The notes under the pieces are model-generated. The model did no database searches. It was not told where the DNA came from and saw only the letters and a list, made by a program, of their open reading frames with translations. From Nitrososphaerota archaeon (GTDB lineage Archaea; Thermoproteota; Nitrososphaeria; Nitrososphaerales; Nitrosopumilaceae): a DNA stretch of 64,000 nt. The position numbers were made by a program, and so were the translations under genes. The stretch spans positions 115,198 through 179,197 of the forward strand of contig JAGWHQ010000001.1 of assembly GCA_028866655.1 (NCBI GenBank). The letters are read 5' to 3'. This document shows, piece after piece, positions 1-64,000 of the stretch (the stretch's first letter is position 1; every line of letters begins with the position of its first letter).

Positions 1-2
1 GA

Positions 3-845
3 TACAAGATAGAATCAAAACCAAAGATAGGCTACAGATTACAAACACATACCAATCTTCTTTTACCATGGGAAATCTCAGATGGACTCCAGACAGACAT
101 TATTGGTAGAAAAATATATTATTTTGACAAGATTGATTCAACGCAAAATTTTGCATTAGAGCTTGCTCAAAAACCCCATGAAAACGGCTCTCTAGTCATA
201 GCAGAGAGACAAACACATGGACGGGGTAGACTAAATCGACGATGGGCGTCACCAAAGGGAGGCATATGGATATCTATACTTTTAAAACCAAATTTCGAGT
301 CGTCATATACATCACTATTTCCAATGGTCACATCTCTTGCTCTAGCAGTTTCAATTGAAAAGACTCTAAAGATAAAAACAGAGCTAAAGTGGCCAAATGA
401 CCTTACCATAAAAGGGAAAAAAATTGCAGGCATACTAATTGATGCATCCATAGAATCAAACAAGATAGATTACATCATAATTGGAATAGGAATTAATTTT
501 AAAATTAAACCTGAGATAGTAACAAAATCAATCAAAAGTCAAAGAAATTACGGTATTACAACTTTGATAAAAAAAGATCAAAATGCAAATCCGATTGAGC
601 TTGTACAGCAATTCCTGTTTGAACTTGAACAAAGCTATAACAGAGTAGTATCAGACTCCATCGGACAAATTAGAAAAGAATGGTCCAAGAGATCATCGAC
701 AATTGGAAAAAATATCACTGCAACTACAACTACGGGAATTCTAAAAGGCAAAGCAATAGGAATAGACAAGACAGGTGCATTACTCTTGTCAAACAAAGGC
801 AAAGTACAACGCTTGTTGGCTGGAGATATCACTTACAAAAACTAG
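3..845 (+). CDS. birA: Biotin--[acetyl-CoA-carboxylase] ligase (BirA), 5' truncated by window start
   Basis: Open frame from base 3 (frame of ORF 324..845) reads ...DSTQNFALELAQ...AERQTHGRGRLNRRWASPKGGIWISILL...LKWPNDLTIKGKKIAGILIDAS, typical biotin ligase motifs. Confidence 0.93.
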   Translation, partial: YKIESKPKIGYRLQTHTNLLLPWEISDGLQTDIIGRKIYYFDKIDSTQNFALELAQKPHENGSLVIAERQTHGRGRLNRRWASPKGGIWISILLKPNFESSYTSLFPMVTSLALAVSIEKTLKIKTELKWPNDLTIKGKKIAGILIDASIESNKIDYIIIGIGINFKIKPEIVTKSIKSQRNYGITTLIKKDQNANPIELVQQFLFELEQSYNRVVSDSIGQIRKEWSKRSSTIGKNITATTTTGILKGKAIGIDKTGALLLSNKGKVQRLLAGDITYKN

Positions 846-849
846 AACT

Positions 850-963
850 TTACTTGTGAGAGATCACAATAAGACTGGCACCTATGAGAATTCCTGCCAT
901 TATCTCCATCCAGTGTGGAAGAAGCAGTCGTCTCACAATAGTTTCACCTGCTCCTTGTATCAT
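850..963 (-). CDS. Putative 37-aa single-TM small protein MIQGAGETIVRRLLLPHWMEIMAGILIGASLIVISHK
   Basis: Short intergenic ORF with a hydrophobic segment; no homology assessed. Confidence 0.3.
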   Translation of the reverse strand: MIQGAGETIVRRLLLPHWMEIMAGILIGASLIVISHK

Positions 964-1037
964 ATGACAACGGTTTGAAATTCGTTATAATAGTGTTTTA
1001 TCAGCTAAAATCATTAAAACTCAGCTAATTTGTTTAT

Positions 1038-1057
1038 TGGATCTGCAAACAGATCCA
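1038..1057. other. Perfect 8-bp inverted repeat TGGATCTG-caaa-CAGATCCA
   Basis: Read directly from intergenic sequence upstream of the agmatinase gene. Confidence 0.5.
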
Positions 1058-1095
1058 TATTAGATGCTGCACCAATCTGCGCGCATTTTTAATAA

Positions 1096-1956
1096 TTGCA
1101 AGATCTCAACTATGTGATGAATATTTGCTGGACAAACACAGATAATTTTGATGATGCCGAGATTGTCATCGTCGGAATTCCTGATGAATCAAAGTCTCAT
1201 GCACTTCGCAAGGGAACATCAGAGGCACCACATAAGATAAGAGAAATTTCGTCAATAAGGGATACATACAAGAGAGGAGATGAGATATCTCTTGGCTTGC
1301 CACTTGGTGGAATTACAAAAAAAGTTTATGATTATGGAAACATAGAACGAACTCAGATCGAAGATGCAATAGACAAGATTGTTTCAAGTTCCAAGATTCC
1401 AATATCAATTGGAGGAGACCATTCAATATCAATTGAAATAATTAAATCGGTCTCAAAAAAATACGGCCCCTTGTCTCTAGTATACTTTGATGCACACCCA
1501 GATTTCATTAGTTCAATTCGTGGATACTATGGCTCGGTCTTCAACGATGTCTTGCCATACATCGATGTAAACACCAGCATCCAGATAGGAATCAGGACTC
1601 CTGAGAAAGAAGAAATCGACAATATTAAAAAATACGGTCTAAAGGTTATCACCCCATTTGACATCATTCGAGACGGTATACAAAAAACAGAAGAGACGAT
1701 TCTAAATAAAATAGGCAAAAATGTGTACGTGTCACTTGACATGGATGCAATCGATCCAGCATTTGCACCCGGAGTTTCAGTTCCCGTTCCCCTAGGACTT
1801 GGAAATACCGAAATGACTTTGTTGCTCAAGTCTATTACAAAAAGAGGTATGTGTGGATTTGACATCATGGAGGTATGCCCCAACTATGACATCAAAGACA
1901 GAACATCGCATCTTGCATCAAGAATTATCGGTGAAACAATATCATCCATTGTATAA
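1096..1956 (+). CDS. speB: Agmatinase/arginase (ureohydrolase family)
   Basis: IGGDHSIS, YFDAHPDF, SLDMDAIDPAFAPGVSVPVP metal-binding motifs. Confidence 0.92.
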   Translation: MQDLNYVMNICWTNTDNFDDAEIVIVGIPDESKSHALRKGTSEAPHKIREISSIRDTYKRGDEISLGLPLGGITKKVYDYGNIERTQIEDAIDKIVSSSKIPISIGGDHSISIEIIKSVSKKYGPLSLVYFDAHPDFISSIRGYYGSVFNDVLPYIDVNTSIQIGIRTPEKEEIDNIKKYGLKVITPFDIIRDGIQKTEETILNKIGKNVYVSLDMDAIDPAFAPGVSVPVPLGLGNTEMTLLLKSITKRGMCGFDIMEVCPNYDIKDRTSHLASRIIGETISSIV

Positions 1957-2000
1957 TGCCACGCTAATACTTTTAACTGCCCCACAATTGTTAAAAAATA

Positions 2001-2405
2001 ATGTTTTCCCATTTTACACTAGAGCAAGCAAACAAAATGCTTCCAAGCATAATAGAAAAATTCAACAATGTAGTTGCAATGAAAGACCAAGTTGTAAAAA
2101 TACAATCTGACTTCGAAACAAATCCAAAATACATGGCAAACTTTAAGGATTCAATCATAAAAAAACAAGAACTCAATTCTGCAATAACTAGTTTTTACAA
2201 ATCAATTGAAGATCTAGAAGCAACTGGTGTATCGATCAAAAGTATTGACCAAGGATTGATGGATTTTCCATCACTCATGTTCAACGAAGAGATATGGCTT
2301 TGCTGGAAACAGGGAGAGACTGAAATAAAATTCTGGCATGGAAAAGATGAAGGGTTTAACGGCAGAAAGCCCATAGAAAGTGTCGACTTGGAAAAACTAC
2401 GTTAA
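2001..2405 (+). CDS. DUF2203-like conserved protein
   Basis: HFTLEQANKMLPSI... start and ...EEIWLCWKQGETEIKFWHGKDEGFNGRKPI end. Confidence 0.75.
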   Translation: MFSHFTLEQANKMLPSIIEKFNNVVAMKDQVVKIQSDFETNPKYMANFKDSIIKKQELNSAITSFYKSIEDLEATGVSIKSIDQGLMDFPSLMFNEEIWLCWKQGETEIKFWHGKDEGFNGRKPIESVDLEKLR

Positions 2406-2449
2406 CAATCCAAGCATATATCAAAATAATCCATATTTGCAACAATATC

Positions 2450-3352
2450 ATGCTAAAAGTTTGGCTTCGAGCTGTTAGGATAAGATTTCTTCTTGCATCA
2501 ATCATTTCTGTATGTCTTGGTCTTGCAATAAATGGTTGGCAGAACAAGACAATTGATATCGGATTTGCAGCACTAACATTTGTAGGAGTAGCCGCACTGC
2601 ATGCAAGTGTAGATTTACTCAATGATTATTGGGACTATAAACGACAGATAGACACAGATACAAAAAGAACAAAGTTCAGTGGCGGAACAGGAGTTCTACC
2701 AGAAGGACTACTCAAACCAAAACAGGTGTACCGAGCAGGTGTATTGATGTTGATACTAGGCTCTGCAGTTGGGGCATTTTTCATATTTGAAAGAGGAATA
2801 ACAATAGCAGTGATTCTTGGATTTGCAATTGTTTCAATTTATTTTTATTCTACACGAATAGTAGATTCTGGCCTTGGCGAAATATTTGTCGCAATAAAGG
2901 GTTCCACGATAGTACTTGGCACATATTTTGTACAAAGTTCACACATAACACTAGAACCAGTTATTGCAGGAATTGTGTCAGGCATATTATCATCAACTGT
3001 TCTCTTTGTAAATTCATTTCCTGATTTTGATGCAGACAAGAAACACGGTAGAAAGACACTTGTTATAATACTTGGAAAACAAAAAGCCGCTGCTGCAGTA
3101 TGGGTTTTTCCAAGTATTATTTATGGAATCATCGTGATTGCTGCCATACTGGGAATATTTCCAATGATATCTCTAATCACACTAGGAACAATCCCCATGG
3201 CAATAAAATCAGCAAAGTCATTGAAGAAAAATTATGAAAATGTAGAAGAACTTGTCCCAGTGATGCAAGGATTTGTCACATATAGCAGGATAACAGGTGC
3301 ATTGTTTGTCATTTCGTTTCTAATTGATATTTTGTTAAAGATTCCACAGTAG
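2450..3352 (+). CDS. UbiA-family prenyltransferase (MenA-like)
   Basis: NDYWDYKRQIDTDT aspartate-rich motif, multiple TM segments, second DFDADKKHGRKTL motif. Confidence 0.85.
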   Translation: MLKVWLRAVRIRFLLASIISVCLGLAINGWQNKTIDIGFAALTFVGVAALHASVDLLNDYWDYKRQIDTDTKRTKFSGGTGVLPEGLLKPKQVYRAGVLMLILGSAVGAFFIFERGITIAVILGFAIVSIYFYSTRIVDSGLGEIFVAIKGSTIVLGTYFVQSSHITLEPVIAGIVSGILSSTVLFVNSFPDFDADKKHGRKTLVIILGKQKAAAAVWVFPSIIYGIIVIAAILGIFPMISLITLGTIPMAIKSAKSLKKNYENVEELVPVMQGFVTYSRITGALFVISFLIDILLKIPQ

Positions 3353-3383
3353 GATTAAATCGTCCACATTCTAATCTAGACAC

Positions 3384-4484
3384 ATGATCCCAGGTCATGC
3401 AACACAAGAGGGTACCGCAGGTTTTGCAAAGAGGCAATCAAAGGTATCAAATAATCATTTCAAGCAATTTGCAGGCCTTACATTATCATCGGTTGGAATT
3501 GGGACATATCTTGGCAATCTAGATGATTCAACAGACGGTCTAGTCTCAAATGCAATAAAAACATCTGTCAAATCAGGAATTAACGTAATTGATACTGCAA
3601 TCAATTACAGAGCACAAAAAGCAGAAAGGTCAGTTGGAAAAGCAATTGCAGAATTTGTACAATCAGGTGATGCAAGAAGAGAAGAGATCTTCATCAGTAC
3701 AAAAAATGGATATGTTACAAACGATGGTGACATCAATGAAGAATTTTGGGTCAACATACAAAATACACTAGTAAAGCCAGGCGTGATAAAATCAGGAGAT
3801 ATCTCATCAGGGTATCACTGTATGACAGTACCATATCTTCAGGACCAACTAAATCGCAGCATGAAAAATCTTGGACTAGATTGCATAGACCTCATGTACA
3901 TACATAATGCTGCAGAAGGTCAGCTTCAAGACATTTCAAAAGAAGAATTTGCAAAAAAACTAAAAGATGTTTTCGAGTTTTATGAAACTCAAAGAAAGAA
4001 GGGCACGATAAAATATTACGGAATGGCCACATGGGAGTGTTTCAGAGTTCCAGATAATCATGCACAATATCTTTCAATCATAGACATTGTAAATATTGCA
4101 AAGCAAGTTGGCGGACAAGACAATGGGTTTAGGTTTATCCAGTTGCCATACAACATGTATCTTGATCAAGCACTAACTCTAAAGAGTCAAAACTCCAACC
4201 AGAATACAATATTAGAATCATGCATGCAACTTGGCATAGGAGTATTTGCAAGTGTTCCACTCATGCAAGCCAAATTGCTTGCACCAAACATTTTGCCAGA
4301 GTTTGGAAATTTATCAAAGCCATCACATAGAGCAATGCAGTTTGTCAGGTCCACTCCAGGAATTATCGCTCCACTTGTAGGTCAAAAATCACAAGAACAT
4401 GTGAAAGAAAATCTTGAATTTTTGGAAACTCCAGTTCTAAGTGAGACTGAATTTACAGATTTGGTAAAAAAATTGTCATCGTGA
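3384..4484 (+). CDS. Aldo/keto reductase family protein
   Basis: GIGTYLG...VIDTAINYR...LGLDCIDLMYIHN...YGMATWE. Confidence 0.85.
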   Translation: MIPGHATQEGTAGFAKRQSKVSNNHFKQFAGLTLSSVGIGTYLGNLDDSTDGLVSNAIKTSVKSGINVIDTAINYRAQKAERSVGKAIAEFVQSGDARREEIFISTKNGYVTNDGDINEEFWVNIQNTLVKPGVIKSGDISSGYHCMTVPYLQDQLNRSMKNLGLDCIDLMYIHNAAEGQLQDISKEEFAKKLKDVFEFYETQRKKGTIKYYGMATWECFRVPDNHAQYLSIIDIVNIAKQVGGQDNGFRFIQLPYNMYLDQALTLKSQNSNQNTILESCMQLGIGVFASVPLMQAKLLAPNILPEFGNLSKPSHRAMQFVRSTPGIIAPLVGQKSQEHVKENLEFLETPVLSETEFTDLVKKLSS

Positions 4485-4581
4485 TTACCAAATTTTCTTA
4501 TTTGTAGACCCAAAACACCATCGGAAGCATATGGCATATTTTATAAGATCTTGTTTTCCATCAGAGCATGAAGAGAAGAAA

Positions 4582-6132
4582 ATGGAACAAAATACAATAG
4601 ATAATGTGTTGCTAGAGCGCTTTGAAAATGAGATATTGAGTAAGGTTCCACACCTAGAAAAGTCAGGTGGAACAACGGTTGTAAATTCAACACCCATGAT
4701 CGACATTACGAAAGATCTGAAAGAGTGTGCAAAAAAAGAGTTTGGCCTAAATCTAGATGATAAAGACATTCAAGTTTTTGGCAAGTTTGATTCAAACTTG
4801 TTAGCAGGCTCTATCAAAGTAAGACCGGCAGTAAACATAATTCATGACGCCATTACCACAGGAAAACTTGCAAGTGGACAGACAATATTTGAAGCAACTT
4901 CAGGTAACTTTGGCATAGCACTAGGGCAGTTATCCAAAATTGGATTAGATGTAGTTGCCCTTGTTTCAAGAAAACTTCAGGAAGGAGTATTTGAAGAATT
5001 AAGAAATGAAAAAATTCGCATCATAAATTTGGACATGGATATATGTCCTGCTCCAGGAATGAAAGATAGTCCAAATGTTTTGGCAGCAAGAGCAACAGCT
5101 GCAAACATTAGATCACAATTATCTGAACTTGGTTTTGACCCAACTGTTTTTGACAATGCAAGTACGGAAGCACATGCTTTGTTAGCAAAACAAGACATCA
5201 TAAACCTGGCAAAACTATTAGCAAAGATCTACAATTGTTTTTGTCCAGAACAGTATGATAATGAAATGAATGTTGACGTGCACAGAAAAGTTACAGCCGC
5301 AGAGATAGACCAGAAACTATATGAAAAAGGACAATCACTAGAAAACTTTAGAATTGCATGCACTTTTGGCACAGGTGGTACATCTGGAGGCCTAAGTAGA
5401 TACGTGTCCGAAAAATATGGAAAAAAATCAGTACATGTAGTATTTCCACTTGGTGGACAAGATGTTGCAGGAATTAGAACAAAAGACAAAGCATCTGGTT
5501 TAAAGTTTTACGAGCCTGATCAATATGCAGGACAGCATGAAGTAGACTTTGAAGATGCAAAACGTTTGCTAAAGTTTTTTGTAGGCAAGGGCCACGACAT
5601 GGGCGAAAGCAGTGCACTTGCACTATATGCAGTAATGCAAATGGCAAACTTTGGAGGTTTTGGAGGCAAGTTTGTTGTAATTGTTGCTGATGGAATACAA
5701 AAATACAAAAAGAATCTTGTAGATGTAGGAAAGAAACAAAGTCGTATTCAGGTTTCACTTCAAGAAGCAGTATCAAGTGTAGGCGACTATGATAAGGTAA
5801 TTTGGGTTCATCCTCAATATACTCCACGTGAAGAAGGAATAGAGTTACTTGCACAAACTCTTGGCATTGATAAAAGCAAAGTCTTTGTGCCAAAAGCAAG
5901 AGATGTTGAAAGAATGCTTGCAACACAACAAATTCCAGACGAGTTGAATAAAGCTCTAGAAGGCTCTCGCAAATCATTACTTGTGTGTATGGCAGGATAC
6001 ACTTCTCTAAATGCAGTCAAAGTACTTGGAGGTAAAGGCATTGCAACTGAAAGTTTGACCGGAGGAATATCTGCACTTGCTCAAGGAAAAGGTAAACAAA
6101 TGCCTGAAATCATACGGGTGGCCACAGAATAG
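4582..6132 (+). CDS. PLP-dependent cysteine-synthase-like enzyme with C-terminal rhodanese-like region
   Basis: GSIKVRPA PLP-Lys region, EATSGNFGIALG, GTGGTSGGLSRY; C-terminal SLLVCMAGYTSLNAVKVLGGKGIATESLTGGISALAQ. TATA-like sequence lies inside the longer ORF, so the start is placed at MEQNT (4582). Confidence 0.85.
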   Translation: MEQNTIDNVLLERFENEILSKVPHLEKSGGTTVVNSTPMIDITKDLKECAKKEFGLNLDDKDIQVFGKFDSNLLAGSIKVRPAVNIIHDAITTGKLASGQTIFEATSGNFGIALGQLSKIGLDVVALVSRKLQEGVFEELRNEKIRIINLDMDICPAPGMKDSPNVLAARATAANIRSQLSELGFDPTVFDNASTEAHALLAKQDIINLAKLLAKIYNCFCPEQYDNEMNVDVHRKVTAAEIDQKLYEKGQSLENFRIACTFGTGGTSGGLSRYVSEKYGKKSVHVVFPLGGQDVAGIRTKDKASGLKFYEPDQYAGQHEVDFEDAKRLLKFFVGKGHDMGESSALALYAVMQMANFGGFGGKFVVIVADGIQKYKKNLVDVGKKQSRIQVSLQEAVSSVGDYDKVIWVHPQYTPREEGIELLAQTLGIDKSKVFVPKARDVERMLATQQIPDELNKALEGSRKSLLVCMAGYTSLNAVKVLGGKGIATESLTGGISALAQGKGKQMPEIIRVATE

Positions 6133-6134
6133 AC

Positions 6135-6521
6135 ATGCACTCTGAGAAAATAGTTAGTTTTCAAAACAAGAACAAGGATTTGAATCAGTTAGCACAACAA
6201 ATAGTAACAATGCTAGATGCGGACGGATACAAGACCCAGTTGACAACAAATTCCCCAATTGGAATAATAATCCAAGCACAGAAAGCAGGCATTCTTAGAG
6301 ATATAATCACAGCAGATCGAGCATTTACAATAATGATTACTGGAAATCAAGACAACTTTGCAATACACATTGGAATAGGCAAGTGGGTGCAAAACATTGC
6401 TGTTGCAGTTGCAGAGACATTACTCTTGTCAGTATTGTTTCTAGCAATAGATATTCCAGAGATGTTGTGGACACGACATGTAGAAAATGAGATATTACAG
6501 AAAATAATCCAGTTAGTATAA
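6135..6521 (+). CDS. Hypothetical protein with C-terminal hydrophobic segment
   Basis: ORF immediately downstream of the PLP enzyme, likely co-transcribed. Confidence 0.6.
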   Translation: MHSEKIVSFQNKNKDLNQLAQQIVTMLDADGYKTQLTTNSPIGIIIQAQKAGILRDIITADRAFTIMITGNQDNFAIHIGIGKWVQNIAVAVAETLLLSVLFLAIDIPEMLWTRHVENEILQKIIQLV

Positions 6522-6677
6522 TCTAGTTTTTACCATCAAAATTATTATTTCAGACATGCAAAATGCATTTTAGGCATAATACAACCTAATTCCAAGTTAT
6601 GAAGGTCGCATCTTTTTGTAGCCAGATCATGGTTTTAAGATGTAAGTTTTAAATACAAACGTCAGACGAGTCTCAAT

Positions 6678-6824
6678 ATGCCAGTTGATCCAGTATGTGG
6701 AATTGAACTAGATGAAAGTCTTGCCCTGGTTCATGAATATGAAGGCAAAAAATATTATTTTTGCTGCCATGGATGCAAGAGGATTTTTACTAGAAAGCCA
6801 AACAAGTGGAAGAAATCTAAATAG
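6678..6824 (+). CDS. 48-aa YHS-domain protein MPVDPVCGIELDESLALVHEYEGKKYYFCCHGCKRIFTRKPNKWKKSK
   Basis: DPVCG...YYFCCHGCKRIF YHS/TRASH-type Cys motif; absent from supplied ORF track because of size. Confidence 0.85.
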   Translation: MPVDPVCGIELDESLALVHEYEGKKYYFCCHGCKRIFTRKPNKWKKSK

Positions 6825-7764
6825 GAAAACTTCCACACATGCGACAAAAGTGGGAACCAGGTTTTAGAGAATAATTACAATTTGGACATTTAAAGTCAGA
6901 CTTGCCCAGAGTGTGAGGCATGTCAAAGTACTTGCGGTATATTTCGTAATAGTATAACGATTCCTTGGAAGACAAGGTCACTTTTTCTTTTTCTGCACAA
7001 TGTCTTGATTTGGCAGCAAATACAGAGTCAGTTATGACACCATCAAGAAAAGATGTCAGGCCACTTGTGCCAGAACCGTCCTGCATCGCAGATTTATCTC
7101 TCCAAGCAATTGATTTAGGTAGATCATTTTCAAAAGCCTTGCGAAGTATCCATTTTCCGTATTTTTTACCATTCTCTTCATGCACCTTGAGATCTGGTGC
7201 GATCTTTTTTACATACTCGGATACTGCATCATCCAAAAACGGAGTGTGCAATGTAATTCCAATTGATTTTGATATAGCCTTTGATGGAAAATGCATTACA
7301 CTCCAAATACGTTCTAGATCTTTTTCAAGTTCCATCGGAGACATTTTCTTGAAGAAATTATATCCTGCAAAAAGCTCATCTGCCCCATCACCAGTCATAA
7401 TGGATTGAAATCCATGTTCCTTTGCAGTCTTCATTGTAAGATATACAACAATATTATTTCTGATCTCAATTGGGTTGAACACCTCTAGTATTTTGATCGT
7501 ATCTTCTGCAGCCAAAAGAAGGGAATTCACATCAGCAGTTATGACATCAAGTTTTAGACCATACAGTTTTGCCACAAGCTGAGCATGTACCAGATCTGTT
7601 GAAGGAAAATCTTTGGCAACCATTGCAAATGCTCTAGTTTCCTTGTTTACGCATGAAGCAAGAATTGAACTGTCAAGCCCTCCAGAGAGTGCGATAGAAT
7701 CACACTTGTGGTTTTGTACAGATTTAGTTACAAGAGTATTGATCTTTTGTAAAATTTCTTCCAA
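6817..7764 (-). CDS. Asparagine synthetase-like PP-loop protein without glutaminase domain, with C-terminal zinc ribbon
   Basis: SGGLDSSILAS, GDGADELFAGY; C-terminal CPNCNYSLKPGSHFCRMCG; no N-terminal Ntn glutaminase domain. Confidence 0.88.
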   Translation of the reverse strand: MEEILQKINTLVTKSVQNHKCDSIALSGGLDSSILASCVNKETRAFAMVAKDFPSTDLVHAQLVAKLYGLKLDVITADVNSLLLAAEDTIKILEVFNPIEIRNNIVVYLTMKTAKEHGFQSIMTGDGADELFAGYNFFKKMSPMELEKDLERIWSVMHFPSKAISKSIGITLHTPFLDDAVSEYVKKIAPDLKVHEENGKKYGKWILRKAFENDLPKSIAWRDKSAMQDGSGTSGLTSFLDGVITDSVFAAKSRHCAEKEKVTLSSKESLYYYEIYRKYFDMPHTLGKSDFKCPNCNYSLKPGSHFCRMCGSFPI

Positions 7765-7849
7765 TTAACAGATCTTTTCACACCCTCTAAAAAAAGTCAT
7801 CATGAAAAATATGACTAGGTTTAAATATTTTATAACAACATTTTTGCAT

Positions 7850-8266
7850 ATGCTTCTCCCGTCAGAGATAGAAACCAAGACTCTCATACCCGCACTCAGA
7901 GCAATACTTGCAAAAAAACTGATTGAAGAACACAAGATAAGAGAAGAAGAGGTTTCAAAATTATTGGGAGTGACCCAGGCAGCTATTAGCAATTACGTAA
8001 GGGGGACAAGGGGCGATCCAGTCTTGATAAACAAGTTATTATCCGTAAAAGAAGTATCAGATATGATAAACGACATTTCAAACAATCTTGCATCAAAGAT
8101 GGCATACACCCCAGCAAGTCTTTCAAAGTTCATTGGTCTTTGCAATTACATCAAGTCAAGCTTGTTGATATGTGACATTCATCACAAACTTGAATCAAAC
8201 ATAGATGAGGCAGTCTGTAAAGAATGTGAAAACATGCTCTTGAAAGGACCAGGTAGTTCTTTCTAG
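7850..8266 (+). CDS. XRE/HTH-type transcriptional regulator
   Basis: EEEVSKLLGVTQAAISNYVRGTRGDP helix-turn-helix; start moved to MLLPSE because TTTAAATATTTT TATA-like box sits at ~7820. Confidence 0.85.
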   Translation: MLLPSEIETKTLIPALRAILAKKLIEEHKIREEEVSKLLGVTQAAISNYVRGTRGDPVLINKLLSVKEVSDMINDISNNLASKMAYTPASLSKFIGLCNYIKSSLLICDIHHKLESNIDEAVCKECENMLLKGPGSSF

Positions 8267-8619
8267 TTTGTTTTTGTTACAGTAATTTTAATAATGGATA
8301 CCAGCGGTCTATCTTTTTCTTCTTCACTATCTACAACAATATCAACAATTTTTGAATTTCCCTTCATCATGTTTTCAGTCACAATGTTTGCAACTGCTAC
8401 TGCAGTAGGTATTGCCTGACCACGAGCTAAAAGCGTGACTGTCTTGTATTTTACAAGTTCAGATAAAAGATCGAGTGCACATGGTACAATATCTTGTTGA
8501 TAAATTGTTATTGTACGGCCTTCAGGATTGGCAGGATCATTTAACTGGATTTTTTCTACACCGCTCAACAAAACTCTACCACCACCATTTATGCATTCTA
8601 TTAAAGTCTTATCGACCAA
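8263..8619 (-). CDS. albA: Alba-family DNA/RNA-binding protein
   Basis: VTLLARGQAIPTAVAVANIVTENMMKGNSKIVDIVVDSE resembles the Alba core. Confidence 0.75.
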   Translation of the reverse strand: MVDKTLIECINGGGRVLLSGVEKIQLNDPANPEGRTITIYQQDIVPCALDLLSELVKYKTVTLLARGQAIPTAVAVANIVTENMMKGNSKIVDIVVDSEEEKDRPLVSIIKITVTKTN

Positions 8620-8626
8620 TCATCCA

Positions 8627-9130
8627 TTAGTCGAAAAGATCGATTGGAATATTTTGAAAGTCGCCGTTTGGTAAAACTCGTCTAATTGTAATTGGAATAA
8701 CACGTTTTTCAAGTTCAGCATATGCAAGATCAAGTGATGTTGCAACATCTTTTGGTACAGATATGAACGGGGGTGCGCCAAGAGACAATTGTAGTGCACG
8801 TGCACCAAGTATTCTTGCTTTCTCGAATCTTGTGAGTGTTGGAGGACCAATCATTACTTTGCCCTTGCCTGTAGTTTCATACTCTACTACTTCATGTACT
8901 GGATCAATGTCAATAATTTCACGAGCATCAATTATCTTTCGCAATCTCTCTTGTTCTGCAATCTCTTCTGCACTAAGCTCTTTCTTGCCTTTCTTGCCAG
9001 GCTTGACCTCTTCCTCTTCTTCAGATTGAGCTTCAGTTGTTTCAACTACAATAGGAGCTATTGGTTCTTCTTCTTCTACTGGCTGAACCTCTTCGGTATC
9101 TACACTTACTTCCTCAGGTTCATCCGACAT
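8627..9130 (-). CDS. rpoK: DNA-directed RNA polymerase subunit K (Rpo6) with long acidic N-terminal extension
   Basis: PPTLTRFEKARILGARALQLSLGAPPFI...DLAYAELEKRVIPITIRRVLPNG. Confidence 0.93.
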   Translation of the reverse strand: MSDEPEEVSVDTEEVQPVEEEEPIAPIVVETTEAQSEEEEEVKPGKKGKKELSAEEIAEQERLRKIIDAREIIDIDPVHEVVEYETTGKGKVMIGPPTLTRFEKARILGARALQLSLGAPPFISVPKDVATSLDLAYAELEKRVIPITIRRVLPNGDFQNIPIDLFD

Positions 9131-9169
9131 TGAGAACTTGGATAAAGAAACGTTATATATTCATAATCC

Positions 9170-9568
9170 TTGTCCTCAAAAGTGAGTGCAGGCTCTGTTT
9201 CCAAGCTTGATTTTGCTCTATCTTTGAAAGGCAAGGTAACTCTTAATTTAGAATTAAAGCGTCACTTGGCCCCAAAAACAGTTGGTGGTATAGCTCGATC
9301 AATTCCAATTGAAGGCAATGCCCACATGATGGGAAACAGCATAGCATATGTTGATACAAACATCAAGACAGGTGGAGAAAAACTCAAAACCCAATTCAAA
9401 AAGGGAGACGTGGGATTTCTTGCTGCAAATGGTTCCATCTGTTTTTTCATAGAAGATACAACTGGTGCAAAACCAATGACGCTAGTGGGAAAGATAACCG
9501 AAAATATCGAATCGTTGAAAAACGTAAAACCCGGAGATATATTTTCAATAACTCAAGCTGGGACGTAA
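9170..9568 (+). CDS. Cyclophilin-like-fold small protein (putative)
   Basis: ELKRHLAPKTVGGI...FLAANGSICFFIEDT; start codon TTG 9170 or GTG 9182. Confidence 0.6.
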   Translation: MSSKVSAGSVSKLDFALSLKGKVTLNLELKRHLAPKTVGGIARSIPIEGNAHMMGNSIAYVDTNIKTGGEKLKTQFKKGDVGFLAANGSICFFIEDTTGAKPMTLVGKITENIESLKNVKPGDIFSITQAGT

Positions 9569-9864
9569 ACGTGGTGTCCACTATAGCCACCAATTCTTTT
9601 TACAGCACCTTTCTTAAGCAGAGTTTGCAATAATGCATTTGCTGCAGAGATCTTGACATTTGTTTGTCTTGATAATTCTTGAACTGTAAAGACTTTGGCA
9701 CCCTTGATAAAGTTCATTGCCTGTCCTTCATCAATTATTACAGATATGTTAGTTCGTGGCTTTTGATCTTTTCTATCTCCCTTCTTCTGTCCTTCCTTCT
9801 TTGTAGCCTCGGCAGTCTGTGATTTTTCTGCCTGTGCTGGAGATTGTTTTTTACCGCCGCCCAT
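9553..9864 (-). CDS. rps25e: 30S ribosomal protein S25e
   Basis: Basic N-terminus then VFTVQELSRQTNVKISAANALLQTLLKKGAVKRIGGYSGHHVYVP. Confidence 0.9.
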   Translation of the reverse strand: MGGGKKQSPAQAEKSQTAEATKKEGQKKGDRKDQKPRTNISVIIDEGQAMNFIKGAKVFTVQELSRQTNVKISAANALLQTLLKKGAVKRIGGYSGHHVYVPA

Positions 9865-9945
9865 GTGGAATTCTTTTCCCCCCCTATTTATAAACGAACA
9901 AAAAATTTGAGAAATTCTAAATACTACAAAAAGATGCTTTGTATC

Positions 9946-10233
9946 ATGGGCCTAGATGTCATTGAAGAAAAGAACCTAAACGATGTGATAACATATGCCC
10001 TTGACTATCCAACAATGGTCATATCAGAGGCAAAGACTTGGCCAATCACAAACATGGAAGATTTTGCCACAGGCCTCTATGTTGGACACATTGGCGGAGT
10101 ATTCTTTGACGGATTCTTGAAGAGAAACAAGAGATTTCTTGATTCAGAAGAATATACAGACTTTCATACAATAATAACCAAAAGATCTACTGAAATCAAA
10201 TTAAAAATCCAGGCTCACCTGCACAAGAAATAA
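9946..10233 (+). CDS. Hypothetical protein
   Basis: ORF from MGLDVIEEKNLN; upstream part of the listed ORF is intergenic. Confidence 0.6.
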   Translation: MGLDVIEEKNLNDVITYALDYPTMVISEAKTWPITNMEDFATGLYVGHIGGVFFDGFLKRNKRFLDSEEYTDFHTIITKRSTEIKLKIQAHLHKK

Positions 10234-10272
10234 CTTTATCCATTTATCCTTGTATATTGTGAGAATTCCCAG

Positions 10273-12033
10273 ATGAAATTTTCCCTTATTGCTGACACTC
10301 TAGGCTATATGGAAAATACAACAAAGAGACTAGAGCTTACACAACATCTTGTGGATTTGTTTAAAATTACACCACCAGATATTATATCAAAAGTCATCTA
10401 CCTTTTGCAAGGAAAACTAAGGCCTGACCACGAGGGAGTAGAGATTGGCATTGCAGAAAAAATTGCAATCAAAGCACTATCAAAATCATCGGCAATATCA
10501 ATCAAAAAAATAGAAGACGAATACAGAGATACAGGTGATTTTGGTCAAGTTGCTTCAAAGATACTAGAGCAGAAAACCCAGACAACTTTTCTGAGCCAAA
10601 ACATCACAGTTGAACGAGTCTACGATACACTATACAAAATTGCAGAGCTTAAAGGAGCAAGATCACAAGATATGAAGATGAAATACATCTCTAGTCTTCT
10701 AAATGATGCAACTCCAACAGAAGGAGGATTTATTGCAAAAATAATAACATCAAATCTCAGACTAGGAATTGCAGATTATACAATACTTGATGCATTAGCT
10801 GTGGCATACACTGGTTCTAAAGAAAACAGGCCTGCACTAGAACATGCTTATAATGTTTGCAGTGATTTAGGCAAGGTAGCCAAGTCAGTTGCAGAAAATG
10901 GATTAGAATCACTAAAAGATTTCCAAGTTACAATATTTAGTCCAATTCGCCCAATGCTTGCTGAAAGAGTAAAGAGTCCACAAGAGGCGCATGAAAAAAT
11001 GGGTGCAGAATTTGTATCAGAATACAAATTAGATGGAGAAAGAGTTCAAGTACACAGACAAGGAGAAAAAATTATCCTATATTCTCGCAGTCTTGAAAAC
11101 ATTACAAATTACTATCCAGACATTGTTGAAAATATAGGCAAGGCATTAAAACCGGAAGAGGTAATACTAGAGGCCGAAGTTGTTGCGATGAACGATGACA
11201 CTGGCGAGTTTTTACCGTTTCAAGAGCTAATGCATAGAAGACGCAAGTACAAGATTGCTCAAGCTGTTCAAGAATACCCAATCACTGTAAACTTTTTTGA
11301 TATTTTATCAATGGACGGAAAAAGTTGTTTGGATCTGCCATACATTCAAAGAAGAAAGTTACTAGAAAAAAATGTAATTGAAGATTCTTTTGCTAAAGTA
11401 ATGCCAATGGTATTTGTGAAATCAGATAGTGAGGTAGAAGACAGTTTAGAAAATGCGATAAATTCAGGATGCGAAGGAATAATGCTAAAACAGTTGGATT
11501 CTCCATATAGAGCAGGTGCAAGAGCAAACAATTGGCTCAAACTCAAGCGAGAGTACAGAAATGAACTTGGTGACAGTATTGACCTGGTTGTAGTTGGAGC
11601 ATTTTATGGAAGGGGAAGAAGAACTGGGAGATATGGTGCCCTACTCTTGTCTGCATATGATGACAAGTCAGACACATTTCCTAGCATATGCAAGGTAGGT
11701 ACAGGATTTACCGATGATAGTCTTGACCAGTTTTATCAAATTCTCTCAGATAAAATTACAGTCAAAAAAGACCCAAGAATTGAGAGCGGTCTTGAAGCAG
11801 ATGTCTGGTTTGAGCCTGAAGTTGTAATAGAAATTGTAGCATCAGAGATAACACTGAGCCCAATACACAAAGTTGCCATGGATAAAATAAGAAAAGGCAG
11901 TGGACTTGCACTTAGATTTCCCAAGTTTACAGGAAAGATACGATTTGAAAAAACATCAGAGAATGCAACCAATATTGATGAAATAATAACTTTGTACAAC
12001 AGCCAAAAACGTGTTGTCCAAGATGAAAAATAA
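10273..12033 (+). CDS. lig: ATP-dependent DNA ligase
   Basis: SEYKLDGERVQVH (KxDGxR), EAEVVAMN, EGIMLKQLDSPYRAGARANNWLKLKREY. Confidence 0.96.
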   Translation: MKFSLIADTLGYMENTTKRLELTQHLVDLFKITPPDIISKVIYLLQGKLRPDHEGVEIGIAEKIAIKALSKSSAISIKKIEDEYRDTGDFGQVASKILEQKTQTTFLSQNITVERVYDTLYKIAELKGARSQDMKMKYISSLLNDATPTEGGFIAKIITSNLRLGIADYTILDALAVAYTGSKENRPALEHAYNVCSDLGKVAKSVAENGLESLKDFQVTIFSPIRPMLAERVKSPQEAHEKMGAEFVSEYKLDGERVQVHRQGEKIILYSRSLENITNYYPDIVENIGKALKPEEVILEAEVVAMNDDTGEFLPFQELMHRRRKYKIAQAVQEYPITVNFFDILSMDGKSCLDLPYIQRRKLLEKNVIEDSFAKVMPMVFVKSDSEVEDSLENAINSGCEGIMLKQLDSPYRAGARANNWLKLKREYRNELGDSIDLVVVGAFYGRGRRTGRYGALLLSAYDDKSDTFPSICKVGTGFTDDSLDQFYQILSDKITVKKDPRIESGLEADVWFEPEVVIEIVASEITLSPIHKVAMDKIRKGSGLALRFPKFTGKIRFEKTSENATNIDEIITLYNSQKRVVQDEK

Positions 12034-12108
12034 GTTAGAGAAAATTTTTCTTTCCCAATTGGATTTACGCAAGGATTATTAGCTGCAAACCTAGTTTAAA
12101 ATCTCTAG

Positions 12109-12765
12109 ATGTATAGCGGAGAACTTGAAGTTCAGGCAAAGAGAAAGGCCTTGGCCGTTTTACAAGACGAAATAAACAGAATTCTCAACGCAGTCAGAGA
12201 TCTATCAATTCTGCCAGGTTTGATAATCAAGGCAGACAAGTCTGAAATAAAACAACTACTAGAGAGAATAAAAAATACTGAAGATGAAGTAGAAGCTCTA
12301 CGTAGAAAAATAACAAGAGAGATTTCAGATGTTGGTGGTCTGATGATGAACCGAGAGAACCTTCTGAACTCGGCATATACAATGGATGAAATCGCAGGCT
12401 ATATCACCGGCATTGCCTTTAAACTCTCAAACATCAAGGCAACCACACTCAAAAAGGAAAAACTTGACAAGGATCTCACAGAACTAGTGGAGTTGGCAGT
12501 AGACCAGATTCACAAGATAAATGAGATAATTCGAGCCCTTGCAAGCAACAATAGTACAGTTGCAATCGACTTGGCTCACGAGGCACAAAAGATAGAGAGA
12601 CAAGTAGATGACAAGTACAGGGCATTGAGTATCAGGGTTCTTGATGAGACTGCCACAACAAAAGAACTGTTGTTACTCAAAGATGTGGTAGAGGGAATAG
12701 AGGAAATGTCAGACAAGGTACTGCAAGTATCAGATTCATTCATTTTGCTGGCTCTGAGTCTCTAA
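12109..12765 (+). CDS. DUF47/PhoU-like helical protein
   Basis: All-helical, ...VEGIEEMSDKVLQVSDSFILLALSL. Confidence 0.7.
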   Translation: MYSGELEVQAKRKALAVLQDEINRILNAVRDLSILPGLIIKADKSEIKQLLERIKNTEDEVEALRRKITREISDVGGLMMNRENLLNSAYTMDEIAGYITGIAFKLSNIKATTLKKEKLDKDLTELVELAVDQIHKINEIIRALASNNSTVAIDLAHEAQKIERQVDDKYRALSIRVLDETATTKELLLLKDVVEGIEEMSDKVLQVSDSFILLALSL

Positions 12766-12837
12766 AATTGAAGATATTCTTTTTTCCTTTTTTTGACATG
12801 TGTAAACACTAAAATCAATTGTTAGAATAGAACTTGT

Positions 12838-13371
12838 ATGAAAGGCGAGTTGCTTGAAAATAGAATAATAATTTGGAATATTGCAGACTCTAAAGCGCTT
12901 TTTGTTGAAGGATATTATGGAAAGCCAATTGGCATGGCAAAGCCAAAACCTGATGACATAAACGTGCCACTCATTTTGGACTTGATTGAAGGATATTATC
13001 TACAAGAAAAATCAAAGATCAAAGTACATCAATTAAAAAAACCAGTGGCACAAAAAGAGCTGTTAGATATTTGCAGGAAAGAATATCACAATTTTGATAA
13101 AAAATATTCTGTCTACAAGGACTTTCGTGACAAGGGATACATTGTAAATCCTGGAATCAAGTTTGGCTGCGATTTTGCAGTATACCAAAAAGGACCAGGA
13201 ATTGATCACGCTCCATACTTGCTTCAGGTGTACAATTCTACTGATACAATATCTGCAACAAGTGTAGTGTTGGCTGGAAGACTTGCGACAACTGTAAGAA
13301 AGCAATTCATCTTTGCAATTCCAAAGGGAGACAAAGTTGACTGTCTGGCTTTGGATTGGTGGAGAGCCTGA
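12838..13371 (+). CDS. endA: tRNA-splicing endonuclease
   Basis: YKDFRDKGYIVNPGIKFGCDFAVYQKGPGIDHAPYLLQV...ARLATTVRKQFIFAIP. Confidence 0.93.
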   Translation: MKGELLENRIIIWNIADSKALFVEGYYGKPIGMAKPKPDDINVPLILDLIEGYYLQEKSKIKVHQLKKPVAQKELLDICRKEYHNFDKKYSVYKDFRDKGYIVNPGIKFGCDFAVYQKGPGIDHAPYLLQVYNSTDTISATSVVLAGRLATTVRKQFIFAIPKGDKVDCLALDWWRA

Positions 13372-13746
13372 TTATTTTTTTATGTTAAGAGCAATCCGGT
13401 CATAGACTGCAAACAATTCCTTTGTCATGGAAAAGTTGCTGCCATCCATCCACTTGCCATAAATTCGTATTCCAGCTTTTGTTGGTTCCACAACAATTTG
13501 TGCGTCATGATATGACAGTTTTGTCATCATGTTATTCAGAGTAGTATCAGCATTTAGTGCATCAGCCAAAGATCCTCCAATCCACTTGACTCCAGTCACT
13601 TTCTTTGAGCCAAAATGTCCTTTTGTCTGCAATTGTGGCCTAGCAAGAAAATCTTCCTCCGGAATATTACGATGTGATTTTACAATAAAGTGTGCTTGAT
13701 ATCTATCTTGAGCCCCCCATGAAATTGGATTTAGATCTTGTGTCAT
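13372..13746 (-). CDS. Conserved hypothetical protein
   Basis: Full ORF in tight pair with 13750..13986. Confidence 0.6.
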   Translation of the reverse strand: MTQDLNPISWGAQDRYQAHFIVKSHRNIPEEDFLARPQLQTKGHFGSKKVTGVKWIGGSLADALNADTTLNNMMTKLSYHDAQIVVEPTKAGIRIYGKWMDGSNFSMTKELFAVYDRIALNIKK

Positions 13747-13749
13747 TTT

Positions 13750-13986
13750 TTATCCCTTTTGAATTATCTGTACCACGTCAATGTTAGTACCCTTGAGTGC
13801 AATGGTACCATGGTTTGTCACCATAGAAGAGGTACTACTGAAATATTTTGAATAGCAATTTTCTTTTTCTACTTCATCGGTATCGATTTCCTTTGCTTCT
13901 GCATCAACTCCAATTTCTTTCAAAGCATGTGAAAACTCTACATTTTTGTTTACAGGATGAAAAGTATCAGATTCTGAATCATGCAT
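13750..13986 (-). CDS. Hypothetical protein
   Basis: ORF MHDSESDTFHPVNKN..., 3 bp upstream of next gene. Confidence 0.55.
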   Translation of the reverse strand: MHDSESDTFHPVNKNVEFSHALKEIGVDAEAKEIDTDEVEKENCYSKYFSSTSSMVTNHGTIALKGTNIDVVQIIQKG

Positions 13987-14129
13987 GATGTGGGTTTTAT
14001 CCAGCCCACAAATAAATATGTCTGTGAACCTTTTCGTGAAATCATGGATCTAAACACTTCCCCAGGTTTCAGATTTATCACTACAAGCATAATCGAATAA
14101 ATAGTACAGAATCATCAAAATGAATACCC

Positions 14130-15917
14130 GTGTTAAAATTTCAAAATAAGATCATAGTAATTACAGGAAGTGGAACTGGCATAGGAAAGGCAATAGCCAT
14201 GAAATTTGCTGAAAATGGTGCAAACATTGTCATTTTAGGAAGAAGAAAAGAACCCCTAGAAGAAGCAGCAAAAGAACTCGAACAAGTAATTTCTTCAGTA
14301 AAGAGTAATTCGTTTGTAAAAATCTTTCCAGGTGTTGATGTAAGCGATGAGGAAGGAGTCTCAAAGATGTTCGAAGATCTCAAAAAATCACATGGTGCAG
14401 TTGATATTGTAGTAAATAATGCAGGAGTCTCAGGACCTGTTACTTGTTTTGCAAATTCTCCAATCTCTGAATTTAAGAGCACAGTTGGAATTCACCTCAC
14501 AGGTACATTTTGGACATCATCTCAAGCAATCAAGACAATGAAGCCAGGTTCCAAGATAGTTACAATATCCACATTCTTTACAGAAGAGCGACCATACGAA
14601 CAAAGACCATACAGGTTTAGAAGTCCATACACTGCATCCCAAGGAGCAAAGAATAGACTTGCAGAGGCCATGTCATGGGAAATTACGGACAAGAAAATCA
14701 TATCAATTGCAACAAATCCAGGACCTGTCCATTCTGACCGAATTTACAAAACAGTATATCCAAAAGCAGCAGCAGAATTTATGAGAGTAAGCGGTTTTGA
14801 AAACATCACACCTGAAGAAGTTGAATCAGTAAACAATGACATACTCCCATTGCTTGGAGAAGATGAAAAAACAGTAAAAGAAGGAATTGTAAAAGCAGCA
14901 GCTAAACTTGCAAAATTAAAATCAATTACATCAGAATCAGACATAGAAAAACTTGGCAATACGATTTCTGCACTGCTTGCAAAGATACAACAGATTGCAG
15001 AAAAAGTCCAGAACAATACAAGCAAGATGATTGCAGATGAACAATTTCTTACACAACAACAAGTTGCAGAAACAGTTCTGATGCTAAGTGATGACAACAT
15101 TGCACAGATTCTAAATGGTAAGGTAATACCTGGTGACCGTGTATTTTATCCAGTCAAGCCACATATCGCGTGTTCCATACCAGAAGTACAACCAAACTTT
15201 AGTTCTAAAATAACAGTATTTGCCCTTGATGCAACAGACGAATCAGATGTAGTAAGAGCAGAACACTTGGCACAAAAAATAGAGAGTGCAGGAGGAAAGA
15301 CAGTGATATTGATTTCAAAGACTAGTCCCAAAGTTGCAGAAGAAAGACTGGCAAAGTTCCATTCTCACGTGATGGACATAACAAGCCAAGAAAACGTAAA
15401 AAGAATGTTAAACACTGCAACACAAAAAGTTGGGCCAATTGGCAATGTAATCTACATGACAGGTAAGGTTCCCCAAGTAGGCAAGCTAGTTGACTTGGCA
15501 AGAAAAGACTGGGACAGTCTAGTTGACAAGTTCATAAACACTCCAGCCATTTTCATGCAGGAATCACTTGGCATATTTGTTCCAGGAGGAGCAAAGAATC
15601 CACCACTTTTCAAGGGCAAGGATGGCAACATGATAATCATAGGACCTGACATGCCAGCAGGGGGCAAGACAACTGGTGCAGACAGGGCAAGAGTTGAAGT
15701 ATTCAGGGGCGCCCTCAGACCATTTGCGACAACTGTGAACCAAGAGCTAAGTGATGTATTAAAATCAAAACTTCGAATGTACTTGGTGCTCCCAGGAAGT
15801 GTAGAAGGTACAGAATCAAGCAATGACAACATCATGAAAGCAATCAATTATCTTACATCTGGAAAATCAATAAGCAATGCAGAAATAATTTACTATCCAG
15901 ACGAAACAAGATCCTGA
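14130..15917 (+). CDS. Tandem short-chain dehydrogenase/reductase (two SDR-like domains)
   Basis: GTG start; N-half TGSGTGIGKAIA, NNAGVSG, YTASQGAKNR, NPGPVHSDRI; C-half Rossmann-like ALDATDESDVVRAEHLAQKIESAGGKTVILIS... Confidence 0.88.
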   Translation: MLKFQNKIIVITGSGTGIGKAIAMKFAENGANIVILGRRKEPLEEAAKELEQVISSVKSNSFVKIFPGVDVSDEEGVSKMFEDLKKSHGAVDIVVNNAGVSGPVTCFANSPISEFKSTVGIHLTGTFWTSSQAIKTMKPGSKIVTISTFFTEERPYEQRPYRFRSPYTASQGAKNRLAEAMSWEITDKKIISIATNPGPVHSDRIYKTVYPKAAAEFMRVSGFENITPEEVESVNNDILPLLGEDEKTVKEGIVKAAAKLAKLKSITSESDIEKLGNTISALLAKIQQIAEKVQNNTSKMIADEQFLTQQQVAETVLMLSDDNIAQILNGKVIPGDRVFYPVKPHIACSIPEVQPNFSSKITVFALDATDESDVVRAEHLAQKIESAGGKTVILISKTSPKVAEERLAKFHSHVMDITSQENVKRMLNTATQKVGPIGNVIYMTGKVPQVGKLVDLARKDWDSLVDKFINTPAIFMQESLGIFVPGGAKNPPLFKGKDGNMIIIGPDMPAGGKTTGADRARVEVFRGALRPFATTVNQELSDVLKSKLRMYLVLPGSVEGTESSNDNIMKAINYLTSGKSISNAEIIYYPDETRS

Positions 15918-16378
15918 TGAAAAGGTTTTCAGAACTAAATGTCGGAGACAAGTTTTATTCAGAATGCACCATATCTTCTACAGAACTTGATGCATATCTT
16001 TTGTTTTCAGGAATTAAAAACATCATTTATGAAAACACCAAATCAAGTCAGGAAAAAAAGATGGTCTCAGGCAGAGCCATACTTTCAAAGATGGAAGGAG
16101 AATTTACAAGGCTAGAAGAGATGTATGGTAACCTCTTAATCTTCTATGGAATTGATGGAGACTCTGACTGGAACAACAGACAGACAAGATTTCTAAAACC
16201 CCTACATACAGGAGACAAATTAAAGATAAAATTCACAATATCTGAAAAACGTGAGATCAATGATGAATTTGGCTTGATTGGAATAGATTTTGAAGGAAAG
16301 GATGAAGATGGAAAAACAATGGTAATTTCAAAAAGAAATCTTTATCAAATTAAAAAGGACCCACCAGTGCATCAGTAA
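15917..16378 (+). CDS. MaoC/hotdog-like protein, overlapping the SDR stop codon
   Basis: FSELNVGDKFYSECTISSTELDAY...FLKPLHTGDKLKIKFTISEKRE. Confidence 0.65.
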   Translation: MKRFSELNVGDKFYSECTISSTELDAYLLFSGIKNIIYENTKSSQEKKMVSGRAILSKMEGEFTRLEEMYGNLLIFYGIDGDSDWNNRQTRFLKPLHTGDKLKIKFTISEKREINDEFGLIGIDFEGKDEDGKTMVISKRNLYQIKKDPPVHQ

Positions 16379-17108
16379 CAAGTTTAGCAGCAGTGATGCC
16401 AAGTACGATTATCACAAATAGACGAAGTCTTTGTTCATTAACACGTGTAGATAATTTACTTCCAACTATTCCTCCTACAAATGAACCAATTGAGAGCATT
16501 CCTGCCTCATAATAATTAGGATGGCCAAGTGCAGAGTGTACTATCATGCCAGAAGCAGCTACAAACATCAAGATAAACTGCGATGTAGGAGCAGCAAGTT
16601 TCATGGATAACCCAATTGCGACCACCATCAATGGTACAAAGACAGCGCCACCTCCAATTCCAAACAAGCTAGAGATTACACCAGCAAAGAAACTTGCACC
16701 AACTGCAAAAACCATCATCTGCTTTGATAGGTTGTACTCTCTTGATTCCATTTTCCTCCTCAGGTAAATGTATACACCTGATGACACCAATACAGCTCCA
16801 AATAGCAACTTGAATAATGGTACTGATATATCGTCTGAGATGTATGCACCAAGTATTGTGCCAGGAATTGCAAAAAGTGCAAGTTTCATTCCAAGAGAAT
16901 ACATGATTCTTTTTTGCTTGGCATATGAAACAGTAGATGCCACAGAGTTGCTAAATGCTGCAAAGAGACTATCGCTTGCAGCAAGTGTTGGGACAAATCC
17001 AGAAAGTGTAAGCACCGGCACCATTACGAATCCACCCCCAAGTCCTATCATGGATCCTATTACACCAGCTACAAAACCAAGTGGCAAGAGCCACAAATAT
17101 TCAAGCAA
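16350..17108 (-). CDS. TauE/SafE-family membrane transporter
   Basis: GSMIGLGGGFVMVPVLTL and SSLFGIGGGAVFVPLMV repeats. Confidence 0.92.
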   Translation of the reverse strand: MLEYLWLLPLGFVAGVIGSMIGLGGGFVMVPVLTLSGFVPTLAASDSLFAAFSNSVASTVSYAKQKRIMYSLGMKLALFAIPGTILGAYISDDISVPLFKLLFGAVLVSSGVYIYLRRKMESREYNLSKQMMVFAVGASFFAGVISSLFGIGGGAVFVPLMVVAIGLSMKLAAPTSQFILMFVAASGMIVHSALGHPNYYEAGMLSIGSFVGGIVGSKLSTRVNEQRLRLFVIIVLGITAAKLVTDALVGPF

Positions 17109-17178
17109 TTATAACACCAAAATCTATTTTCTACGGATTAAAGAGTCACGTCAACCTTCGTAAACCAAGGTGAATTAA

Positions 17179-17847
17179 TTACTTGGCAACCAGTAACTTC
17201 CACAGATAGCCACCATCGTTTGTAGTAAGTTCAATCTCAAAATGCTTGTTTCCAAGAGCTACAGTATGCGTAGTACTGTTTGGTTGTTTTCCATTGACAT
17301 GAAATGCTCGCAATGCATCAACCATGTCAGAAAGAGTGGAATACCCACCAGGATTTTGTGGTGACCAACATTGGCAGATAGTACTGTTTAGTACAACTCC
17401 AAAGACCGTCTTTACATTAGCATAGTCACTCATTGTTGGATCCAGTTCCAGTGCAACAACTACAAGACCTGGTACGTCAGGTGAACCAACCATATCAATA
17501 TCACCAAGAGTTCCCATCTTGTCTTTGAGTACAGTAGATGTACAGTGTGTTACAAGTGCCTGTTTTTGTGGATCGTTAATGAAATCACAGTATTGTTTGA
17601 TATCACTTGGACTGCTCAGCGTAATTGGGTTTGTCATGTTGATGTGATGCAACGCTAGATTAGATTTTAGATCAGAATTTTCTTCTTCGTATGAAAAATC
17701 AAGAAATGCAACTTGGTTTGAAGTACCCCCTTGACTTGTCATTGGAATAACAAATTGAATAACAGCTATAGCAATTGCAACTAAAACTACACCCGATATT
17801 GCCAGGTATAGATACTTTTTTGGTACCACGTGATAATTTTTCTCCAT
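17179..17847 (-). CDS. Membrane-anchored hypothetical protein
   Basis: N-terminal TM segment, extracytoplasmic domain. Confidence 0.6.
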   Translation of the reverse strand: MEKNYHVVPKKYLYLAISGVVLVAIAIAVIQFVIPMTSQGGTSNQVAFLDFSYEEENSDLKSNLALHHINMTNPITLSSPSDIKQYCDFINDPQKQALVTHCTSTVLKDKMGTLGDIDMVGSPDVPGLVVVALELDPTMSDYANVKTVFGVVLNSTICQCWSPQNPGGYSTLSDMVDALRAFHVNGKQPNSTTHTVALGNKHFEIELTTNDGGYLWKLLVAK

Positions 17848-17912
17848 TGCTTTAATAAAGCAATCTCAGAAATCGTCAATCTTAATTAATGCCAAAATGT
17901 GTCTTGTGAATA

Positions 17913-18932
17913 TTGCGAATAATACTATCGGGCTTTGGAGTCGTAGGACAGAGCTTTGCAAAACTTTTGCTTTCTAGATCAGAGGACCTGTATGCAAAAC
18001 ATGGACTAAAGCCAAGAATAGTAGGTGTCTTTGACTCTAAAGGTTCTGCAGCATCGTCTGCAGGACTTGACTTGAATAGATTACTAGAAGTGAAGAAAAA
18101 ATATGGAAACATACGAAAATATCATAACAAGGAAAAAGATGCAAATGGTCTTGACATGATAAACGGCATGGATGCTGAAGTTTTGATAGAAACTACTCCA
18201 AGTAATTATAAGGATGCAGAGCCTGGCATGTCACACATAGTAAGTGCAATGAAAAAAGGACTACATGTCATTACTGTAAACAAGGGACCTCTTGCACTTG
18301 CGTTTCCATCATTGATTGAGCTTGCAACATACAACCAAGTCCAGCTGAAATTCAGCGGCACGGTAGGAGGCGGAACTCCAATCTTGGATTATGCGAAAAA
18401 TAGTCTGCGTGGAGAGAGGATAGTCTCATTTCAAGGAATACTAAATGGTACTACAAACTACATCCTCACAAACATGGCAACAGGTCTTACATTCAAAGCA
18501 GCACTTGTAGATGCCAAGAAAAAAGGGTATGTAGAGGCAGACGAGTCATTGGATATAGATGGTTTTGATGCAGCGGCTAAGCTTGTCATACTTGCCAACT
18601 GGATAATGGACATGAAAGTTACAATAAAAGACATCAAAAGAATAGGAATTAGAGACGTTACAACTGGAGACATAAAAAAGGCAGCAGCACATGATTGTGC
18701 GGTAAAACTGATTGCATCATGTAATAGAGAGTTAGTCGTGTCGCCAAGAGAGATATCACTTGATGACCCAATGTGTGTCAACGGAACCCTCAATGCCATA
18801 ACGTTTAGCTCGGAGCATTCCGGCCAGCAGACAATAATAGGTCGCGGTGCAGGAGGTATCGAAACTGCCAGTTCAATTTTAAGAGATTTGTTAGATATCA
18901 AACAGGAAATGTCAAGAATTGAAATCGCATAA
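17913..18932 (+). CDS. hom: Homoserine dehydrogenase
   Basis: GFGVVGQSFAKLL, TVNKGPLA, KFSGTVGGGTPILD, GILNGTTNYILTNM. Confidence 0.95.
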   Translation: MRIILSGFGVVGQSFAKLLLSRSEDLYAKHGLKPRIVGVFDSKGSAASSAGLDLNRLLEVKKKYGNIRKYHNKEKDANGLDMINGMDAEVLIETTPSNYKDAEPGMSHIVSAMKKGLHVITVNKGPLALAFPSLIELATYNQVQLKFSGTVGGGTPILDYAKNSLRGERIVSFQGILNGTTNYILTNMATGLTFKAALVDAKKKGYVEADESLDIDGFDAAAKLVILANWIMDMKVTIKDIKRIGIRDVTTGDIKKAAAHDCAVKLIASCNRELVVSPREISLDDPMCVNGTLNAITFSSEHSGQQTIIGRGAGGIETASSILRDLLDIKQEMSRIEIA

Positions 18933-19395
18933 CCTATCAAAGAGTGATATATCTGTCATCATTGACAAGATGACCACTCAGTGGCATATCGAACTGTCAA
19001 AATCAAAGACTTTGATATTGCATGAGATTGATAATGATACAAATCTGATAACAGGAGACAGCATAACAGCAATACAAATTGGCGAATCATATCTTCCATT
19101 TCTTTCAGAGACTGTACTACTAGAGAAATTTCCAAAAGCAATTGTTGATGCAGGTGCAATCAAGTTTGTTTGTAATGGAGCAAATGTAATGCGACCAGGA
19201 ATTAAGAAATTTACAGAATTTCAAAAAGACGACATTATCTGTATAGTCGATGAAGTGCACAACAAGTTTCTTGCAGTTGGAAAGGCATTGATATCAAGTG
19301 CCGAAATGTCAAACATAACAAAAGGTGAGGTTGTAAAAAATTTGCATTATATTTCTGACAAGTATTGGGAAGCTGCAAAGATTGTCAAGAAATAA
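18919..19395 (+). CDS. PUA-domain protein
   Basis: FPKAIVDAGAIKFVCNGANVMRPGIKKF...DIICIVDEVHNKFLAVGKAL. Confidence 0.85.
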   Translation: MKSHNLSKSDISVIIDKMTTQWHIELSKSKTLILHEIDNDTNLITGDSITAIQIGESYLPFLSETVLLEKFPKAIVDAGAIKFVCNGANVMRPGIKKFTEFQKDDIICIVDEVHNKFLAVGKALISSAEMSNITKGEVVKNLHYISDKYWEAAKIVKK

Positions 19396-19397
19396 CT

Positions 19398-19991
19398 TTA
19401 GTTTGCGGTAAATTCTCTTGTTCCGTTCTTGTCGACAACAAGCACATCTATTCCATCTCCACTTGCATTGTCTCTCATTATTGCAGACTTGATGGATTTT
19501 ACTGCCAAGGTTACAGCATCCTTTTCGCTCATCTTTGGTTTAAATTCTTGATCCAAGACTCCAAGTGCCATCTCTGCACCAGTACCAACAGAAGCATAAT
19601 CATCAGGTAAGACTGAGCCCAATGGGTCCAGTGTGTAAATTACTGCATCACCATCAACGCCTCCAACTATAACCTGAGTCAAGAGAGGATAGTAACGTCG
19701 TTCATACATCATAGTAGACATCATCTTGGCTACTGAATTTGGAGGAATTTCACGTTTGATTTCCATCTTTCGTATCTTTGTCATGGCCCTCATCTGCATT
19801 GCCAAGACTTGCATGTCTGCAACCATTCCAGCACAGCATGCACCGACAAAATCAGTAATCTTGAATGTCTTTTTTGTATTCTTGCTTACTACAAAATTGC
19901 CATAAGAGATTCTTCTCTCACTTGCCATGACGACACCGCCGTCAAATGTAATACCAACTGCAGTAGCTCCTGGCATGTACATGTAAGCCAT
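19398..19991 (-). CDS. psmB: 20S proteasome beta subunit
   Basis: MAYMYMPGATAVGITFDGGVVMASERRISYGNFVVSKNTKKTFKI; start trimmed from ORF to MAYMY. Confidence 0.92.
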   Translation of the reverse strand: MAYMYMPGATAVGITFDGGVVMASERRISYGNFVVSKNTKKTFKITDFVGACCAGMVADMQVLAMQMRAMTKIRKMEIKREIPPNSVAKMMSTMMYERRYYPLLTQVIVGGVDGDAVIYTLDPLGSVLPDDYASVGTGAEMALGVLDQEFKPKMSEKDAVTLAVKSIKSAIMRDNASGDGIDVLVVDKNGTREFTAN

Positions 19992-20107
19992 GATTGAATT
20001 GCAAAATGAGCACAATAAAGGCCTTTCTGTGCAGTCTATCACGGATCAGTAGGATAGAGGCAAGAAACCACTAGTTCCAAATTCAGAGAAATGATCTTGT
20101 AGTAAAT

Positions 20108-21457
20108 CTACTGGGATGCGAAATTTCGAATTATCTTGCACATGCACTTTGTTGTTTTTTTAAGTAGATCAATTCTTGCAAATTCATTTGGTGAGTGGAT
20201 CCTAGAAAATATGTATGTGCTCCCTATTGCAATACATGGAGAGTGTAAGAACTTTACAAACGAAAACATTGGTCCTGTTCCTGCAGAGGAGACACTAAGA
20301 ATAGATTTTCCAAATGATTCATCTGCTGCCTTTTTTACAGTTTTAACGAAAGGATCAGATAGTGCAGTCCTTGCAGCTGCTTCACCATGAATCAATGTAA
20401 CTTTGATATCTCCAAACCCATTTTGTTTTAGATGATTTTTCAAACGAAGAAGTTGTTTTTTAGGATCCATCTTTGGAATTAACCTAAAATCAATTTTGAC
20501 TAAAGCCTTTGATGGCAGGACAGTTTTTGCGCCAGGACCTTCATAACCTGATGTAAATCCTGCAATGTTACAGGTCGGTTCTCCTACTAGGGCTTTTTTT
20601 ATTGCAATACCTTTTTTGTTATCAACAAATTTTTTTATTCCATATTCTTTTTTAAATGAAACTTCATCAAATGGTTCTGATGCAATTATTTTGAGATCCT
20701 CTCTTGTGAATTTATCAACTTCTTTGTACCAGTTTTTTATCAATACTGTGCCATCAATGCCACGAAGTGTTTTTAATGCCTCAACAAGCCTCCATGCAGG
20801 ATTTTCTATTATTACTGCAAGACTTGAATGCGCATCACGAATTGATTCTACTTTGGACAATTCCACATAAAGCAATCCCTTCATTCCAAGACTGATTACT
20901 GGTCTGTCTTGTTCATCAACATAGCCAAACTCCCAGATTACTGCATTACAGGATAGTTTTTCTTGGTATTTTTTTAGGTAATCCTCAATGTGTACACTTC
21001 CAATCTCTTCTTCTCCCTCAATGAAAAATTTGATGTTACATGGCACATCCCCGGTTGTTTTCAAAAAGGATTCAACTGCCTTTATTCTTGTAATTAACTC
21101 CCCCTTGTCATCAGCCGAACCTCTGCCAAAGATTTTGTTCCCAATTATTTTTCCGCTAAATGGCTTGTCATCCCATAGATCAAGCGGCTCTTCAGGCTGT
21201 ACATCATAATGGTTGTAAAACAACAATGTCTTTTTGGAATTTTGTTTTGACTTGACTTCTCCATATATTACAGGTGGAACTCCTTTTTTGGTATAAAGTA
21301 GTTCTGCACGTATTCCCGACTTTTTCATCATTTGGACAATCAGTCTTGAGCACTCTTCTAGTCCCAGATTTTTTGCAGAGACACTTGGCTGTCTGATTAG
21401 TTTTTGCAGGTCTGATAGAAGACTTGGAAAATTCTTGTCAACGTAATTTTCTTGCAT
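20108..21457 (-). CDS. M20-family metallopeptidase
   Basis: LLFYNHYDVQP, GRGSADDKGEL, FFIEGEEEIGS. Confidence 0.93.
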   Translation of the reverse strand: MQENYVDKNFPSLLSDLQKLIRQPSVSAKNLGLEECSRLIVQMMKKSGIRAELLYTKKGVPPVIYGEVKSKQNSKKTLLFYNHYDVQPEEPLDLWDDKPFSGKIIGNKIFGRGSADDKGELITRIKAVESFLKTTGDVPCNIKFFIEGEEEIGSVHIEDYLKKYQEKLSCNAVIWEFGYVDEQDRPVISLGMKGLLYVELSKVESIRDAHSSLAVIIENPAWRLVEALKTLRGIDGTVLIKNWYKEVDKFTREDLKIIASEPFDEVSFKKEYGIKKFVDNKKGIAIKKALVGEPTCNIAGFTSGYEGPGAKTVLPSKALVKIDFRLIPKMDPKKQLLRLKNHLKQNGFGDIKVTLIHGEAAARTALSDPFVKTVKKAADESFGKSILSVSSAGTGPMFSFVKFLHSPCIAIGSTYIFSRIHSPNEFARIDLLKKTTKCMCKIIRNFASQ

Positions 21458-21460
21458 GAT

Positions 21461-22321
21461 TTATTTCACTTTATCAAATGGTTTCATTGAAAACGGTATA
21501 AAATCCAACAGATCAGTTGCCACAATATGCAATCCATGTTTTTTTTGAGCCAAATATCCTGCCTTGCCATTTAGAAATACAGCAGAAGATGCTGCCTGGA
21601 CTGGATCTTTATTTTTAGCAAACATTGCTGCAACAACACCTGACAAGACATCTCCCGTTCCACCAACAGTCATAGCCGCAATGTTTTTTGGATTCAAGTA
21701 TGTTTGCTTGCCATCAGATACAATGTCTGTTGGCCCCTTGAGCAATACTATTACACCATTTTCTTTTGCATATTTTTCAACTAGTCCAATACGTGGTTTT
21801 ATCGCATCAGGAGGAAGCTCACCAAATAATCTTTGAAATTCCCCTGCATGAGGAGTAACTATCACTTTCCTGTCCCTAATCTCTGGAAGAATTTCAGGTA
21901 CTAGAGAACTTGCATCAAGTGATAGTCTAACAGCTCTATCAAGAAGAGAACGGACAAGAATCTTTAATGCTTCACGGTCTTGGATTCCAAGACCCATTCC
22001 TATCGTAGCAGAATCCAGATTTTTTGGTATTATCCCAAGTAATTTTTGAACAGAGCCACGAGTCAGCTTTACATCAACTAGTGGTATAACAATCAGATTT
22101 GGCGAGAATGCTCGTGTTGCCATTACATTGATCTTGGGTACACAGGTGTATACCAAGTCAGAACCTGCGCGTAGTGCTGCAAGAGACGACAGGATGGGAG
22201 CGCCATGATAAAGATAATTTCCACCAAGAACTAGGACTTTTCCATTGTCTCCTTTTCTTGATACAGCCTTGCGGGATGGTATGAAACTTTTAACAATCTG
22301 AGATTGGAGAATTTTTGCCAA
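21461..22321 (-). CDS. nnrD: ADP/ATP-dependent NAD(P)H-hydrate dehydratase
   Basis: KVLVLGGNYLYHGAPILS, VTPHAGEFQRL, AAMTVGGTGDVLSGVVAAM. Confidence 0.92.
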   Translation of the reverse strand: MAKILQSQIVKSFIPSRKAVSRKGDNGKVLVLGGNYLYHGAPILSSLAALRAGSDLVYTCVPKINVMATRAFSPNLIVIPLVDVKLTRGSVQKLLGIIPKNLDSATIGMGLGIQDREALKILVRSLLDRAVRLSLDASSLVPEILPEIRDRKVIVTPHAGEFQRLFGELPPDAIKPRIGLVEKYAKENGVIVLLKGPTDIVSDGKQTYLNPKNIAAMTVGGTGDVLSGVVAAMFAKNKDPVQAASSAVFLNGKAGYLAQKKHGLHIVATDLLDFIPFSMKPFDKVK

Positions 22322-22329
22322 CAGTCGTT

Positions 22330-23211
22330 TTATTTTTTAAGAGATGATAAACTTTCGTCTTCAGAGGAATCAATTTCTTCAGATTCAACATCTGGTTGCT
22401 CTACAGGTAACAACACTTTACGCAAGCTTGCTGGCGTGATAACTTTACGTGCAAATGCAACATATGTTGTATGCCCTATTGCTCTAAACGAATGTCTTGT
22501 CTTACCATCTCTTGCTTCTATTGTTCTTACAATTTGCTCGGTGCATTCAATGTCAAAGAAATCATTTTGACGTAATGCTGCAGCAAGTTTTTCAAGTTGG
22601 TTCATCGTAGGACATATTGCAACAAATGCGCCGCTTCCCTTGAGCATTTTTCTTGCTTGAGGTACTACCACCCATGGATCTCCAAGATCAACTATTACCA
22701 CATCTGCATCCTTTTGAGGCATCTTTTTTGCAGTCTTGAGATCAAGTTTTGTCATAGTGACATATTTTGAAACACCCGCCTTTTCGATGTTTTTTCTTGC
22801 AATTGCCATAAAGTTTTCATCTACATCATACGTATAGACATGGCCCTTTGGTTTGACAAGGCTTGCAAGAAAAGTTGTAAACGAGCCACTTCCAGTTCCA
22901 ATTTCTACTATTTTGTATCCACTCTGCAATCCTATTCGTGCTGCAATGTATCCCAAATCTTTAGGATATACAATCTGAGTACTGCGTTGGCTCTTCATTA
23001 CATAATCATAGATAGTAGGCTCTAGTGCAAAAATTATCTTTCCCTTGTTTGTTTTTATTGCAGTACCAAACGGTTTTCCTATCACTTTCTTGTGGTCTAT
23101 GATTCCGACATGGGTGTGGAATTTTTGTTTTGGCGCAACTTTCATTAACCATTTTTTACTATCATTATAAAAAAACAACACATTATCGTTCTGCTTTATT
23201 TTCTTCAACAA
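22330..23211 (-). CDS. trmI: tRNA (adenine-N1)-methyltransferase TrmI-type
   Basis: KDLGYIAARIGLQSGYKIVEIGTGSGSFTTFLA. Confidence 0.9.
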   Translation of the reverse strand: MLKKIKQNDNVLFFYNDSKKWLMKVAPKQKFHTHVGIIDHKKVIGKPFGTAIKTNKGKIIFALEPTIYDYVMKSQRSTQIVYPKDLGYIAARIGLQSGYKIVEIGTGSGSFTTFLASLVKPKGHVYTYDVDENFMAIARKNIEKAGVSKYVTMTKLDLKTAKKMPQKDADVVIVDLGDPWVVVPQARKMLKGSGAFVAICPTMNQLEKLAAALRQNDFFDIECTEQIVRTIEARDGKTRHSFRAIGHTTYVAFARKVITPASLRKVLLPVEQPDVESEEIDSSEDESLSSLKK

Positions 23212-23275
23212 TTCAACCTGATCAGGTGTGGATAAATATCTTGACCCTAAAAATTTTCATGTGCCAGACTAGATT

Positions 23276-23482
23276 TTATTTTCCTTCGCTTGTCTTTGGT
23301 TTTCCTTTTAGTACCCTACCAGATATGATAGATGCTATCCACAATCCCACTCCAGTCCAAACCAATTCCTTGTGAACGGTAAACATTCCCAAGGTTGTAG
23401 AAACAAGTCCAACTGCTGCAAATATCACAGGAATTGTTGCTTTTTTTGTAGGCAATTTGATCTCACATCCTTTCTGGGGCAT
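23276..23482 (-). CDS. Small two-TM membrane protein
   Basis: MPQKGCEIKLPTKKATIPVIFAAVGLVSTTLG...; start trimmed to avoid large overlap with argS. Confidence 0.6.
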   Translation of the reverse strand: MPQKGCEIKLPTKKATIPVIFAAVGLVSTTLGMFTVHKELVWTGVGLWIASIISGRVLKGKPKTSEGK

Positions 23483-25343
23483 CAATGCCCAAAAGTTGTA
23501 ATGCTTTTGCAAGGGTCTCTTTGAAAGAATAAACGAGGCAGAGTCTAGCATTGATGACATCATCAGAGTTTGCTGTCAAGACTTTGACATGTTCATAGAA
23601 AGTATTGAATGATACTGCAAGATGATAACAGTACTTGGCAATTATTTTAGGTGATAAATTCTTTGCAGAATCTTCCACGTGAAGGTCAAACTCGCCAATG
23701 ACTTTGACCATGTCTTTTTCATATATAGTATCCATGATACCAAGACTTGCCTCAAAGTTTGGACTCTTTCCAGCTTTTTCCAATATCCTCATTGCACGTG
23801 CATATGCATATTGGATGTAAGGCCCAGTGTCTCCTTCCAAACTTAGGGATTCTGTCAGATCAAATGTAATTACCTTGTCAAGGTCTTGTTTTATCATTGC
23901 ATAACGTAATGCTCCAATTGCTACCTGTTCTGATATTTTTACAAGACTCATTTCATCGAACTCTGGATTTCTTTTCTTTGCCTCATCAAATGTTCTCCCA
24001 CTCAAGATGTCAAGTACATAATCTGCGCTAACATAGATTCCCTTTCTGCCAGACATTTGTACAGATTTTCCTCCAGTATCAAGATCAAGTGTTTTTGCAG
24101 TATCAGGACTGAGTGTAACAGACTCGTATCCCAAGTGAACATATGAATCAGGTTTTGATTTGAACTCTGACATTATCTTTGTTATAATATTTTGAAGCCT
24201 TGACTGCCTAGAATCAATAACGGTAATTACACGATCTCCTGTGAAATGCATCGCAGTATCCTTAGAGTCAAGCGTAGTCTGCCACAAGACACGTCCAGTC
24301 TTTTGCACTGCATAATGTTTGTAATAAAATGGATCATCCAAGATTCCAAGTTTCCATGCTGCATATGGAATATCTTTTGCAATATACGTAGCAGTTCCGT
24401 TGCTTCTAACCAAGACTTTGTCTTCTTCGGATTCAGCCTTTATGACCCAGCATCCAGCATTTTTCCCTTCTTGTTCTAGAGTGGTTATGCCCATTGATTT
24501 CATCTTTTCAAATGCAACTTGCCACAATTTCGAGTGCACAATCTGAGATTCAAAATTAAGACAGTCATATGTGACACCAAGACGCCAGCATGTTTTGAGT
24601 TGCTCTTCAAGAACACGTCTTGTTATTTCATCTCCAAACTTTGCAATCTCTGATGTTCCCTCTTCGAGTTCTTGAAGCACGTGTGAACGTAGATCTGCAA
24701 GAGCATTGTCGGTCTCATATCTTTCAGTTGTTTTTACATACACTACATCACCGCAATAGTGATCAAATTTTTGATCCTCTGGAGGCTTGTCAGAATATCC
24801 CCCATACTTGAAGCCAACAATGATATCTGCAACTTGAAGTCCAGAGTCATCCACATAATTTAGAACGCTGACATCGTATGATGCCTTGTGTAAAATCCTA
24901 GCAACAGTATCTCCAATTATTATATTTCGGACATGTCCAATATGCAGAGCCTTGTTTGGATTGACACTAGTATGTTCTATTACCATCTTGGAATTTTTTC
25001 CAAGATCAACAGAACCGTAATTTGCGCGAAGTGACGAGTGTATCACTTGTGGTACAAGCAGCGAATAGTTTGCAACAAAATTCAGATAACCTGACGCATG
25101 TACAGAAACTTCTGATACATATTCACCAAGACTTTTTTTGTATTCATCTGCAAGTGATTGTGAAACATCGGATGGTCTTTTCTTTAATGCCTTTGCAAGC
25201 AAAAATCCTACATTGCAACTCACATCCCCAAACTCTGGTCTTGCGGCCTCTGATACATCAAACTCTGTTTCAGGATAACCAAGTGCATTACAGGCTTTTT
25301 TTACACCGAGTCTGATTTCATCATAGACTAGTCGTAGTGTCAT
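23463..25343 (-). CDS. argS: Arginyl-tRNA synthetase
   Basis: HTSVNPNKALHIGHVRNIIIGD; MSGRKGIYV; C-terminal DALR-type helical domain. Confidence 0.96.
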   Translation of the reverse strand: MTLRLVYDEIRLGVKKACNALGYPETEFDVSEAARPEFGDVSCNVGFLLAKALKKRPSDVSQSLADEYKKSLGEYVSEVSVHASGYLNFVANYSLLVPQVIHSSLRANYGSVDLGKNSKMVIEHTSVNPNKALHIGHVRNIIIGDTVARILHKASYDVSVLNYVDDSGLQVADIIVGFKYGGYSDKPPEDQKFDHYCGDVVYVKTTERYETDNALADLRSHVLQELEEGTSEIAKFGDEITRRVLEEQLKTCWRLGVTYDCLNFESQIVHSKLWQVAFEKMKSMGITTLEQEGKNAGCWVIKAESEEDKVLVRSNGTATYIAKDIPYAAWKLGILDDPFYYKHYAVQKTGRVLWQTTLDSKDTAMHFTGDRVITVIDSRQSRLQNIITKIMSEFKSKPDSYVHLGYESVTLSPDTAKTLDLDTGGKSVQMSGRKGIYVSADYVLDILSGRTFDEAKKRNPEFDEMSLVKISEQVAIGALRYAMIKQDLDKVITFDLTESLSLEGDTGPYIQYAYARAMRILEKAGKSPNFEASLGIMDTIYEKDMVKVIGEFDLHVEDSAKNLSPKIIAKYCYHLAVSFNTFYEHVKVLTANSDDVINARLCLVYSFKETLAKALQLLGIDAPERM

Positions 25344-25350
25344 GATATCA

Positions 25351-26055
25351 TCATTCTGCCAATAATTGTAGCTGTACTGCTTCTAATGCTTCAATCATGC
25401 CATCACCTTCATGCCCTGGAACTGACATGGTTGCTTGGGACTGGACATCTTTTGGGGCATTTCCAAGTGCTACGCTTGTTCCGGCCAACTTGAAGAGCGG
25501 CACATCAGTTTCACTATCCCCAATTGCAATTACATCTTCTTGTGTTGCCGAAAACATGTTCATTACTTCAAGGAATCCACTTGCCTTGTTTACACCCTTG
25601 GAATTTATGTGATATGCATATTGACTATCTGTCAAAGTTACATCGAGATTATTATCAGCAAAAAGTTTCTTTCCAACATTTACATCAAAATTTCTCTCAA
25701 GTACCACTTCTGTTATCCTTGGAAAGACTGGTTTTTCTATTGCTTCAGGAATTTTTGTTTTGAGAAACTCAAATGCATTAAGACATTTTTGTTTGTTACC
25801 AATCAATTTGTGTTCATTAGGTCCTGAAGTTATAATACCACCGTTTTCACCTACTGCAATTCTTGTAGTTCCACCAAATACCGATAACACGTAGGCTTCA
25901 ACAGAAGATCTTCCAGTTACATAAATGACCTTGTGTCCAAGTTTTACAAGATATCGTAGTGCACCAAGTGCATCAAGATCAACTCGTCCTCCCTTGTTGT
26001 CAGTAATGGTACCATCAATATCTATTGCAAAGATTTTAGGTTTCATCAAAATCAC
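25351..26055 (-). CDS. Phosphoglycolate phosphatase (archaeal HAD type)
   Basis: FAIDIDGTITD, YVTGRS, AIGDSETDVPLFKLAG. Confidence 0.9.
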   Translation of the reverse strand: MILMKPKIFAIDIDGTITDNKGGRVDLDALGALRYLVKLGHKVIYVTGRSSVEAYVLSVFGGTTRIAVGENGGIITSGPNEHKLIGNKQKCLNAFEFLKTKIPEAIEKPVFPRITEVVLERNFDVNVGKKLFADNNLDVTLTDSQYAYHINSKGVNKASGFLEVMNMFSATQEDVIAIGDSETDVPLFKLAGTSVALGNAPKDVQSQATMSVPGHEGDGMIEALEAVQLQLLAE

Positions 26056-26112
26056 GTATAATGTGGGTCATAATAACTGCTATCTAAAATAGTTTAATTC
26101 CGTAAAACTAAC

Positions 26113-26334
26113 ATGGTAAGAAAAGGTCTAATTACAGAAATTTTTAGCAAAGCCTTGTACAGTGATAATCCCAAATCATATCTTGTAGGATACATCGACC
26201 GTAGAATAACAAAAGAGACAACACTTGAAGAATTTTTGAAACTATCAGAAAATTTTGAATTGATCCCTGCAACAAGAATTGTATACATCAAAAAAGAAAA
26301 TAATATTTTATATTCCAAAAGTAAGATCCCTTGA
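26113..26334 (+). CDS. DUF504-family protein
   Basis: YLVGYIDRR...FELIPATRIVYIKK. Confidence 0.75.
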   Translation: MVRKGLITEIFSKALYSDNPKSYLVGYIDRRITKETTLEEFLKLSENFELIPATRIVYIKKENNILYSKSKIP

Positions 26335-26385
26335 AGAATTGGAAAATAAGGTAGTGCTATTAGTGGGTAGATTTTGTTCTAGTTT

Positions 26386-26874
26386 GTGCTAATTGATTTT
26401 CTAAAACCCATACTTGAAAATCCGTTTTTTGTAAAATATGGACTAGCTGGTCTTTTTCTTAATGCAGTCTTTGCGTCAATAGTACCATTTCCCATAGTAG
26501 TTACATCAACTGCTTTGCTCTTGAACGGCCAGAATCCAGCGATGGTGTTTATTGTCTTGTCAATTGGCTCTGTAATAGGCGGACTTTTTACATATTATAT
26601 CGGATACGACGGTGGTAAAGTTTACAAGATTTTAAAGAAAACTCACCGAGAAGAAGAACATCAGAAGAGTGGAGCATGGATAAACAAGTATGGATGGAGC
26701 ATAATTTTTGCTCTGAGTTGGGTTCCGATACTGACCGAAATTGTCACAGTAATTGCAGGAGTGAAAAAATACAATTTCAAAAAGTTTGCCATATCAATGA
26801 GTATTGCAAGAGTAGCTAGTGCGTTTGCCATGGTTTATTTTGGAAACATGTTCTTGCAGTCAATCAAGGCATAA
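26386..26874 (+). CDS. DedA/VTT-domain membrane protein
   Basis: GSVIGGLFTYYIGYDGGK and TM pattern. Confidence 0.8.
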   Translation: MLIDFLKPILENPFFVKYGLAGLFLNAVFASIVPFPIVVTSTALLLNGQNPAMVFIVLSIGSVIGGLFTYYIGYDGGKVYKILKKTHREEEHQKSGAWINKYGWSIIFALSWVPILTEIVTVIAGVKKYNFKKFAISMSIARVASAFAMVYFGNMFLQSIKA

Positions 26875-26930
26875 AAAAATCACGTCTAGGTACAAGTAGT
26901 AAGATTTTATTCGGCACAATAGTATCAATT

Positions 26931-28037
26931 GTGAAGATGGGAATTCCAGAAAAAATCCAGGCTATCAAAGACGAGATGTCAAAGACTCAGATAAACAAGG
27001 CAACTGAACATCACGTTGGTCTTCTCAAGGCAAAGCTTGCCAAACTCAAAAGAGAACAAGAGGATGTAAAATCAAGATCAAGTGGGAGCTCTGCAGGTTT
27101 TGATGTCAAAAGAACAGGTGATGCAACAGTTGTATTCATCGGATTACCAAGTGTTGGAAAATCAACACTACTCAATAGGATGACTGGAGCAAAATCAACA
27201 GTAGGTGCATTTCAATTCACAACAACAACTGTAGTTCCTGGAATGATGGAACATCGGGGTGCCAGAATTCAGATACTTGATTTACCAGGAATCATCAAGG
27301 GTGCATCAACTGGCAAGGGTCTTGGAAAAAGAGTTTTAGCAGTTGCAAAAAGTGCCGACTTGGTATTGATAATTCTTGACGTATTCCAGCCATATCATGA
27401 AGATGTCATAAGGACTGAGCTTGGAAACATCGGGATTCGACTTGACCAAAAGCCTCCAGACATAGTAATTGAAAAAACAGGAGATGGTGGAATCTCAGTT
27501 AGTCAGCAGGTCCCACTCACAAAGATGTCAATAAGTTTACTAAAAGACATACTTCGATTGTACGGGATGACTAATGGTAGAGTTTTGATTCGAGAGGATG
27601 TTGATGCAGACCAGCTAACAGATTTCATCTCAGGTAACAAGTTTTACGTCCAATCTCTCACAATAATGAACAAAATTGATCTTGTAAACCAAGGATTTGT
27701 AAACGAATTACAACAAAAGTCAAAGTCAAAATTTGTTCCAATTTCTGCAGATTCTGATATCAATATAACTGCGCTCAAGGACACCATATTTGAGAAATTA
27801 GATTTTATTCGAATTTACATGAGACCAAAAGGTGGGGAGACAGATTTCAAAGAACCATTGATTACAAGAAACAACTCGACGGTGTTGGACATATGCAATA
27901 AGCTACACCGTGACCTCAAAAAAGATTTTAGGTATGCGTTAGTGTGGGGCAAGAGTGTAAAGTTTGGAGGACAACGAGTCAGCATAAATCATGTGCTAAA
28001 AGATGAAGATGTGCTTACAATAGTCAAAGCAAAATAG
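26931..28037 (+). CDS. DRG/Obg-family GTP-binding protein with TGS domain
   Basis: FIGLPSVGKSTLLNRMTGAKS, DLPGIIKGAS, NKID, C-terminal TGS-like region. Confidence 0.96.
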   Translation: MKMGIPEKIQAIKDEMSKTQINKATEHHVGLLKAKLAKLKREQEDVKSRSSGSSAGFDVKRTGDATVVFIGLPSVGKSTLLNRMTGAKSTVGAFQFTTTTVVPGMMEHRGARIQILDLPGIIKGASTGKGLGKRVLAVAKSADLVLIILDVFQPYHEDVIRTELGNIGIRLDQKPPDIVIEKTGDGGISVSQQVPLTKMSISLLKDILRLYGMTNGRVLIREDVDADQLTDFISGNKFYVQSLTIMNKIDLVNQGFVNELQQKSKSKFVPISADSDINITALKDTIFEKLDFIRIYMRPKGGETDFKEPLITRNNSTVLDICNKLHRDLKKDFRYALVWGKSVKFGGQRVSINHVLKDEDVLTIVKAK

Positions 28038-28075
28038 CAAAAACTCTTTTGTATCAAAAATATTTTTGTTGTATC

Positions 28076-28249
28076 ATGGAAGAAGCTGAATATAGATGGT
28101 GCAAGAAATGTTTTACAAAAACAAAACAAGAAATTATTTTCATGCCAAACATGGCAACATACAAGAGAAGAAGACAATACAAATGCACAGAGTGTGGACA
28201 AACATCATGGTTGCAAGGAAGAAGACCATCTGCAGAATCAGTTTACTAA
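28076..28249 (+). CDS. Small zinc-ribbon protein
   Basis: CKKCFTKT...YKCTECGQTSW. Confidence 0.75.
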   Translation: MEEAEYRWCKKCFTKTKQEIIFMPNMATYKRRRQYKCTECGQTSWLQGRRPSAESVY

Positions 28250-28364
28250 ATTTTTTATTAAAAAATTAATTTTTTATGAAAAAAATTGTGTCTAATTACT
28301 GATGAATTAGTGTAACTTTCTTAAGTTTCACAATAGAAAAACCAGTAAATTCAACAATGGTGCA

Positions 28365-28598
28365 ATGGCAAAACGATCAACACGAGCTGTTAAAAAAAGA
28401 TCAGCTCCAAAGAGAAGATCAGCTGCAAAGCGATCCGCTCCAAAGAGAAGATCTGCTCCTAAGCGAAGTGCTCCAAAGAGAAGATCAGCTGCAAAGCGAT
28501 CCGCTCCAAAGAGAAGATCTGCTCCTAAGCGAAGTGCTCCAAAGAGAAGATCAGCTTCAAGAAAAGCAAAAAAAACAGCTTCAAAAAGACGAAGATAA
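28365..28598 (+). CDS. Histone H1-like Lys/Arg/Ala/Ser/Pro-rich repeat protein
   Basis: MAKRSTRAVKKRSAPKRRSAAKRSAPKRRSAPKR... to KKTASKRRR. Confidence 0.8.
   Translation: MAKRSTRAVKKRSAPKRRSAAKRSAPKRRSAPKRSAPKRRSAAKRSAPKRRSAPKRSAPKRRSASRKAKKTASKRRR
28404..28556 (+). repeat. Two exact 66-bp tandem copies plus a 21-bp partial third copy
   Basis: gctccaaagagaagatcagctgcaaagcgatccgctccaaagagaagatctgctcctaagcgaagt at 28404 and 28470; partial at 28536. Confidence 0.9.
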
Positions 28599-28645
28599 AA
28601 TTTTAAACAGATTATCGCTTCTAGTAGGCGATAATTTGTAATATT

Positions 28646-28930
28646 TTAGCTAAACATTTGACCTGGTGGAGATGACGATTTGTTTTTTACTGCATCAGGT
28701 TCTACGAAAAATTTTCTTTCATTAGGAATGATAGATAGCTTCAGCGATGCATTGACTGCATAATGTGGTGTGCCATCAGGGTTTTTGTGATTTAATGCAA
28801 TCCCAACCCTATCAAGATCAACTTTTACTTTGACCATTGTTCCATCTTCTAGCTTGAAAGTAACATGTTCGTCACCAACTCTTTGATGATCTAACATCTT
28901 GAATTCTATTTTTTCTTTGAGTGTACTCAT
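28646..28930 (-). CDS. Conserved hypothetical protein
   Basis: Full ORF with good coding character, upstream neighbour on the same strand is the collagen-like gene. Confidence 0.65.
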   Translation of the reverse strand: MSTLKEKIEFKMLDHQRVGDEHVTFKLEDGTMVKVKVDLDRVGIALNHKNPDGTPHYAVNASLKLSIIPNERKFFVEPDAVKNKSSSPPGQMFS

Positions 28931-28963
28931 ATCATTTGAAAATAGATTTGAGTTATTTGAATA

Positions 28964-30595
28964 TTAGTAAAGAAAACTCATTAATTTTATTTGCTGTTCT
29001 GTTGTCAAAACATTTTTCGAAGACAGAATCTCAAGTAATTGAGTTATAAGAGCACGTTCTTGTTCTGAAAATCCAGTAGGACCCTTGTCACCTGGTGGGC
29101 CTGGTGGACCTCTTGGACCTTGTTCTCCAGGAATTCCTTGTTGACCCTGAGTACCTTGCGGACCCTTGTCTCCAGAAGGACCTTGTTGACCTGTTAATCC
29201 CTTGTCGCCTTGTGGACCTTGTACACCTTGGGTGCCCTTGTCACCTGGTGGGCCTTGAGGTCCTTGTGGACCAGGCGGTCCTGGAACTCCTTGAACTCCC
29301 GGAGGACCCTTGTCACCCGGAGTACCTTGCGGACCTGTTGTACCTTTTTCACCTTGTGGACCTTGAATTCCTTGCGGACCCGGAGGACCAGCAGGACCAG
29401 AAGTACCACGCGGGCCTTGATCACCAGTTGCACCAGGCAATCCTCTTGGGCCCTTGTCACCTTGTGGACCAGGAATTCCTGTAAGACCTTTTTCTCCGGC
29501 AGGACCTTGTGGACCCTGTGGACCTTTTTCTCCAGGCGGACCCTGTGGACCAGTTAGACCCTTGTCTCCTTGAGGTCCTTGTGGACCGGACAAACCCTTG
29601 TCACCTGGAACACCAAGTGGACCTTTTGGACCTTGTTCTCCTGGCGGACCAATAATTCCTTTATCACCTGTAGGTCCAGGAGGACCAGTTGGTCCTTTTT
29701 CTCCAAGTGGGCCAATTTCACCTGTTAATCCCTTGTCACCCTTGTCACCTTTATCGCCTTTATCTCCACGTTCTCCTTTTTCACCTTCGTCACCACGCGG
29801 ACCCTTGTCTCCCTGTGGACCTTTGTCACCTGTAATTCCTTTATCACCAATTGGACCCTTGTCACCTCGGTCTCCTTTGTCACCTGGAGGTCCTTGTGGG
29901 CCCTTTTCTCCATATGGACCTGGAGGACCCGGTGGTCCCTTGTCACCAGTAATTCCTTTATCACCAATTGGACCCTTGTCACCTCGGTCTCCTTTGTCAC
30001 CTTGAGGTCCTTGTGGGCCCTTGTCACCTTTTTCTCCAGCAGGACCAAGTGGACCTTTGTCACCTTGTATACCCATAGGACCTGGAGGACCTGATACACC
30101 AGGCTGACCCATCGGTCCTGGCTGACCCATTGGACCTGGAGGACCCATCATACCAGATGGACCACGAGAACCTCGTTCACTTGTAAAATGCTCTACGATT
30201 TGTTTCGGTCTTGTATCAGAATCAGTTTTTGTATGTCGAGTTGTTACTTCTGGTTCCGGTGTTGGCTCGACATAGTCAGAGCCTGTTCTTGGAACATCAA
30301 TTGGAAAACTTGAATGAGCCGATGAAAACTGGTCAATTACAACAACCCAGAGTACCCCTCTTTGAAATACAGATGGCGGTAATGGATTTTTTGCAGAGCC
30401 TAACACTTGGGTGAATTTTTTGTCTTTAACTCTAAGATGAAAATTATCCTTCCACAAAGTATGGAAACTTCGTTTTTTTACATCATCAGCAGACGGCGAA
30501 GCATCACAGAGTGCAATCTGTACCTCAAATACACCAGATGGAATCTTAAACGGAGATTCCCCCGAGACCTCCAAAGTATTATCTTTTGATGACAT
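28964..30595 (-). CDS. Collagen-like (Gly-X-Y)n protein with N-terminal globular domain and short helical C-terminus
   Basis: ~140-aa non-repetitive N-terminus, then ~120 G-X-Y triplets rich in GPPGDKG/GEKG/GPQG, then [36 protein letters not shown]. Confidence 0.95.
29820..30028 (-). repeat. ~117-bp internal tandem duplication in the collagen-like gene
   Basis: aattcctttatcaccaattggacccttgtcacctcggtctcctttgtcacct at 29834 and again at 29951 with similar flanks. Confidence 0.8.
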
Positions 30596-30743
30596 ATTCT
30601 ACGTCTAATTCCTAAGTATTTTTGTATTTTCAATATGATATAAAGCCCATTTGTGAATTTTTAGACACTTGGAAATCTGTTTTCTACCTTTCATTGCTGC
30701 CTGATTTTCAAACTAATCTATTTATCTACGGCTAATCCACATT

Positions 30744-31880
30744 TTGTTGACCGTGAAGAAACTATTCGGAGATAAAAAGGAAGAGCATGATACTGAGATC
30801 AAGCCAGTAGAATCAACCAATACCAAACTAACAGATGCCAATTATAACAGAAACAAGCTCTACAAGAAAGGAATCTCTCTCATGGCAGATGAGAAGATGG
30901 ACGAGGCTGCAAGAGCCTTTGAAGATGCATTACGAATTGACCCAAATCACATTGAATCACTTCTAAAACTAGGATACACCCGTTTTCACATGAATGACCT
31001 CTCAAGTGCAATGGATGCCTATAACAAAGTCCATGAAATCGATGTGACAAATGCAGAGGCCTGGAACTTGAAAGGTCTGATTTTCTATAGACAGAAAAAT
31101 TATGAGAAGGCACTAGACAGTGTAGAAAAATCAATTGATTCTGATGCAAAGGACGGAATGTCTTGGTATAACAAAGCATGTTATCATTCTTTGTTAAATC
31201 ACATACCAGAATCAATTGAGGCATTAAAACGTGCAATTGAGATAGATGTCAAAAATGCCAAAAAAGCAGTAAAGGACAAGGACTTTGAAAACATCAGGGC
31301 AGATGATGGATATAGAAGAATTATCGAAGTTGTAGTACTTGAATCAGTAAGACAAGGATATCGCAAGGTTGGACAAATTGTATGGACAACAATGGTTGGC
31401 AAGCTAGAAGTTGAAGATGCTGCAAGAAAATTAATTGAAAAAGGATTACTGATCAAGAATGAAAAAAGTTTAGGATTACAAAAAGTAGAAGAATATGAAA
31501 TTGTTCCAGAACTTGCCGAAAAGATTGGTGTTGAAAAGAAAACTTTCTTTGGAACTACAAAGAAATCCCATCCAATTGTCATACAAAATCTCAAGGAAAT
31601 AAACGAGGCAGTCCATGCTGCCAAGACATCAATTGAGAAAGGAGATGTAAATGAAATTATTTCAAATCTGGATGTATTCATAGAACCATCAAAGAAAGGC
31701 GGTCAGATGATTGAATACTTTTTTGAAGAACATAGAGACATTAGACTCTACAAGGTAAGATTGACTGACAAGGGTTCAGATTATCTCCAGGTAAACAAAC
31801 AAAAAATAATTGATTTGTTTGACAATATTGAAATGATGATAACCAAGAAACTTCGTGCTGAAACTGCCGGACAGTCCTGA
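30744..31880 (+). CDS. TPR-repeat protein
   Basis: Tandem AARAFEDALRIDPNHIESLLKLGYTRFH-type repeats; start may be GTG at 30753. Confidence 0.88.
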   Translation: MLTVKKLFGDKKEEHDTEIKPVESTNTKLTDANYNRNKLYKKGISLMADEKMDEAARAFEDALRIDPNHIESLLKLGYTRFHMNDLSSAMDAYNKVHEIDVTNAEAWNLKGLIFYRQKNYEKALDSVEKSIDSDAKDGMSWYNKACYHSLLNHIPESIEALKRAIEIDVKNAKKAVKDKDFENIRADDGYRRIIEVVVLESVRQGYRKVGQIVWTTMVGKLEVEDAARKLIEKGLLIKNEKSLGLQKVEEYEIVPELAEKIGVEKKTFFGTTKKSHPIVIQNLKEINEAVHAAKTSIEKGDVNEIISNLDVFIEPSKKGGQMIEYFFEEHRDIRLYKVRLTDKGSDYLQVNKQKIIDLFDNIEMMITKKLRAETAGQS

Positions 31881-31884
31881 TAAT

Positions 31885-32694
31885 TTATTCTGCTGACAAG
31901 TCCCAATAGTTTGCATCCTTTTGCTGTTCTATTGGTTTTTCAAGAGACTTCCATTCTTTGAAGGATCTGACATAGAGTTTTACATTTTGCATTCCAAGTG
32001 ACTTTAACGCATAGTAACCCAGTCCTGAGAGAGTACCTACACTTCCACAATAGGTTATGATTTCTGAATCTGGGCGGATGTTCCTGTTTTGAATCATTCT
32101 CCTCAGATCTTCTTTTGGTCGTAGTATGTTTTGTCCTGATGCAAGCATCCTATATGGAATATTGATTGCGCCAGGAATGTGCTGTTCTAGATAATTGAGT
32201 CGCTCCCTATTGTCTACTAGAATTGCACCCTTTTCTTTGGCAGGTACAAGATAATCAGCAGTTGCAAGAATTTGCGGTTTCAACTTTAATGAATGGTTTG
32301 TTTTTACAAGATTCGGAGTTTGTGAATTTACTTCAAGGCCTAGCTTTTTCCAAGTACTGTATGTAACATCAAGTAGAGAGACATCCTCGTGACCAATGTA
32401 TTCAAGTGTCCATGCAATTCTTGATGCCAGTGCACCAAATGTATCATCATATACAACAACTGGTGTCTCGTCTGAAATTCCAAATGACTGGGCATACTGG
32501 AGAACTTTATCTGGGCTGTCATCTGCAAGAAGGCTTGCAAGTGGGAGATTTATTGCATCAGGTATGTGGCCTTGTTTGTAATCTTCTTCTTTTCGAATAT
32601 CTAAAACCTTGACACTCTTGTCTCGGATTTCAGAACGTAGTTTGTCTGCGTCAACTGTAACACGAGTGGTTTTTTCTTTGCTCAAGCCGCACAT
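31885..32694 (-). CDS. Tandem rhodanese (thiosulfate/3-mercaptopyruvate sulfurtransferase family)
   Basis: DIRKEEDYKQGHIPDAINLP; DNRERLNYLEQHIPGAINIPY; active loop TYCGSVGTLSGL. Confidence 0.92.
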   Translation of the reverse strand: MCGLSKEKTTRVTVDADKLRSEIRDKSVKVLDIRKEEDYKQGHIPDAINLPLASLLADDSPDKVLQYAQSFGISDETPVVVYDDTFGALASRIAWTLEYIGHEDVSLLDVTYSTWKKLGLEVNSQTPNLVKTNHSLKLKPQILATADYLVPAKEKGAILVDNRERLNYLEQHIPGAINIPYRMLASGQNILRPKEDLRRMIQNRNIRPDSEIITYCGSVGTLSGLGYYALKSLGMQNVKLYVRSFKEWKSLEKPIEQQKDANYWDLSAE

Positions 32695-34487
32695 TCGCCC
32701 CTTCCTGTCTTGGTGTGATAGCTTCCGTCACTTCCATAATCTGCGTAAAAGTCGCCATCAGTATCCTTTGTAGGAGCTGCAACAACTGGCTTGAGTAACT
32801 CTTTGATATCATCAATTGATTTTACATTTGGACCTCCATTTCCTTGTATCACTCGACGCATCCACAAGTCAAGTGTCTCGCCTTGTTTTTTGTCAGACTT
32901 GAAGATCTCAACTATTTTCAAAATGGTTTGAATTACTCTTTTTGCTGGAACTTTTGTACAAGTATGTCCAAGTGTCGTATCCTCATCAGACCTTCCGCCA
33001 AGTGACATGGTATACAATGGATACATGTCTTTTCCAAGTCTGCCACCACCGCCATAGAATCCAATTGTGGCAATCTCATGTTGGCCACAAGAGTTTGGGC
33101 AACCACTTATCTTGATTGTGGAATTTCTTAGATCGTCATCTTCGTCAATTTTTAATTCAATGAATTTCCTCTGGACCTCTTTTGCTAGTCTATGTGAATT
33201 TGTAAGTGCCAAATTACACGAAGTTGTACCAGAACAGCCAACAACAGATGCCATTGTGAGTGCTCCAGGATTTGCAAGACCCACTTCTAACAGTTTAGAG
33301 TAAACTCGTGGCAAGTCTTCATTTCTGACCCACCGAAATACCATGTCTTGTGTAAAACCGTTTCGTATTTGGCCATCCGCTGTAAACTCTCGGGCCATCT
33401 CTGCAATAGCACGAAGCTGTGTTGATGTAACATCACCTGATTCTAGTGTAAGAAATACGCAACTAAATCCCGGTTGCTTTTGCTTGAATGTGTTTGATTT
33501 TACCCATCTTGAATATCCTTGTGGGACAGACGGCATTTCAGAATTGATAGATATCTTCCTCATTGGCTCTTCTGTCTTGTCAACTTCAAGTTTTACCAGA
33601 ACAGACAAGAGCATCTTTATCATTGCCCTCTCTTTTAGTACCAAATTTTGGAATTTCTCCCACCCCATCTCGTTTACAAGATAACGCATTCTTGCTCGAG
33701 CCATGTTGTCCCTGTTTCCTAGTCTATCAAAAATTCTAATCACTGCAACAATGGTATACAACAATTGATCTTCAGATGTGAATTGCTCCAACTGGTGGCC
33801 AACAAATGACTGGGCCCCCAATCCCCCACCTAGAAATACTTTGAATCCTTTTTGTAGTTTTCCATTTACTTCACCCTGTTGTGGAATCAATCCAATGTCT
33901 ACCATTCTTGCCATGCCATGTTTTTCACAGCATGTGAAATTGATCTTGAACTTTCTTGGAAGTGATTGACACAATGGATTTCGTAAAAGGAATTTAGTTG
34001 CAGCAACTGCATAAGGAGTTGGGTCAAAGACCTCGTCTGGACAGACACCTGCCAATGGACTACACATTATACTTCTAACGGAATTTCCACATGCTTCCCG
34101 TGTTGTCATGCCAGATTCTGCAAGACCCCTTAGAACTTCAGATACATCTTCTAATGCAACCCAATGTAATTGGAAATTTTGTCTGGTGGATACGTGTGCA
34201 CTACCTATTGAGAACTGCTCACTTAGGTCTGCAATCTTTTCTAGTTGTTCAGAGTAAACTTCACCTGCTGGAAGTTTTAGTCTTATCATGCTATAATCAT
34301 CACTCATTCTGCTGCCATAGGCTCCATGTTGTAGCCTAAATCTTCGAAAATCATCAGGATGAAGTTTTCCTTGTCGGTATAATTTTACTAGCTCTGAAAA
34401 TCTTTCTGCCTCTTCTAGTCTTCCCCAGTTTACCTTGTGTTTTGGTGCATTGTCTGGTTTTGACTGGCTAACGCTGGTATTACTCAA
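32682..34487 (-). CDS. Siroheme [4Fe-4S] nitrite/sulfite reductase
   Basis: STRQNFQLHWV; CSGTTSCNLA; ISGCPNSCGQHEIATIGFYG. Confidence 0.94.
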   Translation of the reverse strand: MSNTSVSQSKPDNAPKHKVNWGRLEEAERFSELVKLYRQGKLHPDDFRRFRLQHGAYGSRMSDDYSMIRLKLPAGEVYSEQLEKIADLSEQFSIGSAHVSTRQNFQLHWVALEDVSEVLRGLAESGMTTREACGNSVRSIMCSPLAGVCPDEVFDPTPYAVAATKFLLRNPLCQSLPRKFKINFTCCEKHGMARMVDIGLIPQQGEVNGKLQKGFKVFLGGGLGAQSFVGHQLEQFTSEDQLLYTIVAVIRIFDRLGNRDNMARARMRYLVNEMGWEKFQNLVLKERAMIKMLLSVLVKLEVDKTEEPMRKISINSEMPSVPQGYSRWVKSNTFKQKQPGFSCVFLTLESGDVTSTQLRAIAEMAREFTADGQIRNGFTQDMVFRWVRNEDLPRVYSKLLEVGLANPGALTMASVVGCSGTTSCNLALTNSHRLAKEVQRKFIELKIDEDDDLRNSTIKISGCPNSCGQHEIATIGFYGGGGRLGKDMYPLYTMSLGGRSDEDTTLGHTCTKVPAKRVIQTILKIVEIFKSDKKQGETLDLWMRRVIQGNGGPNVKSIDDIKELLKPVVAAPTKDTDGDFYADYGSDGSYHTKTGRGECAA

Positions 34488-34565
34488 TTATCGTAGCTTG
34501 TCTTCAGAAAGCATATAAATTTTGTATTATGGGAATTTTCGCTAGATTTGGTACAATTATGGCAA

Positions 34566-34590
34566 AAGTTGCATATTTTGCATGCAACTT
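34566..34590. promoter_or_regulatory. 9-bp perfect inverted repeat AAGTTGCAT-N7-ATGCAACTT in a divergent intergenic region
   Basis: Read directly from sequence between the nitrite/sulfite reductase and ino1 genes. Confidence 0.55.
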
Positions 34591-34660
34591 GTACAAGGAA
34601 AATTGGTATTTGTAAAGAACCAGAAAAGAGTTAAATGCTCACCGGCAAGAAAAAAATGTC

Positions 34661-35677
34661 GTGTCAGACAAGATCAGTATTGCCCTAGTTGGAGCAGGCA
34701 ATGTATCAAATACCATTGTAAAAGGCTTGGAGTTTTACAAAAACTCAACTGAAGGTCTATGGCATCCCAAAATTGGAGGAATTTCATTAAACGATATTAC
34801 AGTTGTTGCAATATATGACATCGATGCATCAAAGGTTGGAAAAACCATTTCAAGCATAGTAAATTCCAAGTCAGATTTTGGAGGCCTTGTAATCCAGCCA
34901 GGAATTGCAGAAGATGTTGCGCCACCACACATTTCAAAAAATGGTCAGGTAAAATCATCAAGTTATGACGAGTTTGTAAACTCCCTTAAAAAATCAAAAC
35001 CAGATTTTCTTGTAAATGTCATATCATCAGGAATGGAAAAAAGCAGTGAAAAATATGCCAAGGCCGCACTTGATGCAGGATGCTCTTTCTTTAATGCAAC
35101 AGCTGCCAAGACATGTACAGACCAGACAAGAAAAGAATTCCAGTCAAAAGGACTTGTCATACTTGGAGACGACCTTATGAGTCAGTTTGGAGGTACTGCA
35201 TTTCATAGAGGCATGATAGATTTCATGGCAAGCAGGGGAATTTACCTAAAAAAAGCATACCAACTTGATGTTGGTGGCAACCAAGACACCCAGAATACAA
35301 TGGCAGAGGAGACAAGAGAAAGAAAGAGACTCATCAAGACAGAATCCATTGCAATAGAATCACCAGTTCCTTTCATGTCAACTGCAGGTACTACAGAATA
35401 TGCAGAACAACTCGGGGATTCCAGAGTAAGCTATTACTGGATGGAGGCAAAGGGCTTTTTGGGTTCCCCAGTTGAACTGGATTTATCCCTTAGAACAAAC
35501 GATAGTACAAACGGCTGCAATGTTATCGTTGATTCAATCAGGGCTGCAAAAAAAGCAATCATAACCAAGGATTATGCTAAGACAGATATTATTTCCGCAT
35601 ACGCGTTCAAGAATCCTCCAAAGAAGATGCACATCAGAGAATGCATCAAAGCCTTTGAAGATGCGTTTACAAACTGA
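34661..35677 (+). CDS. ino1: Myo-inositol-1-phosphate synthase
   Basis: ALVGAGNVSNTIVKGLEFY; LVILGDDLMSQFGGTAFHRG; QLDVGGNQDTQN. Confidence 0.93.
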   Translation: MSDKISIALVGAGNVSNTIVKGLEFYKNSTEGLWHPKIGGISLNDITVVAIYDIDASKVGKTISSIVNSKSDFGGLVIQPGIAEDVAPPHISKNGQVKSSSYDEFVNSLKKSKPDFLVNVISSGMEKSSEKYAKAALDAGCSFFNATAAKTCTDQTRKEFQSKGLVILGDDLMSQFGGTAFHRGMIDFMASRGIYLKKAYQLDVGGNQDTQNTMAEETRERKRLIKTESIAIESPVPFMSTAGTTEYAEQLGDSRVSYYWMEAKGFLGSPVELDLSLRTNDSTNGCNVIVDSIRAAKKAIITKDYAKTDIISAYAFKNPPKKMHIRECIKAFEDAFTN

Positions 35678-35714
35678 GCAAACTATTAATGTGCAAAATA
35701 TGGAATAATTTTTC

Positions 35715-36533
35715 ATGCAGAAAGCAACCCTTAGTGACGAAGCACCAAAGATTTTTGCAGATTTAAGAGAAGTAGAGATTACAAGAGCAATAGCAAATGA
35801 ATTTCATTCAGTATTAATAGATAGATCAGACAGTGATGTGATTATAATCGGTGCAGGTCCTGCAGGACTTACTGCAAGCAGAGAATTATCAAAAATGGGA
35901 TTCAAGGTACTGGTAATTGAGCAGAATAACTATCTAGGCGGAGGTTATTGGCTAGGAGGATATATGATGAATCCAGTAACAGTACGAGCTCCAGCACAAA
36001 AAATATGGGACGAGCTTGGAATTCCATACAAAACAATTTCAGAAGGTCTCTATCTAACACCAGGACCACATGCAGTGTCAAAATTGATTGCTGCAGCATG
36101 TGATGCAGGAGTCAAGTTTTTGCAGTTAACCAAGTTTGATGACCTAGTTTTGAAGAATGGTCGCGTCTCAGGAGTTGTGGTAAACTGGATGCCAGTATCT
36201 GCACTTCCAAGAAACATAACATGTGTAGACCCAATTGCTCTAGAAGCTAAAATGGTAATTGACGCATCAGGTCATGATTCGGTCGCAGTAAAAAGACTGG
36301 TGGATAGAAAGTTGGTAGAATGGAAAGGAATGGATCCAATGTGGATAGATGATGGTGAAAACCGAGTCGTATACAAGACAGGTGAACTATATCCAGGTCT
36401 GGTCATTTCTGGTATGTCTGTAACGGAAACATATGGACTGGCAAGAATGGGTCCAACATATGGCTCTATGCTACTATCAGGCAAAAGGGCAGCAGAAGTA
36501 ACAGCTGCAAAACTAAGAGAACTAAGAAGATAA
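35715..36533 (+). CDS. thi4: Thi4-type thiazole synthase
   Basis: DVIIIGAGPAGLTASREL; EQNNYLGGGYWLGGYMMNPVTVR; ITCVDPIALEAKMVIDASGHDS; GPTYGSMLLSGKRAAE. Confidence 0.94.
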   Translation: MQKATLSDEAPKIFADLREVEITRAIANEFHSVLIDRSDSDVIIIGAGPAGLTASRELSKMGFKVLVIEQNNYLGGGYWLGGYMMNPVTVRAPAQKIWDELGIPYKTISEGLYLTPGPHAVSKLIAAACDAGVKFLQLTKFDDLVLKNGRVSGVVVNWMPVSALPRNITCVDPIALEAKMVIDASGHDSVAVKRLVDRKLVEWKGMDPMWIDDGENRVVYKTGELYPGLVISGMSVTETYGLARMGPTYGSMLLSGKRAAEVTAAKLRELRR

Positions 36534-36555
36534 ATCAATTAGTTTTCAAAAGTAC

Positions 36556-37341
36556 TTGATGAAAATATCTAAAATTTTTCTCTATGACGAATCGTCAGTT
36601 CCTGAAATAAAGATAAACGACCTTGCCAAATTCTTGGAGGAGATATTATGTATACCAGTGGAAACACGAAAAAATTTCTTTTCTCATTTCAAGTCAGATA
36701 AAAATACAGCATACAATCTGGCATCATCACGGGTTTTCAATCCATACATTCCATTTGAAAAACATGTCCCAACAGAAGAAGAGATTAATTTTGAAGAAGA
36801 ATCATTTGGAAACCACTCCAACTTTAATATTGTATTGTATGATGGTTTTGAAATACAAAAAATTATACAAAATATAATTCCAGAAGAGGAACTATCAGAT
36901 GGAATGTTTCACCTTGTCTTTACCACAAGATTAGGGTGTACATACGATTATGATGATTATAGATACCATGGCAGAGCAGTTATTTGTTCAAATCCATCCA
37001 TCATCTCAACTACTGGAATAATAGAAGCACCTGCCAAGCCCCGTGAATATTATCTCAGCATACACCAGACCATATCGCAAGGCCTCAATATTGACGCGTT
37101 AAAGGAACAATTTCAAGGCAAGTTTCTAGAATACCATGATAATAATCTCGGTCAAGTAGTACGAGGATATGCACTCCAAGCAATTTTCTATCACATTACA
37201 GCAGATCCATTTTGCAATTCCAAGGAATGTATCTTGTATAATGCACATTGGCAAGAAGATCTAATCCATTCCCAGATGCAATCAGGAAAACTGTGTGGAC
37301 ATCATCAGAAAATTCTTGAGACGATCATCAAGCCTGAATAA
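36556..37341 (+). CDS. Conserved archaeal hypothetical protein, Cys/His-containing C-terminus
   Basis: ...DPFCNSKECILYNAHWQEDLIHSQMQSGKLCGHHQK. Confidence 0.7.
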   Translation: MMKISKIFLYDESSVPEIKINDLAKFLEEILCIPVETRKNFFSHFKSDKNTAYNLASSRVFNPYIPFEKHVPTEEEINFEEESFGNHSNFNIVLYDGFEIQKIIQNIIPEEELSDGMFHLVFTTRLGCTYDYDDYRYHGRAVICSNPSIISTTGIIEAPAKPREYYLSIHQTISQGLNIDALKEQFQGKFLEYHDNNLGQVVRGYALQAIFYHITADPFCNSKECILYNAHWQEDLIHSQMQSGKLCGHHQKILETIIKPE

Positions 37342-37371
37342 TTTAAATATGAACTTGAACGAGTTTGACTT

Positions 37372-38334
37372 GTGCAAGCAGAAGTAAGATCAGATAATAA
37401 AAAACCAGAAATAAGAAAAAAGTTCGACGTATTAATTATTGGCGCAGGTCCTGCAGGATATACTGCGGCCATCTACACATCACGTGCAAAACGTGAGACA
37501 CTCATAATTTCAGGAATTCTTCCAGGCGGCCAGTTAATGCTTACAACAGAGGTTGAGAATTTCCCAGGCTTTGCAAAAGGAATCATGGGCCCAGAACTAA
37601 TGACAACCATGAGAGAGCAGGCAGAAAGAATGGGAACTACAATAATTGATGATGAAGTAGTAAATGTTGATTTTAGACACAAACCGTTTAAGATATTGAC
37701 ATACTCTGAAGAGTATGAAGCAGATGCAGTAATTATTGCAACAGGTGCAACCCCAAGAAAGATTGGTGCAAAAGGAGAACAGGAATTCAGTGCCCGAGGA
37801 GTATCATATTGTGCAACATGTGATGGACCATTTTTTAAAAATCAAGAGATTGTGGTAGCAGGTGGAGGAGATTCAGCCATGGAAGAAGCAATTTTCCTTA
37901 CCAAGTTTGCAAATAAGGTTCATGTCATACATAGAAAAGACAAGCTTCGTGCAAGCAAAGTTATGCAGGATAGAGCATTTGGAAATCAAAAGATTCAGTT
38001 CCATTGGAATACAGTAATTGAAGAGATAAAGGGAAATCAAAAAGTCAACCAGATTACGATAAAAGATACCACAACAAACAATGTAAACACGCTAGAAGTT
38101 GGTGGGATATTTGTTGCAATTGGACACGAGCCAAATACAAAATTATTCCAAGGACAGATTGACTTTGACGCAAACGGTTACATTGCATTAAAAAATCACA
38201 CCCAGACAAACATAGAAGGAGTATTTGCAGCAGGAGATGTACACGACCACAGATATAGACAGGCAATTACAGCAGCTGCATTTGGTTGCATGGCTGCAAT
38301 TGATGTAGACAAGTATCTCGCAGAGCGCAAATAA
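37372..38334 (+). CDS. trxB: Thioredoxin-disulfide reductase
   Basis: IIGAGPAGYTAAIYTSRA; CATC redox motif; GGGDSAMEEA; GVFAAGDVHDHRYRQAITAAAFGCMAA. Confidence 0.96.
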   Translation: MQAEVRSDNKKPEIRKKFDVLIIGAGPAGYTAAIYTSRAKRETLIISGILPGGQLMLTTEVENFPGFAKGIMGPELMTTMREQAERMGTTIIDDEVVNVDFRHKPFKILTYSEEYEADAVIIATGATPRKIGAKGEQEFSARGVSYCATCDGPFFKNQEIVVAGGGDSAMEEAIFLTKFANKVHVIHRKDKLRASKVMQDRAFGNQKIQFHWNTVIEEIKGNQKVNQITIKDTTTNNVNTLEVGGIFVAIGHEPNTKLFQGQIDFDANGYIALKNHTQTNIEGVFAAGDVHDHRYRQAITAAAFGCMAAIDVDKYLAERK

Positions 38335-38433
38335 TTAAAAAAATCTCAAGAATAGATCATGTATAATCAAAACTAAGAGATTTCACATTCTGATCAAGAA
38401 TAACGATAAATATTTGCTAATAGTATTATTTTC

Positions 38434-38598
38434 ATGGGATTTTTAAACAAAGTTAAAGATGTATCTCAGAAAGGTTATGAAAAGGGTGTTGACCTTGGAA
38501 AAAAAGGCATTGAGAAAGGAGCAGAACTAGGAACTAAAGGATATGACAGTGCTAAAGAATCTGCAAAAAAAGGTCACGAAAAAGCCAAAAGAAAATAA
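38434..38598 (+). CDS. 54-aa Lys/Gly-rich amphipathic-repeat (LEA-like) protein
   Basis: MGFLNKVKDVSQKGYEKGVDLGKKGIEKGAELGTKGYDSAKESAKKGHEKAKRK; not in supplied ORF track. Confidence 0.65.
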   Translation: MGFLNKVKDVSQKGYEKGVDLGKKGIEKGAELGTKGYDSAKESAKKGHEKAKRK

Positions 38599-38659
38599 CA
38601 GTCAATTCTCACAAGACTCTAACCATTTAATTTGACAACGAGATGGTCGAGTATAATTA

Positions 38660-39610
38660 TCATCCATTAACATGAAATGGTCTAAGCATAATTCTTCCAA
38701 ATACAATAATAGTGATTAATGCAATCATGAGCAAAATCAGCCCACTAGGAAATTCAGGTACTGTATGAATCACATTTGACATGTTAGTAATTTGTGGCAA
38801 TTGATTTCCAGTCAAATTTTGACTGGCTGTATTAACAGTGGAGACATTTTGGGATGCCATTCTAGTACCAATGATTTGAACAGATTGGGTGCCCTGTAAG
38901 AATGGTATTGTCAAGGTTCTTTCGCTTGCAGTTACTTGTTTCTGGTGCGGTTGAACTTGTACACCATCAACTAGTACGCCAAACAAATCATCAGTGCCAT
39001 CATTTGCTTTAGAGTCAATCAAAGATCTTGGAAGTGAAAGTGTGATAGATCCATAATTAGTGGATTGTATAGATACAACCAGCATGAAATTTGATGGATT
39101 GACATACATGTTAACCACAGAACCTCCGCTAATTGTATATGGTACATCAAAGGTTTGACGACCAGGAATTTGTATTTGAAATACGTCGTTGATTGGAGCA
39201 GTTGTTGCCATGTATGAAAAAGTTGTTTGAGTTGGAATTGTAGAACCATACTGAACTAGTACGGTATAAACACCACCTGATTTCCACATGGAACCTGATA
39301 TCTCAATGGCATCAGTGTAAGAACCATCTAAAGCAACAGTGACCTGTGTTGTCTTGATTTGATTACTATAGGGATCTAAAATGTTGATCGTCAAAGTACT
39401 TCCCGGTACAACAGTTTTGACTGTACCAGAAATTACAATCGTGTCACCAAAGATATAGAATGGTTTGTCAGTTGCCACCGTGATACTAGAGTTTGCAAGA
39501 ACCCGATGTGCAAAAACAGGTTCTGACAATACCAGAATTCCAAATACAACCAATAATGCAAAAAGCATACAATGGCTATTGAAGAACTTTTTCAAAGTGT
39601 GGTTGAGCAA
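38660..39610 (-). CDS. Secreted surface protein with PEF(G)-CTERM-like sorting tail
   Basis: N-terminal signal LLVVFGILVLSEPVFA; C-terminal VPEFPSGLILLMIALITIIVFGRIMLR. Confidence 0.8.
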   Translation of the reverse strand: MLNHTLKKFFNSHCMLFALLVVFGILVLSEPVFAHRVLANSSITVATDKPFYIFGDTIVISGTVKTVVPGSTLTINILDPYSNQIKTTQVTVALDGSYTDAIEISGSMWKSGGVYTVLVQYGSTIPTQTTFSYMATTAPINDVFQIQIPGRQTFDVPYTISGGSVVNMYVNPSNFMLVVSIQSTNYGSITLSLPRSLIDSKANDGTDDLFGVLVDGVQVQPHQKQVTASERTLTIPFLQGTQSVQIIGTRMASQNVSTVNTASQNLTGNQLPQITNMSNVIHTVPEFPSGLILLMIALITIIVFGRIMLRPFHVNG

Positions 39611-39642
39611 AAGTTACAGGACATGATAGATAAACCTTGTAA

Positions 39643-40635
39643 TTATTCTCTAATTTTTGATATGTATTTTGAATTTGCCAGTGCGGAATCATATTCACTT
39701 TCTGTAAGTATTTTTTGTTGAGTATAGAGGCTCTTGAACTTTCTTCCATCATCTGCAAATATTCCAACTACACAACCACTTGAGATGTCATACTTTTTCA
39801 TTGCAGTGTATACAGTAGCAGAAGATGGACTGACAAGCATCTTTTCTTTTTGCAGTATCTCTTTTACAGATGCAAATGCCTCTTCGTTTGTGATAGTTAC
39901 CCAGTCATCAACTACTTGTTCACGCCTGATAAACAAGTCTGGTTTTGAAGATTCTTCAAAGTTTCTCAAACCCTGAATCAAGTGATTTTGTTGTGGTTGG
40001 ACTGCAATTACCTTGATGTTTGGATTTTTCTCTTTTAGATATGCACCAATTCCTGTAATGGTGCCGCCTGTTCCAACACCTGTGAAAAAGTGGGTTATCT
40101 TTCCTTGTGTCTGTTCCCATATTTCAGGCCCTGTTCCCTTGTAGTGACCCATGAAATTTGCCTCGTTTGCATATTGGTTTGGAGAATAATACTTGTCAGG
40201 CCTTGCAGATGCAATAGACCTTGCAAGTGCAATGCTTTGATCAGTACCTGCACCAACCTTTGGACACAAGTCATCTGTTGTTTGATATAGTGTAGCGCCA
40301 AGTGATTCAATTATTTTTTTAGTTTCATCGCTTGCCTTTTCGGGGATTACAATTTCAACCTTGTATCCAAGAACTTTTGCAATTCCCGCAAGCGCAATTC
40401 CAGTGTTACCAGAAGTTGGCTCGATGATTATCGTGTGTCCTCTTTTGATAAGACCTTGTTCTTCTGCCATCTTGACCATCCAGTATGCAGCCCTGTCCTT
40501 TACAGAGCCAAACGGATTGTAAAACTCTAGTTTAGCATAAAATTCAGCATTATTTTTTGAAAGTGATTCCAGTTTTACAATCGGCGTGCCACCAATTTTT
40601 ATTGGCATACTGACATCTTCTAGTGTTTCAGCCAA
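39643..40635 (-). CDS. cysM: Cysteine synthase
   Basis: NPFGSVKDRAA; EPTSGNTGIALA; GVGTGGTITGIGAYLKE. Confidence 0.95.
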   Translation of the reverse strand: MAETLEDVSMPIKIGGTPIVKLESLSKNNAEFYAKLEFYNPFGSVKDRAAYWMVKMAEEQGLIKRGHTIIIEPTSGNTGIALAGIAKVLGYKVEIVIPEKASDETKKIIESLGATLYQTTDDLCPKVGAGTDQSIALARSIASARPDKYYSPNQYANEANFMGHYKGTGPEIWEQTQGKITHFFTGVGTGGTITGIGAYLKEKNPNIKVIAVQPQQNHLIQGLRNFEESSKPDLFIRREQVVDDWVTITNEEAFASVKEILQKEKMLVSPSSATVYTAMKKYDISSGCVVGIFADDGRKFKSLYTQQKILTESEYDSALANSKYISKIRE

Positions 40636-40639
40636 GGAA

Positions 40640-40888
40640 TTATTTCACCTTCTTAATTGTAAATTCTAAATCCTTGTCTGTTTTTTTTATACCAATTAAT
40701 TGATGACCAGTTCTATTGACCCATCTTGTGATATCTTCCTCAGATGCAGGATCGTCTGCCGTTATTTTTAGAATATTCCCTACTGCCATTCTTTCTATCT
40801 CTATCTTTGTTCTAAAGACAGGCTCTGGACAGAACATGCCTCGTACATCAATTGTTTTAGTTGGAGTTGATTCTGAAATATCGGCCAC
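40640..40888 (-). CDS. TusA-family sulfurtransferase
   Basis: TIDVRGMFCPEPVFRTKIEIERMAVGNILKITADDP. Confidence 0.9.
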   Translation of the reverse strand: MADISESTPTKTIDVRGMFCPEPVFRTKIEIERMAVGNILKITADDPASEEDITRWVNRTGHQLIGIKKTDKDLEFTIKKVK

Positions 40889-40949
40889 CTGTAAGCCAAA
40901 AAGTGCTCACGCAATATTAAAATCTATTCATAAATGCAAGAAAATCAGA

Positions 40950-41870
40950 TCATTTTAGAATCATTGGCAGAATTGCTCTCAGGTTTCTCTCATACAAAAC
41001 TGTATGATCCTGGTCTTTGAAGTTTATCTTGTTTGAAAGTTTTGTAATCAAACGTACTGCAACTTTGTATGCAGTTGTCCATACGATACTATTTGGATTT
41101 GACTCAAAAGCATTGATTAAAAATTTGCATACCCCTGTTAGATGTGGATGATTTTCTTCAAAGTATATGATGATATCCTCTTTAGAATTTTCAATCTTGT
41201 ACAGTGCATGTTCTATCATTTCCCGGCTTGTAATGTAACCCGTGTCCCCTACTGTTACTTTACCATGTCGTAATGCATACAAGATGTCATCAAGGTTGTT
41301 TTCAGAATCAATCATGTTCGTACACCTTCCAAGTGTAGATGCAACGTGTGAATCGCTTCCTGCCACCTCTATGAGGTTTAATGCTTTTGCAAAATGATAT
41401 GCTCTAAGATTAGAATATCTATCCACATTGTTGCTGTTAAAGACCTCAATTAGATCACACAGGGCAGCCCTTTCTCGCAATCCATTGCTTAGTCCAAAGG
41501 GATGCGGTGCACAAGATACTGCACCTTGTGATTTTACGATATCCAGTATCTCTTCAAGACTATTTCCTGTCTTCACTGTTTGATTTAGACCAAATGCAAG
41601 TACATGTATTCCTTGATCAGTTGTTATCTCTTCTCCCGGATATACTCTAATCTTTTTGTATTTTTCATGATTTTGTTGACACTCTAAAAGAGAACTGTAG
41701 CCATTCAGTGTATTATGATTTGTAATGAAAAATGCATCAAGACCTGTCTCATGTGCTTTATCTAGTTGTTGCATAACTGTAACTCCGCAATCATATGGAG
41801 TTTCTTTAGGCCCAAGCTGAAAGTTTGAAAATTCATTATGACAATGCAGTTCAATTTTTAATCCTGCCAA
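40950..41870 (-). CDS. PHP-domain phosphoesterase
   Basis: IELHCHNEFS; ITNHNT; PGEEITT; APHPFG; GSDSH. Confidence 0.9.
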   Translation of the reverse strand: MAGLKIELHCHNEFSNFQLGPKETPYDCGVTVMQQLDKAHETGLDAFFITNHNTLNGYSSLLECQQNHEKYKKIRVYPGEEITTDQGIHVLAFGLNQTVKTGNSLEEILDIVKSQGAVSCAPHPFGLSNGLRERAALCDLIEVFNSNNVDRYSNLRAYHFAKALNLIEVAGSDSHVASTLGRCTNMIDSENNLDDILYALRHGKVTVGDTGYITSREMIEHALYKIENSKEDIIIYFEENHPHLTGVCKFLINAFESNPNSIVWTTAYKVAVRLITKLSNKINFKDQDHTVLYERNLRAILPMILK

Positions 41871-41924
41871 TGTTTATCGAATCCACCTGTTAATGCATAT
41901 AATCTTTGTTTCTGGAATTTTTGC

Positions 41925-42665
41925 TCATCGGAACAGATCAAGTGATTTGACGCGCAGTAGATCTTGAAGAGTTCCATTTTTTTTATCAAAGGCATAGTTG
42001 CGTACAATTGCAATCGGTGTGTAAAGTGTTTTTCCTCGAACCAGCTCTGTTGCAGAACAAATTTCATCGGCAATTGCAATTGCGGTAACCCGAAGAACTC
42101 GCTTGAAATTATCTTGTATTCCTTCATAGTCAATTATAGGAGATATCCCAGACACTCCTATTGCAACATCAGTCTGGCCTTCTCGAAACGGTCTTCCAAA
42201 TGTATCAGAAATTATGACTGCTACATTTTTTCCAGCCTTTGTCTTGATACGTTTTCTGAGTCTCTGAGCAGAGTCATCGGAATCTTTTGGAAGAAGTGTA
42301 GCAAACCCTTTTTCCATGTTACTCTCATCAATGCCTGCATTTGCACAGACAAGACCATGTCGTGTTTGAGATATGATGATGCCATTTTTCATTCGAATTA
42401 TTCTTTTTGTTTCATCAAGAATCAGTTGTACTATCCTCGGATCCTTTTTGTATGCACTTGCAATCCCTGTTGCAAGAAGTGTCGGTTTTACTTTGGACAG
42501 TTCGATTTTTTGTCCCTCTTGTTTTGAGATTATCTTTTGTGTAAAAACAAGGATGTCACCTTCCTTGAGTTCCCTGCCAGCCTTTGTCTTGAGTAAAATT
42601 TCAATCAGATCATCTCCAGATTCTATATCAGACGGTATCTTGACAGGAATAATTTGCATAGACAT
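41925..42665 (-). CDS. cofE: Coenzyme F420-0:L-glutamate ligase
   Basis: DILVFTQKIISKQEG; GLVCANAGIDESN; VIISDTFGRPFREGQTDVAIGVSGI. Confidence 0.93.
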   Translation of the reverse strand: MSMQIIPVKIPSDIESGDDLIEILLKTKAGRELKEGDILVFTQKIISKQEGQKIELSKVKPTLLATGIASAYKKDPRIVQLILDETKRIIRMKNGIIISQTRHGLVCANAGIDESNMEKGFATLLPKDSDDSAQRLRKRIKTKAGKNVAVIISDTFGRPFREGQTDVAIGVSGISPIIDYEGIQDNFKRVLRVTAIAIADEICSATELVRGKTLYTPIAIVRNYAFDKKNGTLQDLLRVKSLDLFR

Positions 42666-42706
42666 GCAATCAGGTTGGTTTTTTACTGCTTAAAATGATA
42701 TCTTGT

Positions 42707-43357
42707 TTAGGCAAACGTCTGCAACGGTATCTTCAGACCATAGTGCTTGTTGATTAACCCTATAATCTTTGAGAGATCCTTTTCTTCAAGTGTTACAGTT
42801 GCAAGCTCTTTTACCATATCTTGAGCCCTAAATGCAATACCAAGACCGCAGATATTAAACAGTTTAACATCATTTGCTCCATCTACTACTACAACAATAT
42901 TTTCTTTTTTTTCTTTCCATTCATTTATTTTTATATTTGCAGATTTTGCCTTGTCAGAGTCTACATCAATTGTTACACCATCAAGTTTTCCATCCTTGAA
43001 TAGTAATTCATTTGAGAAAACATAGTCAAGGTTTAGTTCATCTTTTAGTCTATCAGTCATTAGTGTAAATCCTCCAGATACAGCCATTATTTTCCATCCT
43101 GCTGCTTTTAATGCCCTGCAAGCCTCTTTTGCACCAGTCATTATTTTTAGCGAGTCGGATACTTCTTTGCACGTATCATAATCGATTCCCCTGAGAAGAT
43201 CAATTCTTCTTCGCAATCCTTCTTCCCAGTTTATCTTTCCTTCAATTCCCTGTCTTGTGATTGCCCAGATTTCATCTTGCTTGTCAATTTTCTCGGCAAG
43301 TATTGGAAGAAATTCTGCATCAAGTAATACACCTTCAACATCAAAGATTGCTAACAT
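42707..43357 (-). CDS. HAD phosphoserine phosphatase-like
   Basis: IFDVEGVLLDAEF; AVSGGFTLMTDRLKDELNLDYVFSNEL; VVDGANDVKLF. Confidence 0.85.
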   Translation of the reverse strand: MLAIFDVEGVLLDAEFLPILAEKIDKQDEIWAITRQGIEGKINWEEGLRRRIDLLRGIDYDTCKEVSDSLKIMTGAKEACRALKAAGWKIMAVSGGFTLMTDRLKDELNLDYVFSNELLFKDGKLDGVTIDVDSDKAKSANIKINEWKEKKENIVVVVDGANDVKLFNICGLGIAFRAQDMVKELATVTLEEKDLSKIIGLINKHYGLKIPLQTFA

Positions 43358-43457
43358 CAGTTTCTTCTTTCAACCATAAATCAGATTATATAATCTTAAG
43401 CGATTGTCAGATCTTTTTACCACTAGTAATATATTCAAGGTTCTCAAGCTGGAGAAT

Positions 43458-43742
43458 ATGGCAGAGCTTCCTCACAAATACGAAGTACCAGTGAAAGTTG
43501 TTCCAAAAGCTATCAAGTTGTCAGATCAAACAAAAGAAGAACTCAAGTCGTCTGGCATGATGGATGACAAGGGGAAACTCAAACTAAAAGGAGTTAGCCC
43601 GAAGATGCTCAAACGCATGAAAGAAGAAGCAGTGGACTGTCCTGTTGTGAAAAGCGAACTTCCATTTATCCAATGTTTTGTATGTCCTAATTTCCAGAGC
43701 AGAGTGTCAGGTCAAGTACTCTGCAAAGGCGATCCACTCTAA
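43458..43742 (+). CDS. Small conserved Cys-containing protein
   Basis: MAELPHKYEVPVKVVPKAIK...CFVCPNFQSRVSGQVLCKGDPL; TATA-like AATATATTC ~30 bp upstream of ATG. Confidence 0.7.
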   Translation: MAELPHKYEVPVKVVPKAIKLSDQTKEELKSSGMMDDKGKLKLKGVSPKMLKRMKEEAVDCPVVKSELPFIQCFVCPNFQSRVSGQVLCKGDPL

Positions 43743-43785
43743 AAACCAGAAAAGCTCATTAGTGTAACTAAAAGAAAGACTGGAA

Positions 43786-45228
43786 TTGAGTAAAGAGATA
43801 GGAATTACAGCAAAGAAGAATGAAAATTTTAGTGAGTGGTATACACAAGTAGTACTAAAAGCACATCTTGCAGACTATGCCCCAGTAAAAGGCCTCATCG
43901 TTCTCAGACCTTATGGATATTCAATATGGGAGTCATTAAAGTCGTCACTTGACCAAAAGCTAAAGGCAACAGGCCATGAGAATGGTTTTCTTCCAGTTCT
44001 GATACCAGAGTCATTACTAAGCAAAGAATCTGATCACTTTGCAGGATTTACACCCGAGGTATTCTGGGTCACCCATTCAGGTGAAACAGAAATTGGTGAC
44101 AAGCTTGCACTGAGACCAACCTCTGAGGCACTTGCATATTCAATGTATTCAAAATGGATAAAAAGTTGGAGAGACCTACCACTCAAGATTAATTTCTGGA
44201 ACACTGCATTAAGAGCAGAGATCAAGGCAACAAAACCATTTCTGAGAACATCTGAATTTTTATGGCAAGAAGGCCATACTGTTCACACTACAAAAGAAGA
44301 AGCAGAACAAGAGGTTACAGCAATACTTGAAATGTATAAAAAAACAGTTGAAGAAGAACTTGCAATTCCCGTGCTGACTGGCAAAAAAAGTGAAAAAGAG
44401 AAATTTGTTGGTGCAGTATACACCACAACAATGGAATCCATCATGCCAGACGGCAAGGCACTCCAGATGGGAACATCACACTTTTTGGGACAAAACTTTT
44501 CCAAGCCATTTGATGTCAAATTCTTGGACAAACAAAATGTAGAGACGTTTGCATGGCAGACATCATGGGGAGTTTCATGGCGTCTAATTGGAGCGTTAAT
44601 CATGATTCATGGAGATGACAAAGGATTGGTTCTGCCACCACGAGTTGCGCCAATACAGGTAGTCATTGTACCAATTTATTATTCACCACAAGACATGGAA
44701 CTTGTTCTAAGCAAAGCATCAGAGATAAAGCAAGTCTTGGCAAAACACAATCTTCGTGTGCATATGGATATTAGAGACGAAGTTACGCCAGGATACAAGT
44801 TTCATGATTGGGAGATGAAAGGTGTTCCTTTACGAATAGAGATAGGTCCAAAAGACATAGCAAAAGGTAAGATGGTTCTTGTCCGCAGAGACAGCCTCAA
44901 AAAAATCGATCTTGCATTTGAAGATACAGAGAGTGGAATTCTGGGCATGCTAGATGAGATACAACGGAGCCTCTTTGAGAATGCCAAGAATTTGTTAAAA
45001 GAAAAGACATTAGAAGTTACAGATTTGGACGAGTTCAAGGCAGAGATGGAAAAGGGTGCATTTCTTTATTCTCCATGGTGTGGACAGACAAAATGTGAAG
45101 AGGTGATAAAAGAATCAACGGGTGCAGATATCAGAGTAATCCCATTTGATGCAAAGACACAAGATTCCAAGTGCATTATATGCAAAAATCAGACCACCAT
45201 ACATGCAATCTTTGCAAGAAGTTATTAG
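43786..45228 (+). CDS. proS: Prolyl-tRNA synthetase (archaeal/eukaryal type)
   Basis: LRPTSEALAYSMYSKWI; FLWQEGHT; GTSHFLGQNFSK; C-terminal Zn-binding-like region. Confidence 0.96.
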   Translation: MSKEIGITAKKNENFSEWYTQVVLKAHLADYAPVKGLIVLRPYGYSIWESLKSSLDQKLKATGHENGFLPVLIPESLLSKESDHFAGFTPEVFWVTHSGETEIGDKLALRPTSEALAYSMYSKWIKSWRDLPLKINFWNTALRAEIKATKPFLRTSEFLWQEGHTVHTTKEEAEQEVTAILEMYKKTVEEELAIPVLTGKKSEKEKFVGAVYTTTMESIMPDGKALQMGTSHFLGQNFSKPFDVKFLDKQNVETFAWQTSWGVSWRLIGALIMIHGDDKGLVLPPRVAPIQVVIVPIYYSPQDMELVLSKASEIKQVLAKHNLRVHMDIRDEVTPGYKFHDWEMKGVPLRIEIGPKDIAKGKMVLVRRDSLKKIDLAFEDTESGILGMLDEIQRSLFENAKNLLKEKTLEVTDLDEFKAEMEKGAFLYSPWCGQTKCEEVIKESTGADIRVIPFDAKTQDSKCIICKNQTTIHAIFARSY

Positions 45229-45240
45229 CAATGAATCATA

Positions 45241-45272
45241 GGTATAATGACAGTCTGGTGTTATATTATACC
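45241..45272. promoter_or_regulatory. 8-bp inverted repeat GGTATAAT-N16-ATTATACC upstream of a regulator gene
   Basis: Read directly; regulator ATG is at 45291. Confidence 0.45.
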
Positions 45273-45290
45273 AAGAAGGTAATGTAGCCA

Positions 45291-45605
45291 ATGTCAGGAT
45301 CAAACCCTTATCGTGACAGGATTTACATAATCAAAGACATCATTCTCACACTGGTTCAATATGGAGAACTCAATCAGACAGCTCTTGTTAGCTTTTGTGG
45401 TCTGAATTTAAAAAAACACAAATCAATACTTGATGAATTGGAAAAAAATAATTTAATTCAAAGTGAAGAAAGACACCTTGGAAAACGCATCATAACAATA
45501 TACAAGCCAGCACAGGAAGGAATAGAGTTTTGTAAAACAATCTTGGAGCCTTATGAGAGTTTATTTCCAAGAAAGAAGAATGATCAGACTAAAAACGAGT
45601 TCTAG
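45291..45605 (+). CDS. Winged-helix transcriptional regulator
   Basis: GELNQTALVSFCGLNLKKHKSILDELEKNNLIQ...RIITIYKPAQEGIEF. Confidence 0.8.
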   Translation: MSGSNPYRDRIYIIKDIILTLVQYGELNQTALVSFCGLNLKKHKSILDELEKNNLIQSEERHLGKRIITIYKPAQEGIEFCKTILEPYESLFPRKKNDQTKNEF

Positions 45606-45985
45606 TCAGAATCCAAGCCGTATTTTGATGCAATTTTTTTATCAATATCATCTTTTTGTTGGAGATATTCCCGGTATTTTTTATTCCATGATTTCAGTGT
45701 CTTATATTGCCTAATTCCAGTTATCATCCATCCCACAGATATTGCAATTATTAACCCAAGTAGTATGCTCAGTGCCACACCAAAGTCATATTCATTGTCA
45801 AGTACAATGAAAAAGTTTTTGTGAGTTAACAAGAATATCGAAAGTCCAATTGCAAAAGGTGCCAAGATAAAGCCGGAGATTGACACTCCAAGAAGAATTC
45901 TGCGTAATTCAAGAATTTTATTTATGAAATTATCCATTAAATCAAGTACATCAAAGCGAGAATGTTGTGTTTTGTCTTCGCTCAT
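45602..45985 (-). CDS. Membrane protein of unknown function
   Basis: Two TM segments. Confidence 0.6.
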   Translation of the reverse strand: MSEDKTQHSRFDVLDLMDNFINKILELRRILLGVSISGFILAPFAIGLSIFLLTHKNFFIVLDNEYDFGVALSILLGLIIAISVGWMITGIRQYKTLKSWNKKYREYLQQKDDIDKKIASKYGLDSD

Positions 45986-46049
45986 ATTGATTTGGCCATT
46001 TCCTGTTTAAAGTTGACAGACTTTTTAAAAAGTATTTTGACAGTCAATT

Positions 46050-46544
46050 TTATGGATCCACAGTAAACGTGCCATTCATTTCTGGATGTATCTTGGAATA
46101 ATATGAATAGGTACCAATCTTGTCTGCAACAAAGTTTATGGTTTGAGCCTCAAAATACTTCAAGTGTCTAGTATGTACATTAAATGCATCAATGTTTAGA
46201 TCCTGGTCTGAACCTGTATCCTTGTCTTCATTTATCACATGTAATGCAACCAGTGTTCCTTGCGCAATGTGAATTGCAGGATCAGTGTTTGTACTAGAGA
46301 TTGATTTCTTTCCAGTTTTAGTAGACTGCTCATCATAATAATATCCTTGGTCATTGTGAGTTGCAAGTATGTAAACATTAGAAGCTGTTGCAAATACTGG
46401 ATGATTTTCATTTACTGGAACTGATGAAGTCCAGAGATAATATACACCACCTGCAACAGCTAGAGCAATAACTGCAACAGTAATTATCAGACCTTTTGTA
46501 ATTGGACTACTAGATTTGGCCTTGTTCTTTTGCTTTTTTCCCAC
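46050..46544 (-). CDS. Membrane-anchored cupredoxin-like protein lacking the canonical Cys ligand
   Basis: N-terminal TM; FEAQTINFVADKIGTYSYYSKIHPEMNGTFTV. Confidence 0.75.
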   Translation of the reverse strand: MGKKQKNKAKSSSPITKGLIITVAVIALAVAGGVYYLWTSSVPVNENHPVFATASNVYILATHNDQGYYYDEQSTKTGKKSISSTNTDPAIHIAQGTLVALHVINEDKDTGSDQDLNIDAFNVHTRHLKYFEAQTINFVADKIGTYSYYSKIHPEMNGTFTVDP

Positions 46545-46574
46545 TATAAAACCAGTAAATTCTGTGTATATTTA

Positions 46575-46587
46575 GGTAATGATTACC
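46575..46587. promoter_or_regulatory. 13-bp palindrome GGTAAT-G-ATTACC in a divergent promoter region
   Basis: Read directly, flanked by TTTA/AAA. Confidence 0.5.
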
Positions 46588-46704
46588 AAAGTTTAGCAAA
46601 AGATAATACTAAAAAATTAGATTCGATAACGCAACAATGCACAAGGAACAATTGATAGTAAAATATAATATTTTGAGATACAAAGTGGGGGCAGAGATTT
46701 CAGC

Positions 46705-47916
46705 ATGAGAAAACTAGAGATCATACTTGTTGCAATAACCATAGTTCTTGCTGCCACGGTTACATTACAATTTACAAATGGAAAAATGCTATATGATGCA
46801 TCACAGGGTGCAGCCCAAGGACCACCAGGCCCTCAGGGTCCACCTGGTCCACAAGGGCCCCCGGGGCCAGCAGGAACGGGGTCAACTCTTGAGGAACAAG
46901 ATTCGATCTTCACACAGATTTACAAAAATACTGAGAATTCCGTAGTACAGATAACAAGCAAGGTCTCAACAGTAGACAATAATTTCATAATCAATGGTCA
47001 ACCACTTTCAAGCCAGTCTACAAGACTTGGATCAGGTTTTGTATATGATACAGAGGGAAGAATAATTACAAACAATCACGTGGTAGAAGGATCAAAGATA
47101 GTAAATGTTTCATTTGTGGACGGCAACACCTATACTGCCAAAGTGGTAGGAACTGACCCAGGAAATGATATTGCAGTAATACAGATAATAGACAATTTTT
47201 CTGACGAGCGGCTTGTTCCACTAACTCTTACAAACTCGTCAAATCTTAATGTCGGGCAGCAGGTAATTGCCATAGGCAATCCATTTGGACTAAGTGATAC
47301 AATGACTACTGGGATTATTAGCCAGATTGGAAGACTGCTTCCAGATGAGAGTTCCGCAGGATTTTCAATACCAGATGTGATACAAGTTGATGCTGCAATA
47401 AACCCAGGAAACTCTGGTGGTCCTCTGCTAGACCTTAATGGCAAAGTAGTAGGAATGAATACTGCAATCAGTACCAGTACAGGAGACTTTGCAGGAGTGG
47501 GATTTGCAGTACCTGCAGATGCAATAACTAGAATAGCCCCAGTCTTGATCAAAAATGGAACATATACTCACCCATACCTTGGCATATCAGGAAGAAGCCT
47601 CGACCCCGATGTAGCACTTGCAAATGGATTGGCAAGAAACTTCAAGGGAGTAATAATTGAAAGCACCATCAAGGGTGGGCCTGCAGATAAAGCAGGAATA
47701 ATTCCTGCCACACCAGATCAGAACAACATCCCTCACGGCGGAGATATCATAACAGCAATAGATGGACAGCAGGTCAGGACAATTTATGATGTCATAGCAT
47801 ACCTTGACGACAAGAAAAATGTAGGAGAAAAGGTAGTTTTGACAGTATACAGACAAGGAAAATCAGTTGATGTAACAGCTACACTTGGTTCAAGACCAGA
47901 CCAGACTCCTAGCTAG
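46705..47916 (+). CDS. HtrA/DegP-type serine protease with PDZ domain and collagen-like linker
   Basis: N-terminal [49 protein letters not shown]-terminal PDZ. Confidence 0.95.
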   Translation: MRKLEIILVAITIVLAATVTLQFTNGKMLYDASQGAAQGPPGPQGPPGPQGPPGPAGTGSTLEEQDSIFTQIYKNTENSVVQITSKVSTVDNNFIINGQPLSSQSTRLGSGFVYDTEGRIITNNHVVEGSKIVNVSFVDGNTYTAKVVGTDPGNDIAVIQIIDNFSDERLVPLTLTNSSNLNVGQQVIAIGNPFGLSDTMTTGIISQIGRLLPDESSAGFSIPDVIQVDAAINPGNSGGPLLDLNGKVVGMNTAISTSTGDFAGVGFAVPADAITRIAPVLIKNGTYTHPYLGISGRSLDPDVALANGLARNFKGVIIESTIKGGPADKAGIIPATPDQNNIPHGGDIITAIDGQQVRTIYDVIAYLDDKKNVGEKVVLTVYRQGKSVDVTATLGSRPDQTPS

Positions 47917-48488
47917 TCAAAAACATTTTTTGTTGTTTTAAAATTCCACATCTTGTCAGTTGCTTTTTTTATTCCAATTCTGGGACCCGATAGAATATCA
48001 GATTTTTTTATTTCAAATCCATCAGTGATGTACAGACTTGATTTTTTTGTCAAATCTTCGCCATATTCTTTTTTTGTTATCATCAATGCCTGAGTAAGCT
48101 TGGCAGGACCATTTGTCAAATTGGATACATCATCAGTCTTGCGTTGCCTTGACATGAGATCCAGTCCTTGTTTGGGTACAAGAGATCTGAGTAATACCGC
48201 ACCTGCTTCAAAATCTGGACTTTTAGCCACAGCATTTACGCAATAATGCATTCCATATGTAAAATAGACATAGGCTTGTCCAACAGGTCCAAACATTGCC
48301 TTGTTTCGGCCAGTCAGCCCACCAAAAGTATGGCTTGCAGGATCATCTTTGTATCGATAGGCTTCAGTTTCTATAATTATTCCAGATATTGTATTTCCAT
48401 TAATTTTTCTAACAAGTATCTTTCCAAGCAGGTCTTTTGCAACATCAACTGTATCCCTAGCATAAAATGAGCGTGCAAGTACCTTCAT
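47913..48488 (-). CDS. 3-methyladenine DNA glycosylase (AAG family)
   Basis: IIETEAYRYKDDPASHTFGGLTGRNKAMFGPVGQAYVYFTYGMHYCVNAV. Confidence 0.93.
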   Translation of the reverse strand: MKVLARSFYARDTVDVAKDLLGKILVRKINGNTISGIIIETEAYRYKDDPASHTFGGLTGRNKAMFGPVGQAYVYFTYGMHYCVNAVAKSPDFEAGAVLLRSLVPKQGLDLMSRQRKTDDVSNLTNGPAKLTQALMITKKEYGEDLTKKSSLYITDGFEIKKSDILSGPRIGIKKATDKMWNFKTTKNVFD

Positions 48489-49066
48489 TGTGAAATTTCT
48501 AGGTCCAAACCCTTTCTTAATTTATCCAATGATTTTGCAAGCAATACAAAGTCGTCCTTGAGAACCTGTTTGAGACCAGGATTGTATATCACAGCAGCTG
48601 GATGCACAGTAACAAAATAAAATTGACCACTACTTTTTACAATCTTGCCACGATTTTTTGTTATTTCACTACCATCAAGTAATGAGCGATATGCAGTGTT
48701 TCCAAGTATGCAAATGATTTTTGGTTTTATGATTTCAATTTCTTCGGATAGATATGGCCTACATGCAATCCGCTCTTCTGTCAGTGGCTGTCTATTATCA
48801 GGCGGTCGGCATTTTACTACATTTGTTATGTAGACATTTTCTCGCTCAAATCCTGCATATGCAAGTGCCTCAGAGAGAATCTGTCCGGCAGTTCCAACAA
48901 ACGGTTGTCCTTTTAGATCTTCATTTCGTCCAGGGGCTTCTCCTACAAAGATAACATCAGAGTTTTTGTTTCCATTTCCAGGTACGGCGTTTGTTCTTGA
49001 TTTTGAAAGACTACAGTTAACACAAGAGGTTACCCTATTTTTTACATCATCTAGTTTATCAGACAT
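48485..49066 (-). CDS. Family 4 uracil-DNA glycosylase
   Basis: IFVGEAPGRNEDLKGQPFVGTAGQIL; TNVVKCRPPDNR; CILGNTA. Confidence 0.93.
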   Translation of the reverse strand: MSDKLDDVKNRVTSCVNCSLSKSRTNAVPGNGNKNSDVIFVGEAPGRNEDLKGQPFVGTAGQILSEALAYAGFERENVYITNVVKCRPPDNRQPLTEERIACRPYLSEEIEIIKPKIICILGNTAYRSLLDGSEITKNRGKIVKSSGQFYFVTVHPAAVIYNPGLKQVLKDDFVLLAKSLDKLRKGLDLEISQ

Positions 49067-49067
49067 G

Positions 49068-50486
49068 TTATGTTGCCACGCTTTTTACAATCGACTTGCC
49101 ACGTATATGTGGACCGCCATTTCCCATCCTCATAATTTGCATTGGATCGCCTTTTCCACAGTTTCCGATTGGCCTTACCTGAAAATCTTTCCCTCTTGCA
49201 TCAATAGATTCGAAAAACTCTGGAGAATTTCCCATAACAATCACATCTCGTAATAATTCACCGAGTTCTCCATTCTCAATTTTTTGTGCATACTGGCATG
49301 AGATACTCCAATTGTATCTCATCATGTCTATTGAAGGAATTTTCATATTAGATATCAAAAAGCCATTTTTTACATCTTTTATCATCTCTGCAGGATCCCA
49401 ATTTCCAGGTGTAATGCATGTACATGCCATCCTCACAAGAGGCATGAACGAATACCCAGTTGCCCTCATTGATGAATTGGGTTCTGTATCAAATAGTGAT
49501 GCGGTCTCTCGACTTTGCATGTGATTACACAGTACTCCATCTTCTACCAACATTTTTCTTGTTGCAGGAACACCTTCATCATCGTACTTGTACCATCCAA
49601 GACTGGATTGGATGGTAGGATCATCAATTACGTTTAGCTCAGAGGAGCCAATCTTTGTCCCAAGTTTTCCTGCCCACCATGCACCACCGGCCCATGCCAT
49701 TTCTTTTCCAAGAACTCTGTCAGCTTCAGATGGGTGTCCAAGAATTTCATGTGAAAGAAGTGCAACAAAATCAGGGTTCATTACCACGGCGGCTTTTTCC
49801 TCTTTTACAGTCTTGGCATCAAGTAGCGCATCAGCTTTTTCAGATATGGATTTTGATACAACCAGTATGTCATTTTTTCCAGTCACCATCTCTAATCCAC
49901 CCCTTCCTCCTTCAGTAGTATTGACAGACTCGGTCAATCCAGAATAACGCGCTGTTGCTGACAAGTTTGCCATAACATCATCAAAGTCTTGGGTGATTTT
50001 TGATCCTTCACTGTTTATGAAATACTTGTGAAACTTGTCATGATGCATTGATACAGATGATTTTATTATTCTTTTTTTGTCACGAATTATCTTGTCAGAC
50101 TCTAAACCAAGTTTCATCATCTCTTCCATATTTGGCTCGACTAGTACTGGGAATTGTATATCATCAGTAAAAGAGCGAATGTCTGCCAGTTTTATCATAT
50201 GTTTTTTATAATCTGAATAATATCTAGCTGCTTTGACTGTGTCAACAATGTTTTGTTGTATTATATCAAACGATTTTGGTGCAGAGACAGAGTAGAATCC
50301 CCATGCACCATTTACTAGGACACGTATTCCAAGACCAGAATCTCTTGATGAAACAAAGTTTTCAACCTCACCATTTTCAATTACAAATCCTTCAGTCTTA
50401 ACAGATTCGGCCCTTACATCACAATATTGAGAACCCACATCAAGTGCAATTTTGATTGCTTTTTCAGCATAATCTTCAAGCGACAT
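49068..50486 (-). CDS. tldD: TldD/PmbA-family metalloprotease
   Basis: LLSHEILGHPSEADRVLG (HExxxH); ATGYSFMPLVRMACTCITPGNWDP. Confidence 0.93.
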   Translation of the reverse strand: MSLEDYAEKAIKIALDVGSQYCDVRAESVKTEGFVIENGEVENFVSSRDSGLGIRVLVNGAWGFYSVSAPKSFDIIQQNIVDTVKAARYYSDYKKHMIKLADIRSFTDDIQFPVLVEPNMEEMMKLGLESDKIIRDKKRIIKSSVSMHHDKFHKYFINSEGSKITQDFDDVMANLSATARYSGLTESVNTTEGGRGGLEMVTGKNDILVVSKSISEKADALLDAKTVKEEKAAVVMNPDFVALLSHEILGHPSEADRVLGKEMAWAGGAWWAGKLGTKIGSSELNVIDDPTIQSSLGWYKYDDEGVPATRKMLVEDGVLCNHMQSRETASLFDTEPNSSMRATGYSFMPLVRMACTCITPGNWDPAEMIKDVKNGFLISNMKIPSIDMMRYNWSISCQYAQKIENGELGELLRDVIVMGNSPEFFESIDARGKDFQVRPIGNCGKGDPMQIMRMGNGGPHIRGKSIVKSVAT

Positions 50487-50494
50487 GAATCATC

Positions 50495-52372
50495 CTATAT
50501 TGGCGTTCTACTAGTTTCTTCTACCTTTGAAAGAGTAAATGAGAAGGTAGTGCCTTTTGACATGACACTTTGCATCCATATGGTACCCCCATGCGCTTCC
50601 ACAATTCCCTTACATATTGACAAGCCCAAGCCACTCCCACCCTTTTCTCTCGTACTTGTAGTATCAGCTTGGTAGAATTTTTTGAATATCTTGTCGCTTG
50701 CATCAGGCGGTATGCCTTTACCATTATCTTTTACTGAAACCACAACATCGTGTTCTCTTTCTTCAAGTTGTACCTCCACCGTACCAGTCTTTGGAGCAGT
50801 TGCCTTGAGACTGTTTTTTATTAAATTGGTTAACACTTGAGATATTCTATCATCATCATAATATGCATAGATGTCTTTTTTTGGAGCATAGCTAAGCGTG
50901 ATCCCATCAATGATTGCTTGTGGTTGCATTCCAATGATTGTTTTTTCCACAGTTTTCTGGAGATTATTTTTCTCTTTTTTAATTCTAAGCTGCCCAAGCT
51001 CTAATTTTTGTGCATCAAGCAAATCCGAGATTAACTGTAATAACGTGGTTGCGCTAGAGCTGATAATTTTCAGTCTTTCCTTTTGAGTAGTGTTTAGCGG
51101 TCCAAGGTGTTCGCCTAATAATATATCAGAATACCCTTGAATTGGCACAAGAGGAGTTTTTAGTTCATGCGTAACCATTGCAAGGAATTCATCTTTTGCA
51201 ATCTCAATTTTCTTTGACTCTTCGTCTTTTTTCTGGATTGTCAAAGACATGGAGTTAAACGTCTCTGCAAGTTCTCCGACCTCATCTTTTGCAGAGTAGT
51301 TTATTTTTTCTCCGTAAATTCCTTCTTTGATACTACTGATTGCAGATATCAATGTCCCAAGAGGCATCAATGATTTTCTGATGGACAAAACAACTATGAC
51401 AAATATGATAATATCTGCAACGATGAACAATTGTACTATCACAACTTTATCATGTAATTGAGAGTCCACCATTCCGTTCCACTGGTCTACAAAACTAGAG
51501 GTTGCATTTAGCAACACATTTCTTTGAGAATTTAATTGTGATAGTGCAGCTCCAAAGTCTTTTGATAGTAGCGTATTTGATTCAACGTATGCCAATTTCA
51601 GATTGACAGATTCCCAGAGAGGATCAAGTTGTCTTATAGAATCAGAATTCTCTCGTGGAATTGCAGGTAGCGTTTCAGGAGTTATACCATATACGGCATA
51701 TTGCGGATTATCCAGTGGCAAGCCCTCCAATTTTTTTAGATCAGCATCAAATAGTAGACGGTCTTTTGTTAGTGATGAAGTGACATTTCCTCCTTCACCA
51801 ATTGAATACAATAATGTTTTTTCACCAATGTCTTTTGCGACATTTACCATTTCAAGTGCAATTATTTTTTGCCTATTGTAATTTCTATCTAGAGGGGTTA
51901 GATCATTTTCAACACCATTAGTTAATGAAATAAGATCGCCATTTTTGCCAAGTACATATGTTAATCCATCTCTTACTTTTGGATCAAAGATGGTCTCTTG
52001 TTTTATCTTTTCAGCATCTGCTTTGTATGGAATCCACGCATCTCCAACTTGTTGATATGCAGGGGCTAATTCAGATGGAACTGCAACCACATTGAGACCG
52101 CCGATATTTCCTCCCACTCCAAGTCGAGCATAAGTGTCATCAAAATCAGTTACTTGTTGTTCCAAAGTTGCCCTATCACCTTCATTACCACTTGCAATAG
52201 AGTTTGCAACACTACCAATTCTTTCGACTATAACCTTGAGATCACTTGCAGAGCTAATAGAATGTAAAATATCCTGATTTTGTTCTGATGTAAATATCAA
52301 GAGATAAAAATTAATAGCAGAGACCCCAATTATCACACCCAGTAAAAGATATGTCTTTAGAGTGAGCTTCAC
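50495..52372 (-). CDS. Membrane sensor histidine kinase (HAMP, HisKA, HATPase)
   Basis: MVTHELKTPLVPIQGYSDIL; NLIKNSLKAT; GSGLGLSICKGIVEAHGGTIW; GTG start proposed at 52372 because the longer ORF overlaps the divergent gene. Confidence 0.93.
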   Translation of the reverse strand: MKLTLKTYLLLGVIIGVSAINFYLLIFTSEQNQDILHSISSASDLKVIVERIGSVANSIASGNEGDRATLEQQVTDFDDTYARLGVGGNIGGLNVVAVPSELAPAYQQVGDAWIPYKADAEKIKQETIFDPKVRDGLTYVLGKNGDLISLTNGVENDLTPLDRNYNRQKIIALEMVNVAKDIGEKTLLYSIGEGGNVTSSLTKDRLLFDADLKKLEGLPLDNPQYAVYGITPETLPAIPRENSDSIRQLDPLWESVNLKLAYVESNTLLSKDFGAALSQLNSQRNVLLNATSSFVDQWNGMVDSQLHDKVVIVQLFIVADIIIFVIVVLSIRKSLMPLGTLISAISSIKEGIYGEKINYSAKDEVGELAETFNSMSLTIQKKDEESKKIEIAKDEFLAMVTHELKTPLVPIQGYSDILLGEHLGPLNTTQKERLKIISSSATTLLQLISDLLDAQKLELGQLRIKKEKNNLQKTVEKTIIGMQPQAIIDGITLSYAPKKDIYAYYDDDRISQVLTNLIKNSLKATAPKTGTVEVQLEEREHDVVVSVKDNGKGIPPDASDKIFKKFYQADTTSTREKGGSGLGLSICKGIVEAHGGTIWMQSVMSKGTTFSFTLSKVEETSRTPI

Positions 52373-52436
52373 AAGAAAAAAAATGACATTGGCGGGTATA
52401 AAAGTTAGTATAAAAGATATGTAGTAAGTAGTTAAA

Positions 52437-52805
52437 ATGTCAGACGAGTTTCTCAGGATGGCAAGACAAGAGATCCAGTCAGAGATAGACAACTTGAAAA
52501 AAATCTTGCTTTCCTGCACAAATGACGAACAACTCTATGAAGAATCTGACAACATTGAGAAGCACATGCACAAGATAAAGGGCCTGGCTCCCATGATGGA
52601 ACAAGGAAAAATGGGCGAGTTTGCCAAAATAAGCGACATGCTGGTAAAATATATTTCAAGTCACGGCGTATTGGATGGTTCACATGACATCATCTTAGAT
52701 GCAATAAAGAAAATGGCTAGCCTTTTTGATGGACAGACAAATATCAATATAGATGATTTTAAAAAACATGTCAAAAGTAGATACCCCGGCATTTTTGAAT
52801 TGTAA
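52437..52805 (+). CDS. Hpt-like (histidine phosphotransfer) helical protein
   Basis: DNIEKHMHKIKGLAPMMEQGKMGEFAKISDMLVKYI resembles the HxxKG Hpt/CheA P1 motif. Confidence 0.7.
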   Translation: MSDEFLRMARQEIQSEIDNLKKILLSCTNDEQLYEESDNIEKHMHKIKGLAPMMEQGKMGEFAKISDMLVKYISSHGVLDGSHDIILDAIKKMASLFDGQTNINIDDFKKHVKSRYPGIFEL

Positions 52806-52847
52806 ACTACACTTGTAATTATATAGTGCAAACTCGAACGAACTATC

Positions 52848-53210
52848 ATGTCAAGTGTCATGATAGTAGATGACTCGGATGCCATCAGAATGGTCCTAAA
52901 AGACATACTAGTCATAGGCAAACACAACTTGGTTGCAGAACTTTCAAGTGGCATAGGAGTCTTGGAAGAATATGTAAGAATAAAACCTGACATGGTGTTG
53001 CTCGATATGGCAATGCCAAAAAAAGATGGTCTTACAGTTCTCAAGGAAATTATTTCATACAATCCAAAAGCCAAGATCATAATGATTTCGGCAAGTGACA
53101 ATCAGGAAACGGTCAGAGAATGCATCAATGCAGGTGCTAGATCATATGTTTTAAAACCATTTAATTTCCACGAAGTACTAGACATAATTGATCGTGTTTC
53201 AAAATCATAG
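52848..53210 (+). CDS. Single-domain CheY-like response regulator
   Basis: MIVDDSDAIRMVLKDIL; DMVLLDMAMPKKDGL; KIIMISASDN; YVLKPFN. Confidence 0.95.
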   Translation: MSSVMIVDDSDAIRMVLKDILVIGKHNLVAELSSGIGVLEEYVRIKPDMVLLDMAMPKKDGLTVLKEIISYNPKAKIIMISASDNQETVRECINAGARSYVLKPFNFHEVLDIIDRVSKS

Positions 53211-54119
53211 ATCAGATAACTGATATCCGACGCTTGTAACCCATTTTGCTTTTTCTAACGGAAATCTATTGTTGCATTTTATGCACAGAAGATCATGTGA
53301 TGGATCTGAGAATTTATCTCCACAGTCATTGCATATGTAATAATTGTCCATTATCTTGTAATCTACTCCTAGAATTTTTATTTCCTTGTGACATTTTGGA
53401 CATTTGTTTTCCTTGTAAGAATTTTCAACTGAGACATTTCCACACTTGAAATGTTCAATTAGTTTTCCTTGTACAAAATTTGTTCCATTACAGGCAGGAC
53501 ATGAAAAGTTGGGAAGAATGCGCATAGAATCACACTGTATGCAAGAGACTTCTTTCATATCTGTAATCTTTGTTATCTTTTTTTCATTTTCAAGTTGTGA
53601 TAGATATTTTTTGGCCAGATCACCAGATAATTCAGAATACTCGACAAGCCTAGCAAAACTTATCCGAGGAGATGATTTTAGATGAAGCATTATTTTCTCA
53701 AGATCATCAGAAGGCTTTTCTTCTAGAATATCTTTTTCTTTTTCCAAGGTTTCAAAGACATTTTTTAGATTATCAAATCTGATGGGTTTTTCAATATACA
53801 GATAAGCACCGCCCCTTAGTGCATTTTTTATCTGTTCATCAGATTTTGAGTCTGCTGTTTCAAGAATTATTTTTGCACTAGGACGAATATTGAAGATGCC
53901 AGTCATGATCTCATTTGCATTCATATCAGGAAGATGAAAATCCAAAAGAACGATCGGTTGTTTACCCGCACTTTCAAGATCAGAGAATAACTGTATGCCC
54001 GCTCTTCCAGTATCACATGTCTTGATATTTTCGTATCCTAATTTTTTTAGAAAATCTCGTAAAAGAAGAGTCGTTGCCACACTGTCTTCAATTATAAGGA
54101 CATCATTTTTGTCGTGCAT
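53205..54119 (-). CDS. Response regulator with C-terminal multi-zinc-ribbon output region
   Basis: VLIIEDSVATTLLL; IVLLDFHLPDMN; CIQCDSM...CPACNG...CPKCHKEIK...CNDCG...CIKC. Confidence 0.88.
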   Translation of the reverse strand: MHDKNDVLIIEDSVATTLLLRDFLKKLGYENIKTCDTGRAGIQLFSDLESAGKQPIVLLDFHLPDMNANEIMTGIFNIRPSAKIILETADSKSDEQIKNALRGGAYLYIEKPIRFDNLKNVFETLEKEKDILEEKPSDDLEKIMLHLKSSPRISFARLVEYSELSGDLAKKYLSQLENEKKITKITDMKEVSCIQCDSMRILPNFSCPACNGTNFVQGKLIEHFKCGNVSVENSYKENKCPKCHKEIKILGVDYKIMDNYYICNDCGDKFSDPSHDLLCIKCNNRFPLEKAKWVTSVGYQLSDL

Positions 54120-54181
54120 TGATTGATTTTGTATCAGGCTGTGTCATTTTTAAATACAGTTATGATTAAAAGGTACGAAAA

Positions 54182-56002
54182 ATGAGTACACCTGTGGAAA
54201 AATTCGTAGTAGATACTAGCATCATAATAGATGGTGAGATCACTAAATTAATTGAAACAGGCACTATGATAAACTGCGAGATAATAATACCTGTTGCAGT
54301 TTTAGATGAATTACAATCTCAGGCATCTCAACATAAAGACCATGGTTTTGTGGGATTGGAGCAGATCAAAAAGATTCGTGAATTGGCAGACAAGAACAAC
54401 ATTGTCCTCAAATTTGAGGGCGAGCGACCAAGCATGGACGACATTAGACTTGCAAGGCATGGTAGAATTGATGCAATAATAAAAGACATTGCAAAAAAGA
54501 ATGGGGCTACATTTTATACTGCAGATTATGTGCAGGCATTAGTAGCACAAGCCGAAGGAGTAAAGACAAGCTATTCAAAACCTCAGATCAAAATTTCAGA
54601 CTTGGAGTTTGAGAAATATTTCGACTCTCAAACAATGAGCATCCATCTCAAGGATGGAACATTTCCACTTGCAAAGCGTGGCAAGCCAGGATCATTTTCC
54701 CTAGCACCAGTAGGGGAGACATTATTGACAAAGGAATACTTGGAAGGAATTACTAGTGAAATTTTGGAAGCATCAAGAGCTACACAACTTGGCATAATTG
54801 AAATATCAAAATCAGGCGCACTTGTAATCCAATACAAAGATTACAGAGTGGTTGTAACACATTCTCCATTTTCAAACAGTTATGAAATTACAATAACACA
54901 TCCAATAGTAAAGATGTCACTAGAGCAATATACTGTTTCTGAAAAACTGATGCAACGCTTGTCTGAAAAAGCAGAAGGCATATTGATATCAGGCTCTCCC
55001 GGGTCTGGCAAGAGTACACTTGCATCAAGCCTTGCAAATTATTATTCTACAAAAGGCAAGATTGTAAAGACATTTGAATCTCCAAGAGATTTGCAGGTAG
55101 ACAAGCAGGTAACACAATATACACATCTTGAGGGAAGTTTTGAAAATGCTGCAGACATTTTGCTTCTTGTAAGACCTGATTATACAATATTTGACGAAGT
55201 CAGAAGATATCAAGATTTTAGAGTATTTTCAGATCTCAGACTGGCAGGAGTAGGCATGATTGGAGTGGTTCATGCACATGCACCACTTGATGCAATTCAG
55301 CGATTCATTGGAAAAGTTGAACTTGGAATGATTCCTCATATTTTGGATACAGTAGTCTTTGTAAAAGCCGGTCAAATATCCAAAGTGTACGAGTTGGAGT
55401 TTAAGGTAAAGGTGCCAACAGGAATGACAGAACAAGATTTGGCAAGACCAGTAATTGAAATTCGCAACTTTGAGGATCATAACTTGGAATATGAAATTTA
55501 CACATATGGTGATGAAAATATTGTAATCCCAATAACCAAAGAAAGTAAAAGTGGTGGCATTGAAAAATTGGCAGAATCAAAGATAAAAGACACAATACGA
55601 AGATTTGATCCTAATGCAGAGATTGAAATTTTGTCAAACAACAGCATACGAGTGCGAGTTGATAAGGAAACCATACCAGCAATAATTGGCAGAGGCGGAG
55701 TAACAATAAATGAACTTGAAAAGACATTGGGAGTTCACATTGATGTAGAACCAAAAGAGAGAGGGTCTTCAAGAGGTGGTGAATGGTTTGAAATGTCAGA
55801 ATCTGGAAATAACTTTGTTTTAGAAGTGGACATTTCAAAATCTGGCATGGACGCAGAAATTTATGTCAACAACCAAAACCTTACATCCACACGAGTGGGA
55901 AAGAATGGTAGAATAATAATTCCAAAAAAATCTACTGCTGGAAAAAGACTGATTGGAGCTGTAATGTCAAAAGATGATATCAGAATATCTGTTCATGATT
56001 AA
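54182..56002 (+). CDS. PIN-domain / ATPase / KH-domain protein
   Basis: FVVDTSIIIDGEI; GSPGSGKSTLASSLA; TIPAIIGRGGVTINELEKTLGVHIDV. Confidence 0.95.
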   Translation: MSTPVEKFVVDTSIIIDGEITKLIETGTMINCEIIIPVAVLDELQSQASQHKDHGFVGLEQIKKIRELADKNNIVLKFEGERPSMDDIRLARHGRIDAIIKDIAKKNGATFYTADYVQALVAQAEGVKTSYSKPQIKISDLEFEKYFDSQTMSIHLKDGTFPLAKRGKPGSFSLAPVGETLLTKEYLEGITSEILEASRATQLGIIEISKSGALVIQYKDYRVVVTHSPFSNSYEITITHPIVKMSLEQYTVSEKLMQRLSEKAEGILISGSPGSGKSTLASSLANYYSTKGKIVKTFESPRDLQVDKQVTQYTHLEGSFENAADILLLVRPDYTIFDEVRRYQDFRVFSDLRLAGVGMIGVVHAHAPLDAIQRFIGKVELGMIPHILDTVVFVKAGQISKVYELEFKVKVPTGMTEQDLARPVIEIRNFEDHNLEYEIYTYGDENIVIPITKESKSGGIEKLAESKIKDTIRRFDPNAEIEILSNNSIRVRVDKETIPAIIGRGGVTINELEKTLGVHIDVEPKERGSSRGGEWFEMSESGNNFVLEVDISKSGMDAEIYVNNQNLTSTRVGKNGRIIIPKKSTAGKRLIGAVMSKDDIRISVHD

Positions 56003-56485
56003 TTATTCAAAATTCTCTAAAATTTTTGGATTTGCTTTTAGAAACGTGACAAACTTGCGCAGCTGCTTTATTGTTTGGGGGTTTAGGTGATGCTCTATTC
56101 CTTCTACATCTTGATTTGCGATTTCATGATTGATTCCAAGCATCCTGAAGAACTCTAGTAAGGTACCATGTTTTTGGCGTACCGCATCTGCCAAGGTAGC
56201 ACCCTTTTGTGTTAGATTTATTCCGCGGTATTTTTCATATTCTAGATATCCCCCTTCTGCAAGCTTTTGAAGCATCTTTGTGACAGACGGAGCACTTACT
56301 GTGAGATATCTTGAGATATCAAGCGTATTTGCATACCCCTTCAGCTCTACAAGTTCAGATATGACCTCAAGATAGTCCTCTATCCTAGAATAGTCAGTTT
56401 TTGCCGATTTATGTGCCTCTTTTATGGATTCTAACCTCTCAGCACGTTTTTCCTTCATGTTTTTGATGGTTACACATGAAATCAT
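56003..56485 (-). CDS. DtxR/MntR-family metal-dependent repressor
   Basis: RIEDYLEVISELVELKGYANTLDISRYLTVSAPSVTKMLQKL; GINHEIANQDVEGIEHHL. Confidence 0.93.
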   Translation of the reverse strand: MISCVTIKNMKEKRAERLESIKEAHKSAKTDYSRIEDYLEVISELVELKGYANTLDISRYLTVSAPSVTKMLQKLAEGGYLEYEKYRGINLTQKGATLADAVRQKHGTLLEFFRMLGINHEIANQDVEGIEHHLNPQTIKQLRKFVTFLKANPKILENFE

Positions 56486-56514
56486 ATAACCTAATCTCTT
56501 GATCAGAAATGTTC

Positions 56515-56556
56515 ACCTAGTTGTGATTGATCTTTTGCATGGATTGTTAACTAGGT
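56515..56556. promoter_or_regulatory. Inverted 8-mers ACCTAGTT...AACTAGGT upstream of the DtxR-family gene
   Basis: Read directly at 56515-56522 and 56549-56556. Confidence 0.45.
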
Positions 56557-56575
56557 TTTCAAAAATGAGGGATGC

Positions 56576-56920
56576 ATGGATGAGGGAGTTAGGCAGGGTA
56601 TTGATAAAATAAAGAAAGTAAGTGATTCCCTCCACAGAAGGGCTAGAATTTATTCTGAGCTTGGAAAGATAGACGATAGGGGAACTGCCCGTGCTTTAGG
56701 TTCACTACAAAGAGCATCGGCACCAGGAAAGAAAATAACAAAGATAGGATTTATTTTTCTTCTTTCGCCAGACCCAATTAGCACACCCATTGGAATCCCA
56801 ATGATAATTGCAGGAAAATATCTAGAAAAAGTATACAACGGTGCAACCATCAAAGATGTTGGTCAAGAGACAAAGAACTTTTTCAGTGATTATTCCAACC
56901 TAAAAGACAAGATGCGCTGA
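56576..56920 (+). CDS. Hypothetical protein
   Basis: ORF MDEGVRQGIDKIKK... Confidence 0.65.
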   Translation: MDEGVRQGIDKIKKVSDSLHRRARIYSELGKIDDRGTARALGSLQRASAPGKKITKIGFIFLLSPDPISTPIGIPMIIAGKYLEKVYNGATIKDVGQETKNFFSDYSNLKDKMR

Positions 56921-56972
56921 TATCACTATTTTTTGCATTAGTTTTTAACTGGATATTAGTCACAGGTTTTTT

Positions 56973-57467
56973 GTGGCAACAAGGGCCCAAGTTTTAATTC
57001 CGATTGCAATTGCAGCAGTGATAATCGGTATTGTCGGTGTACTTACAATTCCTGCAGATTCCAAGCTTGAAGAAGTCAAGTTTCCAATGGGTACAATCAA
57101 GATTGATGACAAGGTGTTAACAGTCCAGATTGCAGAAACAGATGCGCAGAAGGTGAGGGGTCTGATGTTTCAAAACGAACTTCCAGACGACCAAGGGATG
57201 ATCTTTGTGTTCAGCCAAGCCCAAGTTGTACCAATATGGATGTTAAACATGCAGTTTCCACTTGACATCATTTGGTTTGATTCAAACGGAAATGTAATTC
57301 ATATTGAGAAAAATGTCCAGCCATGCAAGTCTGCACTTGAAACTGCCACATGTACTGTTCAGAATGCAGACGGCAAGATGGCAAAATATGTTTTAGAAGT
57401 GACAGGTGGGTTTACTGACAAGTTCCACATTACTGAAAGCTCCAAGATGCAGATAATTTCAATTTAG
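56973..57467 (+). CDS. DUF192-family secreted/membrane-anchored protein
   Basis: VQIAETDAQKVRGLMFQNELPDDQGMIFVFSQAQVVPIWMLNMQFPLDIIWFD. Confidence 0.9.
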   Translation: MATRAQVLIPIAIAAVIIGIVGVLTIPADSKLEEVKFPMGTIKIDDKVLTVQIAETDAQKVRGLMFQNELPDDQGMIFVFSQAQVVPIWMLNMQFPLDIIWFDSNGNVIHIEKNVQPCKSALETATCTVQNADGKMAKYVLEVTGGFTDKFHITESSKMQIISI

Positions 57468-59371
57468 GGCTTTCCAAGAGCATATTGCAATTCTGCAAGC
57501 GCAGACTTTACTTCATCCACAGATGCCTCATCTTCCAGTGTACTGACATCACCAATTTTTTCATCTTGAGCGATTGCTTTGAGCAGCCTTCGCATTATCT
57601 TGCCACTCCTAGTCTTTGGAAGTTTTTTGACAAAAAACAGTTGATCTGGTGTTGCGACTGAACCTACTGTTTTTCGTATGTGCCGTATGAGATCTTCTTT
57701 TAGCTGCTGAGTTGCAGTGACTCCATCTTTTAGAACTAGAAATGCAATGATTGACTCTCCCTTGACCTCATGTGGTATTCCACACACCGCAGATTCTGCC
57801 ACCATACCATGAGATACAAAACCACTTTCAATTTCAGCAGTACCGAGTCTATGCCCTGCAACCTTGAGCACATCATCTGCCCTGCCAAGCATCCAGATGT
57901 ATCCGTCATTATCCATCTTTGCGTAATCGCCAGCATAGTACATGTTTTTGTATTTTGACCAGTAGACTGCCTTGTACTTTTCATCATCACCCCACAATGT
58001 AAGGAGCATTCCAGGCCACGGGTTTTCAACTACAAGATATCCCTTAGAACCAGGCGATACTTTTTTCCCAGCGTTATCAACAATAGATATACAAACACCA
58101 GGAACTGGTCTTGTTGCAGAACCAGGTTTGAGCGGAATTGTTTCAATTCCAGGAAGTGGAGATATCATTGCTGCTCCTGTTTCCGTCTGCCACCAGGTGT
58201 CAATGATTGGACACTTTTCCTTGCCAATTGTTTTGAAGTACCATTTCCAGACCTGTGGGTTGATAGGTTCTCCTACAGTTCCAAGCAATCGCAAGCTTGT
58301 CAAGTCGTTAGAATTTGGGATGTCATCACCTGACTTCATAAACATTCGAAGTGCGGTAGGTGTAGTATACAAAATCGTGACACGGTACCGTGCAATAATT
58401 TCCCACATCCTAGCAGAGTTGGGATAATCAAGTGCTCCCTCATACATCACCTGTGTTGCACCATGCATTAGAGGTCCGTAAACCACATAGCTGTGTCCTG
58501 TAACCCAGCCAATGTCGGCAGTACAAAAATAAACATCAGAATCACAAATATCAAAGATCCACTTGAATGTGGCAAAGACATGAGTAAGATATCCTCCCGT
58601 GCCATGTAGAACACCTTTTGGTTTCCCTGTTGTTCCGGACGTATACAAAATGTAAAGAGGATGTGCACTGTCAAGCATTTCTGCATCACAAGACGACTCC
58701 ATGGAATCTACAAACTCGCCCCATTTCCTGTCCCTTGCAGTGTATGTAACTCGGTTTCCAACATGCTCTAATATGATTACATTTTTGACAAAATCAAGAT
58801 CTGCAATTGCATCATCTACAACATCTTTTAGTTTGATTATTGTTCCACGTCTTCTTCCACCATCGGCTGTAATTATAACACTTGATTTAGAATCAACGAC
58901 CCTGTCTCGAATTGATTGCGCGCTAAACCCTGAAAATATCACTGTATGAATTGCGCCTATTCGTGCACATGCAAGCAGTGAAACTATTAGTTCAGGCACC
59001 ATTGGGAGATATACTGTTACCCTGTCTCCTTTTTTTACCCCAAGTTTTTTTAGTGCATTTGCAAGTTTTGATACCTGAGAAAGCAGGTCTTGATAGGTTA
59101 GCACTCGTTGGGAGCCATCTTCTCCTTCCCAGAGTATTGCCTTTTTGTCAGGGTTTTTTCGTACCGTTACGTCAAGTGCGTTGTATGATGCATTAGTTTT
59201 TCCCCCAACAAACCATTTTGCAAACGGAGGATTCCATTCAAGTGCAGTGTGCCATTGCTCAGACCAGAAAAGATTCTTGGCTTGGGACTCCCAGAACTTG
59301 ACGCCATCTTGATTTGCCAGAGTCCTTGTCTTGGCATCATTGTTTCCAAGGCCGATATCATAGAAATCCAA
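57464..59371 (-). CDS. acs: AMP-forming acyl/acetyl-CoA synthetase
   Basis: YILYTSGTTGKPKGVLH; DTWWQTETG; YYAGDYAKMDNDGYIWMLGRADDVLKVAGHRLGTAEIE; KTRSGKIMRR. Confidence 0.96.
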   Translation of the reverse strand: MDFYDIGLGNNDAKTRTLANQDGVKFWESQAKNLFWSEQWHTALEWNPPFAKWFVGGKTNASYNALDVTVRKNPDKKAILWEGEDGSQRVLTYQDLLSQVSKLANALKKLGVKKGDRVTVYLPMVPELIVSLLACARIGAIHTVIFSGFSAQSIRDRVVDSKSSVIITADGGRRRGTIIKLKDVVDDAIADLDFVKNVIILEHVGNRVTYTARDRKWGEFVDSMESSCDAEMLDSAHPLYILYTSGTTGKPKGVLHGTGGYLTHVFATFKWIFDICDSDVYFCTADIGWVTGHSYVVYGPLMHGATQVMYEGALDYPNSARMWEIIARYRVTILYTTPTALRMFMKSGDDIPNSNDLTSLRLLGTVGEPINPQVWKWYFKTIGKEKCPIIDTWWQTETGAAMISPLPGIETIPLKPGSATRPVPGVCISIVDNAGKKVSPGSKGYLVVENPWPGMLLTLWGDDEKYKAVYWSKYKNMYYAGDYAKMDNDGYIWMLGRADDVLKVAGHRLGTAEIESGFVSHGMVAESAVCGIPHEVKGESIIAFLVLKDGVTATQQLKEDLIRHIRKTVGSVATPDQLFFVKKLPKTRSGKIMRRLLKAIAQDEKIGDVSTLEDEASVDEVKSALAELQYALGKP

Positions 59372-59394
59372 TACAAATTAGTAATTTGCATGTC

Positions 59395-59432
59395 AAAAAA
59401 AAGGTTCGCTCAAATGGATTGGGAGCGAATCC
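59395..59432 (-). terminator. GC-rich hairpin followed by T8, downstream of cdvA
   Basis: Minus strand reads GGATTCGCTCccaatccatttGAGCGAACC then TTTTTTTT. Confidence 0.6.
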
Positions 59433-59446
59433 TTCAACCCGTCAGA

Positions 59447-60268
59447 CTAGGATGACGATATACGTTTAAGCCAATCGGAATCTTCAGGAACTTCATCACC
59501 ATCGGCTCCAATTGCTACAGGCTTTGCTGTTGGTACAGTGGGAATACTAGAACCAACACCAATGTCAGAAGATATTGGAGTCTTTGGCTGTGAAGGAGAA
59601 GGACTTTCTACCTTTCCAAGATATGAAATGGCTGCTGAATGAACGTCCTGCTTTGGACTTTCTACACGTTCCCCACTTTCAACCGTTAGATCGTTGATGC
59701 GACTCTGGATGCTTGTTATCTCTGCCTTTTCATGTTCGATGTGCTCTATGATTTCAACCGTATGAGTCTTGACCAAATCAAACTTGGCATCAGATATCTC
59801 ATTGCTCTTGTTTTGCAATTTTGCATCAAATCGTAGCATCCGAATTGACTTTAATTGCCCGTCAAGTTCTCCGAGTCTTTTATCAAGTTTTTCTCTGATC
59901 TGTCTCTCGGTCTCATCGAGAGTTAACAATTTCATCTTGTATTTTTCGTGGATCAGTTCAGCATCTTCTTTCATGTCATCGTTTTCAGATACGATATCCA
60001 TCAGGGCTCGTATACGACGCATGGTCAATCCTTTTTCTCGCAACAGTCTCTGGGCGTCTAATCTCCATCTAGGGATAAAGATTACATATTGTCCCTGAAT
60101 CACCAGTTGCTCGAATGCTATCTGCCTTAGTCCCTCAGAACCACAATCAACACCGACGGTTTGTACACTTCCATCTATGTCAGTTATGGTGCCTATTACT
60201 TTGCCGACATAGGTGCCATACATGTCCTTTACTTGCTTGCCGATAAATTCGATCTCTTCCTTGCTCAT
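59447..60268 (-). CDS. cdvA: CdvA-like cell-division protein (PRC-barrel, coiled coil, C-terminal tail)
   Basis: IGKQVKDMYGTYVGKVIGTITDIDGSVQTVGVDCG...GQYVIFIPRWRLDAQRLLREKGLTMRRIRAL; coiled coil; Pro-rich linker; EDSDWLKRISSS C-terminus. Confidence 0.85.
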   Translation of the reverse strand: MSKEEIEFIGKQVKDMYGTYVGKVIGTITDIDGSVQTVGVDCGSEGLRQIAFEQLVIQGQYVIFIPRWRLDAQRLLREKGLTMRRIRALMDIVSENDDMKEDAELIHEKYKMKLLTLDETERQIREKLDKRLGELDGQLKSIRMLRFDAKLQNKSNEISDAKFDLVKTHTVEIIEHIEHEKAEITSIQSRINDLTVESGERVESPKQDVHSAAISYLGKVESPSPSQPKTPISSDIGVGSSIPTVPTAKPVAIGADGDEVPEDSDWLKRISSS

Positions 60269-60331
60269 TAGGTAGGTGTTTTAAATTTCATATAATCAGC
60301 AACGTGTTAACAAGCTTTTCAATTTTGGTAA

Positions 60332-60351
60332 GATCATTTTAGCTAATGATC
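60332..60351. promoter_or_regulatory. Inverted repeat GATCATT-N6-AATGATC between cdvA and the divergent gene
   Basis: Read directly. Confidence 0.4.
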
Positions 60352-60409
60352 ATGGAAAAATGTGAAAAATGCGTAATTTTATAATCACTTGTCTAGTAAT
60401 GGTACGATA

Positions 60410-60694
60410 ATGATTACAAAGGAAGAGCTAGATCAGATATTGCACTTTGTCTCCAAACGATGGGTTGACATGAGCAGGGATGAAAAAAATAAAGCGTTTG
60501 AAAACATGCCAACTGACTTTTGGATGAATTCCATGGGCGGCACTGCAGGTCCAGGAAAATGGGTAACGACTTTGATGTATACGGAAGATCCACAAGAAGC
60601 CGAATCCTTCAAGGAAGTATTATTGCGATGGCAAGCAAAACACAATGCACCAAAATTGGGGCCATCAGATCTGATCCAGATTGGAAAGAAGTAG
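60410..60694 (+). CDS. Conserved hypothetical protein
   Basis: MITKEELDQILHFVSKRWVDMSRDEKNKAFENMPTDFW...; ORF can start at TTG 60389 or ATG 60410. Confidence 0.65.
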   Translation: MITKEELDQILHFVSKRWVDMSRDEKNKAFENMPTDFWMNSMGGTAGPGKWVTTLMYTEDPQEAESFKEVLLRWQAKHNAPKLGPSDLIQIGKK

Positions 60695-60722
60695 TTATTA
60701 TCTACAGTTGGTTTGAACGATA

Positions 60723-62342
60723 ATGTTGTCATCAGAGTTTTCAGGTTCTGAAAAAGAAATTCTTTTAAAACATTTTTCAAATGTTGACGATTCAGTATTT
60801 GCAATAACCAGTCCAAGACAGGTAGACCGTGGTGCTCTGATGTCAAGATACAGTAGAACTGACAAGAGCATGCGCAAGATCTTCTTGGACGAGTTTGCTC
60901 AAAATGAAAATCGTGGTGAAGAATTTTACGACAAGGTTTTGCTTGAATATGGAGACGACTCGGTTGCAGAGCTTGGTGAAGCACAGATTGCAATTGAAGG
61001 TCTATCAAACATTGCAGTAAAAAAAATCGAAGACCGCAGAATTGGTTTATCATATCTTGAAAAATCTTCACGATATGTAGCATGGGATAAAAAAGTAAAT
61101 GACCAGTTCAAGTTTTACCGTGAAGGTAACATTATGAATTCCAAGTTTGCAGACAAGTACTTGGAAGCATGTAACTTGGACTTTGAAGTATATTCAAGAA
61201 ACATCCAGCCTGCAATCAGATACATGGCAGAAAAAGAACCAATAGAGAAGCAACAGTTTCGAAATTCTAGCGGAGAAGACGTACTGTATTCCAAACTTGC
61301 AAACGAAGATGAGGTCAAGTCCGCAACTAGAATCTATAATGCAACAATTCGTGCCAAGGCACTAGACATTCTCAGAGGAATACTTCCTGCATCTACTCTG
61401 ACAAATGTTGGTATAACAGGAAATGGAAGGGCGTTTGAGTACTTGCTTACCATACTGTACTCATCAGGACTAGAAGAAGAGAAGACTCTAGCGTGCAAGA
61501 TTCAGAGAGAGCTTAACACCACCATCAAATCATTTGTAAGAAGAGCAGATGATGTCCACGGAAAAGCATTGCAGAAATATTTGTCAGACATCAAGGAAAA
61601 ATCATCATCACTTGGAAAAAAACATCTAAAGAAAAAGAAAAAAGCAAATCACTTGGCAGACCTGGTTGACTGGCAAGAAGAGAAAAAAGCAGAGGATAAA
61701 ATAATTTCTGCAATACTGTACGAGCAATCAGGAGGAGCATCATACCGAGAGATACTAAAACAGGTCAAGAAAATAAAAATGTCCGAGAGGAAAAAAATAA
61801 TCAAGACATTTGCAAGTTTAAGAAGTAATAGAAGACAGAGACCACCACGCGCATTTGAGATGACAGAGTATACATTTGATTTTCTGACAAATTTTGGAAT
61901 GTTTAGAGACTTTCATAGACATCGTGTGCTCACACTAGAGCGACAGTTGCTTGCAGCAAACCATGGTTACTTTATGCCAAACGAGATAGAACAACTTGGA
62001 ATGAAAAAGGACTTTGATGATTGCATGTACAAGTCAAAGGAAGTTTGGAATTCCATGAAATCAAATATGCCAGAGCAGGCCCAATACGTTGTAAACTTTG
62101 CATACAATTACCCATATTTTATGAAACTAAATTTGCGTGAAGCAACACATTTGGTAGAGCTTAGAACTGTTCCACAGGGACATCAAGATTATAGAAAAGT
62201 TGCACAAGAAATGTTCAAGGCAATTAAAAAAGCCCATCCAAATCTGTCCAACATCATCAAGTTTGCAGACATGAAATCATACAGCCTTGAGCGACTAGAG
62301 GCAGAAAAAAGAATCGAAGAAAAACGTAAGAAACTCGGCTAG
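60723..62342 (+). CDS. Tandem ThyX-like (FAD-dependent thymidylate synthase-related) protein
   Basis: [39 protein letters not shown]; second half [17 protein letters not shown]. Confidence 0.82.
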
Positions 62343-62427
62343 AGACAAACGATATTTCAGGTCTAACAGACTATCTATAGCCAAGATTTGTCTAATTATT
62401 AAATATCAGGGACACCATACCAATAGC

Positions 62428-62541
62428 ATGAATTGCGGATGCGGAAAAGATGACAAGTGTGTATCCCCAGACTGTAATTGTGCCGTTACCGGAATATGTA
62501 CGTGTGGGTCATCATGTCATTGCAGTGCAAATAGAAAATAG
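62428..62541 (+). CDS. 37-aa metallothionein-like Cys-rich protein MNCGCGKDDKCVSPDCNCAVTGICTCGSSCHCSANRK
   Basis: Nine Cys with repeated CxC spacing; TATA-like ATTATTAAATAT ~25-35 bp upstream; hairpin terminator just downstream; missing from ORF track because of size. Confidence 0.75.
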   Translation: MNCGCGKDDKCVSPDCNCAVTGICTCGSSCHCSANRK

Positions 62542-62546
62542 AAAAA

Positions 62547-62565
62547 TGTGGTGTAAAACACCACA
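62547..62565 (+). terminator. Hairpin TGTGGTGT-aaa-ACACCACA after the Cys-rich ORF
   Basis: Perfect 8-bp stem, followed by cattagtttt. Confidence 0.6.
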
Positions 62566-62688
62566 CATTAGTTTTAAGATCTACATACAAAATTATTTTT
62601 AATCGTTGAAACAATCGATTGATGTCTACAGACATCCACTTTAGATTTTACAGACACTTGTTCAAACATTCTTGTTCACAGTGGTTAA

Positions 62689-63192
62689 TTATTGAATAAA
62701 TCGTGGAATTTTTTTCACTAGATGAGATAACGAGAATCTCCCAGGACCTAACACTATGACAGTTAATAGAATTACAAATGCAAGCAATTCTAATTCTAGT
62801 CCATTTTTTCCAGAAAATGATTGAAGTTTTTTCAGCCATACCATAACGGTGAGCATCTCTATTGCAAGAAGACTTGCAGTTATTCTTGTTAACACTCCAA
62901 CTATGAGAAGAACACCTCCAATCAATTCCAGCAATCCAATCAATAATGCCATTTCTGAAGGAAGACCAATACTTGAGAAAAATCCTGAAGAGCTGCTATC
63001 AAATTTTCCAATACTGTGAACAATAAACATAACACCTACTGCAATTCGTAATCCAAAGTGGCTCAGATCATGAAACAGATGTGTTCTAAGAGAAGCTTCT
63101 ACCATATTCAAATCACCTTTGAATATAATGCATATTATTTGTTTATACCACTTGCTAAGATAATTACTTGAAAACTCAGCTACTTTTTCCAA
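62689..63192 (-). CDS. DoxX-family membrane protein
   Basis: GLRIAVGVMFIVHSIGKF...GLLELIGGVLLIVGVLTRITASLLAIEML. Confidence 0.85.
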   Translation of the reverse strand: MEKVAEFSSNYLSKWYKQIICIIFKGDLNMVEASLRTHLFHDLSHFGLRIAVGVMFIVHSIGKFDSSSSGFFSSIGLPSEMALLIGLLELIGGVLLIVGVLTRITASLLAIEMLTVMVWLKKLQSFSGKNGLELELLAFVILLTVIVLGPGRFSLSHLVKKIPRFIQ

Positions 63193-63256
63193 ATAATGAG
63201 TTCATGTCTGCAAAAGATTTGATTTGACCAGTGATCTCTTTTTTATTGCAAGATAA

Positions 63257-63793
63257 TCAGGAAGTTTGAAAATTCTTCAATGTTGATATTAATTTGAGAT
63301 TTCTTCCAGTTAATGCACCAACACCTAACATCATTATCAAGTCTACAACAAGCGTCATTTCAATATCAACGGGACTCAGATTTTTTTGAATAGTAAAGGA
63401 AGGAGTAAGATAGAGAGAACCAAGAAAAACATATCCCAGCACAAATCTTGAGACTAGTCCTGCTATCCAAATCACATATGGAACATGTCCTCCCTTTGCA
63501 TGAATTTTACCATCATCTGCCTTCCAGACTACAATAGACTTGTCAACGTGTCTGTGTGAGAGATATGTTGCACATATCAGAATACCTACGTATGCAAAGA
63601 CATACCAAGTGGAAACTCCTGCCTGAAATGAGCTAAATACAGCAAATATGCTAATAGCAAAATAAGATATCATTGAGAAAATTATTTTATTTTTGCCAAC
63701 AGGTCCTCCTGACATTATTTTCTTAAACCTGAAAATTAGCACAGCAACAATCATTACAACAAATATCAGAATCTGAGAATCCATCGTCGTCAC
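63257..63793 (-). CDS. Integral membrane protein of unknown function
   Basis: Multiple TM segments. Confidence 0.65.
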   Translation of the reverse strand: MTTMDSQILIFVVMIVAVLIFRFKKIMSGGPVGKNKIIFSMISYFAISIFAVFSSFQAGVSTWYVFAYVGILICATYLSHRHVDKSIVVWKADDGKIHAKGGHVPYVIWIAGLVSRFVLGYVFLGSLYLTPSFTIQKNLSPVDIEMTLVVDLIMMLGVGALTGRNLKLISTLKNFQTS

Positions 63794-63873
63794 ATCACCG
63801 AAATTAGAACCATTAGACTCGACAGGTTTTTCCTATTTTGATAGTTTAATCATTTCTTTCTTGCACTAGATGT

Positions 63874-64000
63874 TTAATTATCAAGTGGTAACAGGATGTG
63901 AATTTCAGATCCTTTGCCGATTCCTTCAGATTCTGCCCATATCTTTCCACCATGTGCCTCGACTATTCCCTTGCATACAACAAGACCCAACCCAGAACCG
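63874..64000 (-). CDS. Histidine kinase C-terminal fragment, truncated by window end
   Basis: Minus strand reads SGLGLVVCKGIVEAHGGKIWAESEGIGKGSEIHILLPLDN*. Confidence 0.85.
   Translation of the reverse strand, partial: GSGLGLVVCKGIVEAHGGKIWAESEGIGKGSEIHILLPLDN

Follow-up and report, generated by a model that had tools for sequence, protein, structure and literature searches.

Which protein reduces malonyl-CoA in the carbon-fixation cycle of ammonia-oxidizing archaea (AOA)? Malonyl-CoA reductase (MCR) was counted among four unidentified enzymes of N. maritimus in 2018, and the succinyl-CoA reductase and acryloyl-CoA reductase genes were likewise without assignment (PMC6038301). The AOA enzyme was later described as not findable by sequence comparison (PMC6964070, 2020), and no MCR marker is given for the AOA cycle in a recent account (PMC12894919, 2026). 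These three papers bear out a preliminary description of the present DNA, which had stated that a clear gene assignment was lacking. In Ca. N. cavascurensis, no homologue of the Chloroflexus MCR was found, and SDRs about 30% identical to that enzyme were named as candidate malonic semialdehyde reductases (PMC5797428, 2018); the gene considered here may therefore already sit in the supplementary list of that paper. Our search of openly searchable papers found no assignment of this gene to MCR. Here, we analyze the gene, which encodes a tandem-SDR protein, in a 64,000-nucleotide stretch of archaeal DNA (the window) and propose that its product is a homologue of one MCR half with an altered active site and, at roughly even odds (about 0.5), the missing malonyl-CoA reductase of AOA.

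Locus and domain organization

The tandem-SDR gene starts with GTG, and an alignment shows ATG at this place in its homologues. The reading frame is real, as there are 50 distinct full-length homologues with 45-100% identity. Its stop codon and the start codon of the following hotdog gene overlap by one base (TGATG). The features of both genes are listed in Table 1.

Table 1. Positions in the window of the tandem-SDR gene, its parts and the adjoining frames.
Feature	Position	Strand	Remarks and basis
MCR-half-like tandem SDR protein, 595 aa	14130..15917	+	GTG start; order: SDR, helical insert, degenerate SDR
Domain 1 (aa 1-215), catalytic-type SDR, nearest MCR SDR3/SDR1	14130..14774	+	hhalign, tree
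Invariant TGSGTGIG (aa 12-19) for nucleotide binding; G37-R38-R39 after it is also invariant	14163..14186	+	alignment
Thr148, position of Roseiflexus MCR catalytic Ser731 (MCR-C) / Thr165 (MCR-N)	14571..14573	+	alignment; roles from PMC10470521
YRFRSPY (aa 161-167), YxxRxxY malonate-binding motif; Y161/R164/Y167 invariant	14610..14630	+	alignment; role from PMC10470521
Gln171, where SDRs have the catalytic lysine (Lys753 in Roseiflexus); invariant 50/50	14640..14642	+	alignment
Lys174 at Tyr+7, invariant 50/50	14649..14651	+	alignment
PGPVHSDRI (aa 197-205); Arg204 = Roseiflexus Arg785 / Chloroflexus Arg773	14718..14744	+	alignment; PMC10470521
Helical insert (aa ~216-308), located where MCR-C has its extra domain	14775..15053	+	AlphaFold2 helices 203-300
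Domain 2 (aa ~346-595), degenerate Rossmann/SDR without glycine motif	15165..15914	+	Pfam, AlphaFold2, hhalign
Hotdog (MaoC fold) protein, 153 aa, without hydratase Asp/His dyad	15917..16378	+	Foldseek, alignment
Small divergent ORF, 124 aa	13372..13746	-	adjoins the SDR gene
Small divergent ORF, 78 aa	13750..13986	-	adjoins the SDR gene

The preliminary description had read the protein as a full SDR followed by a degenerate second half, and it had quoted four motifs. Both observations hold: TGSGTGIGKAIA, NNAGVSG, YTASQGAKNR and NPGPVHSDRI are all present, and Pfam adh_short covers residues 7-203 (E 1.7e-40). A second, weak match to adh_short_C2 (25 bits, below the cut-off) at positions ~15258-15590 marks the second half as a degenerate SDR. 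The hotdog protein has the MaoC/R-hydratase fold (Foldseek: 1q6w, E 2.3e-8; PhaJ, 1.1e-7), and an alignment of 20 homologues revealed no Asp/His dyad (Asp-x4/5-His), as had been noted from the sequence. In a sigma-70 scan, promoter-like sites were no commoner than chance. Both small divergent ORFs keep their position in many AOA; the 124-aa one had no match in Pfam or NCBIfam.

Relationship to malonyl-CoA reductase

An AlphaFold2 model of the 595-aa protein, built on 30 AOA homologues (mean pLDDT 89, pTM 0.89), was compared with 350,542 PDB chains using Foldseek. Ranks 1-25 were all MCR, with C-terminal-half structures on top (best match 8j2b, E 1.2e-26, TM 0.75 by query), N-terminal halves after them (6k8v, E 2.2e-24) and full-length chains interspersed. 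Rank 26 was a single-domain SDR (E 3e-14), and the unbroken run of MCR structures before it indicates that the tandem architecture is specifically that of an MCR half. The predicted model has the fold order of MCR-C, a catalytic SDR with an inserted extra domain and a degenerate SDR. The protein is not a full bifunctional MCR, a chain of ~1220 aa with four SDR domains in two catalytic halves; its 595 aa correspond to one half.

In a phmmer search against PDB sequences, full-length MCRs again came out on top (E 6e-35, a score summed over the two domains), and the best non-MCR entry reached 2e-19. Profile-profile comparison matched the 595-aa family to MCR-C over 492 columns (E 3.5e-24) and to MCR-N with E 9.9e-23. 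For domain 1, hhalign scores were 182 to SDR3 and 168 to SDR1, compared to 180 between SDR1 and SDR3 themselves. The domain-1 score alone was rejected as proof of kinship, since glucose dehydrogenase scores as well (92.5 bits in a PDB profile search, versus 81 bits for SDR3). The helical insert showed no sequence similarity to the extra domain of MCR-C (E 0.04). A specific identity of domain 2 with SDR4 was also rejected, because its hhalign resemblance is slightly greater to SDR3/SDR1 than to SDR4/SDR2.

A tree of 85 SDR domains, 55 of them other SDRs and among these the 16 closest single SDRs from archaea, placed AOA domain 1, SDR1 and SDR3 in one clade (support 98/91). Within this clade, grouping with SDR1 and grouping with SDR3 were equally compatible with the data (AU p 0.42 for each); a sister relationship to SDR1 seen in a first tree (98/86) was not reproduced with closer outgroups. 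The earlier impression of a resemblance to one half of the Chloroflexus-type MCR, for which an HMM and structure comparison with both halves had been suggested, is thus supported by structure, phylogeny and motifs.

Active-site residues

Residue roles were taken from the Roseiflexus MCR structure paper (PMC10470521). Tyr743, Arg746, Tyr749 and Arg785 of the Roseiflexus enzyme correspond to the invariant Tyr161, Arg164, Tyr167 and Arg204 of the AOA protein, Arg616 and Asp651 to Arg38 and Asp70, and Ser731 to Thr148, a threonine as in SDR1. The motifs YxxRxxY and PGPxx[SG][DE]R (PGPVxSDR in the AOA protein) are shared with SDR1 and SDR3 of MCR and occur in 0/59 other SDRs compared. An insert of 5-6 residues between Ser/Thr and Tyr is common to AOA domain 1 and SDR3 only.

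The MCR-C triad Ser731-Tyr749-Lys753 is not matched. Its place is taken by Thr148-Tyr167-Gln171, and the lysine is lost in all 50 homologues; the alignment has no gaps here and puts Tyr167 on the classical SDR tyrosine and Gln171 on the lysine. As the K753A exchange abolishes the activity of Roseiflexus MCR (PMC10470521), Gln171 has to be regarded as the failure of a defining feature. For that enzyme, the pair Tyr743-Arg746 was proposed as proton source of the acyl-CoA reduction step, and a lysine relay was proposed for alcohol formation (PMC10470521). In our own reading of these proposals, loss of the lysine would therefore weigh less against acyl-CoA reduction than against alcohol formation. 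The remaining domain-1 residues that could be recognised as part of the active site do not vary among four families of AOA. Of the residues that bind malonyl-CoA outside SDR3, Arg799 in the extra domain has a plausible match in Arg219, and Arg1164 in SDR4 aligns with a residue other than Arg, the alignment being uncertain there.

Distribution and gene neighbourhood

Among 151 genomes of the order, the tandem-SDR gene was found in all 74 AmoA-positive genomes (in one as a contig-edge fragment), which answers the earlier suggestion to check its conservation across autotrophic thaumarchaea. Two more AOA assemblies have the gene but gave no AmoA match, and the remaining 75, non-AOA genomes have neither the gene nor AmoA. 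Full-length homologues are confined to four families; families with 4-hydroxybutyryl-CoA dehydratase but without AmoA do not have the gene. It was again restricted to AOA families in a phylum-wide sample of 300 genomes, a complete AOA genome of only 1.2 Mb (G096) retains it, and plasmid and viral collections contained no full-length homologue. Because AOA are close kin, co-occurrence with AmoA counts as one evolutionary event, indicating an AOA core gene and not repeated co-gain. The source assembly (1.42 Mb, 94.6% complete) belongs to an AOA family by its relatives. No AmoA match was found in it, probably owing to an assembly gap or incompleteness.

In Nitrosopumilaceae, the hotdog gene directly follows the tandem-SDR gene, with the exception of one genome without it (G084); at the loci inspected in other families it does not. 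Most AOA of these other families have no hotdog gene at this site or none in the whole genome. The gene is thus lineage-restricted, and the idea that its product is an obligate partner of the tandem SDR was rejected, as many AOA keep the SDR gene alone. Some Nitrososphaeraceae have a distant hotdog copy elsewhere in the genome. Of two such copies (G107:C171:1766-2218 and G056:C1:1039867-1040311), one has ten stop codons and the other is split; both are apparently decaying.

Across AOA, the neighbours of the tandem-SDR gene tend to be housekeeping genes (tRNA-splicing endonuclease, TauE-type transporter, homoserine dehydrogenase), and no genes of the carbon-fixation cycle were recognised beside it at these loci. 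Support for a function from an operon or neighbourhood was therefore dismissed; the conserved housekeeping synteny speaks for vertical inheritance.

Competing genes were also considered. AOA genomes generally encode two PF02774 proteins, which in two genomes checked were ArgC and aspartate-semialdehyde dehydrogenase (ASD), leaving no spare MCR paralogue of the Sulfolobales type. The aldehyde dehydrogenase family is absent from three AOA genomes that are at least 98% complete (G076, G096, G138), so that succinyl-CoA reductase must be of another kind there as well. A malonic semialdehyde reductase of N. maritimus is already known, Nmar_1110, an iron-type ADH and thus of another family. With this step already accounted for, malonyl-CoA reduction is a better guess for the tandem-SDR protein than malonic semialdehyde reduction. 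Iron-ADHs of this type seem to be absent from two AOA families that retain the MCR-half gene, Nitrosocaldaceae and another deep family (f2 and f3; G001, G002, G018, G019, G030, G039, G047), in agreement with PMC5797428 for Nitrosocaldus.

Discussion

The fold of the predicted model, the kinship, the motifs and the distribution link the tandem-SDR protein to MCR and to AOA. From these we infer its substrate, direction and cofactor as well as roles for Gln171 and Lys174. Domain 1 would bind NADPH and, via Tyr161/Arg164/Tyr167, Thr148 and Arg204, the malonyl end. The CoA pocket, which in MCR-C is closed by the extra domain and SDR4, would here be closed by the helical insert and the degenerate domain 2. 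Attack of hydride on the thioester carbonyl side would yield malonic semialdehyde and CoA, with the thiolate receiving its proton from the pair Tyr161-Arg164, the role put forward for Tyr743-Arg746 in Roseiflexus. Malonic semialdehyde would then pass to a separate reductase, the iron-type ADH of the Nmar_1110 family where present. More tentatively, and with somewhat less than an even chance, AOA may fix carbon through a half-size, lysine-less SDR-type MCR that is sister to both bacterial halves and in which the catalytic tetrad is rearranged (Gln at Tyr+4, Lys at Tyr+7). Such an enzyme would be a present-day single-half counterpart of the Chloroflexus MCR, which is duplicated and fused, and might accept succinyl-CoA as well as malonyl-CoA.

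The preliminary description had suggested reduction of malonyl-CoA or malonic semialdehyde. This is favoured by the MCR kinship and the conservation in AOA; against it stand the exchange of Lys for Gln in every homologue and Arg1164, which has no clear equivalent. The glutamine at the position of the catalytic lysine in all 50 homologues is the strongest objection. Judged by sequence, the higher score of glucose dehydrogenase than of SDR3 for domain 1 and the lack of specific kinship of domain 2 with SDR4 count against an MCR as well. So do the housekeeping neighbours, none of which belongs to the cycle, and the single evolutionary event to which the co-occurrence with AmoA amounts.

Two alternatives stay close to the same chemistry. 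Rather improbably, the protein would reduce succinyl-CoA along with malonyl-CoA, or mainly succinyl-CoA, to the semialdehyde. That gene is likewise without assignment (PMC6038301), the three genomes without aldehyde dehydrogenase need an unusual enzyme for this step too, and carboxylate binding by YxxRxxY would suit any short dicarboxylyl-CoA. However, all solved relatives of the tandem fold are malonyl-CoA enzymes, and nothing in the 595-aa sequence tells a C3 from a C4 substrate. It is unlikely that the protein is an MCR-N-like malonic semialdehyde reductase or reduces another short oxo-acid or aldehyde: kinship to SDR1 equals that to SDR3, Thr148 is as in SDR1, the iron-ADH is missing in two families, and the SDRs ~30% identical to Chloroflexus MCR were named as candidates in PMC5797428, but the SDR1 mechanism depends on the very lysine that is lost, the SDR3-type loop insert and the large insert are MCR-C-like, and lineages with Nmar_1110 also retain the tandem-SDR gene.

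Further readings depart from MCR chemistry. Tyr167 and Lys174 have Tyr-x6-Lys spacing, which is that of FabI-type enoyl reductases. An enoyl-thioester reductase, for example the acryloyl-CoA reductase whose gene is also unassigned (PMC6038301), is nevertheless quite improbable given the gapless placement of Tyr167 and Gln171 on the classical residues, and no FabI-type structure was among the top 50 Foldseek matches. The overlapping frames of the tandem-SDR and hotdog genes in Nitrosopumilaceae, and the sequence match to the yeast MFE-2 tandem SDR (2et6, E 2e-19), recall a split MFE-2 acting on (R)-3-hydroxyacyl-CoA or in polyhydroxyalkanoate or lipid metabolism. We give this little credence, as the hotdog protein has no dyad, many AOA keep the SDR gene without it, MFE-2 is not among the top 50 structural matches and the catalytic lysine is missing. 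Loss of that lysine in all homologues would also fit a former MCR half that binds NADPH but is regulatory or has no catalytic activity; the invariance of the other recognised domain-1 active-site residues across four families makes this very improbable.

Reduction of malonyl-CoA thus remains our preferred reading. It offers a strong, directly testable candidate for a missing carbon-fixation step of very abundant archaea, since only one conserved gene is involved, its product has a clear structural relative, and one expression-and-assay experiment can put it to the test. If the reading is true, one protein family would underlie the 3-hydroxypropionate chemistry of both archaea and Chloroflexus, and synthetic production of 3-hydroxypropionate would gain a compact MCR.

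Comparison with known systems

The malonyl-CoA/succinyl-CoA reductase of Sulfolobales (K15017, an ASD paralogue) is alike only in the proposed reaction; its fold, a PF02774 semialdehyde dehydrogenase, is unrelated. Yeast MFE-2 (2et6) also has two SDR domains in tandem, but its sequence score is weaker than that of MCR and it lies outside the top structural matches. The N-terminal half of MCR (SDR1-SDR2; 6k8v, 8hi6) shares the tandem of SDR and degenerate SDR, YxxRxxY, Thr in place of Ser and a counterpart motif, PGPIxSER. It scores lower than the C-terminal half in structure and profile and, unlike the AOA protein, has the lysine and a smaller insert and lacks the Ser-Tyr loop insert. The C-terminal half (SDR3-ED-SDR4 of Chloroflexus and Roseiflexus; 8j2b, 8hi5; Caur_2614) differs from the AOA protein, which stands alone with 595 aa instead of being fused, is ~23% identical, has Gln at the Lys753 position and Arg1164 unmatched, and carries a shorter insert unrelated in sequence. 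Nevertheless, this half is the best structural match, with the same domain order, YxxRxxY, PGPVxSDR and the Ser-Tyr loop insert in common.
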